The position numbers were made by a program, and so were the translations under genes. Source: an uncultured Bacteroidota bacterium (GTDB taxonomy: Bacteria > Bacteroidota > Bacteroidia > Flavobacteriales_F > PHOS-HE28). From it: a stretch of DNA of 64,000 nucleotides. Of the stretch, positions 1 to 64,000 are shown piece after piece; position 1 is the stretch's first letter, and the number at the start of each line of letters is the position of its first letter. A model generated the notes under the pieces. That model was given only the letters and a program-made list of their open reading frames with translations. It searched no databases and was not told where the DNA came from. The stretch covers positions 248,001 through 312,000 of the forward strand of contig CADEDY010000001.1 of assembly GCA_902826215.1 (NCBI GenBank). The letters are read 5' to 3'.

Positions 1-2469
1 TCCGGCCGCGATCTTCGTTCCTTGCTTGATCACCGGGCTCTTCTCCATCACCTCGGTGATGCGTAATCCGGGGCCGGCTTCATTGGCGTAGAACAGACCC
101 AGTGCTGCTGTGGCATCGCCGTTGGGCATGCGCTCGTTGAATCCACTGCCCGTATGCGAAGCATTGAGCTCGCCCAGCATTTCGCTGCACAGCTCGGCCA
201 TGTCGTAATTGTTGTTGATGAACGGCAGGTAGCGTTGATACTCTGCTTTGTACTTGTCCCAATCCACGCCTTGCAGGTCCACGCGGTAGAATTTCTTCTT
301 CACCTGTCGCCAGATGTGCTCGAAGACGTATGCACGCTCGGCACTTTCGTCAAGCAGCATTTCACCGTTGATGCCGATGCCCTTCACTTCGTTCTTCTCC
401 ACATCGAATACGCTGATACCGCCGTTGGTAAGGAAGAAGAGGTGCTTGAATTCCTTATCGGGTGTCAGTCCTCCGGCCCACCCAGCTCCCAGCTTGTTGA
501 TGATCTTGGCTTCGCGTGTGCGGATCTCGAACTGCCACAGGTCGTAGCCCTTCTCGAATGCGGAGAGGTAGTAGAGTTTCTCACCGTCGGTGCTGAGCAC
601 TGCGCTGCTGAGGTTCGATGAGTTCGGCGTGAGGCGCACCTTGCGATCCTCGAGGCCGGTGAGATCGAATACCAAGGGTTTGACAGGTTTCTTCTCTTCT
701 TCTTTCGCCTTCTTGTCCTTCTTCTCTTTCTCGTCCTTTTTGTCGCCGTCCTCGCCCTCCTTCTTTTTGTCCTCGGCTTCCTTCAGGAGTTCCGCCTCCT
801 CCTTGCTCAACTTGAATTTGTCGTAGGCTTCTTGCGACAGGAAGATCGCGTAGGCATCGCCTTGTCCACCCCAGCTGGCGTGGTTCTTCATGCCATCACG
901 GTCACTGAGGAAGACGACGGCCTTGCCTTCCATGGCCCATTCGGGGTGATAACCACCGTACCCGCTCTTGGTCAGATCCGTGATCTCCTTGCCGCCCTCG
1001 GCGCTCACCAAACCGACCTGGTTGATCCACTGTTCATCGTGAAGGAATTCCACGAGGAACCACTTGCTATCGGGGCTCCAGCTGTACCATTGGTCACCAT
1101 CGGAATAGCTGTAGTTCTTGTTGCCGGGAACGATGGTGCGGGTCAGCTTGCTGGCGATGTTCACCACCTTCAACGTGGTGCGTTCTTCCAAGTAGGCCAC
1201 CTCTTTACCATCGGGCGAATACTCAGGTTGGAACTCTTCCGCCGGCGTACTCAACAGTACTTCCTCCTTGAGCAAGGTGGCGTTGAAGAAGTAGGGTTCT
1301 TCCTTGCGCACGATGGTGGTGGTATAGAGGTCCCAGCTGTTGTTACGTTCACTGGCATAGAGCAAGGTTCGGCCATCGGGGCTGAAGCTGACATTGCGCT
1401 CCTGTTCGGGCGTGTTGGTGATGCGTCGCGTAGTACCTTCTTTCACACTGGTCACGAACACTTCGCCGCGATGGATGAAGGCCACTTCCTTCCCATTGGA
1501 TGAAACCGCCACCTCATCGGCGTCGCCATTCACGCTCTTCGTGCTTACGGGGTTGAAGCGGCCGTCGGTGTGGATGCGCACCATCACCTTGTTCGGTGTT
1601 CTGCCATCGGCCATGGTATAGAGTTCACCGCGATAGCTGAAACAGAGCACTCCATCGTTACTCATGCTCAAGTAGCGCACCGGGTGATCCTGAAGAGTGC
1701 TCACTTGTGTGCTAGCCCCTCCTGATGCCGGCATCTTGTGGACGTTGAAGCTGCCGTGTTCTTCGCTGAGGTAGTAGATGGTCTTGCCGTCCTTGCTGAA
1801 GATCGGATCGCGGTCTTCTCCAACGAAAGTGCTGAGCTGCTTGTATTCGTTCGTGATCGGGTTGAAGGTCCAGATGTCGCGGGTGACCGAGCTGGTGTGG
1901 TGCTTGCGGAAACTGTCCTCGTAGCCTTTACGGTCGTGCCCGATGATCAAGGTGCCTGAAGGGTTGTACCGAGCGGATTGAAGTGGCAACGTGCTCAAGC
2001 GCATCGGGCGGCCACCGTTGCTGGGTACGGTGTAGAGTTCGCCGAGCCCACCGACGGGGAAAAGCTGGTTCTTCACATCGTCCTGTCTTCCGCCATAGAA
2101 GATCACGTTCGCGTCATCGATGGAGAAATCCGTGGGCACTTCGCCCGAACTGTGGTAGGTCAGTCGCGCAGGTGCTCCTCCAAAAGCAGGCATCACGAAC
2201 ACATCACTGTTGCCATAGCGCGTGCTGGCGAACGCGATCCGCTGGCCATCGTGGCTCCAGACCGGACTGTGATCGTATGCTTCGTTCGTGGTAAGCGGAA
2301 CGGCATCGCCGCCGGTGGTCGGCACGCGCCAGATGTCGCCTTGGTAGCAGAAGGCGATGGTGGTACCATCCGGACTGATCGCTGAGTTGCGCAACCAGAG
2401 CGGTTCGTTCTGCGCTGCAGCAGCAAGGGCGATCAGAAAGCCGGAGGTGAGGAGAAGCGTGTGTTTCAC
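1..2469 (-). CDS. Tricorn-type S41 family protease, secreted (3' end outside window)
   Basis: Read on the minus strand from a GTG at 2469, this frame stays open to the window edge (823 codons seen). It begins with a signal peptide (MKHTLLL... ending AAAAQ). Repeated PD40/TolB-like propeller units follow, with motifs such as ISPDGT, WSHDGQRIAFAS, FSPDGR and WSPDSKW. A strongly charged Glu/Lys linker lies near 680-810. After it comes a region resembling the tricorn C1/PDZ part (LYYLSAFEKGYDLW, then FYRVDLQGVDWDKY and HTGSGF). Tricorn homologues are large peptidases that trim peptides; the signal peptide places this one in the periplasm or outside. The catalytic Ser region of S41 would lie beyond position 1, so activity cannot be judged. 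GTG is chosen because it starts the signal peptide exactly. Confidence 0.85.
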   Translation of the reverse strand, partial: MKHTLLLTSGFLIALAAAAQNEPLWLRNSAISPDGTTIAFCYQGDIWRVPTTGGDAVPLTTNEAYDHSPVWSHDGQRIAFASTRYGNSDVFVMPAFGGAPARLTYHSSGEVPTDFSIDDANVIFYGGRQDDVKNQLFPVGGLGELYTVPSNGGRPMRLSTLPLQSARYNPSGTLIIGHDRKGYEDSFRKHHTSSVTRDIWTFNPITNEYKQLSTFVGEDRDPIFSKDGKTIYYLSEEHGSFNVHKMPASGGASTQVSTLQDHPVRYLSMSNDGVLCFSYRGELYTMADGRTPNKVMVRIHTDGRFNPVSTKSVNGDADEVAVSSNGKEVAFIHRGEVFVTSVKEGTTRRITNTPEQERNVSFSPDGRTLLYASERNNSWDLYTTTIVRKEEPYFFNATLLKEEVLLSTPAEEFQPEYSPDGKEVAYLEERTTLKVVNIASKLTRTIVPGNKNYSYSDGDQWYSWSPDSKWFLVEFLHDEQWINQVGLVSAEGGKEITDLTKSGYGGYHPEWAMEGKAVVFLSDRDGMKNHASWGGQGDAYAIFLSQEAYDKFKLSKEEAELLKEAEDKKKEGEDGDKKDEKEKKDKKAKEEEKKPVKPLVFDLTGLEDRKVRLTPNSSNLSSAVLSTDGEKLYYLSAFEKGYDLWQFEIRTREAKIINKLGAGWAGGLTPDKEFKHLFFLTNGGISVFDVEKNEVKGIGINGEMLLDESAERAYVFEHIWRQVKKKFYRVDLQGVDWDKYKAEYQRYLPFINNNYDMAELCSEMLGELNASHTGSGFNERMPNGDATAALGLFYANEAGPGLRITEVMEKSPVIKQGTKIAAG

Positions 2470-2566
2470 GGTGTTGTGGAATTTGCAGGGCGTAAAACTA
2501 TTCGTCACAGGGCTGCTATCATCACAGGATGAACGGTTGGGGGCTCAGGATCGTCCTGACGTGCAA

Positions 2567-2606
2567 CGTCCCCGGTCGCCCTGTTGCGGAGGCGAGGCCG
2601 GGGACG
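2567..2606. terminator. GC-rich hairpin between two minus-strand genes
   Basis: CGTCCCCGG at 2567-2575 pairs with CCGGGGACG at 2598-2606, and an inner TCGCC/GGCGA pair extends the stem. It lies between the stop of the T9SS cargo gene (2635) and the start of the tricorn gene (2469), where a terminator would be expected. There is no clear T-run on either side, so it may be an RNA-end stabilising or attenuating hairpin rather than a classical terminator. Confidence 0.4.
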
Positions 2607-2634
2607 CGCACATTCGCCGCGCAAGCGGGAAGCC

Positions 2635-3654
2635 TCAGCGCGCAACGACCACCATCGTCGATCGCCGGACATTGTTGCCGCGCATGGCGACCTGATAGAT
2701 GCCGTTCGGTAGATCCTCCAACTCGATCGTGAACCGGGGTTGTGCAGCGGTGATCCGTTGGGTCTTCACCAAGCGTCCATCGCTTGCGCGGAACTCCAGG
2801 ATCCCGGTATCGACATCGGCAAGGGTGATGGAGCCGGTCGTGGGATTGGGGAATAGCACGAGAGGATCAACCTGCCCGATCTCCTTGATGCCCACCAGTG
2901 AAGCTTCGTCGATAAGCTGTCCACTGCGCGAAGTCGAACCATCATAACTGGTGAGCGCCACCAGATGCAGAACGGGGTGGGGTATGCCATCCACATACCA
3001 ATCCTTCGTTACGCTGATCGTGGAGTCTGTTGTGCTTTGCAACGCAGTGGCCCGACGGGTGGTCACAAGTTGTGCGTTCACATACGTTCCGAAGGGCAAT
3101 TCGAGCGTTCCTCGTGCATCCAGGGAGATGCGTGTTGATCCACAGTACGCCGTATTGCTACCTCCACTGTTCGAGACGAAACAGAAGTCATCTTGTTTCG
3201 ATCCATTCAGATCAAGCGGGTACGCAAGAGCCATGGTGCTGGGTCTGAAGTAGGTGTTGAACACCGGCCCGAGGGTGCCGAGTTCCAGAACACGATCGTC
3301 CTGCACTTCATGGAACGTATGGCTGGGCGCAGGGTCGTTGTCGGCCACTTTCCGTATGGCCCGATCCGCGGTTTCGTACGCACTGTGACCGGCAACGGTG
3401 CTGGGGTCGAGCACGGTGTAGGTGGCGCCGAAGACGTCGTTGCCGACCAGGTTACCGTATGCCCAGGTGATCGGTTCGATCAGCAGTTCATCCACGGGTA
3501 CGACTTGGAGAGCGCGCATGTGCCATGAACTACCGACCGCAGGCAATTGGTCCTGCTGGGTAAGGCTTTGCGCGGGGAGTGCGACGGCCAGGGATCCGAA
3601 CGCGAGAAAGGGGAATGAGGATCGAAGTAGGGTAGTGGTTCCGGCGTGTTCCAT
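2635..3654 (-). CDS. T9SS type A sorting domain protein, secreted, unknown function
   Basis: A 339-residue protein with an N-terminal export signal (hydrophobic stretch ending LPAQS). The central region is beta-rich and gives no enzymatic motif I recognise. It mentions a fixed set of aromatic/Gly patterns typical of Bacteroidota secreted proteins of unknown role. The last ~75 residues form a type A T9SS sorting domain: LFPNPTTGSITL, then a RASDGRLV turn and LPNGIYQVAM before a basic end. It should be exported by Sec, moved across the outer membrane by T9SS and attached or released. A -7-like box lies 43 nt upstream of the start. The function of the mature part is not recognised. Confidence 0.8.
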   Translation of the reverse strand: MEHAGTTTLLRSSFPFLAFGSLAVALPAQSLTQQDQLPAVGSSWHMRALQVVPVDELLIEPITWAYGNLVGNDVFGATYTVLDPSTVAGHSAYETADRAIRKVADNDPAPSHTFHEVQDDRVLELGTLGPVFNTYFRPSTMALAYPLDLNGSKQDDFCFVSNSGGSNTAYCGSTRISLDARGTLELPFGTYVNAQLVTTRRATALQSTTDSTISVTKDWYVDGIPHPVLHLVALTSYDGSTSRSGQLIDEASLVGIKEIGQVDPLVLFPNPTTGSITLADVDTGILEFRASDGRLVKTQRITAAQPRFTIELEDLPNGIYQVAMRGNNVRRSTMVVVAR

Positions 3655-3697
3655 GGTGCATCGGCTACGGGGTTTGGTGTGCGTTCCGTAGCTGATG

Positions 3698-3705
3698 CAA
3701 ACCTA
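3698..3705 (-). promoter_or_regulatory. -7 box (TAGGTTTG) for the T9SS gene at 3654
   Basis: On the minus strand TAGGTTTG matches the Bacteroidota -7 consensus TAnnTTTG exactly, 43 nt before the ATG at 3654. No TTG at the usual -33 spacing is visible, so the call rests on the -7 element alone. Confidence 0.4.
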
Positions 3706-3820
3706 CCGGGGCCCTAGGGGGACGGGCTCTCCATTGGCCACAACCCCAACGCTTCATGGATCGTGATCGCACCTCCCGGCACGCGTATCGGTGTCGAACG
3801 GTTCAAGAAGACCAAGGAGC

Positions 3821-4837
3821 CTACCAACGGAGGACCACCTTGCCCATGGTCTCGCCACGTTCCAGTGCGGTCAACGCTTCAGGAAGTTCCGATGCAGGGA
3901 ACTCGCCATGCACATGCGCTTTCAGTTCGCCGCGTGCTTGAGCCTTGATCATCCCCGCGAGACATTCTGCGATGATGTCCGGGTGTTGCTCTGCGATGCG
4001 TAGCATGTTCACCCCCAGTATACTGCGGCTCTTCATCATCAGGAAGATGGGAACCACGAGGCCCATTCGCCAAACGAAACGGAGCGTTCCGAACGGACCG
4101 ATGCTTCCGCGTTCAGCACCGCCGAACAGCACGATGCGCCCCCCGCCGCCAAGCAAGCGCATGTCCTTCGCAAAGGATGATCCGCCCACGGCATTGAAAG
4201 AGACGTCGAGTTTCGCACCGTGCAAAGCCTTGGTCAATTGGTGCTCTACATCGCCTGCTGCGCGATCGATCGCATGGTGTGCGCCGAGTGAACGCAAATA
4301 ATCCAACTTCCTCGCTCCACTGGCGACAGCGAACACTTCACATCCGGATCGCAGAGCGAGCTGCACCAACAAATGGCCCACTCCTCCGGCTGCACTGTGG
4401 ATCAGCACGCGTTGGCCTTTTCGTAGCGGACAGAGGATGCGTGCGGCATACCAAGCCGTACAGCCTTGCGTAGCCATGGCAGCGGCCTCTCCAGCGAGGA
4501 GTTCCTCGGGGATCTCCGCTATGGCACGGTGGTCGGTGATCGCGTATTCGGCATAACCACCGAAGCGGGTCATGGCCACTACCCGTTTGCCGATAAGGTC
4601 CTGTTGAACGCCGGTGCCGACCGCATCCACGCGGCCCACCACTTCATAGCCCAACACACTGGGTAGGGGTGGCGCTTCGCGATAGAGCCCTTTCACAGCC
4701 ATCACGTCTGCGAAGTTCAAACCGAAGGCCTCGCAACGGATCCGGACTTCATTGGCTTTCGGTTCCGGAAGGTCCTTTTCGCGTAAGGACAACACCTTGG
4801 CAGGGGCACCATGACCGGTAAGGGTCCATGCACGCAT
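3821..4837 (-). CDS. Zinc-independent MDR family NADPH:quinone oxidoreductase-like protein
   Basis: A 338-residue medium-chain dehydrogenase/reductase. The N-terminal GroES-like domain contains FGLNFADVMAVKGLY and the glycine-rich turn LPSVLGYEVVGRV. The cofactor domain carries the nucleotide-binding motif AAGGVGHLLVQLA, followed by VAVASGARKLDYLRSLGAHH. Zinc-binding residues of alcohol dehydrogenases are absent, as in quinone oxidoreductases and VAT-1-like proteins, which reduce quinones or enones with NAD(P)H in the cytoplasm. It starts 3 nt after the stop of the secreted protein gene at 4841, so the two are probably co-transcribed. The substrate cannot be told from sequence. Confidence 0.85.
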   Translation of the reverse strand: MRAWTLTGHGAPAKVLSLREKDLPEPKANEVRIRCEAFGLNFADVMAVKGLYREAPPLPSVLGYEVVGRVDAVGTGVQQDLIGKRVVAMTRFGGYAEYAITDHRAIAEIPEELLAGEAAAMATQGCTAWYAARILCPLRKGQRVLIHSAAGGVGHLLVQLALRSGCEVFAVASGARKLDYLRSLGAHHAIDRAAGDVEHQLTKALHGAKLDVSFNAVGGSSFAKDMRLLGGGGRIVLFGGAERGSIGPFGTLRFVWRMGLVVPIFLMMKSRSILGVNMLRIAEQHPDIIAECLAGMIKAQARGELKAHVHGEFPASELPEALTALERGETMGKVVLRW

Positions 4838-4840
4838 GGT

Positions 4841-5461
4841 CTAGTTGGTGCCGAGCAGGCCCGCTTCAAAATCCACCACGCACTGTCGGATGGGGTCCAT
4901 TTCATCGCGAACCCCAACACATTTGAAAAGTGGTTCGAACTTGGGATATTCCGTCCGGAAACGACCACTCACCGACCGTGTGTCCTCCTCTTTGAAGATC
5001 GCAGGGACGATGGGCCCTTTGATGTCCTTGCTCAAGTAGGCGGCATGGCCGAGTTCGAAGCTGGCGTTCTCAGTACTGTCGCGCTGCATGATCAAGTGGG
5101 CGTATCCGTTCTCGTAGTAGCACACCGATCCTTCCACCATCAAACGCACGGGGAGCGGCCCTTCCTCATTGATCCGGAACAGAACGCCCTTGTACGTGAA
5201 GCCCCAGATGTCCTTGCATTTCACTTTGCGCTTCTCTCCATTCTTTTCGAAAAGCAAGGTCCACTGGCCCATGTTCGGGTAGAGGTCCACGAAATCTCCT
5301 ACGGGTTCCCCGATCGGCTTGTTTGGGTCGCTGGTACGTTCCTTCAGATAACTCTCCGAATCGTAGTGCAGAAACGCTTGAGCCCTAGCGCTTTGGACTG
5401 TGCCTAAGAGCACGAAAGCCGCCAAGCAAGCGGCGCGTCCCAAAGAGGTTATCAACAGCAT
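4841..5461 (-). CDS. Secreted protein of unknown function
   Basis: A 206-residue protein. I place the start at the ATG at 5461 because it begins a clean signal peptide (MLLITSLGRAACLAAF... ending SARAQ); an in-frame upstream extension to 5524 has no signal-like character. The mature part has the pattern EPVGDFVDLYPNMGQWTLLF, then KCKDIWGFTYKGVLFR and a late Cys-containing segment. I do not recognise the family. The next gene downstream (quinone oxidoreductase-like) begins 3 nt later, suggesting an operon. A weak -7-like element (TTACTTTG) lies 8 nt before the chosen ATG. Confidence 0.7.
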   Translation of the reverse strand: MLLITSLGRAACLAAFVLLGTVQSARAQAFLHYDSESYLKERTSDPNKPIGEPVGDFVDLYPNMGQWTLLFEKNGEKRKVKCKDIWGFTYKGVLFRINEEGPLPVRLMVEGSVCYYENGYAHLIMQRDSTENASFELGHAAYLSKDIKGPIVPAIFKEEDTRSVSGRFRTEYPKFEPLFKCVGVRDEMDPIRQCVVDFEAGLLGTN

Positions 5462-5528
5462 TGTGTTGACAAAGTAAACACCGGAATGGCATAGTTGTAT
5501 GCCGAATGGTGGGAAAAGTCGCAACGCC

Positions 5529-6215
5529 TCAGTCCTCGGAACCGCCGATCACGAGCACGAATTCACCGCGAGCGTCCTTCGCTTCGAAATGCGCTGCCAG
5601 TTCGGCAAGGGTGCCACGTACGGTCTGCTCATGCAACTTGCTCAGTTCGCGCGAAGCGCTCGCCTTTCTTTCAGGGCCAAAAGCTTCGGCGAGATCGGCG
5701 AGGGTGCGGGCGATCCGATGGGGGCTTTCATACAGGACGATCGTTCGTGGCTCGGACTTCAGCACATCCAATCGGGTGCGTCGTCCTTTCTTCACCGGAA
5801 GGAATCCTTCGAATACGAAGCGATCACACGGCAGGCCGCTATTCACCAAAGCGGGAACGAATGCGGTGGCACCTGGAAGACATTCCACGGTGATGTCGGC
5901 AGCCAATGCGGCACGCACCAGCAGGAACCCCGGATCGCTGATGCCTGGAGTACCTGCATCGCTGACCAATGCGAATCGTTCTCCATCCCGCAGGCGCTGG
6001 ACCAATTGCTCCACCATGCGGTGCTCATTGTGGGCATGGAAAGGGATCAACGGTCGAATGATCGCGTGATGTTGAAGTAGCCGTCCGGTCACGCGCGTGT
6101 CCTCTGCAACGATCGCGTCCACTTCGGCCAACACATTCAATGCCCGCAAGGTGATGTCATCCAGATTCCCGATCGGCGTCGGCACGAGGACCAGAGCGGC
6201 GTGGAACGAACTCAT
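5529..6215 (-). CDS. rsmI: 16S rRNA (cytidine(1402)-2'-O)-methyltransferase RsmI
   Basis: A 228-residue SAM-dependent tetrapyrrole-methylase-fold enzyme. RsmI methylates the 2'-OH of C1402 in 16S rRNA, together with the N4 methylation by RsmH, to fine-tune the ribosomal P site. Diagnostic motifs in order are PTPIGNLDDITLRAL, AEDTRVTGRLLQHH, LVSDAGTPGISDPG and LPGATAFVPALVNSGLP. The GRRTRL and LYESPHRI segments complete the usual profile. The length is typical of the Bacteroidota form. The gene follows the M28 peptidase gene by 34 nt on the same strand. Confidence 0.95.
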   Translation of the reverse strand: MSSFHAALVLVPTPIGNLDDITLRALNVLAEVDAIVAEDTRVTGRLLQHHAIIRPLIPFHAHNEHRMVEQLVQRLRDGERFALVSDAGTPGISDPGFLLVRAALAADITVECLPGATAFVPALVNSGLPCDRFVFEGFLPVKKGRRTRLDVLKSEPRTIVLYESPHRIARTLADLAEAFGPERKASASRELSKLHEQTVRGTLAELAAHFEAKDARGEFVLVIGGSED

Positions 6216-6249
6216 CCGTTGGTCAGGGGCGCAGGTGTGGGGCGTGCAT

Positions 6250-7515
6250 TCATTTCAAGCTGCTCAGGTAGTCCTTCAGCAAGGCATACAGTTCTGGGAA
6301 CTTCGTGAGCGGCAAGGTCTCCTCCTTGTCCAGCACATCGTGGTAGGCTGCGATGCCGCCCATGGTATAGATGAAGAGGGCAGGCACATTGCGTTTCACG
6401 AACGAGCAATGATCGCTGTTGCATGCCGGACCGCGGGACTTCACCAGCGGCAGATACTTCTTCGCGGTATTGATCGCTACCAGTTGATCGAAGAGTTCAG
6501 GGTGTGCCGTGGCATTGACCACCGTGATGCCATCATCACCCGTTCCAAGAATGTCGAGGTTCAACATCAACTTCACCTTCGATAGATCGATCGGCCGATC
6601 CACGGCGCACCACTCCGAACCGACAAGACCGGCCTCTTCACCTGCGAATGCTGCGAACAGGATGTTGTATTTGGGTTTGTTCTTCGCGTACCATTCCGCG
6701 AGTGACAACATCATCGCTACACCACTCGCATTGTCGTTCGCACCAGCAAACAGTGCATCAGGTCCCATCTGTCCGAGGTGGTCGTAGTGTGCACCAACGA
6801 TGATCCACTTCTTGCTTTTGCCTTTCACCATGCCCAGCACGTTGCGGGCCTCGTGCCGGGTGATCAACGTGTTCTGGATGCGCATGTCGATCCGAGCGGA
6901 ACTATCGGTGAGGGCATCGTTCTTCACCTGGATCAACGGAAAGGGCAAGGCCTCTTGGGCAACGCCCCACGTGAGCTTTCCATTCATCGCGCGCACAACA
7001 GGACAGAAGTGCATGAGGTCCTGCTCAATGGCGGCGTACTTCGCCAACGAATCGGCGTTCGTGGTTGCCGGGAAATGCAAACACGCTGCTTTACCGTTCA
7101 GCACGCCCATGGCCATGGCGCGACGAGCGGGATCGAAGAGGTCATCGGTCGTGAGGTGCACCAGATCGAACGAGCCGACCGCCTTGCCCGATGCTGGATC
7201 CACGATGAATTCGGTGCCCGGATCGAGCCGATCGCCATCGATGCTCACTTGCACACTATCCGGAAAACTGTTCACATTGAATTGGAAAGGCTCGAAGTAG
7301 TCGGCCTTCACCGGAAGCAGACCGATGCGCGCGTATTGCTGGGCTAGCCAATCCGAAGCGACGCGGTCGCCATCCGCCACATAGCCGCGGCCATGGAATG
7401 CTGGTGAGGTCAGGTTCTTGATGAACTTGCGGGCATTGGCACGCACCGCATCGGCATCCTGCGCGGTGACCAGGAACGGACCGAGAAGCAGGGCAATAAA
7501 TAGGCGGGTTCTCAT
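6250..7515 (-). CDS. Secreted M28 family zinc aminopeptidase
   Basis: A 421-residue protein with a signal peptide ([19 protein letters not shown]). A PA-like insert occupies the middle of the N-terminal half. The M28 metal-binding set is complete: HYDHLG, AGANDNASG, AFAGEEAGLVGS, a later Asp in LNLDILGTGDD, and SDHCSF with a final His in the YHDVLDK region. M28 enzymes remove N-terminal residues from peptides using two zinc ions; here it would act in the periplasm or outside. Its ATG overlaps the stop of the upstream 237-residue protein gene by 4 nt, so the two are translationally linked. Confidence 0.93.
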   Translation of the reverse strand: MRTRLFIALLLGPFLVTAQDADAVRANARKFIKNLTSPAFHGRGYVADGDRVASDWLAQQYARIGLLPVKADYFEPFQFNVNSFPDSVQVSIDGDRLDPGTEFIVDPASGKAVGSFDLVHLTTDDLFDPARRAMAMGVLNGKAACLHFPATTNADSLAKYAAIEQDLMHFCPVVRAMNGKLTWGVAQEALPFPLIQVKNDALTDSSARIDMRIQNTLITRHEARNVLGMVKGKSKKWIIVGAHYDHLGQMGPDALFAGANDNASGVAMMLSLAEWYAKNKPKYNILFAAFAGEEAGLVGSEWCAVDRPIDLSKVKLMLNLDILGTGDDGITVVNATAHPELFDQLVAINTAKKYLPLVKSRGPACNSDHCSFVKRNVPALFIYTMGGIAAYHDVLDKEETLPLTKFPELYALLKDYLSSLK

Positions 7516-8225
7516 GCGTAGCGGCGTTGGACCAGGTCGGTGAACGTGGAGAGGGCTTCGGGGTCGGCTGGTTTCTTGAGCTTGGTGATCACCTCGGTTT
7601 GTAGGAAAGCCTTCGCATCGGCCAAGTTCCCGAAGCCGTTCAATTGCTCGACCGCTTTTTCGTAATTGATCCGGTCGCCATTGAAGAGTTCGGCAACGAA
7701 CCAGAATTTATGGCTCAATGTGATGGCCTTGTGCAGATCGCCTACAGCGGCCTTTTCCAGTTTCTCTGCCACGGAAGGAGGTGGTTTGTTGCCCCCTTTC
7801 GTCGCGGTAGAGGGAGTTGAAGAGGATCGTGCAGCTTCCGGAGCCTGCTCTTGTTCGGTGTTCTCGATTGCCTCGATCAACGAGGTTTGGCGCGGTGAAG
7901 CATCCTGAGCAGGTCGGGTGTCCAAGCGGACCGGAGCCGCGACTTCCTGGAGAGCAGGAGGCGTTACGACCGGCTCTTCCACCATCGGAACCGCCGCAGT
8001 GGTCTGCGCCATGGATGCCGTCGGAGCTTGCGCTGGATGATGACCCACAGCCGATTCCCGTGCCTTGTGACGCAGCACCACCAAGCGCTCGTACAATGCA
8101 CGCGCATCATTGCATGCCGCCTCCAGTTCCTCCAGCCGCAGCGTTCCGGCGGTCAACCCTTTCTCGGCGTTCACCAATGCATCCACCAGTTCCTTGAACT
8201 TGCGAAAAGACGTCTCACTGCTCAT
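7512..8225 (-). CDS. Conserved Bacteroidota protein with low-complexity centre, unknown function
   Basis: A 237-residue cytoplasmic protein. Residues ~1-65 are helical and probably coiled-coil ([32 protein letters not shown]). A Pro/Ala/Gln-rich linker fills the middle. The last ~80 residues form a compact segment ([51 protein letters not shown]) of a kind I associate with Bacteroidota proteins of unknown role. No enzymatic motif is present. It lies divergent to tdk with a 95-nt shared upstream region and overlaps the M28 gene downstream by 4 nt. Confidence 0.75.
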
Positions 8226-8320
8226 GCGTTGCTGTTTCGTGTGGTCCGTTCCCTGCGAAGATCCCTATTTTCGCGGCACCACGATACAAGCCGAAGCTTT
8301 TTCGCGGCGCACCCCTTTCC

Positions 8321-8917
8321 ATGTTCTTGGAGCACACCGGACCGCAGGGCCCTCGAAAGGGCTGGATCGAGGTGATCTGTGGCAGCATGTTCTCCGGCAA
8401 GACCGAGGAACTCATCCGCAGATTACGACGGGCGGAGTTCGCCAAGCAACAGGTCGAGATCTTCAAGCCGGGTGTGGATACCCGATACCATGAAGAGGAA
8501 GTCGTGAGCCACGACCGCAACGCGATCCGCAGTACACCCGTGCCGAACAGCAGCAACTTGCTCTTGCTCGCTAGTCACATCCAAGTGGTAGGTATCGACG
8601 AGGCGCAGTTCTTCGATGACGGTCTACCCGCCGTATGCGAACAGCTCGCCAACGGCGGTGTGCGCGTGATCATAGCTGGCCTTGACATGGATTTTCAGGG
8701 TAGACCTTTCGGACCCATGCCGAAGTTGATGGCGATCGCAGAATACGTTACCAAAGTGCATGCGATCTGCATGCATTGCGGAGGCCTCGCTACGTTCAGC
8801 CACCGCAAAACAGCCAGTCAGGATCTGGTGGTTCTGGGCGAAACCGACAGTTACGAGCCGCTCTGTCGCGATTGCTTTGTTCGCGCTTTGACCGCGCAAC
8901 AGCCCGCCAACGGATGA
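8321..8917 (+). CDS. tdk: Thymidine kinase (type II)
   Basis: A 198-residue enzyme that phosphorylates thymidine to dTMP with ATP in the pyrimidine salvage pathway. The P-loop is [14 protein letters not shown], the Walker B/lid region is VGIDEAQFF, and the substrate-binding part is [14 protein letters not shown]. Two zinc-binding cysteine pairs follow, CMHC and CRDC, as in the TK1-like family. A -7-like TATTTTCG lies at 8266-8273. The stop codon overlaps the ATG of murF-alr (ATGA), so the two genes should be co-translated. Confidence 0.96.
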
Positions 8918-11382
8918 GCAGCAAACCCTACCCACTGCGCACACTTTCCGATGTCGTGGGTGGTGTATTCTCGGGTTCGGATGCCCCGATCGCCCACCTG
9001 TTGATCGATTCACGACGTACCATCAACCCAGAGGCGGCACTCTTCATCGCTTTGAAGGGCCCACGTCACGATGGGCGCCACTACCTCCCGGAATTGTTCG
9101 ACCGAGGGTTCCGGAACTTTTTGGTCATGCAGAAGCCTAACGACGATCTGCTAAAGAAGGCCAATGTCATTCAGGTGCCCGATACATTGGTCGCTTTGCA
9201 GCAACTTGCCGCGTGGCACCGGTCCCATTTCCACTATCCCGTGATCGGCATTTCGGGAAGCAACGGAAAGACCATCGTGAAAGAGTGGCTTTTCCAGATG
9301 CTCAAGGGCGAAGAGCGCATCGTCCGCAGTCCCGGAAGCTGGAACAGTCAGGTTGGTGTGCCGCTTAGCGTTTGGGAAATGGGTCCGGAGCATACGCTTG
9401 GTATCTTCGAAGCAGGCATCAGCGAGCCTGGGGAGATGAAGAAGTTGGAGGCGATCATACGACCGACCATCGGCGTGCTCACCCATCTCGGCGATGCTCA
9501 CGATGCTGGTTTTGGTGGTGATGCAAGGAAGAAAGCCTTGGAGAAGGCCGTGCTTTTCGGGCGTGCCGGTGTGATGATATGCTCGGATGATCCAGGCGGA
9601 GCGGTCGCTCACCTGCGAACTCATCATTCCGCGGGGTCCATCCTTCGCATTGCGCAAGGCGACCCCTCTGCGACGTTGAATGTGCTTTCAACGACGGTGC
9701 AAGGTGATGCAAGTCGTGTGGTCCTGCGATACCACGAGACCGAGCTTACGTTCGATATCCCCTTCAACGACAACGCCAGCGTCGCCAACGCGATCACCTG
9801 CGCTGCGGTCCTGCTTCACCTAGGTAGGTCAGTATCGTGGATCAACGAACAACTCGGGCAATTGGTTCCAGTGGATATGCGATTGCGCACCATGCAAGGA
9901 GTTCATGGGACCACGCTGATCGACGATAGTTACAGCAATGATCGTTCATCGTTGGCTGTTGCCTTGGAGCATCAACAACGGATCGCCCAAGAGCGCGAAC
10001 GCATCCTCGTCTTGAGCGACCTCGCGGAAAGCGATCGGAGTGATGCGGACCTCTACAGCGAGGTGGCCGATCTCGTCCGCCGTTCCGGGGTTTCCACGGT
10101 CATCGGTATCGGGCCGAAGATCGGTGCTCAACGTGCCCGATTTCCGGATGGTTCCCGTTTTCACTCGGACGCAGCAACACTTTTCGTAAGTGAAGACCCC
10201 AAGACCTTCCGTGGGGCGGTGGTGCTGGTCAAAGGAGCCCGGACTTTTGCATTGGAACGGGTGGTGGCGCGCTGGCAGCAACAGGTACATGGTACTGAGT
10301 TGGAGATCGATCTCGAAGCCATTCGGCACAATCTGAACCACTTTCGGGGCTTGCTCCCGGTCGGCGTTCGTACCATGGCCATGGTGAAGGCTTTCGGTTA
10401 CGGCTCCGGGGCATTGGAACTCGCAAGGCTTTTTGCGCACGAGCAGGTCCAGTACCTCGGTGTGGCCTATGCCGATGAGGGCATCGAGCTGCGGCAGCAC
10501 GGGATCACCCTGCCGATCATGGTGATGAACCCAGAGCCGGTGGCCATGGAAACGCTGCATCGTTTCGGGCTGGAGCCGGAGGTGTACGATGCGCTTTCCT
10601 TGCGAGCCGTTATCGATCATATCCGGATCGCGGGTTCGTGTCCGCCGATCCACCTCAAGCTGGACACGGGCATGCACCGCTTGGGTTTCGTTGAAAGCGA
10701 GTTATCGGAAGTGATCGACATATTGCGGGAGAACCGGTCCTTGAAAGTGGCCTCGATCCTTTCACACCTTGCAGCGAGCGACGATCCATCAGAGGATGGA
10801 TACACGTGGGACCAGATCGATTCGTTCAAGCGGATGTCAGACACCATCATGGATGTGCTGGGCTACTCCCCGCTGCGGCACTTGGCGAACTCTGGCGCGA
10901 TCGGGCGGTGGCCCTCCGCACACTTCGACATGGTGCGACTGGGGATCGGCCTGCATGGGATCGGGGTCGACCCAAAGGAGACCGCACAGCTCTTGCCTGT
11001 TGCATCGCTGCGCACGCCCATTGCCCAATTGAAACACCTCTCGGCGGGCGACACCGTTGGCTACAACAGACGTGGGGTGATCACCGGAGATCGCACCATC
11101 GCCACATTACCGATCGGCTATGCGGATGGTCTTTCCCGTCGCCTGAGCAACGGCGTGGGCTGTGTATGGATCAACGACCAGCGCGCCCCCATCATCGGCA
11201 ACGTGTGCATGGACATGTGCATGGTAGATGTGACGGGTATTCCTTGCCTTGTCGGTGACATGGCGGTCGTCTTCGATGCTGCCCACCCGGTTGCTGAATT
11301 GGCGAAGGATCTTGGCACCATTCCGTACGAAGTACTGACAGGCATCGCGCAGCGTGTGAAACGGGTGTATGTGCGGGGTTGA
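8914..11382 (+). CDS. murF-alr: Bifunctional MurF ligase / alanine racemase fusion
   Basis: A fusion of about 822 residues. The first ~450 residues are MurF, which adds D-Ala-D-Ala to the UDP-MurNAc-tripeptide: P-loop ISGSNGKT, then [23 protein letters not shown] and [13 protein letters not shown]. The second half is a PLP-dependent alanine racemase that makes D-Ala: the PLP lysine sits in [12 protein letters not shown], followed by [12 protein letters not shown], the catalytic tyrosine in VGYNRRG, and [11 protein letters not shown]. This fusion is characteristic of Bacteroidota. I choose the ATG at 8914, overlapping the tdk stop, because an upstream in-frame extension to 8776 lies inside tdk and has no homology. 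Confidence 0.95.
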
Positions 11383-11428
11383 GCCTCAGGCTTCCAAGCC
11401 CGACCCACCTTCCTGCAGTACCAACGGC

Positions 11429-11457
11429 TTGTCCCAAGCGTCGCCTCCTTAGTTTTG
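11429..11457 (+). promoter_or_regulatory. Bacteroidota-type promoter for the S8 peptidase gene
   Basis: TTG at 11429-11431 and TAGTTTTG at 11450-11457 match the -33 (TTG) and -7 (TAnnTTTG) elements with an 18-nt spacer. The predicted transcript start is about 15 nt before the ATG at 11479. Confidence 0.6.
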
Positions 11458-11478
11458 TTCAGAATAGTTCCACACCGT

Positions 11479-14097
11479 ATGCGCAATTCGATACTCGTGG
11501 CCATCCTGGCCTTTCTTGTTCTGACACCCACCTTGGTGCATGCTCAGCGCCCAGTGGTTCTGCCCGGCGATCTTCTGGTCATGTTGAGGTCCGATGGCTC
11601 ACCCGAGAAGGTGGCTTCGGACCTGGCGTATTTGAACGGGGTGGCCAATGGCTTGCACGTGGAACACCTGGTGAGCCAGCCCATGCGGACCTGGTTGCTC
11701 CGATTCGATCCGCAACGGGCAGACCAAGCGATTCTGTTGCGCGCGGTTCGCAACCATCCGCAGGTGCAGTTGGCGCAGAACAACCATCAATTGGAATTGC
11801 GCGAGGTACCGAACGATGATCGATATGCTGATCAATGGCATCACCAGAACATCAACAGCGAAGCGGCCTGGGACATCAGTACCGGTGGGCTGACCGCAGA
11901 TGGTGATACGATCGTGGTGTGCATCATCGAGAACAGCAACCTGCCGCACGACGACCTGATCGGTAACGCGTGGTTCAATCATCAAGAGATCCCCGGTAAC
12001 GGGATCGACGATGACGCCAATGGATACATCGATGACTACCGTGGCTGGGATGCGAATGCGGAAGATGATGACGTCTATGGTGGGGGCCATGGTACGCAAG
12101 TAGCAGGTATGATAGGTGCCACCGGTGACAACGAGATCGGCGTTGTTGGAGCCAGTTGGACCGTGAAGATGATGGTGGTGACCAATACCGGTGCCAGCGA
12201 TGAAGGTGTGATCGCGTCACACAGTTATCCGTTGACGATGCGCCGTTTGTACAACGAGACTAATGGGGAGAAGGGAGCCTTCGTCGTGGCAACGAATGCA
12301 AGCTGGGGCATCAACGGAGGTCAACCTGCAGACTCCCCTCTCTGGTGTACCATGTATGATTCTTTGGGCGCAGAGGGTGTCTTGAATTGCGGCGCAACGG
12401 CGAACAATGCAGTGAACGTCGATGTGGTGGGTGATCTACCCACGGCCTGCCCAAGCGATTTCATGATCAGTGTGACAGCGACCGATATCGATGATGAGCG
12501 CACGTTCTCAGCTTATGGGCTCACCACGATCGATGTCGGAGCACCCGGCGACAACGTGCTCACCACGAACATCAGTGGTGGATACGGAACAACGAGCGGC
12601 ACCAGTTTCGCTAGTCCGCTCACAGCCGGTGTCATCGGTTTGTTGTACAGCGCACCGTGCTCGGGCATGATGACCCTGGTGAAGGGTGATCCGCAAGCGG
12701 GCGCCTTGTTCGTCCGTCAGAAGCTTTTCGATGGGGTGGATCAGGTCGGTAACTTACCCGGGAACACCGTGACCGGTGGTCGCATCAATGCAGGAACAAG
12801 CATGGAATTGATCATGGCCACATGCGGCCCGTGCCCTGCACCCTACAACGTGGCTGTTCAAGCGGTGGACATCACTTCCGCGGTGGTCTCTTGGGAGTCG
12901 GTTGGTGGCTCGCTCTTCGATCTGCGCTACCGTCAGGTCGGCGCAATGGATTGGGTGGAAGTCCCCGAACTGACGGAAGCGAGCTTCTTGTTGGAAGGAC
13001 TTGATGGTTGTACTCCGTACGAATTCCAAGTGCTTGTGCATTGTGACGATGTGGTCAGTGACTACAGCAACACCTACACGTGGACCAGCGAAGGGTGCTG
13101 CACCATACCAGTGGGCTTGACGCAAGGCTTCGTTGGCGATGATATCGTCAATGTTTTCTGGAACGATCTGCTCGCGGCGGATTCATACAGTATCCGCTAT
13201 GCACCAATGACCTCGTCCAACTTCATCGAAGTGACCGACCTCACGGATGCGTTCCTCGCGATCACTCCCTTGGATCCATGCACCAACTACACGGTGCAGG
13301 TGTTGGCCATCTGTGATGGCACTGCCACGGAGTGGTCCACGCCCATTACCGTGGGCACTACGGGCTGCGGTGCGTGTACCGATCTGGACTATTGCGCCAC
13401 TGACGGCGGGGATTCCTCTGGGGAGTGGCTCCAACGCGTGCAGTTGGGCGCGATCGACAACACCTCGGGCAATGACGGCGGCTATGGCGACCATACGGAC
13501 AACACCACGGAATTGGCGATCGGTGCGGATCACGCCATTGTACTCACCCCCGGCTTCAGCAACTTCACCTTTTCGGAGTGGTACAAGGTGTGGATCGACC
13601 TGGACCAGAATGGGGAATTGGCGAGCACATCGGAGGTCGTATTCGCTACGCTAGCAGGTAGTAACTCGGCGGTCAACGGCACGCTCTCGATACCGGCCAC
13701 CACCGTTCCGGGCCCCACGCGGATGCGCATTGCCATGCGTTACAACGCGGCGTTGAACGATCCGTGTGCGGCCTCGTTCAACTACGGGGAAGTGGAGGAT
13801 TATTGTGTGAACATGGTGCTGAACACCGGCCTTTCCGAAGGTTCCAGTGTGTCCGGGGATGGCATCCTTCTGTATCCACAACCAGCAGATGAGCGCCTTT
13901 TGCTTCGTTCCAACGAGCCCGTCGAATGGCTCAGGATCCTGGATGGGACCGGAAGGATCCTACGCGAGGTGCGGACCGTTCGTCAATTGGTCGAGATCGG
14001 GACGGCAGACCTTGCGGATGGAGTGTATCTCTATCAACTTTCGGGGTCGAACGGGCAATTGGCGCAAGGCCGATTCCTGGTCACTCACGCACGCTGA
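11479..14097 (+). CDS. Secreted S8 (subtilisin-like) peptidase with FN3, GEVED and T9SS sorting domains
   Basis: An 872-residue protein with a signal peptide (MRNSILVAILAFLVLT... ending VHAQ). The S8 domain (~130-430) has the His motif GGGHGTQVAG (His204) and the Ser motif GTSFASP (Ser376). The first catalytic position, normally Asp in a D-[ST]-G context, reads CIIENSNLPHDDL, placing Glu at residue 151. Two fibronectin type III units (~452-545 and ~546-635), a GEVED domain (YKVWIDLDQNG, NYGEVEDYC) and a T9SS type A sorting domain (LLYPQPADERLLL, LADGVYLYQL) follow. It is presumably a cell-surface or released protease or protease-like adhesin; the Glu substitution makes activity uncertain. The ATG at 11479 is preferred over 11455 because it begins the signal peptide. 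Confidence 0.88.
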   Translation: MRNSILVAILAFLVLTPTLVHAQRPVVLPGDLLVMLRSDGSPEKVASDLAYLNGVANGLHVEHLVSQPMRTWLLRFDPQRADQAILLRAVRNHPQVQLAQNNHQLELREVPNDDRYADQWHHQNINSEAAWDISTGGLTADGDTIVVCIIENSNLPHDDLIGNAWFNHQEIPGNGIDDDANGYIDDYRGWDANAEDDDVYGGGHGTQVAGMIGATGDNEIGVVGASWTVKMMVVTNTGASDEGVIASHSYPLTMRRLYNETNGEKGAFVVATNASWGINGGQPADSPLWCTMYDSLGAEGVLNCGATANNAVNVDVVGDLPTACPSDFMISVTATDIDDERTFSAYGLTTIDVGAPGDNVLTTNISGGYGTTSGTSFASPLTAGVIGLLYSAPCSGMMTLVKGDPQAGALFVRQKLFDGVDQVGNLPGNTVTGGRINAGTSMELIMATCGPCPAPYNVAVQAVDITSAVVSWESVGGSLFDLRYRQVGAMDWVEVPELTEASFLLEGLDGCTPYEFQVLVHCDDVVSDYSNTYTWTSEGCCTIPVGLTQGFVGDDIVNVFWNDLLAADSYSIRYAPMTSSNFIEVTDLTDAFLAITPLDPCTNYTVQVLAICDGTATEWSTPITVGTTGCGACTDLDYCATDGGDSSGEWLQRVQLGAIDNTSGNDGGYGDHTDNTTELAIGADHAIVLTPGFSNFTFSEWYKVWIDLDQNGELASTSEVVFATLAGSNSAVNGTLSIPATTVPGPTRMRIAMRYNAALNDPCAASFNYGEVEDYCVNMVLNTGLSEGSSVSGDGILLYPQPADERLLLRSNEPVEWLRILDGTGRILREVRTVRQLVEIGTADLADGVYLYQLSGSNGQLAQGRFLVTHAR

Positions 14098-14156
14098 TCT
14101 TTCGGTTACGCTTCGTCGATAAGCGACCGGGTGATGCCGGTTAACTTCGGCGGCGC

Positions 14157-14918
14157 ATGACGGGCATATCGGCGGTGATCATCACGCGCAACGAAGCGCA
14201 CAACATTGAACGATGCATCACCTCGTTGAAAGGGGTGGTCGATGAGGTCGTGGTGGTGGACGCCGAAAGCGATGATGCGACGCGGACGATCGCTGAGGCG
14301 GCAGGTGCACGCGTGATCGTTCGCCCTTGGACCGGTTATTCCGACCAGAAGAATTTCGCGAACGCCCTAGCGCAGGGCGAATACATCTTGAGCATGGATG
14401 CGGACGAGGCGCTGTCCGAAGTGTTGAAAGCCTCCTTGCACGAAGCGATCAGCAAGGGACTTGTCGGGGCCTATCGATTCAACCGCCTTACTAATTATTG
14501 TGGCACATGGGTTCGTCACGGAGGATGGTACCCCGATGCCAAGGTGCGCTTGTTCCCGAGGGGTGCGGCCAGTTGGGAAGGAGCCCATGTGCACGAGGAA
14601 CTTCGTTTGGAGCCGAACACACGTATCGAGCAGCTTCAAGGTGATCTGTTGCACTACTCCTACCCGACGGTGCAAGCACATCGTGATCGCATTGAACGCT
14701 ACAGTGATCTGCATGCCCGTAAGATGTTCTCGGAAGGCAAGCGTACGAACGTATTGAAACGTTGGTTTTCGCCCGCAGTGAAGTTCATTCAAAGTTATGT
14801 CCTCCGGATGGGTATGCTGGATGGTGCGGCGGGTTGGTCCATCGCCAAGTTGAGCGCTCGTGCGGTATTCCTGAAGTACGCGAAATTGGAACGTCTGCAT
14901 CGTGGAGAAGCGACCTGA
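14157..14918 (+). CDS. Family 2 glycosyltransferase (WaaE/KdtX-like)
   Basis: A 253-residue GT-A fold transferase. The N-terminus AVIITRNEAHNIERCI is the nucleotide-sugar binding start, VVVDAESDD carries the first acidic motif, and SMDADEAL is the metal-binding DxD-type motif. The segment HGGWYPDAKVRLFPRG with HVHEEL is typical of the lipopolysaccharide-core beta-1,4-glucosyltransferase group. It should act at the cytoplasmic face of the inner membrane on a lipid-linked glycan. A TAACTTCG element lies 7 nt upstream of the ATG. The gene overlaps the heptosyltransferase-like gene by 17 nt, indicating an operon. Confidence 0.88.
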   Translation: MTGISAVIITRNEAHNIERCITSLKGVVDEVVVVDAESDDATRTIAEAAGARVIVRPWTGYSDQKNFANALAQGEYILSMDADEALSEVLKASLHEAISKGLVGAYRFNRLTNYCGTWVRHGGWYPDAKVRLFPRGAASWEGAHVHEELRLEPNTRIEQLQGDLLHYSYPTVQAHRDRIERYSDLHARKMFSEGKRTNVLKRWFSPAVKFIQSYVLRMGMLDGAAGWSIAKLSARAVFLKYAKLERLHRGEAT

Positions 14919-15897
14919 ACACATCATCCTCAGTCGACCGGATAGTATCGGCGATGTCATGCTGACCTTGCCGATCGCGGGGTTGCTCAAAGAGCATTTT
15001 CCCGGTGTGCGGATCACCTTTCTAGGGCGCACCTATACGCGTCCCGTGCTTGAGCGTTGTGCACATGTCGATCACGTGATCACGCTGGAAGAGTTGGCGG
15101 CTGGCGACGGTGCTGCGATGCTGCGCGCTTTGGATGCGGATGTGCTGATCCATGTTTTCCCAAGCAAGGTCGTAGCCCGCTGGGCCAAGGAGGCCGGGGT
15201 TCCCAAGCGCATCGGCACCACCAATCGTTGGTGGCATTGGTTCACCTGTTCGGATCGCGTGGCATTCAGCCGAAAGAACAGTGATCTGCACGAGGCGCAA
15301 CTCAACGTGAAGCTCTTGACACCGCTCGGGATCTCGCGAACCCATTCACTGGTCGAACTGGCAGCATTGTCCGGTTTCTCTCCTCCGCCGATCGATCCGA
15401 AGTTCAAGAATTGGTTCCGTCCTGGGCATCGTACAGTGATCCTCCATCCGGGTTCCAAGGGAAGCGCGGTGGAGTGGGGCTTACCCAATTTCGCCGCGCT
15501 GATGGAGCTCTTGAAAGCCGGTCCTTTCGTTACGGTGGTCACGGGCACGCAGGGTGAAGCAGAACACTTTCGTACGGTCCTGTCCTTCGAACATCCCGAT
15601 ACCATTGATGCCGGTGGCGAACTTCAGTTGAACGAGCTGGTCGCGGTGATCGGTGCGTCGCACGGTCTTGTGGCAGCGAGTACCGGTCCACTGCATATCG
15701 CGGCGGCATGTGGCATCCGCGCCGTGGGATTGTATTCCTCTCGGCGGCCTATCCATCCGGGGCGTTGGGCACCGATAGGCACCGATGTGCATGCGTTGGT
15801 GTTCGATGCGGATTGCGCAGATTGCAAGGCACTCAAGCCGTGCAATTGCATTCAGCGGATCAGTCCGCAACGGGTTTTCGATCTGCTCGCTGGTTAA
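14902..15897 (+). CDS. Family 9 glycosyltransferase (heptosyltransferase-like)
   Basis: A 331-residue GT-B transferase of the ADP-heptose:LPS heptosyltransferase family. The N-terminus ILSRPDSIGDVMLTLP, the central LHPGSKGSAVEW and the C-terminal ASTGPLHIAAACG motif are diagnostic. A C-terminal cluster of cysteines (CADCKALKPCNC) is present. The start is a GTG inside the preceding GT2 gene. It should add a sugar to the lipopolysaccharide core or a related surface glycan. Its last 38 nt overlap the 3' end of the oppositely oriented O-antigen ligase gene. Confidence 0.9.
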   Translation: MEKRPEHIILSRPDSIGDVMLTLPIAGLLKEHFPGVRITFLGRTYTRPVLERCAHVDHVITLEELAAGDGAAMLRALDADVLIHVFPSKVVARWAKEAGVPKRIGTTNRWWHWFTCSDRVAFSRKNSDLHEAQLNVKLLTPLGISRTHSLVELAALSGFSPPPIDPKFKNWFRPGHRTVILHPGSKGSAVEWGLPNFAALMELLKAGPFVTVVTGTQGEAEHFRTVLSFEHPDTIDAGGELQLNELVAVIGASHGLVAASTGPLHIAAACGIRAVGLYSSRRPIHPGRWAPIGTDVHALVFDADCADCKALKPCNCIQRISPQRVFDLLAG

Positions 15898-17464
15898 TGG
15901 TGTCCGGCGCGGCAAAGACGAACAGCGTGTAGTACAAGGCGAAGAACGTAGCCCCTGCTTGGGTTTCGATCGTATCGTCCGAAAGGCACGACACGCCGAA
16001 GATGATCGCCCAAGCGATGAAGTGCGCTCGCTTCCAGGCTCCCAAGCGATAGGCAGGCCACCACCACGTGATCAGTGACCACACCATGCCGAACACGCCG
16101 AAACTGATCCAGAGCGTGAGGTACTGATCGTGCGCGCGATGCCTCCATTCCGGTGCCAAGGAAGAGTTCATCGTTTCGTATTGAGCGCTGAATACTTGCT
16201 TGGTATCACCCGTGCCAACCCCCACTAGCCAATGCTGCTTGGCGATCGCCCAGCCTGCTTTCAGGAACTCCAGGCGCATGCTCACCGAGTGCCCATTTGC
16301 TCTGCCATACGCGCGGTACTGTCCCAATTCATAGCCGACCTCGTCCAAGCGTTTCCGGAGTTCCGTTGTTCGTTCGGGATAAGCGTCCGTATTGCCTTGT
16401 TCAATGCCTCGGACCTCTGCATCGGTCAATGCCATGATGGAAACACTGTCCTTGCGCGCTCCCTTCGAAGTGAGGTAGCGTGTGAGCGTGCCCCAAAGAA
16501 CATGTCCTTGTGCGTCCGAACTGTCCAGTGATACTGAACTGCGCAACGGCCATGTGCGTCGCAATTCACCCCAAGCGAAATAGGTGAACACGTGGGTGCC
16601 GTTCTCTTGCTGTGGATTGGCCAGGTCGTGCGTGTATGCCTCACCTCCTGCTGTACGTTCAACTTGCACGCCCAACTTCGCATCGGGTAATGCGAAATAG
16701 CCGCGCAACTGCTGAGCGGTCCAGCCGATCAACAGGAGTGGCAAGGCTAACGAGAGCGCACGGGTTCCATACTTCGGAACAGGGCTCCAACGACCAGCTG
16801 CTCGGAACAGGAAGACGAGACCGATGGATCCCAGAATGATGACGCCCTGAATGCTTGCGAGTTGGTCGATGAAAACGAGAGACCATATCGCAGCAGCATA
16901 GCCCGCGATCCGAAGCGCCATCGGGGCGCTCTTGTCCAGTAGGAAGATGACGATGGCCGAACACAGCAAGAGTGTAAGTCGGATGTGGCTGATGAAGTGG
17001 GACAAGGACCGGTAGTCCATCTCCGATCCATTGTGCAAGCCAAGGTTCACGAAAGTGCTGCATACGACGCTCCACGCACCAAGAAGAAGGACGATGTTGT
17101 ACTCTCCCGATCGTAGTCGCGGAGATCCTGAAAGGATCACCCCGAATACCAATACGGGAAGCAGGATCCGCACCAGGTCCAAGCCCCACTGCAGGTCGTC
17201 GCTCCAGGCCAGACCAAGAACATGGAGACCGAAGAAAGAGAGGAAGACCAGCGCAGGTGCGGAGGAGACGACGCGGCGGAAGCGACCCAACAGGTCCTTG
17301 CGCACGATGCCCTCGGCGAGCCAGTTCGCCGCTAGGAGCATTTGCGCCATGCTGAGGAAGGCCGTGCTCCAAGGCAACATGATCGCGCACAGCGCCAGCG
17401 CACCGACGTATACGTTGCGAAAGGCATCGGGGCCCCGCAACAGACCCGATGGGCTCCCGTTCAT
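15860..17464 (-). CDS. O-antigen ligase/polymerase family membrane protein
   Basis: A 534-residue protein with many hydrophobic segments, including ones starting YVGALALCAIMLPW, LLLCSAIVIFLL and FIAWAIIFGVSCL. A large periplasmic loop in the second half ends at KAGWAIAKQHWLVGVGTGDTK, and the HDQYLTLWISFGVFG block is typical of WaaL/Wzy-type enzymes, which join or polymerise undecaprenyl-linked glycans in the periplasm. Family members share topology more than sequence, so ligase and polymerase cannot be separated. It follows the S41 peptidase gene by 9 nt at the end of the hemD-rnpA-yidD string, and its tail overlaps the GT9 gene on the other strand. Confidence 0.82.
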   Translation of the reverse strand: MNGSPSGLLRGPDAFRNVYVGALALCAIMLPWSTAFLSMAQMLLAANWLAEGIVRKDLLGRFRRVVSSAPALVFLSFFGLHVLGLAWSDDLQWGLDLVRILLPVLVFGVILSGSPRLRSGEYNIVLLLGAWSVVCSTFVNLGLHNGSEMDYRSLSHFISHIRLTLLLCSAIVIFLLDKSAPMALRIAGYAAAIWSLVFIDQLASIQGVIILGSIGLVFLFRAAGRWSPVPKYGTRALSLALPLLLIGWTAQQLRGYFALPDAKLGVQVERTAGGEAYTHDLANPQQENGTHVFTYFAWGELRRTWPLRSSVSLDSSDAQGHVLWGTLTRYLTSKGARKDSVSIMALTDAEVRGIEQGNTDAYPERTTELRKRLDEVGYELGQYRAYGRANGHSVSMRLEFLKAGWAIAKQHWLVGVGTGDTKQVFSAQYETMNSSLAPEWRHRAHDQYLTLWISFGVFGMVWSLITWWWPAYRLGAWKRAHFIAWAIIFGVSCLSDDTIETQAGATFFALYYTLFVFAAPDTINQRADRKPVAD

Positions 17465-17473
17465 GGTGCTGAT

Positions 17474-19156
17474 CTACTTGCCTGACTTCACTTGCGTGAG
17501 CACCTCGTTGTAGCGTCCGCCATTGAGCACCTCGATCGCCGATCGCACATACGGATCAGTGGCGAGGCTGGCTTTGGCCCTTCCGGTCTGGTAGTAGTAA
17601 CGCCCCACGATCTCGTTCTTCAGCACTTCTTCGATGTCCGTGCGGAAGAGCTTGAGATCCTCAGTACGGTCCGGGGCAAGCTCGGTATGTAGGGCTTCCA
17701 ATTGGGCTTTGGCGTGTTCGTAGTAGCGCTCCTTCTTGGCTTTCTCCTCCAGTGTCTTGAATGCTTGGAGCGTTTCCGTGTCGTACTCGAAATGCTTGTC
17801 CTTCACGAAATCCACGAACTCCTGATACAAGGCATCGCTTATCTGAAAGGTCTCTGGAGGACCGATCTCGGGATGCGCAAGCCGATAGCGTGTCGCAAAG
17901 TCGAAGAAGAGGTCCTTGCTGTATAATCCACCCACCACTTTGGCGAGTTCAGGATCCTGCACTTCGATGTCAGGCAGCACACCTCGACCATCGAACACCG
18001 GCCTTCCGTTGCGCGTCTTGAACTCCGCGATCGCTTCCTCCTTCACCTCCTGCACCTTGCCTGAGCTATCACGCTGCGCATAATCCAACTTCTGGATGCA
18101 GCGTCCACTGGGGATGTAGTACTTCGCCACGGTCACTTTCAGCTTGCTGTTGTAATAGAGGTCACGTGTTTGTTGCACCAGCCCTTTGCCATATGTACGC
18201 TCACCGATGATCACACCGCGATCCAGATCCTGGAACGCACCGGACACGATCTCGCTCGCACTGGCGCTGTTTCCATCGACGAGAATGACCAAAGGAATGG
18301 TGGCGTCCAACGGTTCGCTCAAGGTCTTGTAGGTCTTGTCCCATTCGGGGATCTTGCCCTTGGTCTCCACCACCAATTCGTTCTTCGGCACGAAGAGGTT
18401 CACGATGTTGACGGCTTCGCGTAAGAGGCCACCCCCATTACCACGCAGATCCAGGATCACCTTGGTCGCGCCTTGGTCCTTCAACTCCTTCATTGCATTG
18501 CGCACCTCTTGACTGGCGGTCTGGGTGAAGCTGTTCAACTTCATGTACCCGACTTTTCCCTCTTCATCGACCATGCCTTTGAAAGGCACATCCGGGATCT
18601 TGATCTCCTCGCGGGTGAGGTTGTGGGTTACGGGCTCCATGCCCATCCGTTTCGTGATCACATTCACTGAACTGCCCGCTTGTCCTTTGAGCAATTTACT
18701 TACCTCCTCGGTGTCCATGCCTTGGATCTTCCGACCGTCCACTTCCACGATCTCATCGCCTGCCCAGATGTCCGCCTTCATGGCCGGGTACCCTTCGTAA
18801 GGGTCGCTCACGAACACCTTGTCATCTTGCCGTTTGATCAAGGCTCCAATGCCGCCGTACTGACCTGTGGTCATGAAACGGTAGTCCTCCATATCGCTCT
18901 CCGGGATGTACTGTGTATACGGATCCAGCGAGTTCAGCATCGCGTCGATGCCCGTCTTCATCAACTTGCCGGGCTGGGTGTCATCCACGTAGTAGATGTT
19001 CAGCTCCTTGTACAGTTCCGTGAAGATCTCGAGGTTCTTGCTGATCTCGAAATAGCTGTCGCCTGCGGAAATGGTGAAGGCACCTCCTGCCACGATGGCG
19101 GCACCTGCGAACCAGAGTTTCCATTTGGACGATGAACGTGCGGTCTGCTTATCCAT
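17474..19156 (-). CDS. S41 family C-terminal processing peptidase
   Basis: A 560-residue protein related to CtpA/Prc. One N-terminal membrane segment ([17 protein letters not shown]) anchors it on the periplasmic side. A PDZ domain ([24 protein letters not shown]) precedes the S41 core with the Ser motif NSASASEIV and the catalytic Lys in YGKGLVQ. Such enzymes cleave near protein C-termini. I choose the ATG at 19156, overlapping yidD by 8 nt; the longer in-frame start at 19339 would run through yidD and lacks signal character. It is fourth in the DUF4271-hemD-rnpA-yidD string. Confidence 0.92.
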
Positions 19157-19391
19157 GTTGATGCGGGTCTTTGGGGACAGGGTCGTAACCGTGACCGCCC
19201 CAGGGATGACAAGATAGAAAGCGCTTGATGGTGAGGTAACCACCTCGCCATGCGCCGTGTGTTCGAAGAGCTTCCAATCCGTATGCCGAACAGGTGGGGG
19301 TGTAGCGGCAAGCGCCCGGGAGGAGCGGAGAGATCGCATATCGGTACAGCTGTACCAGAGCTATCAGCGGAAGGGCGAGCAGCTTACCCAT
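19149..19391 (-). CDS. yidD: Membrane protein insertion efficiency factor YidD
   Basis: An 80-residue protein with the full YidD signature: a hydrophobic N-terminal helix, [10 protein letters not shown], the conserved [15 protein letters not shown] core, and a [13 protein letters not shown] end. YidD assists YidC-dependent insertion of inner-membrane proteins. The gene lies directly behind rnpA (8-nt overlap), as in most bacteria. Confidence 0.95.
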
Positions 19392-19824
19392 GTTCCTTCA
19401 TCCAACGGTCCAGCGCCTTCGTTATTTTCAATTGGGTCTCCGCCAACGTGATCGGGGTCTTCCCTTGGTACACGAAGAGCCAAGCACATTGTTTGTTCGC
19501 TGCCTTCAATTTGTCGTGATACGCCTGTTTGTTCAGCCGATAGGCCTCACGCATGAGCCGACGTTGCCGATTGCGATCCACCGCCAAGCGCAGGTAGCGC
19601 TTGGGAATGGCGAAGGCCACTTGGGCGGCAGCATCGGTTGGTAGTTCCATCACCTTGCCAACGAGCTTGAAGGGCGGCTGATGCACGGAGCGGCCTTGGG
19701 AGACCACTTCTTGGATGCGCAGCCGGCCGGTAAGCCGTTCGTGTTTGCGGAAGGTATGCCGCACCATGGGCGAAGGAGGAGGTTCCGACGACGGACGGTT
19801 GGTCGGGTGACGAGGCTCCGTCAC
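19384..19824 (-). CDS. rnpA: Ribonuclease P protein component
   Basis: A 146-residue basic protein. The family signature is [16 protein letters not shown] near the N-terminus, [16 protein letters not shown] in the middle, and the RNR motif in [15 protein letters not shown]. It binds the RNase P RNA and helps 5'-end maturation of pre-tRNAs. A Pro/Ser-rich N-terminal extension of about 20 residues precedes the conserved part; an internal ATG at VRHTFRK (MVRHTF) could be the real start. The start overlaps the hemD stop by 4 nt and the end overlaps yidD. Confidence 0.94.
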
Positions 19825-20570
19825 TTCTTCTTGGCTTCCCGTTTGATGAAAAGCTCGATGGCCCCGGTCATGCTGGGGGCTTCGGGCAAGGGCGCTTCCA
19901 GGTCCAAGCGATAGCCGTTATCGCGCACGGCCTTCGCGGTGGTAGGCCCGAAGGCCGCAATGAACACCCCGTTCTGCTTGAACTTGGGGAAGTTCTTCTT
20001 CAGGCTTTCGATGCCACCAGGGCTGAAGAACACGAGCATGTCGTACTTCAGGTCCTTCAGGTTGCTCAGGTCGCTCGCCACTGTGCGGTAGAACACGGCA
20101 TTGGTGTATTCCACCTTCGCCTTGTCCAGCATGGCCGGGATCTCTCCCTTCTGGATGTCGCTGCAAGGCACCAGGAATTTCTCGGTCTTGTGCTTCTTGA
20201 TCACATCCATCAGGTCCAAGAAGGTCTGCTTGCCGATGAAGACCTTCCGCTTGCGGTACACGATGTACTTCTGCACGTAGTACGCAACGCTCTCGCTCAC
20301 GCAGAAATACTTCATGGTCTCCGGCACCGTGATGCGCAGCTCCTTGCACATGCGGAAGAAGTGATCCACCGAATTGCGGCTCGTGAGCACGATCGCCGTA
20401 TGGTCCAGGATGTTGATGCGCTCCTGCCGGAAGTCCTGTGCAGGCACGGATTCCACCTTGATGAACGGCTGGAAGTCGATCTTCAGCGCGTACTTCTTGG
20501 CCAGCTCGTGGTAGGGCGATTTCTCGTCCGTCGGAGCGGGCTGCGATACGAGGATGGTCTTGATCTTCAA
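19821..20570 (-). CDS. hemD: Uroporphyrinogen-III synthase
   Basis: A 249-residue protein of the HemD family, which cyclises hydroxymethylbilane to uroporphyrinogen III for heme and related tetrapyrroles. Recognisable parts are ILVSQPAPTDEKSPY, TAIVLTSRNSVDHFF, KFLVPCSDI, VFYRTVASDL and the late VFFSPGGIESLKKNF, with FGPTTAKAVRDNGY. Sequence conservation in HemD is low, but the order of blocks and the position between a DUF4271 gene and rnpA match Bacteroidota. It overlaps rnpA by 4 nt. Confidence 0.9.
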   Translation of the reverse strand: MKIKTILVSQPAPTDEKSPYHELAKKYALKIDFQPFIKVESVPAQDFRQERINILDHTAIVLTSRNSVDHFFRMCKELRITVPETMKYFCVSESVAYYVQKYIVYRKRKVFIGKQTFLDLMDVIKKHKTEKFLVPCSDIQKGEIPAMLDKAKVEYTNAVFYRTVASDLSNLKDLKYDMLVFFSPGGIESLKKNFPKFKQNGVFIAAFGPTTAKAVRDNGYRLDLEAPLPEAPSMTGAIELFIKREAKKK

Positions 20571-20581
20571 GGCCGATCGGC

Positions 20582-21271
20582 TTAGGAGTGGAACAGCGGT
20601 GGAGTGCTACGCCAGTGATGGACTGCCAGAAGGACCGGCAGTATTTCGGCGGCGCAAAAGTATAGAATAATGTACCGGATCGGGATTCCCTCTCCAAGGC
20701 CGATCCAAGCACCCCTGAACCAGCGGTACAGAAGCATGAAGCCTAAGAGCACCAGCCCCGCCATGAGGACCAATGAACGCCATGGGGCGCGGTAGGCCAT
20801 GAAGACCACCAAGGGAAGGAGCAACACGCCAGCCAGTATGAAGAGCAAGAAGCCGGTATACAGGTATTCCTCCACCCCGGTCGTCGAGCGCATGAGCAGG
20901 CCGACGGAGCGCAACAACACATAGTGGAGGACCACGATGCCGCCGACCGCCAGGATCAACGTGGTGAATGCCGCACCGCGTCCGGATAGGGTGAGGGCTT
21001 GCCAGGCGAAGAGCGCCAGGACCGTGGCTCCAACGACGAGCAAGCCGATGAAAGCCCTGTCCTGCAGATCCATCTCTTCGCGCAAGGCCTGGCGCCCGAG
21101 TCGCATCTGGAACATGGATCGGCCCAACAGGCGCCACTTGCGCGGTGAACCGACGTTGATCAGCACCATCAAGGAGACCACGGTCAAGAGCACAATGGTC
21201 ACCCACTCAGCGCTCAGGGGGTCCACAGCGCGCAAATGATCCGTCACGGTTCCGGCTCCCGATCCCTGCAT
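20582..21271 (-). CDS. DUF4271 family integral membrane protein
   Basis: A protein of about 229 residues with six or seven hydrophobic segments (WVTIVLLTVVSLMVL, AFIGLLVVGATVLALF, ILAVGGIVVLHYVLL, LLFILAGVLLLPLVVF, LVLMAGLVLLGFML, IRYIILYFCAAEILPVLL). DUF4271 genes commonly precede hemD in Bacteroidota; the function is unknown. I prefer the ATG at 21271 over a start at 21316, which runs into the divergent acyl-CoA dehydrogenase promoter. Confidence 0.8.
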   Translation of the reverse strand: MQGSGAGTVTDHLRAVDPLSAEWVTIVLLTVVSLMVLINVGSPRKWRLLGRSMFQMRLGRQALREEMDLQDRAFIGLLVVGATVLALFAWQALTLSGRGAAFTTLILAVGGIVVLHYVLLRSVGLLMRSTTGVEEYLYTGFLLFILAGVLLLPLVVFMAYRAPWRSLVLMAGLVLLGFMLLYRWFRGAWIGLGEGIPIRYIILYFCAAEILPVLLAVHHWRSTPPLFHS

Positions 21272-21302
21272 TTCACGGCGAAAGTAGCGTGGTGCCCGCC
21301 AT

Positions 21303-21330
21303 TTGGGCGAACCCACCTTTCCTACTTTTG
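21303..21330 (+). promoter_or_regulatory. Bacteroidota-type promoter for the acyl-CoA dehydrogenase gene
   Basis: TTG at 21303-21305 and TACTTTTG at 21323-21330 match the -33 and -7 elements, separated by 17 nt. The ATG of the plus-strand gene lies 41 nt downstream. Confidence 0.55.
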
Positions 21331-21371
21331 CACCGCGAACAAAGACCGAGCCTTACGTTCGAACCTGAACC

Positions 21372-22595
21372 ATGAGCACAACCACTTCTCCAACAGCCAC
21401 GAACAAGAAAAGCGCAACGGACCAGTTCCAAGCGCATGACCACTACTTGGTGGATGAATTGCTGACGGAGGAACACAAGTTGATCCGCGACACGGCGCGC
21501 AAGCACGTGAGCAAGCACCTGAAACCGATCATCGAGGAGCGCTTCGAGAACGCCACGTTCAGCCCGGACATCATCCCCGGCTTGGCGGAGATCGGGGCTT
21601 TCGGCCCGATGGTGCCCACGGAATACGGCGGCATGGGCTTGGATCAGATCAGTTATGGGTTGATCATGCAGGAGATCGAGCGTTGCGACAGCGGCCTGCG
21701 CAGCTTGTGCAGCGTGCAAGGCTCGCTCGTGATGTACCCGATCTGGAAGTACGGTAGTGAAGAGCAGAAGATGAAGTGGTTGCCCCAGTTGGCCCAAGGA
21801 AAGAAGATCGGCTGCTTCGGCCTTACCGAGCCGGATCACGGCAGCAACCCGGGCGGCATGGTCACCACCTTCGTGGACAAGGGCGACCATTTCCTGTTGA
21901 ACGGCGCCAAGATGTGGATCAGCAACAGCCCATTGGCCGACGTGGCCGTGGTGTGGGCCAAGGCTGAGAACACCGAAGGGCGTATTCACGGTCTTTTGGT
22001 GGAGCGGGGCATGGAAGGCTTCACGACGCCTACCACGCATGGCAAGCTCTCGCTGCGTGCCAGTCCTACCGGTGAGTTGGTGTTCGACAACGTGAAAGTG
22101 CCCAAAGCGAACCTGCTGCCGAACAAGAGCGGACTTGGCGCTCCACTGGGTTGCTTGGATAGCGCCCGATATGGCATTGCTTGGGGTACCCTCGGTGTGG
22201 CCATGGAATGCTACGATACCGCGCTTCGTTACAGCCAACAGCGTATCCAATTCGGCAAGCCGATCGGCCAGTTCCAGCTCACGCAGAAGAAATTGGCGGA
22301 GATGATCACGGAGATCACAAAGGCGCAATTGCTCACCTGGCGTTTGGGCGTGTTACGGAATGAAGGCCGGGCTACCACGGCTCAGATCAGCATGGCAAAA
22401 CGGAACAATGTGATGTTGGCCTTGACCATCGCGCGTGAAGCCCGCCAGATCCTCGGCGGCATGGGCATCACCAACGAGTACCCGATCATGCGCCACATGA
22501 TGAATCTGGAAAGTGTGGTGACCTACGAAGGCACGCACGACATCCACTTGCTCATCACGGGCATGGAAGTGACGGGCTTGGCGGCTTTCAAGTAG
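21372..22595 (+). CDS. Glutaryl-CoA dehydrogenase-type acyl-CoA dehydrogenase
   Basis: A 407-residue FAD enzyme. The N-terminal helical domain includes FGPMVPTEYGGMGLD; the middle has CFGLTEPDHGSNPGGM and the FAD region MWISNSPLADVAVVWAK; the C-terminal part has QFGKPIGQFQLTQ, ILGGMGITNEYPIMRHM and the catalytic glutamate in VVTYEGTHDIHLL. The Arg in CDSGLRSLCSVQGSL and the glutamate placement match glutaryl-CoA dehydrogenases rather than general acyl-CoA dehydrogenases. It would oxidise and decarboxylate glutaryl-CoA to crotonyl-CoA in lysine/tryptophan breakdown. It has its own promoter and no operon partners here. Confidence 0.9.
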   Translation: MSTTTSPTATNKKSATDQFQAHDHYLVDELLTEEHKLIRDTARKHVSKHLKPIIEERFENATFSPDIIPGLAEIGAFGPMVPTEYGGMGLDQISYGLIMQEIERCDSGLRSLCSVQGSLVMYPIWKYGSEEQKMKWLPQLAQGKKIGCFGLTEPDHGSNPGGMVTTFVDKGDHFLLNGAKMWISNSPLADVAVVWAKAENTEGRIHGLLVERGMEGFTTPTTHGKLSLRASPTGELVFDNVKVPKANLLPNKSGLGAPLGCLDSARYGIAWGTLGVAMECYDTALRYSQQRIQFGKPIGQFQLTQKKLAEMITEITKAQLLTWRLGVLRNEGRATTAQISMAKRNNVMLALTIAREARQILGGMGITNEYPIMRHMMNLESVVTYEGTHDIHLLITGMEVTGLAAFK

Positions 22596-22636
22596 GCGAT
22601 CACTTACGAAGCGACCCGAGCAGAACGGAGATCAAC

Positions 22637-25600
22637 CTAAGGCACCTGCTCCGTTCGCGTATTGGTCGGCACGATGCCGCCGATATTCTGTAGGATGAAG
22701 TCGCGGTCGTTGCCATTGCCGGTGTAGGAGACCACGCCGTTCATGTTCAAGTCCTCGCGCCAGTATCCATTGAGCGTGTTGGTAGGTATAACGCCTCCCA
22801 CTTTGTTGAGCACCGGATCCCGGTCGTTGTTCTGGCCGGTGTAGATGAGCATGCCGTCGGAGTTGCTGTCTCCGGCCCACATCATAGAGGTACTTCCACT
22901 GACCTTGCGTGAATTGTTGCCGTAAGTGGCTGTGCTGGAGGCCTTGAAATTCACGGTCATCGATGTAGAGGAAAGGGCAACCGGTGATGCGGTCATGATG
23001 CCCAAGTGATTGCGGTGAAATACCACCACATGATAGTTGCCATTCGGTGCGGAGAAACTCACTGGTGAAACGCCATCGACATCCACGACATCACCATCGC
23101 GCTGCACCAAGGCGGATCGTGCAGCGACCAAATTGTAACCGGGTGAACCACTGCGCAATTCCAAGCGCACCCAATCAACAATGGCATTGGTTCCTGTAAC
23201 GGAAAGCACGGTCGGGCCAACGGTTTCGTTACCGCCACCCGCCTGCGGGAAGCCGAGTGCGACGTATGGTTCAGCCGTTGGGATGTAGCCTCCGGAACGC
23301 AATGCATCGCTCATCAATGGGCCGGTGCCGTACGGTCCTTCAAGCATCACCTGTGCATTCACCAGTACGGAAGATCCGACGCAGAAGGAATTCACGGAAC
23401 TGAACATGAACGAACCTCCTGAGACCAAGGTGTTGCTATTGCCATCCACCAAGGTGAATCCCCCGGCGCCATAGGCACAGCAAAGGCCATCGCCGTAGGT
23501 ATCGTTCACGACCAGTTCATAGCAGCCAGAAGCCAAGCAAATAGAGACTGGAGTTTGCGCATAGACTCCATTGCTCGTTCGGTTGGTGTAGGGTCCACCG
23601 CTGGCATACGTGGTGCTTCCACTGCGGATCAGCCACGTCGTCTCCGCTCCGTACCGATCCAGATTCAAGAGGAATGTGACCGTATTTCCCGCACTGTTCG
23701 AAACGACCACCCCGGTGGATGTTCTAGTACAGCCATTGTTGGTCACTGCAACGGTGTAGGTGCCAGCCAAGGATGCCGAATAGCTGTTAGCGGTTGCTCC
23801 ACTGATGCTCGTGCCGTTGCGCTTCCACACGTACGAAAGTCCGGTACCCGAATTGGCATTCAGCAGAACGCTGCCACCCGCACAGAAGGAAGTAGGTCCT
23901 GCCGTTGTGATCGTTGCCGATGGGGCGCTGGTCACCATTACAGCGAGTCCTGCTGAAGTCGTGGAACACCCACCGCTGGTCACCGTTAAGGAATAGGTAC
24001 CTGCCGTGGTGGCGGAATAGCTGCTACCGGTGGCTCCACTGATCGCCGTTCCATTCAGCTTCCATAGATAGGTCAAACCTGTCCCTGTGTTGCCATTCAA
24101 CGTCACGCTGCCTCCAGCGCAGAACGTGGTAGCCCCTCCGGCCGTTATGGTTGCTGTTGGCGCTGTATTCACCGAAACGATCACCCCGGAGGAGGTAGCT
24201 GAGCAGCCGTTCGATGTAACCGTAACCGTATAGGTCCCGGCCAAGGTCGCCGTGTAGCTACTTGCTGTTGCTCCACTGATCGTGGTGCTTCCGCGCTTCC
24301 ACACATAGGACAGACCTGAGCCTGAGTTCGCGTTCAGCACAACGCTTCCTCCTGTGCAGAAGGAGGTCGCACCTGTTGGTGTGATCGTTGCCGTCGTGGT
24401 ATTTCCTGTGCCAACACATTGGCAGCTTGCGTTCCACGTATCGTTGCTCGTGCAGGGGTTGTTGTCGTTGCACGGAGTTCCTGACAAGGCAGTGCCCCCG
24501 ACCACGCCGAGACAATCCGGAGCGGCAGTCCCTGTAGATGTGGCGATCGCGCCGAGGGATTGATTGTAGAAACTACCGCTGAAGTTGGTCTCCAGTTTAA
24601 CGGCGCGCACCATGTATTCACGGCCTGCTGCGAATGGGATCGCAGGGTTCGTGTAGCTTGTACCTGTCACAGGGGCCGAGGTGAGCCGGGTGATCACTCC
24701 AGTGCTTGCCTCGAACTGATAGATGTGATAACCGATAACGGATTCGGAACTGGCCGTCCAAGTGAAGGAAGCGAAACCACCGGAGTTCGAAACGGTCAAG
24801 TTGATAGGTGGAGTCACCATCTTAATGCGCAAGCTCGGGTCGCCCATCAAGCTCATGTGCGTGCGTCCGATACTGGTTTGCCAGCCTTCGGTCAAAGGCG
24901 TGTACATCCCCGTGTTGTTCATGCTCTGCAACACATCGTATCCGATGTTGTCGCCCATGCCCATGTGGTGGAAGTACCACGAAGGGATACCGGCCCACAC
25001 ATTGGTTAGCCCATCGCCACGAGCGATCACAGCACGTAAATAGTTGTTGCGGTTGTCGAAATCGTAGAAGTAGCTGCCCATCTGCATGTTGAACGCCCCA
25101 CCCATCACAACGGATCCTGCAAGGTCCTGTGTGATACTGCTTCCATCGATGCCGTTGTAGGTGACCACGCCACCTTCGAGCAATTGCGAACCACCACCAT
25201 AATTGCCTGTCCACAAGTAGCTCTGGCCGTTCACGTAGCTGTTGAATCCGATCACCGGTGCCGGTGGAACGGGACTTACCGGTCCTGTAAGCGGGGCGGT
25301 GCGCCATGTGCTGCCGGAGATCGGGTTGCCCAACCATTGGAGGTTATCCACCAAAAGGGCGCGCACGGTCGGTTCCCACCCTTTGATCTTGAATGCATGT
25401 GCCTTGTTCAAGTAGCCGCGCACCAGTTCCACTTCACTGTTCGAGAATGCTGGCAGATCATAGAGGTCCACACGGCCCACCTGTAGTTCCAACGGTGAAG
25501 GAAAGTCCCCTTGGTCGAACTTCCCATCGCCGGGTACATTATGGGCCTGGATGTGCGCAGAGATCGTGGTGTTCACGGTATTGTCCGTCCAAGTGCCGTT

Positions 25601-26260
25601 GACATCACCGTAGTAACCATCGGCTGGCCTTGCGCCGCGATCCACATCGTGTCCATCCGGTGTGATGTTCCCCGAGTAAGGAACTGGAACATGGCCCAGC
25701 ATGAACAGGGCTTTCACATTGGTTGGATCACTGTTGTAGTGCCCTTGAACAATGGCCTTGACGCTGGTAACACTTGCTGTGCGCGACACATCACTCCGCA
25801 GGACGGTCCAACCATCGCCGCGCAGGTCGTAGATGAGCTGGTTGATCTCGGTGACGAGTTGCGAAGCAAGGGTATTGTCCACCAGAAGGATCATCTTCCC
25901 CCTGAAATCAGTGACGGGAACTTGAATGCCCGTGCTGATGTAGCCGGTACCTGTAATTCCGTTGGAGATGCGCACGACCCGGTACTCGTAGTTGATCCCA
26001 ATGGAAACCGAATTGTCCGTCCACTGGAGCGCTGAAGCAGCGGGTGTAGCCATTACTGCACCCCATGAGGTGGATTCCTTGGTCTTGCGTTGGATGCTGA
26101 TGGACGTGGTGCTGGAGATGGAAGCCCAGGTCAACGTAATGCTCGGGGCCGTGGATTGCACCGTTGCTGTAAGGCGAACAACACCTCTTTCCGACGCCGA
26201 CTGAGCCGAACCGGCGATGGTAAGCAAGGCGAGGATGACAGCGATGGAATATCGGAGCAT
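22637..26260 (-). CDS. Large secreted multidomain protein with C25-like, FN3, Ig-like and Asp/Asn-rich C-terminal repeats
   Basis: A 1207-residue protein with a signal peptide (MLRYSIAVILALLTIAGSAQ); the ATG at 26260 is chosen for that reason. In order: a fibronectin type III unit (~25-120), a region resembling gingipain-family C25 peptidases (ILLVDNTLASQLVTEINQ, LFMLGHVPVPYSG, DGYYGDVNGTW, and HMGMGDNIGYDVL later), a second FN3 unit, a Cys/Asn-rich linker, three Ig-like repeats of ~76 residues (SFCxGGSVxLN ... LAGTYTVTVT), a module shared with the delta-60 protein at 47629, and a duplicated 37-residue end. I do not see a clear C25 Cys/His pair, so the core may be non-catalytic. No type A T9SS sorting domain is visible. 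Confidence 0.78.
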   Translation of the reverse strand: MLRYSIAVILALLTIAGSAQSASERGVVRLTATVQSTAPSITLTWASISSTTSISIQRKTKESTSWGAVMATPAASALQWTDNSVSIGINYEYRVVRISNGITGTGYISTGIQVPVTDFRGKMILLVDNTLASQLVTEINQLIYDLRGDGWTVLRSDVSRTASVTSVKAIVQGHYNSDPTNVKALFMLGHVPVPYSGNITPDGHDVDRGARPADGYYGDVNGTWTDNTVNTTISAHIQAHNVPGDGKFDQGDFPSPLELQVGRVDLYDLPAFSNSEVELVRGYLNKAHAFKIKGWEPTVRALLVDNLQWLGNPISGSTWRTAPLTGPVSPVPPAPVIGFNSYVNGQSYLWTGNYGGGSQLLEGGVVTYNGIDGSSITQDLAGSVVMGGAFNMQMGSYFYDFDNRNNYLRAVIARGDGLTNVWAGIPSWYFHHMGMGDNIGYDVLQSMNNTGMYTPLTEGWQTSIGRTHMSLMGDPSLRIKMVTPPINLTVSNSGGFASFTWTASSESVIGYHIYQFEASTGVITRLTSAPVTGTSYTNPAIPFAAGREYMVRAVKLETNFSGSFYNQSLGAIATSTGTAAPDCLGVVGGTALSGTPCNDNNPCTSNDTWNASCQCVGTGNTTTATITPTGATSFCTGGSVVLNANSGSGLSYVWKRGSTTISGATASSYTATLAGTYTVTVTSNGCSATSSGVIVSVNTAPTATITAGGATTFCAGGSVTLNGNTGTGLTYLWKLNGTAISGATGSSYSATTAGTYSLTVTSGGCSTTSAGLAVMVTSAPSATITTAGPTSFCAGGSVLLNANSGTGLSYVWKRNGTSISGATANSYSASLAGTYTVAVTNNGCTRTSTGVVVSNSAGNTVTFLLNLDRYGAETTWLIRSGSTTYASGGPYTNRTSNGVYAQTPVSICLASGCYELVVNDTYGDGLCCAYGAGGFTLVDGNSNTLVSGGSFMFSSVNSFCVGSSVLVNAQVMLEGPYGTGPLMSDALRSGGYIPTAEPYVALGFPQAGGGNETVGPTVLSVTGTNAIVDWVRLELRSGSPGYNLVAARSALVQRDGDVVDVDGVSPVSFSAPNGNYHVVVFHRNHLGIMTASPVALSSTSMTVNFKASSTATYGNNSRKVSGSTSMMWAGDSNSDGMLIYTGQNNDRDPVLNKVGGVIPTNTLNGYWREDLNMNGVVSYTGNGNDRDFILQNIGGIVPTNTRTEQVP
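22640..22876 (-). repeat. Two ~37-residue Asp/Asn-rich C-terminal repeats
   Basis: The protein ends with two copies of a unit containing D-x-N-x-[DN]-G, YTGxxNDRD and a VGG/IGG-x-[IV]PTNT block. The spacing of acidic residues resembles dockerin calcium loops. The unit sits where a T9SS sorting domain would be expected. Confidence 0.7.
23690..24400 (-). repeat. Three tandem Ig-like domain repeats
   Basis: Three in-frame copies of about 230 nt encode units with the pattern TATIT...SFC[TA]GGSV.LN...GLSY.WK...SYTAT.AGTYTVTVTS. The copies are similar in DNA as well as protein, so they probably arose by tandem duplication and may be hard to assemble or clone faithfully. Confidence 0.75.
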
Positions 26261-26701
26261 TGGAGCAGGATGACACGAATGGAGTCTGGTCGAACGACTC
26301 TCTGGTCCGAATTCAACACCTTGGGAGAGGTGGATGTCACGTTCGGCGGGCCGGAGGGTCGGTGGCTGATCGACCTTTTCTGTTCCGACCGGGTTCAGAA
26401 AGTTGGATCGAACGTCCACCCTGCGAAATTACAAGGGTGCCTGCGTATGGATCAAGTAACGGGCACTCAGAACCGTGCGGATCATGGGGTCTTCAACGGG
26501 TGAAGAGTTCGTTTCAACCGACGGATCCGATCATTGACGTTCCGTGATGGACGATTCGCCGGGATCGTCTTCTTTTCGTCGGATGTGCCTCGTTGCCCGC
26601 TTGACACAAGGGTTTACCCGATGACACAAGTCGAGGTACATCGAGCGATGCGAAGATCCATTTCGATACACCTCTGTATGGAGGGTGAACCGACCGCGTT
26701 G
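26261..26701. other. Intergenic region with a 9-nt direct repeat
   Basis: No convincing gene is seen in these 441 bases. The start of the secreted protein at 26260 must be driven from here. TGACACAAG occurs twice, at 26602-26610 and 26622-26630, 20 nt apart, about two helical turns, which would suit a regulator binding site. No good -7 box was found on the minus strand close to 26260. Confidence 0.5.
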
Positions 26702-27220
26702 TCAAGGAACTGGTTCCTTCGGTTCCGGATCCGCAGCAACCAACTTGGGATCGTGCCGCACCATCATGTATCCACTGCCATTCACGAAGGATAAGGAACC
26801 CACAGGGCCTTTGTACGAGCGACCTGCCCGTTTCTCCATGGATTCGAGGACCACATCGAATTTAACCGTCCGGTTGTCATGCCGAGCTTGGCGAGTATTA
26901 AGGGCGTTTCGGGTGCTCACGGAGATCTCCTTGGACAAGTGGCCAGGCTTGATGAAGGCTAGCAACACTTCTGAACCCAGCGGGACGCTGATGATGAAGC
27001 GACCATTGGTCAACACTTCTGCGTAGCTGCAGCGTTCACCGTCCAGTTCCACCACAAGAACAAGATCACCCACGTACCGATCCTCCACGTGCAACCATCC
27101 GGTGAGCAATACCTCTTCCGGGTTTCCGGGTTTCGAAGCGCCGAACAGTGTGAGGCTGCAGAGAGCGAGAGCGGCGATCAGGATGGTGACTTCGATAGAG
27201 AGATTGCGGCGCTTTTCCAT
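26702..27220 (-). CDS. Membrane-anchored protein of unknown function
   Basis: A 172-residue protein starting at the ATG at 27220, with one N-terminal membrane segment (VTILIAALALCSLTLFG) and a periplasmic part of about 140 residues. The latter has a beta-rich pattern (GWLHVEDRYVGDLVLVVEL, RFIISVPLGSEVLLAFIKPGHLSKEI) that could be a carboxypeptidase-regulatory-like or transthyretin-type fold. An upstream in-frame GTG at 27331 overlaps the response regulator gene and is less likely. It lies downstream of that regulator on the same strand, but no functional link is shown. Confidence 0.62.
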   Translation of the reverse strand: MEKRRNLSIEVTILIAALALCSLTLFGASKPGNPEEVLLTGWLHVEDRYVGDLVLVVELDGERCSYAEVLTNGRFIISVPLGSEVLLAFIKPGHLSKEISVSTRNALNTRQARHDNRTVKFDVVLESMEKRAGRSYKGPVGSLSFVNGSGYMMVRHDPKLVAADPEPKEPVP

Positions 27221-27321
27221 GTTTCGGAGATCCTTGATATCCGCTGGTAAAGGTCCAGTGGCGTCTAGGCCGATACAATACCCACTAAGGGTGAATTTGT
27301 CTGCTGGGCTTTCAGGAAGGA

Positions 27322-27963
27322 TCAGATCCACTCCCGGTCCACGGCATACTTCACCAAGCCAGCGGCGCTTCGAACGTTCAGCTTGGTCATCAGGCTCTTT
27401 CGATGGGATTTCACGGTATCCGTGCTGATGGACAGGTGCACGGCGATCTCGTCATTCGTCCGTTCCAAGGCGATCAAGCGAATGACATCCCGCTCCCTTG
27501 GGGTCAACCCTACATAGGCTCCCGAAGGATCCTTGGATGTGTACGCATAGCCCTTGTCGACGCTTTCTTGTGCAGCAGGGCTGAGGTATTGCTCGCCGCG
27601 AAGTACTTGCTGAATGGCATGCAGCAATTCTTCGCTCCTTCCGGATTTCAAGAAGTACCCTTTGGCACCTTCGACGAGCATGCTATTGATGTATTCAATT
27701 GCGTTCAGCTTCGTGACCGTAAGCACGACGATGGCGGGATGCAGTTCGCGGATCGAACGCATGGTGTCGATGCCATCCATCACTGGCATGCCTACTTCCA
27801 TGAGCACCAGATCGCACGGATGATCCTTCAGCAGGTCAAGCAGCTCCTTCCCATTTCCGACGACCGATACAACCGTGTACCCTGGAACCTTCTGCAGCAG
27901 GTCACGCAGCCCGTTGGCACTCGGCATGCTTGCATCTGCAATGATGATCTTGACCTTTTCCAT
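27322..27963 (-). CDS. LuxR/NarL-type response regulator with a non-canonical receiver
   Basis: A 213-residue protein: receiver domain ~1-120, linker, and a LuxR-type helix-turn-helix near the C-terminus (LTPRERDVIRLIA, TNDEIAVHLSISTDTVKSH, KLNVRSAAGLVKYA). In the receiver the phospho-acceptor position is Glu56 (LVLMEVGMPVMDG) instead of Asp, and the acidic pair at positions 10-11 reads Asp-Ala. The switch Thr (VVLTVTK) and the conserved Lys (GYFLKSG) are present. Standard phosphorylation is therefore unlikely; Glu can mimic the phosphorylated state. No sensor kinase is adjacent. A palindrome just upstream suggests self-regulation. Confidence 0.88.
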   Translation of the reverse strand: MEKVKIIIADASMPSANGLRDLLQKVPGYTVVSVVGNGKELLDLLKDHPCDLVLMEVGMPVMDGIDTMRSIRELHPAIVVLTVTKLNAIEYINSMLVEGAKGYFLKSGRSEELLHAIQQVLRGEQYLSPAAQESVDKGYAYTSKDPSGAYVGLTPRERDVIRLIALERTNDEIAVHLSISTDTVKSHRKSLMTKLNVRSAAGLVKYAVDREWI

Positions 27964-27990
27964 CGAACCTGGATGACTTCGCAGGAAAGA

Positions 27991-28008
27991 TAAGTTCCAC
28001 GGAACTTA
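27991..28008. promoter_or_regulatory. Perfect palindrome upstream of the response regulator gene
   Basis: TAAGTTCC at 27991-27998 and GGAACTTA at 28001-28008 are exact reverse complements with a 2-nt centre. A -7-like TATCTTTC on the minus strand lies at 27985-27992, overlapping one edge, and the ATG is at 27963. The position between the -7 and -33 elements fits an operator. Confidence 0.55.
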
Positions 28009-28042
28009 CACGTAGGGAATGGTGATCAACAGAGGCGAGGAC

Positions 28043-28465
28043 CTACCCGGTCCGCTCGGTCTGATCTTCACGCAGTCGCTCGTTCAACCAGTTCCGCGCG
28101 TCATCCTCGGAGTCGAGCACGCGAACTTGGAAGGCCTGCGGGTAGTAACGGAAATAGAACTTGTTCAACGCACTGGTGCTCGAGTTGCTCACGACCACGG
28201 CCATGGCAATGATCGAACGATCAACACTGTCCTTTCTGTAATGATCCACGTTCGCCGCCTCGGATTCCACCGGTACCGTGTCAGGTACCACGATCAAGAC
28301 AACGCATGGAATACCTCCTGAGACCGAGCGGCGTGCCCTTCGGCACTTTTCCATGGCTGCAGTGGTCAGTCTGGCCGTGGGTGAGATCCGCTGCTCGATG
28401 AACCGATCGGCCACCAAGGTGATGGTGGCGGTTTCCGTTCGAATGGTTCGTTCCCGCGAATTCAT
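28043..28465 (-). CDS. STAS/SEC14-like (DUF7793-type) small protein, intact copy
   Basis: A 140-residue soluble protein. Its C-terminal two thirds (VVLIVVPDTVPVESEA, SIIAMAVVVSNSSTSALNKFYF, YYPQAFQVRVLDSEDDARNWL) resemble the STAS/SEC14-like small proteins found in Bacteroidota, which have a regulatory-looking alpha/beta fold. The family match is from pattern recall, not a search. A near-complete but broken paralogue lies upstream at 28632-29051, so this may be the surviving member of a tandem duplication. Function unknown. Confidence 0.6.
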   Translation of the reverse strand: MNSRERTIRTETATITLVADRFIEQRISPTARLTTAAMEKCRRARRSVSGGIPCVVLIVVPDTVPVESEAANVDHYRKDSVDRSIIAMAVVVSNSSTSALNKFYFRYYPQAFQVRVLDSEDDARNWLNERLREDQTERTG

Positions 28466-28631
28466 GGGACGAACGGAGCAGATACAACGGGATACGAAGT
28501 ACAGGTCACGGTGGTGGGCCGTTAATGGGTTGAGCAGGTTGGCACCGCTAGAACGATCAGGTGCTGTTCCGGTTGCCTCTCGCAGGTTTCACAAGATCGA
28601 GCCAACTGCACGGGGGCCTTGCCCAGCGTGG

Positions 28632-29051
28632 TCAAGCGCCTTCCTGCACCACCTCGGCCATTTGTCCTTTCAGCCAAGCCAGCACTTCGTGTTCATCATC
28701 CTGCACCCTGATGCGGAAGATCTGTGGGAAGTAGGAGGAATACAGCATGGATACCATTTCGCTCATGTTGTCCTGCACCACAACGGCAAGCGCATACAAG
28801 TTGGCGCTACTGCGCTCCGGTGCGAAGTGGTCCACTATGGTCACCCTCACATCGAAGTCCATATCCTTCGGAATGACAGTGAGCATGCCTCAAGTAGTTC
28901 CATCGGCCGGATCGAAGCGTGAGACCTTGTTCTCTTAGAAGCCATCCAGGTCGATCCGAGCTCCGGTTCGAAAGCGTTGAATGATAAGACCGGGCTCCAC
29001 AAGCGTCTTGGTGGCGATCCTGGTCTCAATGGTTCGAGGAGTTTAGCTCAT
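28632..29051 (-). pseudogene. Broken STAS/SEC14-like paralogue with three in-frame stops
   Basis: Read from the ATG at 29051, this frame is colinear with the intact gene at 28043-28465 without any gap, but carries stops at codon 3 (TAA, 29043-29045), codon 39 (TAA, 28935-28937) and codon 54 (TGA, 28890-28892). Matching pieces include RTI near the start, TLV, then IVDH, ALAVVV, YFPQIFRIRV and WLKG against NVDH, AMAVVV, YYPQAFQVRV and WLNE. The intact copy has 140 codons and this one 139. An 84-residue reading frame starting at 28886 is only the tail after the last stop. A TACCTTGC box 6 nt before the ATG supports 29051 as the former start. Confidence 0.75.
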
Positions 29052-29156
29052 GAGCCAGCAAGGTACGAATGGGGTACCAGAGCATTTCCTCGGGCTTCAA
29101 CACGACGTCATGGAATACATCCAGCACGTGATGGGGTGAAGGGTGGTGGCGGGAGA

Positions 29157-29164
29157 TAGTTTTG
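29157..29164 (+). promoter_or_regulatory. -7 box (TAGTTTTG) for the MBOAT gene
   Basis: TAGTTTTG matches the Bacteroidota -7 consensus exactly and lies 82 nt before the ATG of the MBOAT gene. No TTG at the standard -33 spacing is visible. Confidence 0.4.
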
Positions 29165-29246
29165 GCCGACCAAGGCTTTGGAAGTTGCAGAACCCATCCG
29201 GGATCAGCGACGTAGAAGCACGTCCTTCACTGCACAGCGCACCGGC

Positions 29247-30692
29247 ATGCTCTTCAATTCCATCGATTTCGCGGTCTTCCTGCCAGTGGTCTTCCTGCTG
29301 TATTGGTTCGTGTTCCGAGGGCTTCGCATCCAGAATGCGTTGCTCCTTGTGGCCAGTATGGTGTTCTACGGTTGGTGGGATTGGCGGTACCTGATCCTCG
29401 TTTTCTTCAGCGCCGGGATCGACTATGTTATGGCCTCGCAGTTGGAGCGCACCGATGATCCACGGACACGGAACGGCCTGCTACTGATCAGTCTGGTCAC
29501 CAATTTGGGTCTGCTGGGCTTCTTCAAGTACACCGATTTCTTCATCACCAGCTTCAACGATGCCTTTACCTTCTTCGGTCATCCTTTGGGACTGGACACA
29601 CTGCGGATCGTTCTGCCTGTTGGTATCTCGTTCTACACCTTCCAGAGCTTGAGCTATACGATCGATGTGTACCGGCGAGAATTGAAGGCCTCGCAGGACC
29701 CCGTTGAGTTCTGCGCCTTCGTACTGTTCTTTCCGCAGTTGGTCGCAGGTCCTATCGAGCGCGCTGCGAAGTTGCTTCCCCAGTTCACACAACCCCGCGT
29801 GTTCGACATAGCCGTGGCGCGGAACGGTGTTCGTCAGATCCTTTGGGGCTTGTTCAAGAAGATCGTCATTGCGGACAATTGCTCACAGATCGTGAACCAG
29901 CTCTACGCAGACCCGAGTGCGCATTCGGGCAGTACCATGGCCTTGGCCACCGTCCTTTTCGCATTCCAGATCTATGGTGATTTCAGTGGGTATAGCGACA
30001 TCGCCATCGGTACAGCACGACTCTTCGGCTTCGACCTCATGCGCAACTTCGCCTACCCGTATTTCTCTCGCGACATCGCCGAGTTCTGGCGTCGATGGCA
30101 CATCAGCCTCAGCACGTGGTTCCGCGACTACGTGTACATCCCCATGGGGGGGAATCGGGGCACCAAGGCGTTCGTGGTGCGCAACACCATGATCCTCTTT
30201 CTGGTGAGCGGTTTCTGGCACGGAGCCAATTGGACCTTCGTTGCATGGGGCGCGATCAACGCCATCTTCTTCTTGCCGTTGGTGCTGCTCAACAAGCACA
30301 AGAGCAAAAGTGGGACCGTGGCTCAAGGTCGGTTGTTCCCATCGCTGCGCGAATTGTGGATGATGGGGTCGACCTTCTTGCTCGCCTGTTCTGCGTGGGT
30401 GTTCTTCCGTGCGCAGAGCATCGAGCAGGCCTTCGAGGTGTTCGGTCGCATCGGTTCAGCGTCCTTGTTCACCTTACCCGAGATCACCAGTTCGCTCACG
30501 ATGGGGATCTCGATCCTCGGCATCAGCGTCATGGTGATCCTGGAATGGATCAACCGCGAACGCCAGTACGGTTTGGAGATGGATGGGCGTGCTGTGCGAC
30601 CGGTGCGCTATGCGCTCTACTATACCCTGATCGGGATCATCATCGTTTGTGCACCACTTGGTGGCGGCGAGTTCATCTACTTCCAGTTCTGA
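29247..30692 (+). CDS. MBOAT family O-acyltransferase (AlgI-like)
   Basis: A 481-residue multi-pass membrane protein, starting at the ATG at 29247 where the first hydrophobic segment begins (MLFNSIDFAVFLPVVFLLYWF). The MBOAT core includes SYTIDVYRR, FPQLVAGPIERA, RRWHISLSTWFRDYVYIPMGG with NRG following, and the catalytic-histidine block SGFWHGANWTFVAWG. AlgI-type proteins pass acetyl groups across the inner membrane to an exported polysaccharide. The next gene encodes an SGNH-type partner 3 nt downstream, giving a two-gene acylation unit. The polymer that is acylated cannot be named. Confidence 0.92.
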   Translation: MLFNSIDFAVFLPVVFLLYWFVFRGLRIQNALLLVASMVFYGWWDWRYLILVFFSAGIDYVMASQLERTDDPRTRNGLLLISLVTNLGLLGFFKYTDFFITSFNDAFTFFGHPLGLDTLRIVLPVGISFYTFQSLSYTIDVYRRELKASQDPVEFCAFVLFFPQLVAGPIERAAKLLPQFTQPRVFDIAVARNGVRQILWGLFKKIVIADNCSQIVNQLYADPSAHSGSTMALATVLFAFQIYGDFSGYSDIAIGTARLFGFDLMRNFAYPYFSRDIAEFWRRWHISLSTWFRDYVYIPMGGNRGTKAFVVRNTMILFLVSGFWHGANWTFVAWGAINAIFFLPLVLLNKHKSKSGTVAQGRLFPSLRELWMMGSTFLLACSAWVFFRAQSIEQAFEVFGRIGSASLFTLPEITSSLTMGISILGISVMVILEWINRERQYGLEMDGRAVRPVRYALYYTLIGIIIVCAPLGGGEFIYFQF

Positions 30693-30695
30693 TCC

Positions 30696-31610
30696 ATGGT
30701 GCGCCGTTTCCTCCTTCAGTGTGCCTTGCTCGCTCTGCCGATCGCATTGCTTTTTGCCGCTGTGGCTTGGGTGGATCCATATGCACTCTTCGGGGATGTA
30801 GGTCCAGTATCACAGGAGTTGAAGGAGAAGAACCTCTATCACAGCGGGCGCACCATGCCGTTCAGCAACATGTTGTGGAAGTTGATCGACTTCCGCCGAA
30901 CACCCAACGGCAATGTGCTGCTCGGTGATTCGCGCCTCTCCCGGTTCGATACCGACAGCCTGGAGCGGTTCACCGGTGATCGCTACTACAACTTCGGGAT
31001 CCCCGGCGGGAACTTCGTGACGATCGATCATTTGTTCCGCTATGCGGATAGTTTGACCACACTACGGAACGTGTATGTGCAGGTGGCGTTCCGCGGTATG
31101 GAAACGAACCAGAATTTCGATGTGTACAAGGAGCCCAGGATGATCCTCGAGAAACCTGTCTCGTATGTGTACAACAGACGGGTAATGGAGGCTGCAGGAT
31201 TGAACCTCATCAGCCGGTTCGCTCCGGACCTGTTGAGCTACGATATGCCAGGTGCGGGCAATTGGGAGATGGTGCTTGAAGCGGAGAAGGAAAGTGCCGA
31301 GCATTTCGTGCTTGATACGACGGTCTACGAACGGTTACAACACATCGCGGACCGCTGCCGGGCAGAAGGAGCCAATTTGGTTTTCGTTGAATACCCGACG
31401 CATCCGGATCTGCAAGGCATCATGGCCGATGCTGGATTGACCGCACAGCGAAAGCAGTATTTGGAGCGGTTACGTTCCTTGGCACCTGTGATCGATCTGG
31501 ATCGCGCTGGACTTTTCCCCGCTGACCGTGGATTCTGGCGGGATCCCTTGCACTTGACGGTGGATGCGCAACGCATGCTCATCCATCACATTTGGGTCGC
31601 GAAGAACTGA
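30696..31610 (+). CDS. Membrane-anchored SGNH/DltD-like acyl-transfer partner protein
   Basis: A 304-residue protein with one N-terminal membrane helix (LLALPIALLFAAVAW). The Ser block is VLLGDSRLSRFD and the late catalytic Asp/His pair is FWRDPLHLT, as in SGNH hydrolase-fold proteins that complete polysaccharide O-acetylation outside the membrane. A central region with NFGIPGGNF fits the second SGNH block. It is directly coupled to the MBOAT gene (3 nt apart). Its stop is immediately next to the stop of the convergent hydrolase gene. Confidence 0.75.
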   Translation: MVRRFLLQCALLALPIALLFAAVAWVDPYALFGDVGPVSQELKEKNLYHSGRTMPFSNMLWKLIDFRRTPNGNVLLGDSRLSRFDTDSLERFTGDRYYNFGIPGGNFVTIDHLFRYADSLTTLRNVYVQVAFRGMETNQNFDVYKEPRMILEKPVSYVYNRRVMEAAGLNLISRFAPDLLSYDMPGAGNWEMVLEAEKESAEHFVLDTTVYERLQHIADRCRAEGANLVFVEYPTHPDLQGIMADAGLTAQRKQYLERLRSLAPVIDLDRAGLFPADRGFWRDPLHLTVDAQRMLIHHIWVAKN

Positions 31611-32504
31611 TCAGGGGGAAGCCAGATCGAGGATCGCATCCACGACGCGCTTTCGGTGGTTCCAAAGGATGAAATGATCTCCTTGGTGCATGGTATCCAA
31701 CTTAAGGTCCAGCACACCCGTGAGGTGTTCTTCGGCGAATGCCGAGTTGGCAAAGGGAACCAAACGATCATCGGTTGCATGCAGGATCCGCACAGGACAA
31801 TGGATCGAGGGCCACAAAGGCAACATCGATCGCAGTTCAGCCTCGAGGCCGATGATCTCGTGGTTGCTTGTTCGCATGCTTCGAGGGATCAACCACTTCA
31901 GTGGCCAATGGTCCAGCGGTTTCTGCCACCACGGATGAGGCTCCAGGTCCGGGTCCACCGAGCCGGCGACGATCACCAATCCACTCACCATTTCTGGGTG
32001 ATCCATCGCAAAGCGGACGATCAATGGGCCGCCGAGCGAGTGTCCCACGAGGATCACCTTTCGACCCGGCACGCCTTCATCCAATAGAGCTTTGATGTCC
32101 AACACCTGCTTCTGCAAGGAGGTCTCAGGATGTCCGAAGTCGCTGTACCCGAATCCTGGCCGGTCGATCGCAATGAATCCTGCACGTGCGGTCAGTATCG
32201 TATCTGCGAGATAGTCGGCGAAGGCAGACGACGAACCCGGTGATCCATGGACACCTACAACGACCGGCAAGCTGTCGCACAAACCGATAGCGACAGCGTG
32301 AATGGTTCGTCCGTCGGTACCCTCAGCGTCGAACATGTGGATCGGTCGTATTTGACCCTGTTCGACCATTTCTTTCGGCCACTTCCGATCCGGTGTTCGC
32401 ATGGTGAAACAGCCGGTGTGCGTCAACCCGATCCAGAATAACATCAGAAAGCCGAAGAGTTGCAGTGCGCTCATCCAACGAAGTCTATTCAGGTGAGCAA
32501 GCAT
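31611..32504 (-). CDS. Alpha/beta hydrolase, membrane-anchored or lipoprotein
   Basis: A 297-residue alpha/beta-fold hydrolase. The oxyanion region is VGVHGSPGSSSAFADYL, the nucleophile elbow is GHSLGGPLIVRFA, the acid residue lies in HATDDRLVPFA, and the final His in QGDHFILW. An N-terminal hydrophobic segment ends in THTGC, which could be a lipobox. A minus-strand TAGTTTCG box lies 8 nt before the ATG at 32504. Substrate unknown. Transcription is convergent with the SGNH gene, with no spacer between stops. Confidence 0.85.
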   Translation of the reverse strand: MLAHLNRLRWMSALQLFGFLMLFWIGLTHTGCFTMRTPDRKWPKEMVEQGQIRPIHMFDAEGTDGRTIHAVAIGLCDSLPVVVGVHGSPGSSSAFADYLADTILTARAGFIAIDRPGFGYSDFGHPETSLQKQVLDIKALLDEGVPGRKVILVGHSLGGPLIVRFAMDHPEMVSGLVIVAGSVDPDLEPHPWWQKPLDHWPLKWLIPRSMRTSNHEIIGLEAELRSMLPLWPSIHCPVRILHATDDRLVPFANSAFAEEHLTGVLDLKLDTMHQGDHFILWNHRKRVVDAILDLASP

Positions 32505-32917
32505 GGACCGTTCGAAACTACTGCAGGGCGGTCATCCCGTCTACTAAGAGATCATGCATGCGGACGGAATGGTGATCGACCGATCAGGACCAGATCGCAG
32601 TACCAGATCTCACCGGGGGATATAGCCGCCTTTATCCTTGTTCATTGATCGTGCGTTAGTAGTCCTGCTAAAGACCATCCTCATGGAGATCCGCAAAGTC
32701 GACATTTGGGAGACCACCCACGAGCAGTTCATCGAAGAACATTGGAAACTGGTATTTCGCTGGTATTCAAGAATGCCATCAAGGAATGAGAAGCCAACGG
32801 CACCTTCGGTCCGGATCGGTTCCGCCCGGATTCGGTGACCACGAACTGCCTTGTGGCTCATCGAAGCACGTCGCACCAAGTGTCGCAGGTCCGGCCACGA
32901 TCCGGATCGTTCTGCTT
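32505..32917. other. Intergenic region without a supported gene
   Basis: It holds the -7-like TAGTTTCG (minus strand, 32513-32520) for the hydrolase gene. A 51-codon plus-strand reading frame from 32683 (MEIRKVDIWETTHEQF) has a plausible protein-like start but then turns into basic, Arg-rich sequence. It could be a small gene or a remnant; I do not call it. Confidence 0.4.
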
Positions 32918-33445
32918 TCAACGCCCCCGCCGGCGCTCCCAACCCCATCCGAGGTCCAATCCGAAGCAGTATGTTCCGCTCAAGAGGTCCACTGGACCCG
33001 AGCGTTCGGTGTTCATGACCTGGCCGCCGCCGACGTTGTACTGCACACCTGCATGAAGGTCTGCGTAGAAACGCTCGAGTCCGCCGCGAACACCGATCCG
33101 CGCGCCGATGGGGACCAGCACTTTCGCGTCTGGTCCGATTATGCGTCGAACTCCGATGTTCGGCCCGAAGTAGAACGAACCAGAGCTGTTGTCATTGAAG
33201 TGGAAAGCACTTTGATAATTCGCCACCCAACCTCCATTTGCTGCCGTGTTCATCCTGAACTGGACTCCGAAGGATAGCCGATGGTTCAGGTCCTGGTCAT
33301 AGCCGACCCCTAAATGCTGGCCGGCGACGAACGCGTCCGAGCCTACTAGAACAGGCTCATAATTCCAGATGATCAAACGTATCCCTCCCTGGCCGGAAGC
33401 GAAGAGAACGGTGAGATACGCAAGAACGGCTGGCAGGATCCGCAT
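32918..33445 (-). CDS. Predicted outer-membrane beta-barrel-like protein, unknown function
   Basis: A 175-residue protein with a signal peptide (MRILPAVLAYLTVLFASGQ), so the ATG at 33445 is preferred over 33520. The mature part alternates polar and hydrophobic residues with many Gly and aromatics (GQHLGVGYDQDLNHRLSFGV, SFYFGPNIGVRRI, LVPIGARIGVRGG, FYADLHAGVQYNVGGGQ), the pattern of a small outer-membrane beta-barrel. No family was recognised with certainty. Confidence 0.62.
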   Translation of the reverse strand: MRILPAVLAYLTVLFASGQGGIRLIIWNYEPVLVGSDAFVAGQHLGVGYDQDLNHRLSFGVQFRMNTAANGGWVANYQSAFHFNDNSSGSFYFGPNIGVRRIIGPDAKVLVPIGARIGVRGGLERFYADLHAGVQYNVGGGQVMNTERSGPVDLLSGTYCFGLDLGWGWERRRGR

Positions 33446-33541
33446 GTGGGCACGAATAAAGGAAGAAGTTCGGACAACAGAGCCTTGAGGTCGTGCGGGC
33501 GATCGAAAGGCTAGGTCCAAAAGGCCCTGATCCAGGACTGC

Positions 33542-34573
33542 TCAAGACTCCTCGTCGTAGAAGATCCGGTAGAATTTGCGTCCCCGTTCATCCACCCCGT
33601 GTTCGATCCGGTTGCGATCGCCATGGATGTAGATGTGGAAATTCTTGTCCAGCTTGATCACACTTTTGAAGACCCGGGCCTGCTTCTTCACGGCGTGTGT
33701 CGAGATCTCGAAGTTGGGAAGGATCTCTACATCATGCTCCCGCTGGAATTCATGGCCGTACTGTTCGAAGGATCGGATAGCTGCTTCCTCTTGGAACACC
33801 TCTTTTGCGAAGTTGTCCTGGTCGAATTCCGCGTTCGACTTGAAATACAGCACCGAACGGTTCAGAAGGTCGATCTGATCCGCCTTCGCGATCTCGTAGT
33901 TCTGTGGCAACTGTTCGGTGATGAACGACTTGGTCATTTCCAAGAAATGGCTCGTACTGTTCACGTGATCCTTCTTCAGCCGGAGCCCGATGAAGTCGTT
34001 CTGCCAATACGCCGTGTGGTCGTTATCGTCGATCACGAACAGGGTAGGGGCTTCGTCGGTGAAGACCACCAAGCAAGCTTTGTTCGGTTTGGCATTCCCC
34101 AGACCACGCCGCAAGTGCAGGTCGATCGCCCCTCCCTTCACCTTCGATTCGATGAAGACCTCCTTGTCATCGAACTTGTAGATGCCGAGCGCTTCGTGAT
34201 GGCGGGCCCCAAGTTCCACCTGTTGGAATTTCACGACGAAGAGATCACCCGGGTTGATGTTGTGATGTTGGGAGGAATCGATCAAGTGTCGGGCGATATC
34301 GCGGGATCGCTCGACGAGGTCCTCCTCCGCACATATGGCATTGCACAGTCCGTGCAACACGTTATACTCGAGGCCTACCGCGTGCGTGAATTCGGCGGTT
34401 TGCGCCATGTTCGCGAAGGGTTTCAGGAACAGTTTCCGCAGGAACTCCTGTTCTTCATCGCTTTGCAGGAGTTCCGTCGTATCGCCGAATACACTATCCC
34501 TGACCGAGGTCTTGATGTGGTGAAGAATGAACTCACCAACGATCGCTTCTTTTCCGTTCACCATAGTGGCCAA
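33542..34573 (-). CDS. Nucleoid-associated protein (NdpA/YejK family)
   Basis: A 343-residue protein of the 37-kDa nucleoid-associated family, DNA-associated proteins of unsettled role. The recognisable parts are the N-terminal FILHHIKTSVRDSVF, the centre GDLFVVKFQQVELGARHHEALGIYKF, and a C-terminal region with FHIYIHGDRNRIEHG. The length matches the family. It stands alone between a beta-barrel gene and a diheme lipoprotein gene; nothing nearby suggests a phage or plasmid origin. Confidence 0.85.
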   Translation of the reverse strand: MATMVNGKEAIVGEFILHHIKTSVRDSVFGDTTELLQSDEEQEFLRKLFLKPFANMAQTAEFTHAVGLEYNVLHGLCNAICAEEDLVERSRDIARHLIDSSQHHNINPGDLFVVKFQQVELGARHHEALGIYKFDDKEVFIESKVKGGAIDLHLRRGLGNAKPNKACLVVFTDEAPTLFVIDDNDHTAYWQNDFIGLRLKKDHVNSTSHFLEMTKSFITEQLPQNYEIAKADQIDLLNRSVLYFKSNAEFDQDNFAKEVFQEEAAIRSFEQYGHEFQREHDVEILPNFEISTHAVKKQARVFKSVIKLDKNFHIYIHGDRNRIEHGVDERGRKFYRIFYDEES

Positions 34574-34663
34574 TAGCTCCTCCGTTCGAGACCCAACTCG
34601 ATGCGAACGGAACCGATCGTCAAAGAAATGGGATCGAATTCACCGGCCGGAATATTTGGTTGC

Positions 34664-35776
34664 TCACGGGCAAGCCGGTGACAGCCCGTTGATCCAATCA
34701 GAGAACATGGAAACCCCTTCGGTATGGACCAGCGTGCGACCCAAAAGGGGCATGCGTTCCGCTTCGTTGGTGCTGGAAATGCGGTAGAAGAGCAAGGAGC
34801 GCTCCGTGCTGCCGCGGGCTACGATATGCGAATGTTGCGGAAGGATAGGATCATCTGGAGGTACACATACCCCCAGATTTGCCGGGATAACTGTTTCATT
34901 GAAGGCAAAGCGCATCGGGCGGTAATCGCAATGGCTTCCTTCGCGATGGCAGTGTGCGCAATGGATGTCCACGTAAGCTCGCACCCGTGTGTTCAGATCC
35001 GCGGTCGGGTCGTCCCAATGCGGAACCGTCGAAATGGTCTTCGGGTATCCTCGCTGCAAATAGCCCACCTGGACCCATTTTGCGAGTTGGTTCATAGGTC
35101 CACTCGCGAGTCGTATCCGATCCGCCGGATAATCAAAAATGATGTTCAGGTTCTGTGGCTTCGGGCCGATCGGAATGGCATCATCATTCAACTTATGGCA
35201 TGTTAAACACTCGGCTTCACTGGGAATGCGGTAGTTCACCGACCGTTCCACGCCGCTATCATCCAACCAGGTCACCGGGGTAAAACTGCCGTTCAGGTCG
35301 AGCGTGGCTTGCGTTTGCTCGTTGTTCCATACATAATCCGCGAACTCCCATTGCCCGTTCCGTTTGAAAAGCAATCGGGTCTCAATGATCCTTCGGCTGT
35401 CTTCGGGCAGAACGCGGTCGTAGTAGAACGACTTGATCAGTACCGCCCCATCCGGGAAATCGAGCACGTCATGGTCTCCGTTATACACGGCTTTGGCGCC
35501 CTGTGGCATCCACACGAACCGGAACTTGTGGGCGTAGTCCGTGAACAAAGAGTTGATAGGGGCATAGGGCAGCACCCCCGCAACAGGTCGCTGGTTGACC
35601 ATTGGGCCCTTGAAGAAACCATACTCCGACAAGGTCGGATAAGGGAATTCCTGAACATCCAACACCAACCGGTCTCCTTCGAGGCCGAACGTATCAAGAC
35701 CTTCCTCTGGGTCATCCTTGGAACAGGACACCAGAATAGCAATGGTCGCGACGAGCAGTAGGAGGACCTTTTTCAC
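34664..35776 (-). CDS. SO2930-family diheme c-type cytochrome, lipoprotein
   Basis: A 370-residue protein from the GTG at 35776, where the signal peptide begins (KKVLLLLVATIAILVSC, Cys in a lipobox). Two heme-binding motifs are seen, CLTCH and CAHCH, in the arrangement of the SO2930 group. The N-terminal half has beta-rich repeats (PYAPINSLFTDYAHKFRFVW). It would sit on the periplasmic face of a membrane and carry electrons; the partner usually found beside SO2930 proteins is not present in this window. The in-frame start at 36061 runs into the divergent DAHP synthase gene and is rejected. Confidence 0.85.
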   Translation of the reverse strand: MKKVLLLLVATIAILVSCSKDDPEEGLDTFGLEGDRLVLDVQEFPYPTLSEYGFFKGPMVNQRPVAGVLPYAPINSLFTDYAHKFRFVWMPQGAKAVYNGDHDVLDFPDGAVLIKSFYYDRVLPEDSRRIIETRLLFKRNGQWEFADYVWNNEQTQATLDLNGSFTPVTWLDDSGVERSVNYRIPSEAECLTCHKLNDDAIPIGPKPQNLNIIFDYPADRIRLASGPMNQLAKWVQVGYLQRGYPKTISTVPHWDDPTADLNTRVRAYVDIHCAHCHREGSHCDYRPMRFAFNETVIPANLGVCVPPDDPILPQHSHIVARGSTERSLLFYRISSTNEAERMPLLGRTLVHTEGVSMFSDWINGLSPACP

Positions 35777-35936
35777 GATCGGGCACTTTGTAGGTTGCGA
35801 ATATCGGGATGACGTGAGGGAGAAGCCAAAGCGTTGTCTCGGGATCTTGGACGGTGCGTGGAAAGCCGAACCGTTCCACGAACCCAACGGGTCAAGCATT
35901 GAACCATGCTTTGTCATGGATTGTTCGTTGACCACA

Positions 35937-35944
35937 TACCTTTG
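35937..35944 (+). promoter_or_regulatory. -7 box (TACCTTTG) 5 nt before the DAHP synthase ATG
   Basis: TACCTTTG matches TAnnTTTG exactly. Its distance of 5 nt from the ATG at 35950 would place the transcript start at or beside the start codon, so this mRNA may be leaderless. No TTG with standard spacing is seen. Confidence 0.5.
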
Positions 35945-35949
35945 ATCGG

Positions 35950-37101
35950 ATGTCCACGAACGGTGCAAGTGCGCTACGACCGACCCCTTTCTCAAGTTGG
36001 GGACTGGGGCTGGATCGCCCGATTGCCATAGCCGGTCCATGTAGCGCCGAAAGTGAGGCACAGATCATGGCTACGGCCAAGAGCATAGCCGCCGCTAGTA
36101 GCGCACAGGTCTTCCGCGCCGGGGTGTGGAAGCCCAGAACCCGTCCAGGAGCGTTTGAAGGGGCGGGTAAGCAGGCCCTGAAATGGTTGCAGCAGGTGAA
36201 GGCGGAAACAGGCCTGCTGACAATGACCGAGGTAGCTACTGCGGAACATGTTGAGGCAAGCCTGAAGGCGGGTATTGATATGCTTTGGATCGGGGCTCGT
36301 ACGACCCCGAATCCATTCAGTGTGCAAGAGTTGGCCGACGCTTTGCGAGGAGTTGATATCCCGGTTTTTGTGAAGAATCCGATCAATCCGGATCTTCAAT
36401 TGTGGATCGGAGCCTTCGAGCGACTGGAACGGGCCGGATTGAAGCGTTTGGCTGCCATTCACCGCGGATTCTCCTGGTTCGAGCGGACACCTTTTCGGAA
36501 TAGCCCGATGTGGGAATTCCCCATTCGTCTGAAGGCGGCATACCCGGAATTGGAGATCGTCTGTGATCCAAGTCACATTGCCGGCCGACGTGATCGGATC
36601 GCGGTCATTGCCCAGCAAGCTCTGGACCTGGGCCTGAGCGGATTGATGATCGAGGTGCACGAGGACCCCGAGAATGCGTGGAGCGATTCCGACCAGCAGT
36701 TGACCCCCGTGGCGTATCGTCAGTTGGTCGATAGTCTCATCTTCCGCCAAGCTGAGCCAACCGCCACGATGCGGGACCGTTTGGAGGAGTTGCGCGACCT
36801 GATCGACCAGTTGGACGAGGAAATAGCGCAAAAGATGGGAACGCGAATGGACATCGCTGCTCGGATCGGCGATCACAAGCGGGAACATCAGGTCGCGATA
36901 CTCCAACCCGAGCGTTGGGATCGCATCATGCAGCGTCAGTTGGGATTGGCCGGTCATCTGGGTTTGAGTCCAGCCTTTGTTCGGGAGTACATGGATGCTG
37001 TGCATCGCGAAAGCATTCGAAGGCAATACGGAGAAGGGGAGAACGCCCTTCCGGAAGCCGAAGGATCTCCACAGTCCGCACGGAATGGTGCGGAACATTG
37101 A
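35950..37101 (+). CDS. Bifunctional 3-deoxy-7-phosphoheptulonate synthase / chorismate mutase
   Basis: A 383-residue fusion for aromatic amino acid synthesis. Residues ~1-265 are a KDO8P-synthase-like DAHP synthase with IAIAGPCSAESEAQI, FRAGVWKPRTRPGAFEG, MLWIGARTTPNPFSVQ, FVKNPINPDL, CDPSHIAGRRD and GLMIEVHEDPENAWSD. Residues ~275-360 are an all-helical chorismate mutase of the AroQ class (RDRLEELRDLIDQLDEEIA, MDIAARIGDHKREH, QPERWDRIMQRQL). The first half condenses erythrose-4-phosphate and PEP; the second converts chorismate to prephenate. This fusion is typical of Bacteroidota. A short Glu/Ala/Ser-rich tail follows the mutase. Confidence 0.94.
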   Translation: MSTNGASALRPTPFSSWGLGLDRPIAIAGPCSAESEAQIMATAKSIAAASSAQVFRAGVWKPRTRPGAFEGAGKQALKWLQQVKAETGLLTMTEVATAEHVEASLKAGIDMLWIGARTTPNPFSVQELADALRGVDIPVFVKNPINPDLQLWIGAFERLERAGLKRLAAIHRGFSWFERTPFRNSPMWEFPIRLKAAYPELEIVCDPSHIAGRRDRIAVIAQQALDLGLSGLMIEVHEDPENAWSDSDQQLTPVAYRQLVDSLIFRQAEPTATMRDRLEELRDLIDQLDEEIAQKMGTRMDIAARIGDHKREHQVAILQPERWDRIMQRQLGLAGHLGLSPAFVREYMDAVHRESIRRQYGEGENALPEAEGSPQSARNGAEH

Positions 37102-37168
37102 CCCACGATCCCCCTACCTTGCACCTCTGCAACGAACTCTAGTCTGGAACCAAACCGTTATTGCTCCT

Positions 37169-40006
37169 ATGCTTAAACACATTACGCTCGGTCTTACCGC
37201 GCTCTTCCTCGGCTCTTCGGCGATCGGCCAGTTGAGCTTCACGAACGCTTCCAACACCATGAGCAATGTCACTACCAGCGGTGGTTGCATGGGTGTTGTG
37301 GATATGAACGGTGACGGTCTCGACGACATTGCCAAGTTGCACAATGCCAATCGGTTCCAAGTGGATTACCAGAATGCCGATGGCAGCTTCAACTTGGTGG
37401 ACTACGGCCAGGTAAGCGGCAGCGGCCAGTGGGGCTGGGCCATCGCCGACCTGGACAACAACGGCCACAAGGACATGGTGAGCGGCGGAAATGGTGATGG
37501 TACGCACTACTTGCGGATCAGCAGTCCCGGCAACGGTGTGCTTAGCACGCTCGGCGGTTCCACCATCTTCACCCAGGGTATGAGCATTGGCGACATCGAC
37601 AACAATGGTCGTCTTGATGTTTATGCATGCAACGATGTAGGCCCGAACAAGCTCTGGTTCACCGATGCGAGCGGTGTTCCGATCGAGAACAGCAACTACA
37701 TGAACTGGGCGACCAACCCCACCAGCGATATGAGCGGCAACTATGGAAGCTGCTTCACGGATTTCGATGGGGATGGTGATCTGGACCTCTACATCCCACA
37801 CTGTCGTCAAGGAGTGAATGACCCTGCAGACCCCCGCCGTTGGAACCGTTTGTTCGTCAATGACGGCAGTAACAATTATGCTGACCTGGCCGCGAACTAC
37901 AACATTCAGATCCGCAACCAGACGTGGACCGCGGATTTCGGCGACATCGATAACGATGGTGACCTGGACATGGTGGCGACGAACCACGATGCTACCATCC
38001 AACTCTTCGAGAACGATGGCAGCGGCCAGTTCACGGACATCACCGTAGGTTGCGGTATGGAGCAGAATGGTTTCTTCCTGCAGAGCAAGTTCGCCGATAT
38101 GGACAACGATGGTTTTTTGGACGTGTTGATCGCAGGCGGAGTTGAATTCTTCTTCAAAGGCAATGGCGATGGCACCTTCAACCAAGTGAACGGCTTGTTC
38201 CCAAGCTCTGTGGCCATGCACAGCTTCGCGACCGGTGACCTGAACAATGACGGGTTCACCGATGTTTTCGCGAACTACGGAGGTGGGTACATCAGCCCCG
38301 ATGCGAACAACCCCGATCGCCTATGGATCAACAATGGGAATAGCAACCATTGGTTCACCGTTCGCCTGAAAGGAACCATCAGTAATCGGGATGCCGTTGG
38401 GGCACGCGTGTCCATCACCGGACCATGGGGAACCCAAGTGCGTGAAGTGAAAGCGGGTGAGAGCTATGGCATGGTCACCACCTTCGCTGCCATGTTCGGC
38501 TTGGGCACCTACACGACGATCCCGACGCTCACCATTCATTGGCCGAGTGGGTTGGAGGAGACCTTCAATGACCTGGCTGTGGACCAAACGATCAGCGTGG
38601 TCGAGGCCACTTGCATCAGCCCGATAGCTGCGATCAGTACACCGGCAGCACCGATCATTTGCGGCAATGGTGATCAGCTCACGCTTTCCGCGAATTCGGG
38701 CTTCGAATACCTGTGGAGCACTGGCGCTACGACAGAGAGCATCAATGTGACTGCTGCCGGAAATTACTCGGTCACGATCGACGACGGTAGTGGCTGCACA
38801 GGATCCACCAGCATCTTCGTGGAACAGAGCCCGGATGAAACACCGACCGTGACGGCAAGTGCTGATCTCACACTTTGTCAAGGCGGCGACGTTGAACTCA
38901 TCTCCTCCGAAGCTACATCCTATCTATGGAGCAACGGTGCGACTTCCCAGAGTATCGTCGTCCAGTCCACGGGTGAATATGATGTGACGATCCAAGGGGT
39001 TTGTGGAGCCTTTACCAGTGACGCCATTGCGGTGGATGTGCTGGATGCGCCGGATGCACCATTGGCGGATGATGTGAGCACACCGCTGAATACGAGTGCA
39101 ACTTTGACGGCCGTGGGTGATAACCTGGAGTGGTTCGATCAAGCCGTTGGTGGGTCGCCAGTAGGAACAGGGAACAGTTTCAACACACCCGTAGTCAATG
39201 CGGATGTCACCTATTGGGTTTCAGCTTCGACGATCCACGGTGGCGAAGTGGTCTACGGCGGGCGTACGAACAACTCGGTGAACGGACAGTATCACACCAA
39301 CGCGGACAACTACCAGTTGTTCACGGCATTCGAAGACATGATCATCCAAAGCGTGAAGGTCTATGCCAACGGTTCGGCTACACGCACGATCGCTGTGGTC
39401 CGTCAGAGCGACGGGTCCACGATCGCAACAGGTAATTACCTCATTCCGAACGGAGAGAGCCGTGTAACGCTGGGCTTCAATGTGCCTGCTGGTGGGCCTT
39501 ATGGCCTGCGTGTGGTGGGTGGCAACCCGCAATTGTGGCGGGATGGTGCAGGAAGCAATCCTGCATATCCTTTCGCACTTGGAACACTGGGCAGCATGAC
39601 GAGCAGTACGGCCAGTGGCACGAATGCCACAGCTTACTACTACTTCTTCTATGATATCGAGGTCAAGAGCCTTAGCACAACCTGCGTTGGTCCTCGCACA
39701 CCAGTTCAGGTGACCGTGGGTTCCACTGGCACCGGGATCGATGAGAACGAAGGAGCTTTCGGCGTGTCGGTCTGGCCGAACCCCACGAACGGTTCGATCA
39801 ACCTCACCGTTACCGAGTTGAAAGGTCGTATCAGCATCGACGTCATGGATGTCACCGGGCGCTTGGTGAAAGCGATGAATGCGGAAGCCGCTGCGCAGCA
39901 GAACGGCATCCTCACCATGGACCTGAATGGTCTTGCAACGGGCGAATACACCATGAGCATTCAGCATGCTGCTGGCATGAGCACGCACCGCGTCGTGGTC
40001 CAATAA
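37169..40006 (+). CDS. Secreted FG-GAP/VCBS and ASPIC/UnbV protein with T9SS sorting domain
   Basis: A 945-residue protein with a signal peptide (MLKHITLGLTALFLGSSAIGQ). At least seven FG-GAP-type repeats with calcium-loop sequence (DMNGDGLDD, DLDNNGHKD, DIDNNGRLD, DFDGDGDLD, DIDNDGDLD, DMDNDGFLD, DLNNDGFTD) form a beta-propeller; an ASPIC/UnbV domain follows (GARVSITGPWG, HWPSGLEETF). Two beta-sandwich repeats (LWSTGATTESI and LWSNGATSQSI units), a further module and a T9SS type A sorting domain (WPNPTNGSINL, DVTGRLVKAM, GEYTMSIQ) complete it. It is a surface or released protein, probably binding calcium; no enzymatic motif is seen. Confidence 0.88.
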   Translation: MLKHITLGLTALFLGSSAIGQLSFTNASNTMSNVTTSGGCMGVVDMNGDGLDDIAKLHNANRFQVDYQNADGSFNLVDYGQVSGSGQWGWAIADLDNNGHKDMVSGGNGDGTHYLRISSPGNGVLSTLGGSTIFTQGMSIGDIDNNGRLDVYACNDVGPNKLWFTDASGVPIENSNYMNWATNPTSDMSGNYGSCFTDFDGDGDLDLYIPHCRQGVNDPADPRRWNRLFVNDGSNNYADLAANYNIQIRNQTWTADFGDIDNDGDLDMVATNHDATIQLFENDGSGQFTDITVGCGMEQNGFFLQSKFADMDNDGFLDVLIAGGVEFFFKGNGDGTFNQVNGLFPSSVAMHSFATGDLNNDGFTDVFANYGGGYISPDANNPDRLWINNGNSNHWFTVRLKGTISNRDAVGARVSITGPWGTQVREVKAGESYGMVTTFAAMFGLGTYTTIPTLTIHWPSGLEETFNDLAVDQTISVVEATCISPIAAISTPAAPIICGNGDQLTLSANSGFEYLWSTGATTESINVTAAGNYSVTIDDGSGCTGSTSIFVEQSPDETPTVTASADLTLCQGGDVELISSEATSYLWSNGATSQSIVVQSTGEYDVTIQGVCGAFTSDAIAVDVLDAPDAPLADDVSTPLNTSATLTAVGDNLEWFDQAVGGSPVGTGNSFNTPVVNADVTYWVSASTIHGGEVVYGGRTNNSVNGQYHTNADNYQLFTAFEDMIIQSVKVYANGSATRTIAVVRQSDGSTIATGNYLIPNGESRVTLGFNVPAGGPYGLRVVGGNPQLWRDGAGSNPAYPFALGTLGSMTSSTASGTNATAYYYFFYDIEVKSLSTTCVGPRTPVQVTVGSTGTGIDENEGAFGVSVWPNPTNGSINLTVTELKGRISIDVMDVTGRLVKAMNAEAAAQQNGILTMDLNGLATGEYTMSIQHAAGMSTHRVVVQ

Positions 40007-40026
40007 GGACACCTACTTCATATAGG

Positions 40027-40060
40027 AAACCCCTGTTCCGAAAGGAGCAGGGGTTTTGCT
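40027..40060 (+). terminator. Strong intrinsic terminator after the FG-GAP protein gene
   Basis: The stem aaacccctgttcc (40027-40039) pairs with ggagcaggggttt (40044-40056), 13 pairs with one G-T wobble and a GAAA tetraloop, followed by further T and GC bases. It begins 20 nt after the stop codon. Confidence 0.85.
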
Positions 40061-40127
40061 TTCGTATCCATTCGAGGAGCTGCACCGTAGAAGGCCGCGA
40101 CGCTTTCAAGATCGCGTCGTTCCAGCA

Positions 40128-40619
40128 ATGCGTTACACAAACGTTCTCCTTCTCCTGGTCGCTTCATTCACCCTCTTCGCTTGCGCCAAGGCGGGGAAAG
40201 AAGTTGCCGAGGAACTCGGTATCGTTCCAAGCACGTGTGGCACGGATGGTGCCCGGGTCCAAGCCACCGTTGGTTCCGATGCCTTCTGCGCCGATGGCCA
40301 GATCGTCGCCGTCGGTGACGGCAACACGGCTTTGGTCACGGGTATCGGCCTGCTAGGGAATACCCTTTCCATCCAACTCGATACGCTTGTTGCGGGTAGC
40401 TATCCCATCAACGATGCCAGCAATGCCGTGCTGTTCTTCTCTGTGGGTACCACCTACACATCCACTTCCTCAGAGCCAGGCACCTTGGTCATTTCCGCTC
40501 ACGATCCGGCCACCCGTCGACTGAAAGCCACGGTGAACGTGCATGTGCGGAATGAGATGAACGGGCAGAGCAAAGCGGTCGAGGCCTCGTTGGATGTGAC
40601 CTACACCACGTCGGACTAG
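40128..40619 (+). CDS. Lipoprotein, DUF6252-like
   Basis: A 163-residue lipoprotein; the ATG at 40128 gives a signal peptide ending in LFAC. The mature part (TVGSDAFCADGQIVAVGDGN, LSIQLDTLVAGSYPINDASN, TLVISAHDPATRRLKATVNVHV) resembles DUF6252-type lipoproteins of Bacteroidota, which are small beta-sandwich proteins of unknown role. It lies after the terminator at 40027-40060, so it should have its own promoter, which I cannot place. Confidence 0.7.
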   Translation: MRYTNVLLLLVASFTLFACAKAGKEVAEELGIVPSTCGTDGARVQATVGSDAFCADGQIVAVGDGNTALVTGIGLLGNTLSIQLDTLVAGSYPINDASNAVLFFSVGTTYTSTSSEPGTLVISAHDPATRRLKATVNVHVRNEMNGQSKAVEASLDVTYTTSD

Positions 40620-40679
40620 TTCATTTTCCATTCGGCGCACGCACACGACCCATGTAAGCTCGCGCAGTACCTTGGCCAC

Positions 40680-41384
40680 ATGCCAGAGGTACCGAATGAT
40701 CCCAAGTTCGGATCACCCATCCGTATTGCGGTGATCGGCGTAGGTGGAACGGGCTGTGCCTTGCTTCCATTACTGGCTGTCCAGCAGATCGCAGAAGTCA
40801 CCTTGGTGGATGGCGATACGGTCGAAGCCGTGAATCTGCCGCGACAATTGCTTTACGCTCCGGGCGATCTCGGCAAGGCCAAAGTGAGCGTCGCAGCTGC
40901 AGCCATGCGGGCCAAGGGTGATGAGATCTCCTGGAGAGAGGAATTCCGCTTCGTTGACGCAAGGAATGTGAGGGACCTTCTTCGTGATCAGGATGTGGTC
41001 GCCGATTGTACCGACGATCTGCACGTGCGCCACTTGATCGCACATACTTGCAAAGAGATGGACATCACCTTGGTCACTGGGGCCGTCCATGAGAAACAGG
41101 TGCAGGTCTTCACGCGCATTCCCAAGCAACACGAAGCACCATTCTTCCCCGGGCATCCGGCCGAAGAACAAGAAGGGTGTGACATGCGGGCAGTACCGGC
41201 AGGGATAACTACGATGACCGCCGCACTGATGAGCCTTCGGATCGCTGATCTGCTGCAGGGCGGCGACGGACTCGCTGGGATCATGGATCTCTTGGATGTG
41301 GATCACGGCCGGTGGATGCGGATCATGGGGCCGACCGCTGGTGAACTGATGGACACGCCCATAACACCAAGCCGGCACGTATGA
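40680..41384 (+). CDS. ThiF/MoeB family adenylyltransferase for molybdopterin synthesis
   Basis: A 234-residue E1-like enzyme. The ATP-binding motif is AVIGVGGTGCALLP, the next acidic/basic block is LVDGDTVEAVNLPRQLLY, then DVVADCTDDLHVRHL. In MoeB this class adenylates the MoaD C-terminus before sulfur transfer. The CxxC zinc motifs of E. coli MoeB are absent; a single Cys lies in EGCDMRAV. It starts 4 nt after a TACCTTGG box and overlaps the TauE gene by 4 nt, heading the Moco cluster. It could also serve ThiS, but position favours MoaD. Confidence 0.86.
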   Translation: MPEVPNDPKFGSPIRIAVIGVGGTGCALLPLLAVQQIAEVTLVDGDTVEAVNLPRQLLYAPGDLGKAKVSVAAAAMRAKGDEISWREEFRFVDARNVRDLLRDQDVVADCTDDLHVRHLIAHTCKEMDITLVTGAVHEKQVQVFTRIPKQHEAPFFPGHPAEEQEGCDMRAVPAGITTMTAALMSLRIADLLQGGDGLAGIMDLLDVDHGRWMRIMGPTAGELMDTPITPSRHV

Positions 41385-42109
41385 TCGAGGTGGGGTTGTT
41401 CCTTGCTTTATTGGTGATCGCCTTCCTCTATGCGAGCGTGGGCCACGGCGGTGCCAGTGGGTATCTCGCACTGATGGCGGTGTTGGGTACCGCACCCGAG
41501 GTGATACGTCCGACAGCGCTTGTTCTCAATCTCTTCGTCAGTTGCATCGCGTTCGTACAATTCGCTCGCGCTGGTCATTTCCGTTGGAAACTTCTATGGC
41601 CGTTCGCCGTGGCTTCGGTGCCTTTCGCATGGTTGGGCGCACGCATCGAATTGGATCCAATGGTCTACAAGAGGCTACTAGCGATCTGCTTGTTGGCCGC
41701 GGTCGCACGGTTGTTCGGTCTCTTCGGCAAAGGCCTCAACGTGACCAGTGCCCCGAGAATTCCAGTAGCGCTGGGGATCGGTGCAGCGCTTGGCTTGATC
41801 TCCGGAATGATCGGGATCGGAGGCGGCATCCTTCTTAGTCCGATCCTGCTGCTTTTCGGTTGGTCCACGGCAAAGCAGAGCGCTGCTGTGAGTGCGGCCT
41901 TCATCTTCGTGAACAGTGCAGCAGGTATCGTTGGGCTTGGTGGTATCGGGCCATCGGTCGGCGTGGAACAGGTCGGGTGGGTAGCAGCTGCCGTGATCGG
42001 GGGACTGCTCGGCGCCTACACCGGTGCATTGCGCTACAGTGAAGTACGATTGCGTCAAGTGCTTGGTGCCGTTCTGTTGCTCGCATCCGTCAAACTCTTC
42101 TGGGCATGA
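41381..42109 (+). CDS. TauE/SafE family sulfite exporter-like permease
   Basis: A 242-residue membrane protein with seven or eight predicted helices. The N-terminal GHGGASGYLALMAVLG block and the second-half GMIGIGGGILLSPILLL are the two TauE/SafE repeats. Members move sulfite, sulfoacetate or similar organosulfur anions. Its place inside the Moco operon (4-nt overlaps on both sides) suggests a role with molybdate/sulfur chemistry or with a sulfite-type molybdoenzyme, but this is inference. Confidence 0.88.
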   Translation: MIEVGLFLALLVIAFLYASVGHGGASGYLALMAVLGTAPEVIRPTALVLNLFVSCIAFVQFARAGHFRWKLLWPFAVASVPFAWLGARIELDPMVYKRLLAICLLAAVARLFGLFGKGLNVTSAPRIPVALGIGAALGLISGMIGIGGGILLSPILLLFGWSTAKQSAAVSAAFIFVNSAAGIVGLGGIGPSVGVEQVGWVAAAVIGGLLGAYTGALRYSEVRLRQVLGAVLLLASVKLFWA

Positions 42110-43281
42110 TCGCAGTCGAAGAAGCCGAACGGCTGATGATGGCCCAGGTTCCTCAACTGCCTACCGAGCGGTTCGAACTCGAAGACGCAGTTGGCCGCTA
42201 CACCGCAGAGGAAGTCCTTTCCCCGAAGGAGCACCCACTGTTCGACATGAGCGCTGTGGATGGCTACACATTCCGTTTCGATGCCTCCGTGAAGGAATGG
42301 AAGGTCGTTGGAGAGGTGCAAGCAGGGGCTGTGTGCAAAAGCGAGTTGGCAAGTGGTGAATGTCTTCGGATCTTCACGGGTGCAATGGTTCCCACATCTG
42401 CAGATACGGTCGTGATGCAAGAGTTCGTCTCCCGCGAAGATGATCTTATCACCTATCGGGACCCGAAGTTGAAACCAGGAGGTAATGTGCGCCGGAAAGG
42501 GGAGCAATTGCAGGTCGGGGATGTGCTTCTGGAGAAAGGCAGGCACATTACCCCTGAAGCGATCGGACTATTGGCTTCAGTGGGGATACACGCGGTCAGT
42601 ATTCTTCGTCCGCCACGCGTTCACGTAGTGCTTACAGGCAACGAGTTCCTGAACGAACAGGAGCCCTCCGAAGGAAAGATCCACAGCAGCAACGGGTTCA
42701 TGCTTGGTGCAGCCCTGCGTTCCAGTGGTATGCTCGTGACCATGGAGCATGTGCCCGATGATCGCGCCAGGTTGGACGGTGCATTCAGCAAAGCCTTGGC
42801 TCAGTGTGATGTCATCCTCAGCACCGGCGGAGTGTCCGTCGGTGATCACGATCTGGTGCGCGAAGCGGTGGAGATGAACGATGGACTCATCCATTTCCAC
42901 GGCGTTTCGCAGAAGCCCGGGAAACCGATGTTGTTCGCGACCGTCGGCGGTAAGCCGTTCTTCGGACTGCCCGGCAATCCGCGTGCAGTGATGGTCTTGT
43001 TCTGGGAATACGTGCTGCCTTTCCTGCGTGCGATGCAAGGTGCAAAGGATCCATTTTTACTGATCGATCGACTGCCGCTGGACCACGCCGTAACGGCCAA
43101 GGGTGATCGCGCGGAGTTCCGGGCAGCTCTGGTTCGAGGTGGTCGTGTTTCGCTGCTGGAGGATGAGGGGTCACACATGCTTCGGTCGCTGCTGGAGGCC
43201 AATGCGATCGCCTACCTGCCATCGAGCGTGCGGTCGTGGGAAAAGGGAGCGGACATCGAAGTACATTACCTGCCACGATGA
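42106..43281 (+). CDS. moeA: Molybdopterin molybdotransferase MoeA
   Basis: A 391-residue protein that inserts molybdate into adenylated molybdopterin. Domain I starts with VEEAERLMMAQ and RFELEDAVGRYTAEEV; the signature HPLFDMSAVDGYTF is near residue 50. The MoaB-like domain has GNEFLNEQEPSEGKIHSSN and STGGVSVGDHDLVR; the PGKPMLFATVGGKPFFGLPGNP region (in two parts) completes the fold. It overlaps TauE and mobA by 4 nt each. Confidence 0.94.
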   Translation: MIAVEEAERLMMAQVPQLPTERFELEDAVGRYTAEEVLSPKEHPLFDMSAVDGYTFRFDASVKEWKVVGEVQAGAVCKSELASGECLRIFTGAMVPTSADTVVMQEFVSREDDLITYRDPKLKPGGNVRRKGEQLQVGDVLLEKGRHITPEAIGLLASVGIHAVSILRPPRVHVVLTGNEFLNEQEPSEGKIHSSNGFMLGAALRSSGMLVTMEHVPDDRARLDGAFSKALAQCDVILSTGGVSVGDHDLVREAVEMNDGLIHFHGVSQKPGKPMLFATVGGKPFFGLPGNPRAVMVLFWEYVLPFLRAMQGAKDPFLLIDRLPLDHAVTAKGDRAEFRAALVRGGRVSLLEDEGSHMLRSLLEANAIAYLPSSVRSWEKGADIEVHYLPR

Positions 43282-43874
43282 TCACCGAAGGCGCCCCAAC
43301 TCATTTTAGTGGATCACAGGGCTGGACCGGAGTCGTGCTGGCCGGTGGTAAGAGCTCACGCATGGGTCGCGACAAGGCCATGATCGAGTTCGAAGGGCGC
43401 ACGCTGCTGGATCGCGCTTTGGATACATTGCAGCCGCACGTGGATGATCTGATGGTGATCGGCGATCCGGTCGCGCACGGGTATGTTGGACCTTTCGTCA
43501 TCGCGGACGATATGCCGGGGCTGGGTCCTTTAGGAGGTATCGTCACAGCGTTACGGTATGCGATCCACGACCGGGTGATCATCATGGCGTGCGACATGCC
43601 GGGCGTGAACAGTGCGCTCATCCAACACTTGAAGCAGGGTTCATTGGACCGACAGGACGCTTTCATTCCGCAGTGTGATGGCCACTTGGAACCGCTGATG
43701 GCGATCTATCACCGCCGATGTCGCTCCGTGTTCGAAGCATGTATCGCCGAGGGCCGTTGGAAAGTTGCCGATGCATTGGAGCGGGTGAAAGCCACGTACA
43801 CGCAGGTGTGCGCCGGCGAGGGCAACTGGCCGAAGGATCTTTTCCGGAACATCAACGCCCCGGGCGATCTTTGA
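43278..43874 (+). CDS. mobA: Molybdenum cofactor guanylyltransferase MobA
   Basis: A 198-residue protein, starting at the ATG at 43278 that overlaps the moeA stop. The nucleotidyltransferase motif is VLAGGKSSRMGRDKAMIEF; later IADDMPGLGPLGGI and MACDMPGVN are typical. MobA attaches GMP to Moco to give the MGD form used by the DMSO-reductase family, which includes formate dehydrogenases. This points to a bis-MGD enzyme elsewhere in the genome. Confidence 0.92.
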   Translation: MITEGAPTHFSGSQGWTGVVLAGGKSSRMGRDKAMIEFEGRTLLDRALDTLQPHVDDLMVIGDPVAHGYVGPFVIADDMPGLGPLGGIVTALRYAIHDRVIIMACDMPGVNSALIQHLKQGSLDRQDAFIPQCDGHLEPLMAIYHRRCRSVFEACIAEGRWKVADALERVKATYTQVCAGEGNWPKDLFRNINAPGDL

Positions 43875-43877
43875 CGC

Positions 43878-44102
43878 ATGAACGTGCTGCTTTTCGGTTT
43901 GATCGCGGAGAAGGCCGGTGCCCACTCGATGGTCATGGAGGCATCATCAACGGCCGAGTTGCGGGTCATGCTCGCTTCGCGGATCAACGGATTGGACAAG
44001 TTGAGCTACGCCATCGCTGTGGATCGCCAGGTCGTGAAGGACGATGTGCCATTAATGGGTGCGGAAGAGATCGCCGTTCTACCCCCATTCGCAGGCGGAT
44101 GA
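43878..44102 (+). CDS. moaD: Molybdopterin synthase sulfur-carrier subunit MoaD
   Basis: A 74-residue ubiquitin-like protein ending in LPPFAGG. The C-terminal Gly-Gly is adenylated by the MoeB-like enzyme and then carries thiocarboxylate sulfur for molybdopterin synthase. The gene lies between mobA and moaE, its stop overlapping the moaE start. Confidence 0.93.
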   Translation: MNVLLFGLIAEKAGAHSMVMEASSTAELRVMLASRINGLDKLSYAIAVDRQVVKDDVPLMGAEEIAVLPPFAGG

Positions 44103-44647
44103 TGGAAACAAGGACACCAAAGCAACGCGACATCTTCGTGGAAGGGGCGATCGATCCGTCCTTCCTTGCAGAGAGCATCGCCAAGCACGCTACGCGTACT
44201 GACATTGGTGCGCACGAGATCTTCCTTGGCCAGGTCCGCGCCGACCTTCAACCCTCAACCGTCATCCCGGCCGATCACCCCGGCCAACGAGCCGGTGGCG
44301 AGGACAACGCCCAACCTTCCGCCGTGCAGGCCATCGAGTACACGGCGTACCGCGATATGGCTTTGGAGCAGATGACGGTCATCCGTGAAGAAGCATTCAG
44401 CCGTTGGCCTTCCATGACCTGCTTGCACGTGCATCACAGCCTAGGTGTTGTCGCGGCCGGTCAATTGTGCTTCATGGTCTTCGCAAGTGCCCCGCATCGG
44501 CGAGCAGCACGGGAGGCTGTGGCCTATGTCGTGGATCGCATCAAGGCGGATCTGCCGATATTCGGTAAGGAGATCCTTGCCGATTCCTCCCATGTTTGGA
44601 AGGTCAACCGTAGCGTCGACACAGTGGGTCGGCATACTGATCGATAG
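44099..44647 (+). CDS. moaE: Molybdopterin synthase catalytic subunit MoaE
   Basis: A 182-residue protein; the ATG at 44099 overlaps the moaD stop (a second ATG follows directly). MoaE motifs are GAHEIFLGQVRAD, IEYTAYRDMALEQM, the CLHVHHSLGVV block and PHRRAAREAVAYVVDRIKAD with the catalytic Lys in IFGKE. A stretch of about 25 residues between the first two motifs (with DHPGQRAGGEDN) is longer than in E. coli MoaE. It makes the dithiolene of molybdopterin from cPMP with MoaD. Confidence 0.9.
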   Translation: MMETRTPKQRDIFVEGAIDPSFLAESIAKHATRTDIGAHEIFLGQVRADLQPSTVIPADHPGQRAGGEDNAQPSAVQAIEYTAYRDMALEQMTVIREEAFSRWPSMTCLHVHHSLGVVAAGQLCFMVFASAPHRRAAREAVAYVVDRIKADLPIFGKEILADSSHVWKVNRSVDTVGRHTDR

Positions 44648-44663
44648 CTCAGGTCTGCGTTCC

Positions 44664-45581
44664 ATGATCGACATCACCCACAAACCCACCACGCTCCGCG
44701 AAGCCACGGCCGAAGCCACTGTGGTGGTCGGTCATGCAACAACGATCGCGGCAGTGAACGAACGACGTGTACCCAAAGGCGATGTGTTGGAAGCAGCCCG
44801 GATCGCTGGATTGTTCGGCATCAAACGCACCGCCGACCTGATCCCGGATTGCCACCCTTTGCCGATCGAGCACGCCGAGGTTTCCTTTGTCGTTGAAGCG
44901 ATGCGGATCCGTGTGCTGGTGAAGGTGCGCACGATCTACCGCACTGGTGTTGAAGTGGAAGCCATGCACGGAGCCAGTGTGGCCGCGCTCACGATCTACG
45001 ATATGCTCAAGCCGATCGACAAAGGCATCAGTATCGAACGTATTCGGCTGCTGGAGAAGAAGGGAGGAAAGAGCGACTGGAAGGATGACTTTGAAAAGAT
45101 GCCGCGTGCCGCTGTGCTCGTGATCAGCGATGGCGTGGCGAGCGGCAAGAAGGAAGACAAAGGAGGGGTTGCGATCGTTGAGCGGTTGAGGAAGTTGGGG
45201 GTCGAATGCACAGGCACAACGGTTGTTCCGGACGAGCCGGAGCAGATCGCTGCTCAAGTGAAGACCTGGGCTTCCGAAGGGTTCGATCTGATCCTTACCA
45301 CCGGCGGCACCGGTCTTTCGCCACGTGATCGCACACCCGAGGCCATTGCACCGATCCTCGATCGCGAAGTACCCGGCATCATGGAAGCTGCGCGGGCATA
45401 CGGACAAGCGCGCATGCCATTGGCGATCATGTCACGCGGGATAGCCGGCATGATCGGTCGCACGCTGGTGATCACCTTGCCAGGATCCACACGCGGTGCG
45501 CAGGAGACGATGGACGCGTTGTTTCCGTTCGTATTGCATGTCATCAAAGTCCAAGAGCATGCGTTCAGGCATGGTCTCTGA
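44664..45581 (+). CDS. MoaC-MogA (MoaB-like) fusion protein
   Basis: A 305-residue two-domain protein beginning at the ATG at 44664. Residues 1-155 are MoaC, the cPMP-forming partner of MoaA: KGDVLEAARIAGLFGIKRT, DCHPLPIEHAEV, GVEVEAMHGASVAALTIYD and LLEKKGGKSDW. Residues ~160-305 are a MogA/MoaB-type molybdopterin adenylyltransferase: VLVISDGVASGKKEDKGG, LTTGGTGLSPRDRTPEA and LPGSTRGAQETMDAL. The fusion joins an early and a late step of Moco synthesis. A longer in-frame start inside moaE is rejected. Confidence 0.93.
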   Translation: MIDITHKPTTLREATAEATVVVGHATTIAAVNERRVPKGDVLEAARIAGLFGIKRTADLIPDCHPLPIEHAEVSFVVEAMRIRVLVKVRTIYRTGVEVEAMHGASVAALTIYDMLKPIDKGISIERIRLLEKKGGKSDWKDDFEKMPRAAVLVISDGVASGKKEDKGGVAIVERLRKLGVECTGTTVVPDEPEQIAAQVKTWASEGFDLILTTGGTGLSPRDRTPEAIAPILDREVPGIMEAARAYGQARMPLAIMSRGIAGMIGRTLVITLPGSTRGAQETMDALFPFVLHVIKVQEHAFRHGL

Positions 45582-45600
45582 TCTACTTGGACGAACAGTC

Positions 45601-46488
45601 ATGTCCGTTGTGATCGGACTTGCCTTTTCCGCATGCAGTTTGTTCAGTGGGGCAGGGAGGGGTCGACGTGAAGTGCATATTGTCACTGTGGATAACAATG
45701 TGTGCAAGCGTCTGAAGGAGAAAGTCGTCATCTATGGTGTCTTTGTCGACTCCAAGGTTGGAGGAGTTTGGAGTACGCACGATGTTCGAAGCACCATGGA
45801 TAGCATGAGGATAGCGGCCGATTGGATCGAAGCCCAAGCGAGGATGCAAGGGATCGACCTGGTCATCGAAGTTGCATCACATGAAAAGGGCGGTGTCGTT
45901 CCGGTTCGAAGCGAACTTCCCAGAGCCGGATTGGATGGAGTTATTCGTGGCTCCAATCCATCCAATCTCATAGACCGTTGGGCGGATAAGGCATGCCGAC
46001 AAGTGCAAAGCTCGTTTCCAAGGGATACCGCGAGTATTACGTTGACGAAGAACATGCCGAAGGACAGGGAACGCTTGATCGCTAGGCTTCGCGATCTTCA
46101 TGGAACCGATAATGTCGCGTTGATGCTATTCGTGAACAATTACCATGGGTCGGAATCATCGATCGCGCTGCATACGGGGTCCACGGATCGTATCGAGTAC
46201 GCCGTGGTTGCATTCAAACGACCTGCGGTCATAGCACACGAGTTCCTGCATCTATTCGGAGCGCTTGATCTTTACATTACTCCGTACGACAGCAAGAAGG
46301 AAGCGGAGAAGAGAAAGCGGTTCGCGATGGACCGATTCCCGAATGAGATCATGGCCTTCCCGTTCAGAGGATTGGATTCTTTACAGATCGGTTCATTGAC
46401 CGAGTACTTGATCGGATGGCGTCGAGAACTGACACGAGAAGACGCAGAGCTACTGGCTGGTGAAAAGGTGCGCTTTGCCAAGTACTAG
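45601..46488 (+). CDS. Metzincin-like zinc protease lipoprotein, unknown function
   Basis: A 295-residue protein 19 nt behind the MoaC-MogA gene. The ATG at 45601 starts a short lipoprotein signal (VVIGLAFSAC). Near residue 213 is HEFLHLFGALD, which fits the metzincin zinc motif HExxHxxGxxD, with a later Met in PNEIMAFPF that could be the Met-turn. The N-terminal half has no domain I recognise. It is probably a membrane-attached periplasmic or outer-membrane metalloprotease. Its place as last gene of the Moco operon is unexpected. An ATG at 45571 is an alternative start. Confidence 0.72.
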   Translation: MSVVIGLAFSACSLFSGAGRGRREVHIVTVDNNVCKRLKEKVVIYGVFVDSKVGGVWSTHDVRSTMDSMRIAADWIEAQARMQGIDLVIEVASHEKGGVVPVRSELPRAGLDGVIRGSNPSNLIDRWADKACRQVQSSFPRDTASITLTKNMPKDRERLIARLRDLHGTDNVALMLFVNNYHGSESSIALHTGSTDRIEYAVVAFKRPAVIAHEFLHLFGALDLYITPYDSKKEAEKRKRFAMDRFPNEIMAFPFRGLDSLQIGSLTEYLIGWRRELTREDAELLAGEKVRFAKY

Positions 46489-46491
46489 GGG

Positions 46492-47487
46492 TCATCCCCC
46501 AATACTCACCATCGGCCGCACGCTCAGGTCGTGCAACACCTCTTCCTGACTTTCCGGTTTGAACGGTGGAAGACCGCCGAGCATGGCATGTTTCGCCAGC
46601 ACGTTCGCTTCGATCAACGGTGCGATGTCCTCGCCACGACGAAGCGCCGAAAGCAGATCGGTTTCTTCGCGCGAGAAGAGGCAATTGCGCATCTTCCCTT
46701 CGGCCGTGAGGCGCAACCGATCACATGATCCGCAAAAGGGTTCGGTTACTGTGCTGATCACGGCAAAGGTCCCGAGCCAATCAGCGACCCGGTACGCTTT
46801 TGCGGTGCTATGCGGATCGTCGGTGAGCTTCTCGAAGGAATGCTCACTGCCGATACGGCCCAGCATTTCGGCATAGGTATACACGCGTTCCCTTCCCCAA
46901 TGATTCCCGGCGAACGGCATGAATTCAATGAAGCGGACGTGGATCGGGTAGTGCTGCGTGAGTTCAACGAAGCGCAGCAGCTCGTCGTCGTTCACGCTGC
47001 GCATTACCACCATGTTCACCTTCACGCGCATGCCGCGTTCCAAAGCCAGCAGAATGTTGGCGTGCACCTTTTCGAAACCATCACGCCGTGTGATCTTCTT
47101 GAAACGTTCGGCATCGAAGGTGTCCAAACTGATGTTGATGCTCTTCAGGCCACCGTCGATCAATCCTTCCAGATGCCGATCAAGCGTCATCGCGTTGGTC
47201 GTAAGGCCAAGTGGAATGTTGAGTTGAGTAAGGTCGCGGACGATCGCGACGGTATCGGGTCGCACCAAGGGCTCGCCTCCGGTCAGGCGGATCTTGTTGA
47301 TCCCGAAATGGTCCACGAACACCCGAGCAATGGCATGGATCTCTTCCCGCGTCATCAGTTCTTCGCGGCGCAGGAAATGCTGGTCCTCTGGCATGCAATA
47401 CGTGCAGCGTAGGTCGCACTTGTCCACTACGCTGATGCGCAAGCTGCGATGCACCCGTTGGTGACGATCGGTGAGGGGAGTGGACAT
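46492..47487 (-). CDS. moaA: GTP 3',8-cyclase MoaA
   Basis: A 331-residue radical SAM enzyme. The first 4Fe-4S cluster is bound by CDLRCTYC; the second by CGSCDRLRLTAEGKMRNC. The segments GGEPLVRPDTV and TTNAMTLD are typical, and the C-terminal Gly-Gly (VSIGG) needed for activity is present. It makes the 3',8-cyclo-GTP that MoaC converts to cPMP. It is convergent with the metzincin gene, 3 nt apart. A TTCCTTTG box lies 5 nt before its ATG. Confidence 0.95.
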   Translation of the reverse strand: MSTPLTDRHQRVHRSLRISVVDKCDLRCTYCMPEDQHFLRREELMTREEIHAIARVFVDHFGINKIRLTGGEPLVRPDTVAIVRDLTQLNIPLGLTTNAMTLDRHLEGLIDGGLKSINISLDTFDAERFKKITRRDGFEKVHANILLALERGMRVKVNMVVMRSVNDDELLRFVELTQHYPIHVRFIEFMPFAGNHWGRERVYTYAEMLGRIGSEHSFEKLTDDPHSTAKAYRVADWLGTFAVISTVTEPFCGSCDRLRLTAEGKMRNCLFSREETDLLSALRRGEDIAPLIEANVLAKHAMLGGLPPFKPESQEEVLHDLSVRPMVSIGG

Positions 47488-47628
47488 GAAGGCAAAGGAA
47501 CGACCTTCTGGGACAGATCATGGTGGGTGTAACCCGGGATCGAACATGCGCGTTCCAAGGCGAAACTGGCGCAGCCCTATCCTCTCCCGCGCTACGGTAC
47601 CTCGACTGTAACTGTAACAACTCGGAAC

Positions 47629-50112
47629 ATGAGGATCTCGAACCATTTTTGGTCAGGCTTGCGCGTATCCACTGCATTCGTCCTGGCAACTACGCTTACC
47701 GTTCACACGGTACATGCGCAATCCGGTACTTTGGATGGTACCTTCAATGTCGGCACTGGGGTCAATGGGCGCTTGTTCGCCATGGCCGCCCAACCCGATG
47801 GCAAGCAGGTCATCGGCGGGGCCTTCACCTCGTACAATGGTGTTGCCCGGAACCGGATCGCCCGGATCAACCGCAACGGAACGTTGGACGCCGCCTTCGT
47901 GGTCGGCAGCGGCGTGAACGGTCAGGTCACTGCAGTGGCGGTCGATGCATCCGGTAAGGTCTTGATAGGAGGAAGCTTCACTACGTACAATGGCACAGCA
48001 CGCCAACGGTTGGTTCGAGTGAATGCGAACGGATCGATCGACGCGACCTTCAATATCGGTTCAGGCTTTCCCAACGGAACGGTCAGTGCCATTCAGGTGC
48101 AGGCGAACGGAAAGATCCTGGTGGTCGGGTCCTTCACACAGGTGAATGGAGCAGCTGTCGGCCGCATCGTTCGCCTGCTATCCGATGGCTCCATCGACCC
48201 AGCGTACGATACAGGGCTAGGCGCCAATGGCGATATATACGGCGCAGCCATCGACGATGTCGGCAAGTTGGTCATCGTCGGTGCCTTCTCATCGGTGAAC
48301 GGAACGCCTCGCCCAGGGGTCGCACGCCTGCTCACGAACGGGGCCGTGGATCCATCCTTCAACCCAGGAGCAGGGCCGAACGCAGGGGTTTATTGCGTGG
48401 CGCACCAGCGCGACGGCAAGATCCTGATCGGCGGGCTTTTCACCAGCTACAACGGTTCCACGCCTGCTTCGCGGATCGCCCGCTTGGAGCGCAATGGCAC
48501 CTATGACAACAGCTTCAGCATCGGCACCGGTTTCAACAGTTGGGTTTACACCATCGCCCTGCAAGGCGATGGAAAGATCCTTGCGGGCGGTGACTTCACC
48601 ACGTACAACGGTGCAACGCGCAATCGTTTGGTCCGGCTGCGATCCAATGGTTCGTTGGACACCGGCTTCACCACGGGCACGGCATGCAACAATTGGGTGT
48701 ATGCGATCACCTGGCAGCCAGAAGGCCGCATCACCGTCGGCGGTGGATTCACCAACTTCAACGGCACCGCGCGCAACCGATTGGTCCGATTGAATTCGGC
48801 ATGCGATGAGAACATCCAACTGACCTTACGCACCGACGCTTTCGGCTCACAAACAAGCTGGGAAATAGTCGGGTCGGGCTATACCTACCCGCTCTGCTCG
48901 GGTTCCGGGTTCGCGAACAACACGGAAGTGACCGTCGGTTGCTGCTTGCCGCATGGCTGCTTGCGATTGCGTGTGTTGGACAGTGCTGGTGACGGCATGT
49001 CATCCGGCGGCTACGTGTTGAAGGATGGAACCGGTCGTCGCATCATCGACAACACCAATGATGGCGTGTTCGGTTCGGAGAGCAGCATTGCAGCAAGTGG
49101 TTCGTTCTGTCTGCCGATGAGCGCCGATAGATCCATCATGACCGCATGTGACAAATTGGATTGGGTATATTCCGACTTCATGGTCGCATCGCCAGTTCCA
49201 GCTGTGAGTGCGCAATGGGGTGTAGGTGACCAGACCGATGATGGGTACGAATTCTGGTTCTGCGATCCCGATGGATCCTATTCACAACGGAAGTTCCGCA
49301 ACCACGCCACACCCGGTGGTTTCGGCAGCGGTGCGAATCGTGCGTGCTATCAACGGTTGAGCTGGACCCCGAGCACCAACCCGATCCCCGAAGGCGTGCT
49401 CCTGAACGTGCGCATTCGTGGGCGCGTGAACGGAGTGAACAACGAATGGGGTCCTGCTTGTCGGATGAAGGTCGACCCTGTTGCCGCAGCCTGCCCACCA
49501 ACGAAACTCGTGGATGATCCAGCACAGCAGTACTTCTCGTGCGGTGTGACGCGTACACGTGGACAATACGTCTCCGCGAAGACGGTGCCGAATGCGAACC
49601 GATTCGAGTTCGAATTCGTGAATACTGCGGATGGCTATTCGTACAGCATCCAGCGCACCTCCTACCACTGTTACCTGAACTGGTCCAGTCCTGCACTGGT
49701 GCCCGGTCATACCTATCAAGTGCGTGTGCGTGCCAGCAAGGACAATGGCCTTTCGTGGTGCCCGTGGGGCGAAACCTGTCAAGTGACCATTGCACCGAAT
49801 GCTACCTCGGATAGCGGACCGCAAAGCATGTCGCTGGAGAATGGCTCGCTCGACATGACCGTTTGGCCCAATCCTTCCACAGGTGATCGCATGGAGTTCA
49901 ACCTCGATGGCCTGACCAGCGATGTCGAACATGTTGATGCAGTGGTCTATGATGCCATGGGTAAACTGGTGCATCAGGAACGCTTCGCTGTGGAAGGTTC
50001 ACAATGGCGTAGAGCACTCTACTTCGCGAACACGTTGCCCGATGGACAATACATCCTGCGCGTGAATAGCGGTGAGCGTACCGTACATCAGCGCTTCGTT
50101 GTGTCGCATTAG
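47629..50112 (+). CDS. Secreted delta-60 repeat protein with T9SS sorting domain
   Basis: An 827-residue protein with a signal peptide ending HTVHAQ. Seven delta-60 type repeats (pattern PDGK-hydrophobic-x-GGxFTxYNG...RxxRLxxNGxxD) suggest a seven-bladed propeller. After it comes a Cys-containing module (GCCLPHGCLRLRVLD, DGMSSGGYVLKDG) that also occurs in the 22637 protein, two FN3-like units, and a type A T9SS sorting domain (VWPNPSTGDRMEF, GKLVHQ, LPDGQYILRV). It should be an exported surface protein; no catalytic residues were seen. A paralogue with the same repeat number is at 56906. Confidence 0.88.
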   Translation: MRISNHFWSGLRVSTAFVLATTLTVHTVHAQSGTLDGTFNVGTGVNGRLFAMAAQPDGKQVIGGAFTSYNGVARNRIARINRNGTLDAAFVVGSGVNGQVTAVAVDASGKVLIGGSFTTYNGTARQRLVRVNANGSIDATFNIGSGFPNGTVSAIQVQANGKILVVGSFTQVNGAAVGRIVRLLSDGSIDPAYDTGLGANGDIYGAAIDDVGKLVIVGAFSSVNGTPRPGVARLLTNGAVDPSFNPGAGPNAGVYCVAHQRDGKILIGGLFTSYNGSTPASRIARLERNGTYDNSFSIGTGFNSWVYTIALQGDGKILAGGDFTTYNGATRNRLVRLRSNGSLDTGFTTGTACNNWVYAITWQPEGRITVGGGFTNFNGTARNRLVRLNSACDENIQLTLRTDAFGSQTSWEIVGSGYTYPLCSGSGFANNTEVTVGCCLPHGCLRLRVLDSAGDGMSSGGYVLKDGTGRRIIDNTNDGVFGSESSIAASGSFCLPMSADRSIMTACDKLDWVYSDFMVASPVPAVSAQWGVGDQTDDGYEFWFCDPDGSYSQRKFRNHATPGGFGSGANRACYQRLSWTPSTNPIPEGVLLNVRIRGRVNGVNNEWGPACRMKVDPVAAACPPTKLVDDPAQQYFSCGVTRTRGQYVSAKTVPNANRFEFEFVNTADGYSYSIQRTSYHCYLNWSSPALVPGHTYQVRVRASKDNGLSWCPWGETCQVTIAPNATSDSGPQSMSLENGSLDMTVWPNPSTGDRMEFNLDGLTSDVEHVDAVVYDAMGKLVHQERFAVEGSQWRRALYFANTLPDGQYILRVNSGERTVHQRFVVSH
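47780..48800 (+). repeat. Seven delta-60 repeats
   Basis: Seven in-frame units of about 50 codons each. Every unit carries the core [KR]-x3-GG/VG-x-F-[TS] and ends in a DxxF-type turn, except the last, which is cut short before the Cys-rich module. Confidence 0.8.
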
Positions 50113-50129
50113 AGCAACACCATCTTGGA

Positions 50130-50170
50130 GAAGACCGGGCGGGACAACGATCTTCGCCCGGTCTTCTTTT
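50130..50170 (+). terminator. Intrinsic terminator after the delta-60 protein gene
   Basis: gaagaccgggcg (50130-50141) pairs perfectly with cgcccggtcttc (50155-50166) across a 13-nt loop, followed by TTTT. It ends 12 nt before the tag start codon. Confidence 0.85.
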
Positions 50171-50182
50171 CCCGACCCATCC

Positions 50183-50764
50183 ATGGCAGCCAAGCAGAAT
50201 GAACAGACCCGTTGTCCCTGGTGCATGAAGGACGACATCTACATGCACTACCACGACACGGTCTGGGGCGTTCCGGAGCACGATGATCAACGGTTGTTCG
50301 CGAAGCTGGTATTGGATGGAGCGCAAGCAGGTCTGAGCTGGTACACGATCCTGATCCGCACCGAGAGCTATGCGAATGCATTCAGTAATTGGAATGCAGA
50401 GAAGATCGCGCGGTATGGTCCGAAGGATGTTGCGCGGCTGCTCGCCGATCCGGGCATCATCCGCAACCGCGCCAAAGTGGAGAGTGCCATCAAGAACGCG
50501 CAAGCCTATCTACGCATCATGGAACAAGGCAAGGGCTCCTTCGATCGGTTCCTTTGGAAGCACGTTGATCACACGCCGATCAAGAACCGATGGACCGAGA
50601 TGAAGCAGGTCCCGACCAGCACACCGGTGAGCGATGCGATGAGCAAGGACCTGAAGAAGGCTGGTTTCAGTTTCGTGGGCACCACCATCGTGTATGCATT
50701 CATGCAAGCCGTGGGCATGGTGAATGACCACCTCATGACCTGTTGGCGGAGAAAGGGGAAGTGA
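50183..50764 (+). CDS. tag: DNA-3-methyladenine glycosylase I
   Basis: A 193-residue enzyme that removes 3-methyladenine from DNA. The N-terminus CPWCMKDDIYMHYHDTVWG carries a zinc-site Cys and His, and the substrate pocket region is AGLSWYTILIRTESY. Near the end FSFVGTTIVYAFMQAVGMVNDH and LMTC supply the remaining zinc ligands. An in-frame upstream start at 50072 would run through the terminator and is rejected. There is almost no room for a promoter between the terminator and this ATG. Confidence 0.92.
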   Translation: MAAKQNEQTRCPWCMKDDIYMHYHDTVWGVPEHDDQRLFAKLVLDGAQAGLSWYTILIRTESYANAFSNWNAEKIARYGPKDVARLLADPGIIRNRAKVESAIKNAQAYLRIMEQGKGSFDRFLWKHVDHTPIKNRWTEMKQVPTSTPVSDAMSKDLKKAGFSFVGTTIVYAFMQAVGMVNDHLMTCWRRKGK

Positions 50765-50791
50765 CCGAGGAATGCCCTGTACCTTGGTGCC

Positions 50792-51625
50792 ATGCGATCG
50801 CTTGTAGCACGTGCACGTATCGTCGCTCATCGAGGCGCTGAAAGCGCTGCGAAAGAAGATCTGTTGGTAACGGAGGAACCGTTGGAGATCCGGCTCGGTC
50901 ATGGACCCACGGATGATCGACGTGAAGTGCGGTTGAGCGTCACGATGCGCACACCAGGAAATGATGAGGAACTATCGCGAGGTTTCCTTTTCACCGAAGG
51001 GATCATCCACGATCCAGCGGAGATAGTACGGATCGTGCCTTGCGAGAACGTGAAGGAAGAAGAGCGAGGCAACGTGGTGCGAGCTGAGTTGGACCCAACG
51101 GTTCAACTGGATCCGAGCCGCTGGCAGCGGAACTTCTACACCACCAGCAGCTGCGGCGTATGCGGAAAAACAAGCTTGGATGCTGTGCATGCGCAGTGCA
51201 CCCGTGAAATGGAGCCCTTCGGTCCGGTCGACGGAGAGGTGATCGCCTCGCTTCCAGAGAAGATGCGCGCAGCCCAGACCGTTTTCGAGCACACCGGTGG
51301 TATACACGCTGCGGCCCTTTTCGATCGCGAAGGCCATCTGTTGATCCTGCGCGAGGATATCGGTCGCCACAATGCCGTGGACAAAGTGATCGGTGCCCTG
51401 TTGCAATTGGAGCTATCGACCACAGGGCTGCAACTTCTCGTTAGCGGCCGTGCCGGATTCGAGCTCGTTCAAAAGTGCGTGATGACCGGTATCCCGCTGA
51501 TGGCAGCCGTCGGCGCGCCGAGCTCCATCGCTGTTGAACTGGCGCAGCAACACGGCCTTTCATTGATCGGCTTCTTACGCGGAGATCGATTCAATATGTA
51601 TTCCCCAATAGACCCGAACCCCTGA
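50792..51625 (+). CDS. fdhD: Formate dehydrogenase accessory sulfurtransferase FdhD
   Basis: A 277-residue protein with the active-site CGVCGK block in YTTSSCGVCGKTSLD, the nucleotide/Moco-binding ILREDIGRHNAVDKV and the C-terminal SGRAGFELVQKC. FdhD moves sulfur from IscS to the bis-MGD cofactor, making the formate-dehydrogenase-type enzyme active. A TACCTTGG box lies 4 nt before the ATG. The enzyme it serves is not in this window. Confidence 0.94.
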   Translation: MRSLVARARIVAHRGAESAAKEDLLVTEEPLEIRLGHGPTDDRREVRLSVTMRTPGNDEELSRGFLFTEGIIHDPAEIVRIVPCENVKEEERGNVVRAELDPTVQLDPSRWQRNFYTTSSCGVCGKTSLDAVHAQCTREMEPFGPVDGEVIASLPEKMRAAQTVFEHTGGIHAAALFDREGHLLILREDIGRHNAVDKVIGALLQLELSTTGLQLLVSGRAGFELVQKCVMTGIPLMAAVGAPSSIAVELAQQHGLSLIGFLRGDRFNMYSPIDPNP

Positions 51626-51632
51626 CCTGACC

Positions 51633-52208
51633 ATGGACAAAGCCACCAAGAAGCGCATGGACGCGCTCATGCGTGAGAAGATCGACGTCGTCCCTTATGA
51701 TCCGAAATGGCCGCAACATTATGCGGAATTGGAGGGCAAGCTCAAGCGCCTGCTTCCACGTCGGTTGGTGCAACGCATCGCCCACATCGGGAGCACGGCC
51801 GTTCCCGGTCTTAGTGCCAAGCCGATCATCGATGTGCAGGTGGAGGTGAACGATATGGAAGAGGTGAAGAACGAAATGGTGCCGTTGTTGGAAGCGGAGG
51901 GCTATGAGTTCATCTGGCGTCCTTCCATCGGTGAGGACGCACCCTACTATGCCTGGTTCATCAAACGCGATGCCAATGGAGCACGAACCGAGCACGTCCA
52001 TGTGGTATCACCGGACAAGGCCAGTGTGGACCGGATCATCTTCCGTGATCATCTGTGCCGACACCCGGAGGCGGCAGCTGCCTATGAGGCACTCAAGACC
52101 GAATTGGCACGCAAACATGCCAAGGACCGTGTGGCATACACCTTGGGCAAGTCCGAGTTCATCCAAGCAGCGCTGCTCGACGCGCGCAGCGAAAAGATCC
52201 GTCGTTGA
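51633..52208 (+). CDS. GrpB family nucleotidyltransferase-fold protein
   Basis: A 191-residue protein. The GrpB core is VPYDPKWPQHYAELEGKL, RIAHIGSTAVPGLSAKPIID and the later HVHVVSPDK and RDHLCRHPEAAAAYEALK. It has a nucleotidyltransferase-like fold of uncertain function. It starts 7 nt after fdhD and overlaps the next gene by 4 nt. Confidence 0.88.
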   Translation: MDKATKKRMDALMREKIDVVPYDPKWPQHYAELEGKLKRLLPRRLVQRIAHIGSTAVPGLSAKPIIDVQVEVNDMEEVKNEMVPLLEAEGYEFIWRPSIGEDAPYYAWFIKRDANGARTEHVHVVSPDKASVDRIIFRDHLCRHPEAAAAYEALKTELARKHAKDRVAYTLGKSEFIQAALLDARSEKIRR

Positions 52209-52636
52209 TGGACATACAGTTCCGGATCATGACCACGCGCACGACCATACTATCCGCTCTGTTCCTCTTCCTCACCATGGGGACGAACGCGCAACGCACA
52301 TTCGATGTGACCATCGCGGACAGCACCTACCACATGAAGCAGTACTGGTTCGTGCTGTATACCGCTGGTGAAGGAGCTGCTCTGGATAGTCTGACGGCTG
52401 CTCGGCTCCAAGAAGAGCATCTGGCCCATCAGGATGAACAGTCGAAGCGGGGCCTCATCGTCATGGCCGGTCCTTACGGGAAGAACGATGCTGGATGGCG
52501 CGGACTACTGTTATACGATTGCGATACCCAAGAAGAGGTGGAGGGCTACCTCAACCAAGACCCTTTCGTGAAAGCGGGACGACTGAAGTTCGAGGTACAC
52601 CCGTGGTGGGGCTCGGTGGGGACCAAGCTGCCGTGA
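52205..52636 (+). CDS. Secreted YciI-like protein
   Basis: A 143-residue protein with an N-terminal export signal (LSALFLFLTMGTNAQ), which is unusual because YciI-type proteins are mostly cytoplasmic. The core KQYWFVLYTAGEGA, EHLAHQDEQSKRGLIVMAGPYG and YLNQDPFVKAGRLKFEVHPW keeps the ferredoxin-like fold; His residues (EEHLAH) may form the active site. An ATG at 52229 is an alternative start. Overlaps the GrpB gene by 4 nt. Confidence 0.8.
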   Translation: MMDIQFRIMTTRTTILSALFLFLTMGTNAQRTFDVTIADSTYHMKQYWFVLYTAGEGAALDSLTAARLQEEHLAHQDEQSKRGLIVMAGPYGKNDAGWRGLLLYDCDTQEEVEGYLNQDPFVKAGRLKFEVHPWWGSVGTKLP

Positions 52637-52637
52637 T

Positions 52638-53018
52638 CTACTTCGAGCTCAGCAACCAAGCATGCGTTTGATCGCCTTGCGCCGAACGCCAGAAGTAGCA
52701 GAAACGGTTGCGTTTGCTGTTGAGCAGACCCTGCACCTCCGGGTGCTCGCGGTGTGGGTAGAATAAGCGGATCCGTCCCGTGGCCGTGTCGAATTCCGGA
52801 GCGGGCGTCAACCCTTTCTCTGTGAAACTCACTTGAATGCTGCGTGCGCTGCTGCCGGCTCGAGCAGGAACACCGCTGAAGAACAGATCGCCGTTCGCAG
52901 AGGCCACCGTCTTCGTGATCCGCATCACCTCCAATGCGCCGGACGAACCAAGACTGTTGGCAGCACGAAGACCGCCTTCTTTCAAACTTGGTGACTTTGG
53001 GAGTGCAGCAGTATTCAT
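52638..53018 (-). CDS. Small protein of unknown function
   Basis: A 126-residue protein, convergent with the YciI-like gene. The middle (DLFFSGVPARAGSSARSIQV) and the end (GRIRLFYPHREHPEVQGLL, FCYFWRSAQGDQTHAWLL) look like real protein, but I recognise no family. No membrane segment or signal peptide. A small beta-rich fold is possible. Confidence 0.5.
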   Translation of the reverse strand: MNTAALPKSPSLKEGGLRAANSLGSSGALEVMRITKTVASANGDLFFSGVPARAGSSARSIQVSFTEKGLTPAPEFDTATGRIRLFYPHREHPEVQGLLNSKRNRFCYFWRSAQGDQTHAWLLSSK

Positions 53019-53136
53019 GGCCTAGTGGCTTGGACCGTGAAGTTCGGTCGATCCATCCGGAAATGAACTGACGATCGCCATTTCGGATCAAAACTTCACA
53101 TTGGCTTAACACGGGCCGCTTCCGGTGTGCTGCTTG

Positions 53137-53613
53137 TCATTGGACGGAACGTACGGTGATCCTTCGACCCTGGAAGATGAAGGCCTCTCCGGGGGCTTTT
53201 CCGTTCATTGCCTGCCCGATCGGCGAAGCCAACGATATCGCGTAGCCTGTTTCGCCGTTCACCGAAATTGCACCCAAGCCGATGGCGATGAAGTAGTTCC
53301 CTTGGTCCGTGGTGACCAAGCTCCCGAAGGCGACCTTGTCAAAGACGCGGTCGAGCGGAACGCGAGCTAATTCCTGTTGCAGTGCGATCCATTTGGAACG
53401 TTGCTCCTCCAGCTGATCCAACTCCTGTTGCACCATGGCGCGGGCCACCTCGTGCTTGTCGCCCGCGCTGCTCTTGGTATCGGCGTTGCGCGCTTCCAAG
53501 GTGCTCGCCAGCTCGGCGTTCACCGCGTCCAACTTTTCCTGAACGAGGGTCTCCAAGTAATGATGTGCATAAGCCTTGTTCAACGAAGTGTCCTTGATGT
53601 GTGCTGGAACCAT
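53137..53613 (-). CDS. GreA/GreB-related transcription factor-like protein
   Basis: A 158-residue protein from the ATG at 53613. The N-terminal ~75 residues form a coiled-coil hairpin (LVQEKLDAVNAELASTLEAR, VQQELDQLEEQRSKWIALQ), as in Gre factors. The C-terminal globular part (FGSLVTTDQGNYFIAIGLG, YAISLASPIGQAMNGKAPGE) matches the Gre C-terminal domain, which binds RNA polymerase. Similar Bacteroidota proteins have been misnamed 3-oxoacyl-ACP synthase. Whether it rescues stalled polymerase is not shown. Confidence 0.75.
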   Translation of the reverse strand: MVPAHIKDTSLNKAYAHHYLETLVQEKLDAVNAELASTLEARNADTKSSAGDKHEVARAMVQQELDQLEEQRSKWIALQQELARVPLDRVFDKVAFGSLVTTDQGNYFIAIGLGAISVNGETGYAISLASPIGQAMNGKAPGEAFIFQGRRITVRSVQ

Positions 53614-53758
53614 GGTGCTAAGGAAAGAGAACCTGCTGGTATCTGAGTAGAGCAAGTCGGCCAACTAACTTTCCGACCGGTTGGTGAACTTACATGGAGG
53701 AACTGTCCCCGAAGTGGATGGCAGTTTCGTCATAGCAGCACAAACCAGAACAACGACC

Positions 53759-54091
53759 ATGAAAAAGTTCCTCGCTATCTATTACGCACCATCTTCCGCC
53801 ATGAAACAGATGCCCACCCTGACTGAAGAGCAGAAGCAGGCCGGCATGAAACCTTGGATGGACTGGATGGAGAAATACGCCGACAACCTTGAGGATGGTG
53901 GAGCACCTTTGATGCCCCCACATTCTTTGACCCCGGATGGGAAATGGGCCTCCAGCGCCAAGGAGGTGACCGGCTACTCCATCGTGAAGGCCGATACCAT
54001 CGATGCCGCAAAGAAGATCTTTAACGGACATCCGCATCTCTCATGGGCACCGGGCTGCTCCGTGGAGATCTCGGAATTCGCTCGCATGTGA
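53759..54091 (+). CDS. YCII-related protein (first of a pair beside the sigma factor)
   Basis: A 110-residue soluble protein starting at the ATG at 53759. It keeps the YCII core (KFLAIYYAPSSAMKQM, WMDWMEKYADNLEDGGAPL, VTGYSIVKADTIDAAKKIF, PHLSWAPGCSVEISEF). It and the next gene lie directly upstream of an ECF42-like sigma factor, a known type of association. Its biochemical role is unknown. Confidence 0.82.
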   Translation: MKKFLAIYYAPSSAMKQMPTLTEEQKQAGMKPWMDWMEKYADNLEDGGAPLMPPHSLTPDGKWASSAKEVTGYSIVKADTIDAAKKIFNGHPHLSWAPGCSVEISEFARM

Positions 54092-54138
54092 GCACGCACA
54101 CAAACTCAGGATCAATGATCACGACCAGAAATTCGACA

Positions 54139-54486
54139 ATGAAGAAGTACATGATGATCTTCATCGGTGCCGACTACGGTACCCTTGGACTATCTCCCGA
54201 ACAGATGCAAGCCCAAATGGGCAAGTGGTTCGCGTGGGGCGATAAGATGGAAAAGGCCGGCGTTCTGCGTGGCGGGGAAGCTTTGCAACCGGATGTGAAA
54301 CGCATCTCAGGCAAAGGGCGCGTGGTGACCGATCATGCCGGAGGTGAGATCAAGGAGCTCGTAGGCGGCTACTACACCATCGAAGTGAAGGATGTGGCTG
54401 CCGCGATGGAAGTGGCACAGGACTTCCCGGACTACGAACTGGGCGGCACCGTCGAGATCCGCGAAGTGATGGTGTTCGATCGGTGA
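54139..54486 (+). CDS. YCII-related (DGPF-type) protein, second of the pair
   Basis: A 115-residue protein starting at the ATG at 54139. Core: KKYMMIFIGADYGTLGLSP, WFAWGDKMEKAGVLRGGEAL, VTDHAGGEIKELVGGYYTIEV, VAQDFPDYELGGTVEIREV. The central acidic turn is a variant of the DGPF motif (DHAGGEIKE). It ends 4 nt before the sigma factor gene, so both are co-transcribed. Confidence 0.85.
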   Translation: MKKYMMIFIGADYGTLGLSPEQMQAQMGKWFAWGDKMEKAGVLRGGEALQPDVKRISGKGRVVTDHAGGEIKELVGGYYTIEVKDVAAAMEVAQDFPDYELGGTVEIREVMVFDR

Positions 54487-54490
54487 TCGC

Positions 54491-55729
54491 ATGAACGAAG
54501 CGCGAATGGTCGACCATCTCTTCCGGCATCAGTACGGAAGGATGGTCGCCATTCTCACGCGCATCTTCGGTCTTGCTCATGTGGAGACCGTGGAAGATGC
54601 CGTGCAGGACACCTTCGCCAGTGCCCTCCTGGCGTGGCGCAATGGTCCACCGGACGACCCCGAGGCGTGGTTGATGCGCGCGGCGCGCAACCGGGTCGTC
54701 GACATCTTCCGCAAGATGAAGGCCGACGATCGACGTCACTTACGTCTGGAGAGCGGCTCCGCAACTATCGCGATCAACGAGCTGTTCATGGATGATGAGA
54801 TCGCCGACAGTCAGCTGCGGATGATCTTCGCGGCGTGCCATCCAGCGCTGGATCCGCGGGAGCAGATCGCCTTCGCGTTGAAGTCCATCTCCGGTTTCAG
54901 CACCCAAGAGATCGCCACCGCGTTGCTGTTGAAGGAAGAGACCGTGAAGAAGCGCTTGATGCGTGCGCGAAAGGCCATTCAGGAGCAGCACATCGCCTTC
55001 GTCATTCCACAAGGAAAGGAACTCACACGGCGGTTGGATCGCGTGCTCGATGTGCTCTATCTCATCTTCAACGAAGGCTTTCATTCCACGCGGCAGAAAA
55101 CGATCATCGACAAGGAGCTATGCGGGGAGGCCTTACGCTTGTGCAAGTCCTTGTTGGAGAATGGGACCACCCGTTCCACCGTTGTCTATGCGCTCTTCGC
55201 ATTGATGTGCTTTCATTCCGCGCGATTGGATAGTCGCATGAACGAGGCGAACGAACTGATCGATCTCCGCGATCAGGACCGGAGCATGTGGTACTTCCCT
55301 TTGATCGCCTTGGGCAACGATGCGATGACCCGCGCGATGGAAGGTGATGACCTGAGCAAGTACCATTTCGAAGCGGCCATCGCCGCGGAGCATTTGAAAG
55401 CACCCACGTTCAAGGACACGGACTGGGACCGCATCCTGATGTGGTATGAGCGACTCGATGCACTGGCTCCGTCGCCGATGAACACCTTGAACCGGGCGAT
55501 GGTGCAGCTTCAACGGAACGACACGGGATCCGCTGCGGACCTGCTGCGATCCTTGGACCCGGATGCCTTGGCCCAACGCGCATACCTCCTCCATGGTGCA
55601 TGGGGCGAGTACCATGCGCTTTCGAATGAGCGCGAGCAGGCTCGTGCGTGCTACACCAACGCTTTGGCTTTGGTCAAGAACAAAGCGGAGCGTGGGTATT
55701 TGCAGAAGAAGTTGCAGAACTTGGCGTGA
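54491..55729 (+). CDS. ECF42-like RNA polymerase sigma factor with long C-terminal extension
   Basis: A 412-residue protein. Region 2 is DHLFRHQYGRMVAILTRIFG, VEDAVQDTFASALLAWRNG and WLMRAARNRVVDIFRK. Region 4 is FALKSISGFSTQEIATALL and EETVKKRLMRARKAIQ. The remaining ~230 residues (LDRVLDVLYLIFNEGFHST, LCGEALRLCKSLLENG) are the helical/TPR-like extension of group ECF42. No anti-sigma factor lies beside it; the YCII genes upstream are its likely targets or partners, as in other ECF42 loci. Confidence 0.9.
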   Translation: MNEARMVDHLFRHQYGRMVAILTRIFGLAHVETVEDAVQDTFASALLAWRNGPPDDPEAWLMRAARNRVVDIFRKMKADDRRHLRLESGSATIAINELFMDDEIADSQLRMIFAACHPALDPREQIAFALKSISGFSTQEIATALLLKEETVKKRLMRARKAIQEQHIAFVIPQGKELTRRLDRVLDVLYLIFNEGFHSTRQKTIIDKELCGEALRLCKSLLENGTTRSTVVYALFALMCFHSARLDSRMNEANELIDLRDQDRSMWYFPLIALGNDAMTRAMEGDDLSKYHFEAAIAAEHLKAPTFKDTDWDRILMWYERLDALAPSPMNTLNRAMVQLQRNDTGSAADLLRSLDPDALAQRAYLLHGAWGEYHALSNEREQARACYTNALALVKNKAERGYLQKKLQNLA

Positions 55730-55752
55730 AGATTGTTCGGAACAGCGTGACC

Positions 55753-56094
55753 ATGGCGGTGGACGAATACCTCCTCGAACGGATCAGCAACATCCTTGCG
55801 CACAAGAAGGTGAAGTGGTCCGGCAAGCGCATGTTCGGTGGTTTCTGTTACATGGTGGATGACAAGATGTGCTTCGGGAATTACCAAGCTGGCCTGATGG
55901 TGCGAGTCGGCCCCGATGCGATCGAAGAGTTGGCCCTACGCCCCGGCGCGGAACAAATGATCCATGGCGGCCGACCGATGAAAGGCTTTCTGTTGATCGA
56001 ACCCACGGCGTATGACCTGGATGCCGATCTGGAGTTCTGGATCGGGAAGTGTCTTGACTTCAATCCCACGGCCAAGTCGACCAAGAAGAAGTGA
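55753..56094 (+). CDS. TfoX/Sxy N-terminal domain protein
   Basis: A 113-residue protein with the TfoX N-domain pattern: VDEYLLERISNIL, VKWSGKRMFGGFCYMVDDKM, LMVRVGPDAIEELALRPGAE and GGRPMKGFLLIEPTAYD. The family name comes from competence regulators, but stand-alone N-domains are common and of unknown role. The start is uncertain: a GTG at 55726 overlapping the sigma-factor stop or a GTG at 55747 is possible; I use the ATG at 55753. Confidence 0.85.
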   Translation: MAVDEYLLERISNILAHKKVKWSGKRMFGGFCYMVDDKMCFGNYQAGLMVRVGPDAIEELALRPGAEQMIHGGRPMKGFLLIEPTAYDLDADLEFWIGKCLDFNPTAKSTKKK

Positions 56095-56109
56095 AACGAC
56101 CTTTGCACC

Positions 56110-56829
56110 ATGCATCGGACCCTACTGTCCATATCGGCATTGGCACTGCTGCTGTTCAGCTACACAAAGGTGGCGGCCCAGGAATACAGCAACCTCCCGG
56201 ACACGTTGTTCTTCGACCCAATGGCCGAACACGTTCACATCACCAACATGGATAGTGCGGGTGCGGTATCGGCTGATCTGCCTGAAGTGAACACGCGCCT
56301 CGTCGAGTTGAAAGGCGATTGGTATGGATCCCGTTATGCCTTGGCTTTTGCAACGAACGGTGGCTTTGATCTCTTGCCGATCAGTGATGGGAGTTCTGTC
56401 GATGATGTGCAAATGAGCACCGCCGATGTGCTTGGCAACGGCCAGCTTCAAGTGGTCGTGCGTACCATGAACTATATGGGCCACAGCGGTTGGGAGCATT
56501 CCATCCACGAGCGCGAGTGGGCCGTGGAAGTGTGGGACCTGCACCGCCGACAACGCATCCTGCACCTCACTACCGGCCAAAGCATGGAGGAGTGGACGAA
56601 CTACTGGACACCCGATAGCACCGGGCTCTTGCCCTACGAAGAGCGCACCATGCTCTCTTCGGAAGGCGAGCGCAGTTGCGAGACCAACGAAGTCCAATTC
56701 AAGCCGAAGGAGATCGCCGTGGTGCCCACCGATGATTGCCCCGATCTCGATGATCAAGATGATATTCCACGTACGCCCCGCCCGACGGTGCATTATGTTC
56801 TTGGTGATGGTGTTTGGGTGAAGCAATGA
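56110..56829 (+). CDS. Secreted protein of unknown function with an acidic C-terminal segment
   Basis: A 239-residue protein with a signal peptide (MHRTLLSISALALLLFSY... ending KVAAQ). The mature part has a beta-rich centre (GDWYGSRYALAFATNGGFDLL, LQVVVRTMNYMGHSGWEHSI, WAVEVWDLHRRQRIL) that could be a small propeller or sandwich, and a late VVPTDDCPDLDDQDDIPRTP segment. I do not recognise the family. A broken copy of its last ~40 codons lies at 63724-63853. A GACCTTTG element lies 4 nt before the ATG. Confidence 0.7.
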   Translation: MHRTLLSISALALLLFSYTKVAAQEYSNLPDTLFFDPMAEHVHITNMDSAGAVSADLPEVNTRLVELKGDWYGSRYALAFATNGGFDLLPISDGSSVDDVQMSTADVLGNGQLQVVVRTMNYMGHSGWEHSIHEREWAVEVWDLHRRQRILHLTTGQSMEEWTNYWTPDSTGLLPYEERTMLSSEGERSCETNEVQFKPKEIAVVPTDDCPDLDDQDDIPRTPRPTVHYVLGDGVWVKQ

Positions 56830-56905
56830 GTTGGCGCGTGGAACAGCAAGGTCCATTGCGTTTCCTGCAGGATATCGCTGTCCACCGCCGAACGCATGGC
56901 GCACT

Positions 56906-59278
56906 TTACTCCTTCACCACCTTGACCACCGCGTGGGATCCTCCTGCGTGCAGTTGTAGTGTGTAAAGTCCCACTTCACCCGGAATGTCCAGTTGTAGCG
57001 TGCTTGTATGAGCGATGCGCTGTTCGGCGACGATGCGACCGCGCATGTCCCTGACCACCGCAACCACCGCCTCGTACTCCTTGCCCAGTGCCACTTCCAA
57101 GCTGCCGTTGGTGGGGTTGGGGTGTAAGCGTAGCACTGTGCCGAAGCTGTTCTCCAGCACACCGGTACTCGCGACCAGCTGACACGACGAGGTGCTCGTG
57201 CATCCGTTGGCCGTTATCTCCACGGCGTATGATCCGTTGGTGCCGGGCGTGAAGCTCTGCTCGTTGGCCTCTTCGATGGCCGATAGCCCGTTGTTGCAGT
57301 CCAGCCATTGGTAGAGTGCTCCCTCTGCGTTCGCGGTCAGGGTGATGCCTGTTACGGTTACGGTGGTATCGATGGTGGTGATGTTGAGGTCCAAGGTCAC
57401 GGTGCTATCGCAACCCGCGGCGTTGGTGAGCAATACGGTGGCCGTATTGTTCGAGGCGGTGTAGGTGTTCCCATCGATCCAGGTGAAGCTTTCACAAGCG
57501 GAATGCGGATCGGTGCCCACAGAAGCGTTGAGCACGGTGAGGGAGAGTGTCACCGTGCTATCGCAACCTGCAGCGTTGGTCAGTACGTAGGTGGCGCTGT
57601 TGTTTGAAGCGGTATAGGTGTTGCCGTCGATCCACGTGAAGCTGTCGCAGGCGGTGTGCACTTCGGTGCTGGTAGACGGGTTGTTGATGGTCAGTTCCAG
57701 TGTTTCGGTGTGTGTGCAACCGACCTCGTTGACCGCTGTAGCAATGTAGGTGCCCGATACACTGAAGGTCTGGCCCGTTACCGGCCAGGTGTGGCTTCCG
57801 CAGGCTACCACTTGGCTGGTATTCGCGGTGCTTTCCAGAATGGTCAAGACCAAGGAATCGGTCTGCGTACATCCGACGTTATTGAAGGAGGTGGTCACAT
57901 AGGTGCCTGATGCGGTATAGTTCTGCCCGTTCAGCGGCCATGTGTAGGAGTCGCATACTTCGGCCGTGCTTGCACTGGAGGTGCTGTAACGGAGGCTCAA
58001 GTTCAGCACCACGGTGGTCGGACATCCATTCTCCTGTATCACCACCTGGGTCGCGGAATTGTTGTCGGTCACATAGGTGTTCCCATCGATCCACGTGTAC
58101 GTGTCGCAGGCCGATACCACATCATTCTCCGTGGCATTGGCATTGCACCCGGTATTGATGCGGGCCACGCGCCACCTTGAGACCTGGTCGTAGTTGACGA
58201 AGCCCCCTACGATGATGATCTTCTCGTCGCTCTGTAGATCCATGGCGTACACCAGGACATTGGCACCGGTGCCCGGGTCAAAGACCTCGTCCAGCGCGCC
58301 ATCGGCAGTGATGCGCGCGATGCGATTCCTGCTGATGCTGTTGAAAGCCGTGAAGTTCCCGCAGATCAGGATCCGCCCCTCGGAATCCAACAGCACCTGG
58401 CGGATGTATTGGTTGGGGCCAGCACCGGATCCGAAGGTGGCGTCCAGTGAACCGTCGCTGTTCAGGCGGCCGAGGTATCCCACTGGTGATCCACCCAGGT
58501 TGAGGAACCGGCCACCCACGATCATGCTTCCATCAGCTTGCAGAACAACGGACTCTACCGTGTTGTCGGCACCGGAGGGCAGGTTGAACGTGGTGTCGTT
58601 GGATCCATCGGAATTGAGCCGTGTGATACGTACACTGGTCGTGCCATTGAAGGTGGTGAATTCTCCGCCGACGACCACCTTTCCATCGGGTTGAACGGTG
58701 ATGGCGCGCACCCGGTCGTTGGCTCCGGTCCCGGTATTGAACGATGCATCGAACGTACCGTTCGAGTTCAGTCGTACCAATCTTCCGCGCTGCGCTCCGT
58801 TCCACACACCGAATTGGCCACCGACGAGGATCTTGCCATCGGGTTGAAGTGCGAGTTCGAAGATCTGCCCATTGGGCCCTTGCCCTGGGTTGAACGAAGC
58901 ATCCAAGCTTCCATCGGCGTTCAGTCTGGCGATCCGGGTCCGTGGCACCTCATTCACGGTCGTGAACGCGCCTGCGATCAGGATCTTGCCATCGGGTTGA
59001 AGCACAATGCTCTCAACAGCGAAATTGGTACCAGTGCCTGGATCGAAGGAGGTATCCAGTGTGCCATTCGCCAGGAGCCGCGCAACGCGGTTCTTCCCGG
59101 TGCCGAAGTAGTTGGTGAAGTTGCCGGCAATAAGGATCCGGCCATCCGGCTGCACTGCTACGGCCTGCACTTCCGCATTCAGCCCGGTTCCCGGGTCCAG
59201 CGTGGGGTCCAGGGAGCCGGGTTGTGCATGTAGCACGCCGGTCAACAGGCTGAACATGAGAGTGGTTCTGATCTTCAT
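56906..59278 (-). CDS. Secreted delta-60 repeat protein with Cys-type repeats and T9SS sorting domain
   Basis: A 790-residue protein; the ATG at 59278 begins the signal peptide (KIRTTLMFSLLTGVLHAQ). Seven delta-60 repeats (VQPDGRILIAGNFTNY and similar) form the propeller. They are followed by five ~40-residue repeats with C[DE]S[FY]TW...GC..T, each holding a Cys pair, and by a type A T9SS sorting domain (LHPNPTNGSLEV, DMRGRIVAEQ, GLYTLQLHAGG). It should be an exported surface protein. It is a paralogue of the 47629 protein in its propeller but has a different second half. Confidence 0.87.
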   Translation of the reverse strand: MKIRTTLMFSLLTGVLHAQPGSLDPTLDPGTGLNAEVQAVAVQPDGRILIAGNFTNYFGTGKNRVARLLANGTLDTSFDPGTGTNFAVESIVLQPDGKILIAGAFTTVNEVPRTRIARLNADGSLDASFNPGQGPNGQIFELALQPDGKILVGGQFGVWNGAQRGRLVRLNSNGTFDASFNTGTGANDRVRAITVQPDGKVVVGGEFTTFNGTTSVRITRLNSDGSNDTTFNLPSGADNTVESVVLQADGSMIVGGRFLNLGGSPVGYLGRLNSDGSLDATFGSGAGPNQYIRQVLLDSEGRILICGNFTAFNSISRNRIARITADGALDEVFDPGTGANVLVYAMDLQSDEKIIIVGGFVNYDQVSRWRVARINTGCNANATENDVVSACDTYTWIDGNTYVTDNNSATQVVIQENGCPTTVVLNLSLRYSTSSASTAEVCDSYTWPLNGQNYTASGTYVTTSFNNVGCTQTDSLVLTILESTANTSQVVACGSHTWPVTGQTFSVSGTYIATAVNEVGCTHTETLELTINNPSTSTEVHTACDSFTWIDGNTYTASNNSATYVLTNAAGCDSTVTLSLTVLNASVGTDPHSACESFTWIDGNTYTASNNTATVLLTNAAGCDSTVTLDLNITTIDTTVTVTGITLTANAEGALYQWLDCNNGLSAIEEANEQSFTPGTNGSYAVEITANGCTSTSSCQLVASTGVLENSFGTVLRLHPNPTNGSLEVALGKEYEAVVAVVRDMRGRIVAEQRIAHTSTLQLDIPGEVGLYTLQLHAGGSHAVVKVVKE
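57360..58130 (-). repeat. Five Cys-containing ~40-residue repeats
   Basis: Five in-frame units of about 120-130 nt encode the pattern AC[DEG]S[FHY]TW - [IP]-[DNT]G-[NQ]-[TY] - GC-x-T. The copies are alike in DNA as well as protein, so recent duplication is likely. Confidence 0.72.
58150..59176 (-). repeat. Seven delta-60 repeats
   Basis: Seven units of about 50 codons with the core LQPDGKILIxGxFTxxN and a DxSF-type end. The number equals that in the protein at 47629-50112. Confidence 0.8.
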
Positions 59279-59598
59279 CGCACGTGTTCGTTGGTGATGG
59301 TGAATGGATCGGGGAGTGGGTTCGTGCTGTGGGAATGTTCTGTGCGCCATGGTGTGTCGTTCATGATCCAAAGTGGGTCTGGAGAGGCGCTTGCAGTTCG
59401 TTCAGTACGACCAGGCCCGTTTGATCCCATTGGACGTGATGCGGCGGGGAATGTGGTGTGGCGGTGCTCGACGGGCGTATGGAACGGGTGTGCCGCATTG
59501 CCGCTGCAAGACTACCCGGCCCACCAGCCCTTGGTCGTGGTGGGAAACCACCATTCGCGCGCCGCGTTTTCCACGGGCGAATGTGTGCAGCGGTTGGA
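59279..59598. other. Intergenic region between response regulator and delta-60 genes
   Basis: I see no gene here. It must contain the promoter of the minus-strand delta-60 gene, but no clear TAnnTTTG lies near 59278 on the minus strand. Frames on both strands read without protein-like sequence. Confidence 0.5.
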
Positions 59599-60222
59599 CT
59601 ACGAACTGGTGAGATACCCGTGCCGGAAGCCTTCCACGATGAGGCCGGCCAGGTTGCGCACGTTCAGTTTGCTGAAGATGTGCTGGCGGTGGTTCTCCAC
59701 GGTGTTCACCGAAAGCGACAAGCGCTCGGCGATCTCCTTCGAGGTCTGTTCCCGCGCGATCAGTCGCAGGATCTCGATCTCGCGTTCGCTCAAGGTGATG
59801 CCATCGCTGGCCATGCGCTGGCCGTTGAGGAACGCGTATTCGGCCGGCAGATGCACCTTGCCTTGCAGCACTTTGCGCACCGCCGCACACAAGGTGTCCA
59901 GCTCTTCGGTCTTGCACACGTAGCCACGCGCACCCGCGCGGATCAGGTTCTCCACCAACAAGGGGCTGCCCAGGCTGGTGTAGGCGATCAAGGGCAGGGT
60001 GGGATACCGCTCGCCGATCAGGCGGAAGAGCTCGATGCCGATGATGTCCTCGGCCACCACATCCAGGATGAGCACGTCGGGGCGTTCGGTCCCAAGCTGG
60101 GCCAACAACTGCTCACGGGTGCGCGCGAAGAAGGACACCTGGGCACCACGCTCGGTGAATGCACGCGTCAGGGCCTCGCCCACCGCGGGATGATCATCGA
60201 ATATGCCGATCCGTGTTCCCTG
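59599..60222 (-). CDS. LuxR/NarL-type response regulator
   Basis: A 207-residue protein. The receiver has the acidic pair in IGIFDDHPAVGEAL, the phospho-acceptor Asp in VLILDVVAEDI, Thr in LIAYTSLG and Lys in GYVCKTEEL, so it is canonical, unlike the regulator at 27322. The C-terminal LuxR helix-turn-helix is LSEREIEILRLIAREQ, TSKEIAERLSLSVNTVENH, KLNVRNLAGLI. It is the likely partner of the sensor kinase directly upstream on the same strand (61 nt before this gene). A GTG at 60237 is an alternative start. Confidence 0.93.
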   Translation of the reverse strand, partial: QGTRIGIFDDHPAVGEALTRAFTERGAQVSFFARTREQLLAQLGTERPDVLILDVVAEDIIGIELFRLIGERYPTLPLIAYTSLGSPLLVENLIRAGARGYVCKTEELDTLCAAVRKVLQGKVHLPAEYAFLNGQRMASDGITLSEREIEILRLIAREQTSKEIAERLSLSVNTVENHRQHIFSKLNVRNLAGLIVEGFRHGYLTSS

Positions 60223-60283
60223 CATCGCTGTTCGCACCGCAAAAGAACTCCTTCCACGGCATCACCATCGTAGTGGTTTTCCA

Positions 60284-63200
60284 CTATGGCTTCCCAGGGA
60301 ATACGAAGTAGAAGCAACTGCCCCCGGGGCCGGTCTCCACGCGGATGGTTCCGCCGTGCTTCTCCACCAGCTCGGCCGTGAGGTAGAGGCCCAGTCCGAA
60401 ACCCTTCTCGTGGTGCGTGCCCAACGCGGAGTGCACAGCCCCTTTGAAGAGCCTGCCGACCAGTTCTGGTGCCATGCCGCGCCCTTCATCGCGTACGGTG
60501 TATTCCAGCGTGTCCGGGTCGAAGCCGCACGTGACCGTGCCACCGGCGGGACTGTACTTCAAGGCATTGCCGATCAGGTTGCGGTAGATGATCCGCAGCA
60601 CGTCCACCGGTACGGGTGGTACCACATGGGGGTCGATATGCTGCTCCACCGTCAAGCCCTTTTCACGGATCAGCGCTTCCAGCTCGGCCACGATCTCCTG
60701 CACCACATCGCCGGCCCCGCGCTGCCCACCGGGCCGTGCGGCCTGCTCCGTGCCCAGCTCCAGCCGCGCCCAGTCCAGCAGGTTCTGCAGGATCATCTCC
60801 GATTGCACGAGCTGGTTGCGGATGTCGGAGGTATGCAGGTCGAGCCGTTCGTAGCGGCCGCTTTGGAGGATATCGATGAGCAGCCGCATGGAGATCAACG
60901 GCCCTTTGAAATCGTGCGAGATCACGGAGAGGATCCGGCGGTTGAGGTCGTTGAGCTCTTCCAGTGCACGGTTGCGCTGTTCCACCAACACGGTCTGTTC
61001 GCTCAGTTCGCGGGTGCGTTCGGCCACCAGCGCCTGCATGCGAAGGTTCTCACGCGCTACGTTGCGGTAGCGGTGGCGCACCACCAGGAAGAGCGCGAGC
61101 GCTGCGGCCAGTGCCATAGCGGCGCGGAACCACCATGTCATCCAGAACGGTGGATCGATGAGGATGTGTACCACCTTGTAAGGCGCATCGGGGCGCACGC
61201 CGTTCCTGCCCGCGGCGATCTTCAGCACGTAGGCGCCCGGGTCCAGGTTGGTGAAGGAGATGAAGCGTCGGTTGCCGATGCTGTTCCATTCCGTGTCCAG
61301 CCCATCCAGGGTGTAGAAGTAGCTGGCATCGTTCGGCCGGTTGAAGTCCATCGATGCGAACGCGAAGGAGAACATCGAAGCGGAATGGGGGATCACCAGG
61401 CTGTCGATGCGATGCGGCATCCGATCGATGAAATAGTGTTCGCCCACCGCACGCACCCGGTTCGGCACCCGGTCCGCCGTGGTATCGATCAGCACGGGAC
61501 GGTTCCTTACCTGAAGGTCGGTGATCATCACCTTCAGGCTGGTCACGGCACGGTCCACGCTGTCGGGGTGGAAGTACGTGATGCCGTTCACCCCACCGAA
61601 ATACAGCCAGCCCGCACGATCGCGCAGGTAGGCGCCACCATTGAATTCGCCTTGCTGCACACCGTGGTATGCCGAGTAGTTGGTGAAGAGCGGCACAGCG
61701 TTGCTGGTGGTTGCATCGGGCGCGCTGCTGCCAACCGCCCTGCGCAGATCGAATTCCGAAAGGCCCGAGTTGGTGCTGATCCACAGCGTTCCAGGCGGTC
61801 CCTCCAGTATGCCATAGACCACATTGTCCGCGAGACCATCGCGTGTAGTGAAGGAGGTGGATGAGTAGCCGCCATCACCTTCGCGTTGCAAGCGGTTGAG
61901 ACCGCCGCCGTTGGTGCCCACCCACAGCGATCCGTCGCTGCCCTGGTGCAGGCAACGGATGAAGTCGCTGCTGAGGCTGCCGGACCGTGCGCGCTCCTTG
62001 CGGAAGGTGTGGAAGGTCCCCTGCGTCCGGTCCATCAGGCACAAGCCCGTGCCACCGGTTCCGATCCACAGCCCACCCGCGCCGTCCTCCAGGATGCTGC
62101 GGATGATGTTGCCGGCGATGCTCGTGGGGTCCTTCGGATCGTGGCGGAAGTTGGTGAAGTCGTCGGTGGCTTCGTCATAGCGAGCCAGTCCGCCGTTGTA
62201 CGTGCCGATCCAGATCGTACCCGCAGCATCCTCGTAGAGGGTGAGGATCACATCGCTGCCGATGCTGCGCGGGTCCTTCGCCGTGTGCCGGTAGTTCCGG
62301 AGCCCACCGCCATCGCTGTTGCGTCGGTCCAGGCCGCTCTTGTCCGAACCCACCCATATGCGGCCCTTGCAGTCCCGCAGGACGCAGCGCGATACATCAC
62401 TGCTCCATCCGGTGCGGCTGGCAGGATCGTGTCGCATGGCGCTCAACGTGTTCGTGCTGCGGTCCCATACGTTCACACCACCACCCGCCGTGGCGATCAT
62501 GATGCGGCCCTGTTCATCCTCCGCAAGGCCGTACACGAAGCTTTCGGTCAAGCGCACACCATCACCGGTCCTGTCGTCGAGCACATGGAAACGGTCCGGC
62601 GCTGGGTCCGTGGAACTGGCCCCCTTGCCGCTGGTGGACACCCAGACGCGGCCGGCGCGATCGCAGTAGGTGGCAAGGACCAGGTCGCTCTTCAGGGCGT
62701 GCGGATCGTGGATGTCCTTGTGGTACGCGCCAAGCTGCTGCCGTGCAGCATCCAGCACGTGTAGCCCGTTGAAGGTGCCCACCCACAGTTTGCCGAAGCG
62801 GTCCTCGGTGATGCCATACACGAAGGACAGCCCGGGCCAGCTGAGGTCCGTGCGGCCGTTGCCACTGCTGTGCAGGCGACAAAGCCCACCGCCGTAGGTG
62901 CCCACCCAGATGTGCCCGCTGAGGTCCTGGTACAAGGCCTTGATGTTGTTCTCGGGCAGGCTGTTCGGGTCCTGCGGATCATGACGGAAATGTGCCGTCG
63001 ATCCACCATCTGCAGCGAGGCGGAACAGGCCGTTCTTCGTCCCCACCCACACCCGCTGGTCGCGATCCACCAGCAGGGTGAACACGAAAGGGGCGGAACT
63101 TGCAGTTGCACCGGGCGCTTCCAAGGCGATCCGCTCGTACACCGCACGATCCGGATGGAAGGCGAAGAGTCCCAACGGACCACCCACCAGTATCCGCCCT

Positions 63201-63643
63201 TGGCCGTCCTGCGCGATGCAGAACACCGAGCTCACCTGCGACCGCAGCGTATCCACAGGCAGGCTGGAACGCTTCACCGCGCCCGTGCGCAGGTCCAGCC
63301 GATCCAGTCCACCACCTTCCGTGCCCACCCACAGCACGTCGTCATCATCGGCATACAGCGCGCGGATGTAGCCCTGCGAGAGGGTCCGCTCGTCGTCCGG
63401 GTCATGCGTCCACACCTTCATCGCATGACCGTCCCAGCGGTTCAGTCCGTCCTGCGTACCAAACCACAGGAAGCCCTGCCTGTCCTGGCAGAAGGCGTAG
63501 ATGGTGCCCTGCGAAAGTCCGTCCGTGGTGGTGATGTGATCGAAGCGCTCGGTGGCCCAAGCGCTGTGTTGTGCCGTAACGACACCAGCGTGCCCGAGCA
63601 CGGTGCACAGCACAAAGAGCAGTATGGGGGCGGGTGATCCCAC
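60284..63643 (-). CDS. Hybrid-type propeller sensor histidine kinase
   Basis: A 1119-residue membrane kinase starting with GTG, with a signal peptide (ILLFVLCTVLGHAGVVTAQ). About 700 residues of Reg_prop units (RQGFLWFGTQDGLNRWDG, VLWVGTEGGGLDRLDL and many alike) form one or two beta-propellers outside the cell membrane, followed by a Y_Y_Y domain (YFYTLDGLDTEWN, LDPGAYVLKI). One membrane helix lies near 832-858 (WWFRAAMALAAALALFLVV). The kinase part has the phospho-accepting His910 in ISHDFKGP and the ATPase boxes NLIGNALKYSP, DEGRGMAP, GFGLGLYL. It lacks the receiver and AraC domains of classical Bacteroides hybrid sensors, the separate regulator at 59599 doing that job. Confidence 0.93.
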   Translation of the reverse strand: MGSPAPILLFVLCTVLGHAGVVTAQHSAWATERFDHITTTDGLSQGTIYAFCQDRQGFLWFGTQDGLNRWDGHAMKVWTHDPDDERTLSQGYIRALYADDDDVLWVGTEGGGLDRLDLRTGAVKRSSLPVDTLRSQVSSVFCIAQDGQGRILVGGPLGLFAFHPDRAVYERIALEAPGATASSAPFVFTLLVDRDQRVWVGTKNGLFRLAADGGSTAHFRHDPQDPNSLPENNIKALYQDLSGHIWVGTYGGGLCRLHSSGNGRTDLSWPGLSFVYGITEDRFGKLWVGTFNGLHVLDAARQQLGAYHKDIHDPHALKSDLVLATYCDRAGRVWVSTSGKGASSTDPAPDRFHVLDDRTGDGVRLTESFVYGLAEDEQGRIMIATAGGGVNVWDRSTNTLSAMRHDPASRTGWSSDVSRCVLRDCKGRIWVGSDKSGLDRRNSDGGGLRNYRHTAKDPRSIGSDVILTLYEDAAGTIWIGTYNGGLARYDEATDDFTNFRHDPKDPTSIAGNIIRSILEDGAGGLWIGTGGTGLCLMDRTQGTFHTFRKERARSGSLSSDFIRCLHQGSDGSLWVGTNGGGLNRLQREGDGGYSSTSFTTRDGLADNVVYGILEGPPGTLWISTNSGLSEFDLRRAVGSSAPDATTSNAVPLFTNYSAYHGVQQGEFNGGAYLRDRAGWLYFGGVNGITYFHPDSVDRAVTSLKVMITDLQVRNRPVLIDTTADRVPNRVRAVGEHYFIDRMPHRIDSLVIPHSASMFSFAFASMDFNRPNDASYFYTLDGLDTEWNSIGNRRFISFTNLDPGAYVLKIAAGRNGVRPDAPYKVVHILIDPPFWMTWWFRAAMALAAALALFLVVRHRYRNVARENLRMQALVAERTRELSEQTVLVEQRNRALEELNDLNRRILSVISHDFKGPLISMRLLIDILQSGRYERLDLHTSDIRNQLVQSEMILQNLLDWARLELGTEQAARPGGQRGAGDVVQEIVAELEALIREKGLTVEQHIDPHVVPPVPVDVLRIIYRNLIGNALKYSPAGGTVTCGFDPDTLEYTVRDEGRGMAPELVGRLFKGAVHSALGTHHEKGFGLGLYLTAELVEKHGGTIRVETGPGGSCFYFVFPGKP

Positions 63644-63723
63644 GCAGGTCGATTTGACCGCCCAAAGGTGCTACTTGCTCGCTAAAGCACATTCGGCATT
63701 TCCAGAAGCGGCAGAAGGTGCTA

Positions 63724-63853
63724 TGCAACGACGAGAGATCACCGTGGTGCCCACCGATGATCGCCTGACCCCGATGACCAGAACGACATACCAAGAACAC
63801 CACGACCGACGGTGCGTTACGAGCTAATTGAAGGCGCTTGGGTGAAGCAGTGA
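63724..63853 (+). pseudogene. 3'-end remnant of a copy of the 56110 gene, frameshifted
   Basis: This stretch matches the last ~40 codons of the gene at 56110-56829. EITVVPTDD in one frame continues, after a shift, as DDQNDIPRTPRPTVRYE and EGAWVKQ then stop (63851-63853), against EIAVVPTDD ... DDQDDIPRTPRPTVHYV ... DGVWVKQ in the intact gene. No matching upstream part and no start are visible, so it is a truncated, frameshifted copy. Confidence 0.7.
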
Positions 63854-63875
63854 ACATCGTAACGATCTTTCGACC

Positions 63876-64000
63876 ATGAAGAAACTCGCTGCCACCCTCG
63901 TTGTCTTCACCCTGTTCACTGCATGTTCCACAGCACCACCCGTGGACGAGACCGCCGATGCCATCCGCAAGGTGGAGACCGGCTTGGGCCCTCGTGTACA
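63876..64000 (+). CDS. Lipoprotein, probably serine hydrolase (3' end outside window)
   Basis: The ATG at 63876 opens a frame that runs to the window edge. The first ~20 residues are a lipoprotein signal (KKLAATLVVFTLFTAC, Cys at the lipobox). The next visible stretch, ETADAIRKVETGLGPRV, resembles the start of beta-lactamase-related serine hydrolases of Bacteroidota, but the catalytic SxxK would lie outside the window. A TAAC... region upstream gives no clear promoter. Confidence 0.6.
   Translation, partial: MKKLAATLVVFTLFTACSTAPPVDETADAIRKVETGLGPRV

Follow-up and report, generated by a model that had tools for sequence, protein, structure and literature searches.

A probable pseudogene of the DUF7793 family carrying three nonsense codons and no indel in an uncultured Flavobacteriales lineage

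In this study, we describe a disrupted gene in a window of 64,000 nucleotides (the whole stretch of DNA that was analysed). The frame, here called PSI, contains three in-frame stops and lies close to an intact paralogue, P1. With a probability of about 0.9, PSI is an ordinary pseudogene, that is, an ancient gene whose constraint was lost in the lineage of the window and which was inactivated by nonsense substitutions. The evidence consists of homology, synteny, intact orthologues, the stops themselves and accelerated replacement in both halves of the frame.

Results

Structure of the disrupted frame

PSI is read on the minus strand from the ATG at 29051 down to 28632 and comprises 139 codons and a stop (Table 1). 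Its alignment with P1 is gap-free, with 40 of 133 residues identical (30%) and an E value of 8e-21, far above chance. The original prediction had described this colinearity, the lengths of both frames, the stops TAA, TAA and TGA at codons 3, 39 and 54, and an 84-residue frame that is just the tail of the gene; all of this agrees with our data, the short frame being present from Met56 as a remnant with accelerated replacement. When PSI is mapped onto the structure that AlphaFold2 predicts for the intact orthologue of G003, the codon 3 stop falls before strand 1. All three stops lie within the first 40% of the gene, for which even placement gives a chance of about 6% by our own arithmetic.

Table 1. 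Coordinates of PSI, its stops and the neighbouring features in the window
Feature	Position	Strand	Basis
P1, intact paralogue, DUF7793, 140 aa	28043..28465	-	Pfam match; orthologues adjoin the PSI orthologue in G003, G004, G007 and G008
PSI, probable inactivated DUF7793/SpoIIAA-like gene, 139 codons, no net indel	28632..29051	-	three in-frame stops; intact, colinear orthologues in nine congeners
TAA, codon 3 of PSI	29043..29045	-	orthologous codons are CAC, TTC or GAC
TAA, codon 39 of PSI, within predicted helix 1	28935..28937	-	GCN (Ala) in 9/9 close orthologues
TGA, codon 54 of PSI, at start of predicted strand 4	28890..28892	-	TGC (Cys) in 9/9 close orthologues
84-aa open frame from ancestral Met56, remnant tail, unsupported as gene	28632..28886	-	without predicted strands 1-3 and helix 1; accelerated replacement
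Remnant of -7-box-like promoter element TACCTTGC	29058..29065	-	TAnCTTTC in 8/9 close orthologues
Divergent MBOAT O-acyltransferase gene, syntenic anchor, probably with its true start closer to 29250	29178..30692	+	synteny

Intact orthologues and the age of the pair

Our search of the genus covered 45 genomes, the window's own among them. Nine other genomes contain a close, colinear, full-length orthologue of PSI with an intact reading frame (approximately 54-68% identity), and in eight of these its neighbour is, just as in the window, the divergent MBOAT gene. The gene disrupted here is thus intact at the matching locus in relatives, the finding that had been named beforehand as confirming decay of the second copy. 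At the locus of the ninth, G003 (L041 5473-6910), an unrelated 435-aa frame occupies the MBOAT position and MBOAT is absent, while the next gene is conserved.

An orthologue of P1 directly follows that of PSI in four of the nine congeners and is missing at the locus in the other five; the PSI lineage is the more widespread of the two there. Those five genomes (G009, G041, G005, G006 and G029; L045-L049) have a second, more distant MBOAT gene (approximately 41% identity) near the first.

A recent tandem duplication had been proposed as the origin of the pair. PSI and P1 are, however, not each other's closest relatives. PSI is far closer to its orthologues than to P1, and within the window's own genome P1 shares 35% identity with a copy on contig 18, more than the 30% it shares with PSI. 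In the tree, P1 and its orthologues form their own five-species clade with 100/100 support, outside which PSI is placed. The low identity of the pair, the well-separated DUF7793 clades and the commoner occurrence of the PSI lineage at the locus exclude a recent duplication, and P1 is a paralogue of older origin, of which PSI is no fresh copy.

Family, fold and upstream elements

P1 scores 35.3 bits against Pfam PF25056 (DUF7793), above the curated cut-off of 26. PSI, with its stops masked, aligns along the C-terminal part of the same profile and differs in being broken by three stops and in remaining below the cut-off, at 19.6 bits; its probable membership of DUF7793 therefore rests on orthology to intact relatives. 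Against the SpoIIAA-like Pfam profile P1 reached 14.8 bits, under the cut-off of 25 bits. The AlphaFold2 prediction for the intact orthologue of G003 (pLDDT 90) has its best structural match in the SpoIIAA-like PDB 2q3l (E 5e-4; PMC2954212) and matches STAS proteins (PDB 4xs5) more weakly; at 12% identity and a TM-score of approximately 0.5 this is a fold-level resemblance only. It backs the STAS/SEC14-like label given to the fold earlier. Related Shewanella proteins have been proposed to be carriers of small nonpolar molecules (PMC2954212). Judged by the fold alone, the ancestor of PSI would likeliest have acted in the cytosol as a small protein of SpoIIAA/STAS/CRAL-TRIO type, either as a regulator or as a carrier. 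A literature search on DUF7793 returned no publication.

In the close orthologues that keep it (Table 1), the distance from the first base of the -7-box-like element to the start codon downstream is 14-16 bases. Across the family, 19 of 40 members have a TAnCTT(T) element resembling the Bacteroidetes -7 box whose first base lies 12-16 bases ahead of the start codon, as against 0.6 expected from shuffles. This spacing suggests that transcripts of the DUF7793 family may be leaderless or nearly so. Further upstream of PSI, at 29095-29117 on the minus strand, lies a block ATTCCATG...TGTTGA that also occurs upstream of the orthologues in G004, G007 and G008.

Loss of constraint

Among the intact orthologues, those of G003, G004 and G008 share 75-81% identity with one another, whereas PSI shares 62-68% with these three. 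In the neighbouring long gene the window and G003 are about equidistant from G004 and G008 (68.6-70.1%). The branch of PSI measures 0.46, compared with 0.05-0.16 for close orthologues. In a relative-rate test with G004 as outgroup, 22 replacements were unique to PSI and two to G003 (p 4e-5). Broken down by codon position, changes unique to PSI and to G003 numbered 13:7, 19:3 and 25:30 at positions 1, 2 and 3, so that the excess in PSI lies at replacement sites. More distant outgroups gave the same direction for the whole gene more weakly (p 0.007-0.15).

The excess extends into the part of PSI behind the last stop, where unique replacements of PSI and G003 stand at 13:1 (outgroup G004) and 12:1 (outgroup G008), with p of approximately 0.002-0.003 by our own binomial arithmetic. 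Otherwise invariant residues are changed in both halves, for example E24I, L48P, V55G, D83A, F105S and R124L. The C-terminal contrast between PSI and G003 is seen only in the outgroup-polarised test; leave-one-out counts of changed invariant residues in this part (7/48 for PSI, 5/53 for G003) do not separate the two. A plain two-ratio codon model was uninformative as to branch omega, since third positions are saturated. Loss of purifying selection is thus indicated by the relative-rate tests, and a codon mixture model agrees, though not cleanly.

Expected number of indels

This mixture model, in which a constrained phase is followed by a neutral one, estimated approximately 48 neutral substitutions since the loss when the stops were counted (profile approximately 20-80), and 36 when they were treated as missing. 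Because intact controls also gave significant but false neutral stretches (21 substitutions in G004, 16 in G006), only the order of magnitude of the neutral time is used. Published indel rates amount to 1.8-11.9% of the substitution rate (PMC4978911). For 36-48 substitutions we calculate approximately 0.6-6 expected indels and a chance of zero that runs from approximately 50% to under 1%, a chance to be read in the light of PSI having been picked for its stops without indels. When 40 substitutions were simulated, the mean number of stops was about one, and 6-10% of runs ended with at least three. The lack of indels is therefore unremarkable to at most mildly unusual, and we infer that too little time has passed since the loss for indels to have arisen.

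A second stop-bearing copy

In G010, contig 53 (97337-97696; L060 approximately 1835-2197) contains a copy of the family with four stops in 120 codons, which aligns gap-free to intact relatives at 36-38% identity. There was no MBOAT gene beside it in the 4 kb examined, and the copy looks like a decay independent of PSI. It is the only true second dead copy among the family members flagged for internal stops, G015:C13 being left aside; nearly all others were alignments overrunning the true stop. Short matches in G044, G005 and G016 proved to be contig ends or full-length genes.

Discussion

The original prediction saw in the missing indels a hint that PSI still serves a purpose, as RNA or through an internal start. 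The expected number of indels and the equal replacement excess after the last stop speak against such a hint. A shortened 84-aa protein made from Met56 and kept by selection has in its favour that the tail is open, that every stop lies upstream of Met56 and that this methionine, present in all nine close orthologues, is ancestral. Such a product would, however, start inside strand 4 and lack the preceding strands and helix 1, and no congener was seen to have the short form as an intact gene. Furthermore, the tail carries the replacement excess described above, with invariant D83, F105 and R124 among the residues hit. With both halves affected in this way, the sequence does not support the internal start, and we regard it as very unlikely.

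That the stops are assembly or sequencing errors in an intact gene is a thought raised by the draft state of the genome (51 contigs). Errors would have to account for three separate stops, two of them at least two base changes away from the orthologous codons, and for approximately 20 excess replacements unaccompanied by indels, in a region where the adjacent genes have open frames and give normal alignments; we hold this to be highly improbable. Hardly credible is the persistence of the locus for an RNA with regulatory or antisense function, or for a frame used on the opposite strand. It would fit the lack of indels, the 214-aa opposite-strand frame overlapping PSI and the upstream block common to relatives. 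An Rfam scan found no family match at E up to 1, however; the opposite-strand frame that faces the codons is poor in stops in most orthologues too, for which G+C-rich codon use can suffice; and the block sits outside PSI and precedes intact copies. Since length-kept, stop-bearing copies occur both at the PSI locus and on contig 53 of G010, an unusually low indel rate of the genus, or a retained role of the DNA or RNA in which substitutions are tolerated and changes in length are not, is conceivable, and we give it very little weight.

Ordinary decay thus remains our reading of PSI. Bacterial nonsense pseudogenes ordinarily have intact orthologues in relatives, an excess of replacements and several stops. 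PSI is alike in all three respects and differs by having no indel so far. An ancient small gene of SpoIIAA/STAS fold, intact beside MBOAT in related species, would have been released from selective constraint in the lineage of the window; nonsense substitutions would then have inactivated it, with indels yet to come. PSI probably gives no functional product. Of the earlier interpretation, decay stands, given the intact orthologues in nine congeners, and the recent duplication and the retained purpose fall away.

PSI is a clean example of a short tail frame that can be mistaken for a gene though the ancestral gene is dead, and together with P1 it exemplifies how old neighbouring relatives mimic a fresh duplication. 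In all else it is a routine case of a gene being lost by an uncultured lineage of Flavobacteriales.
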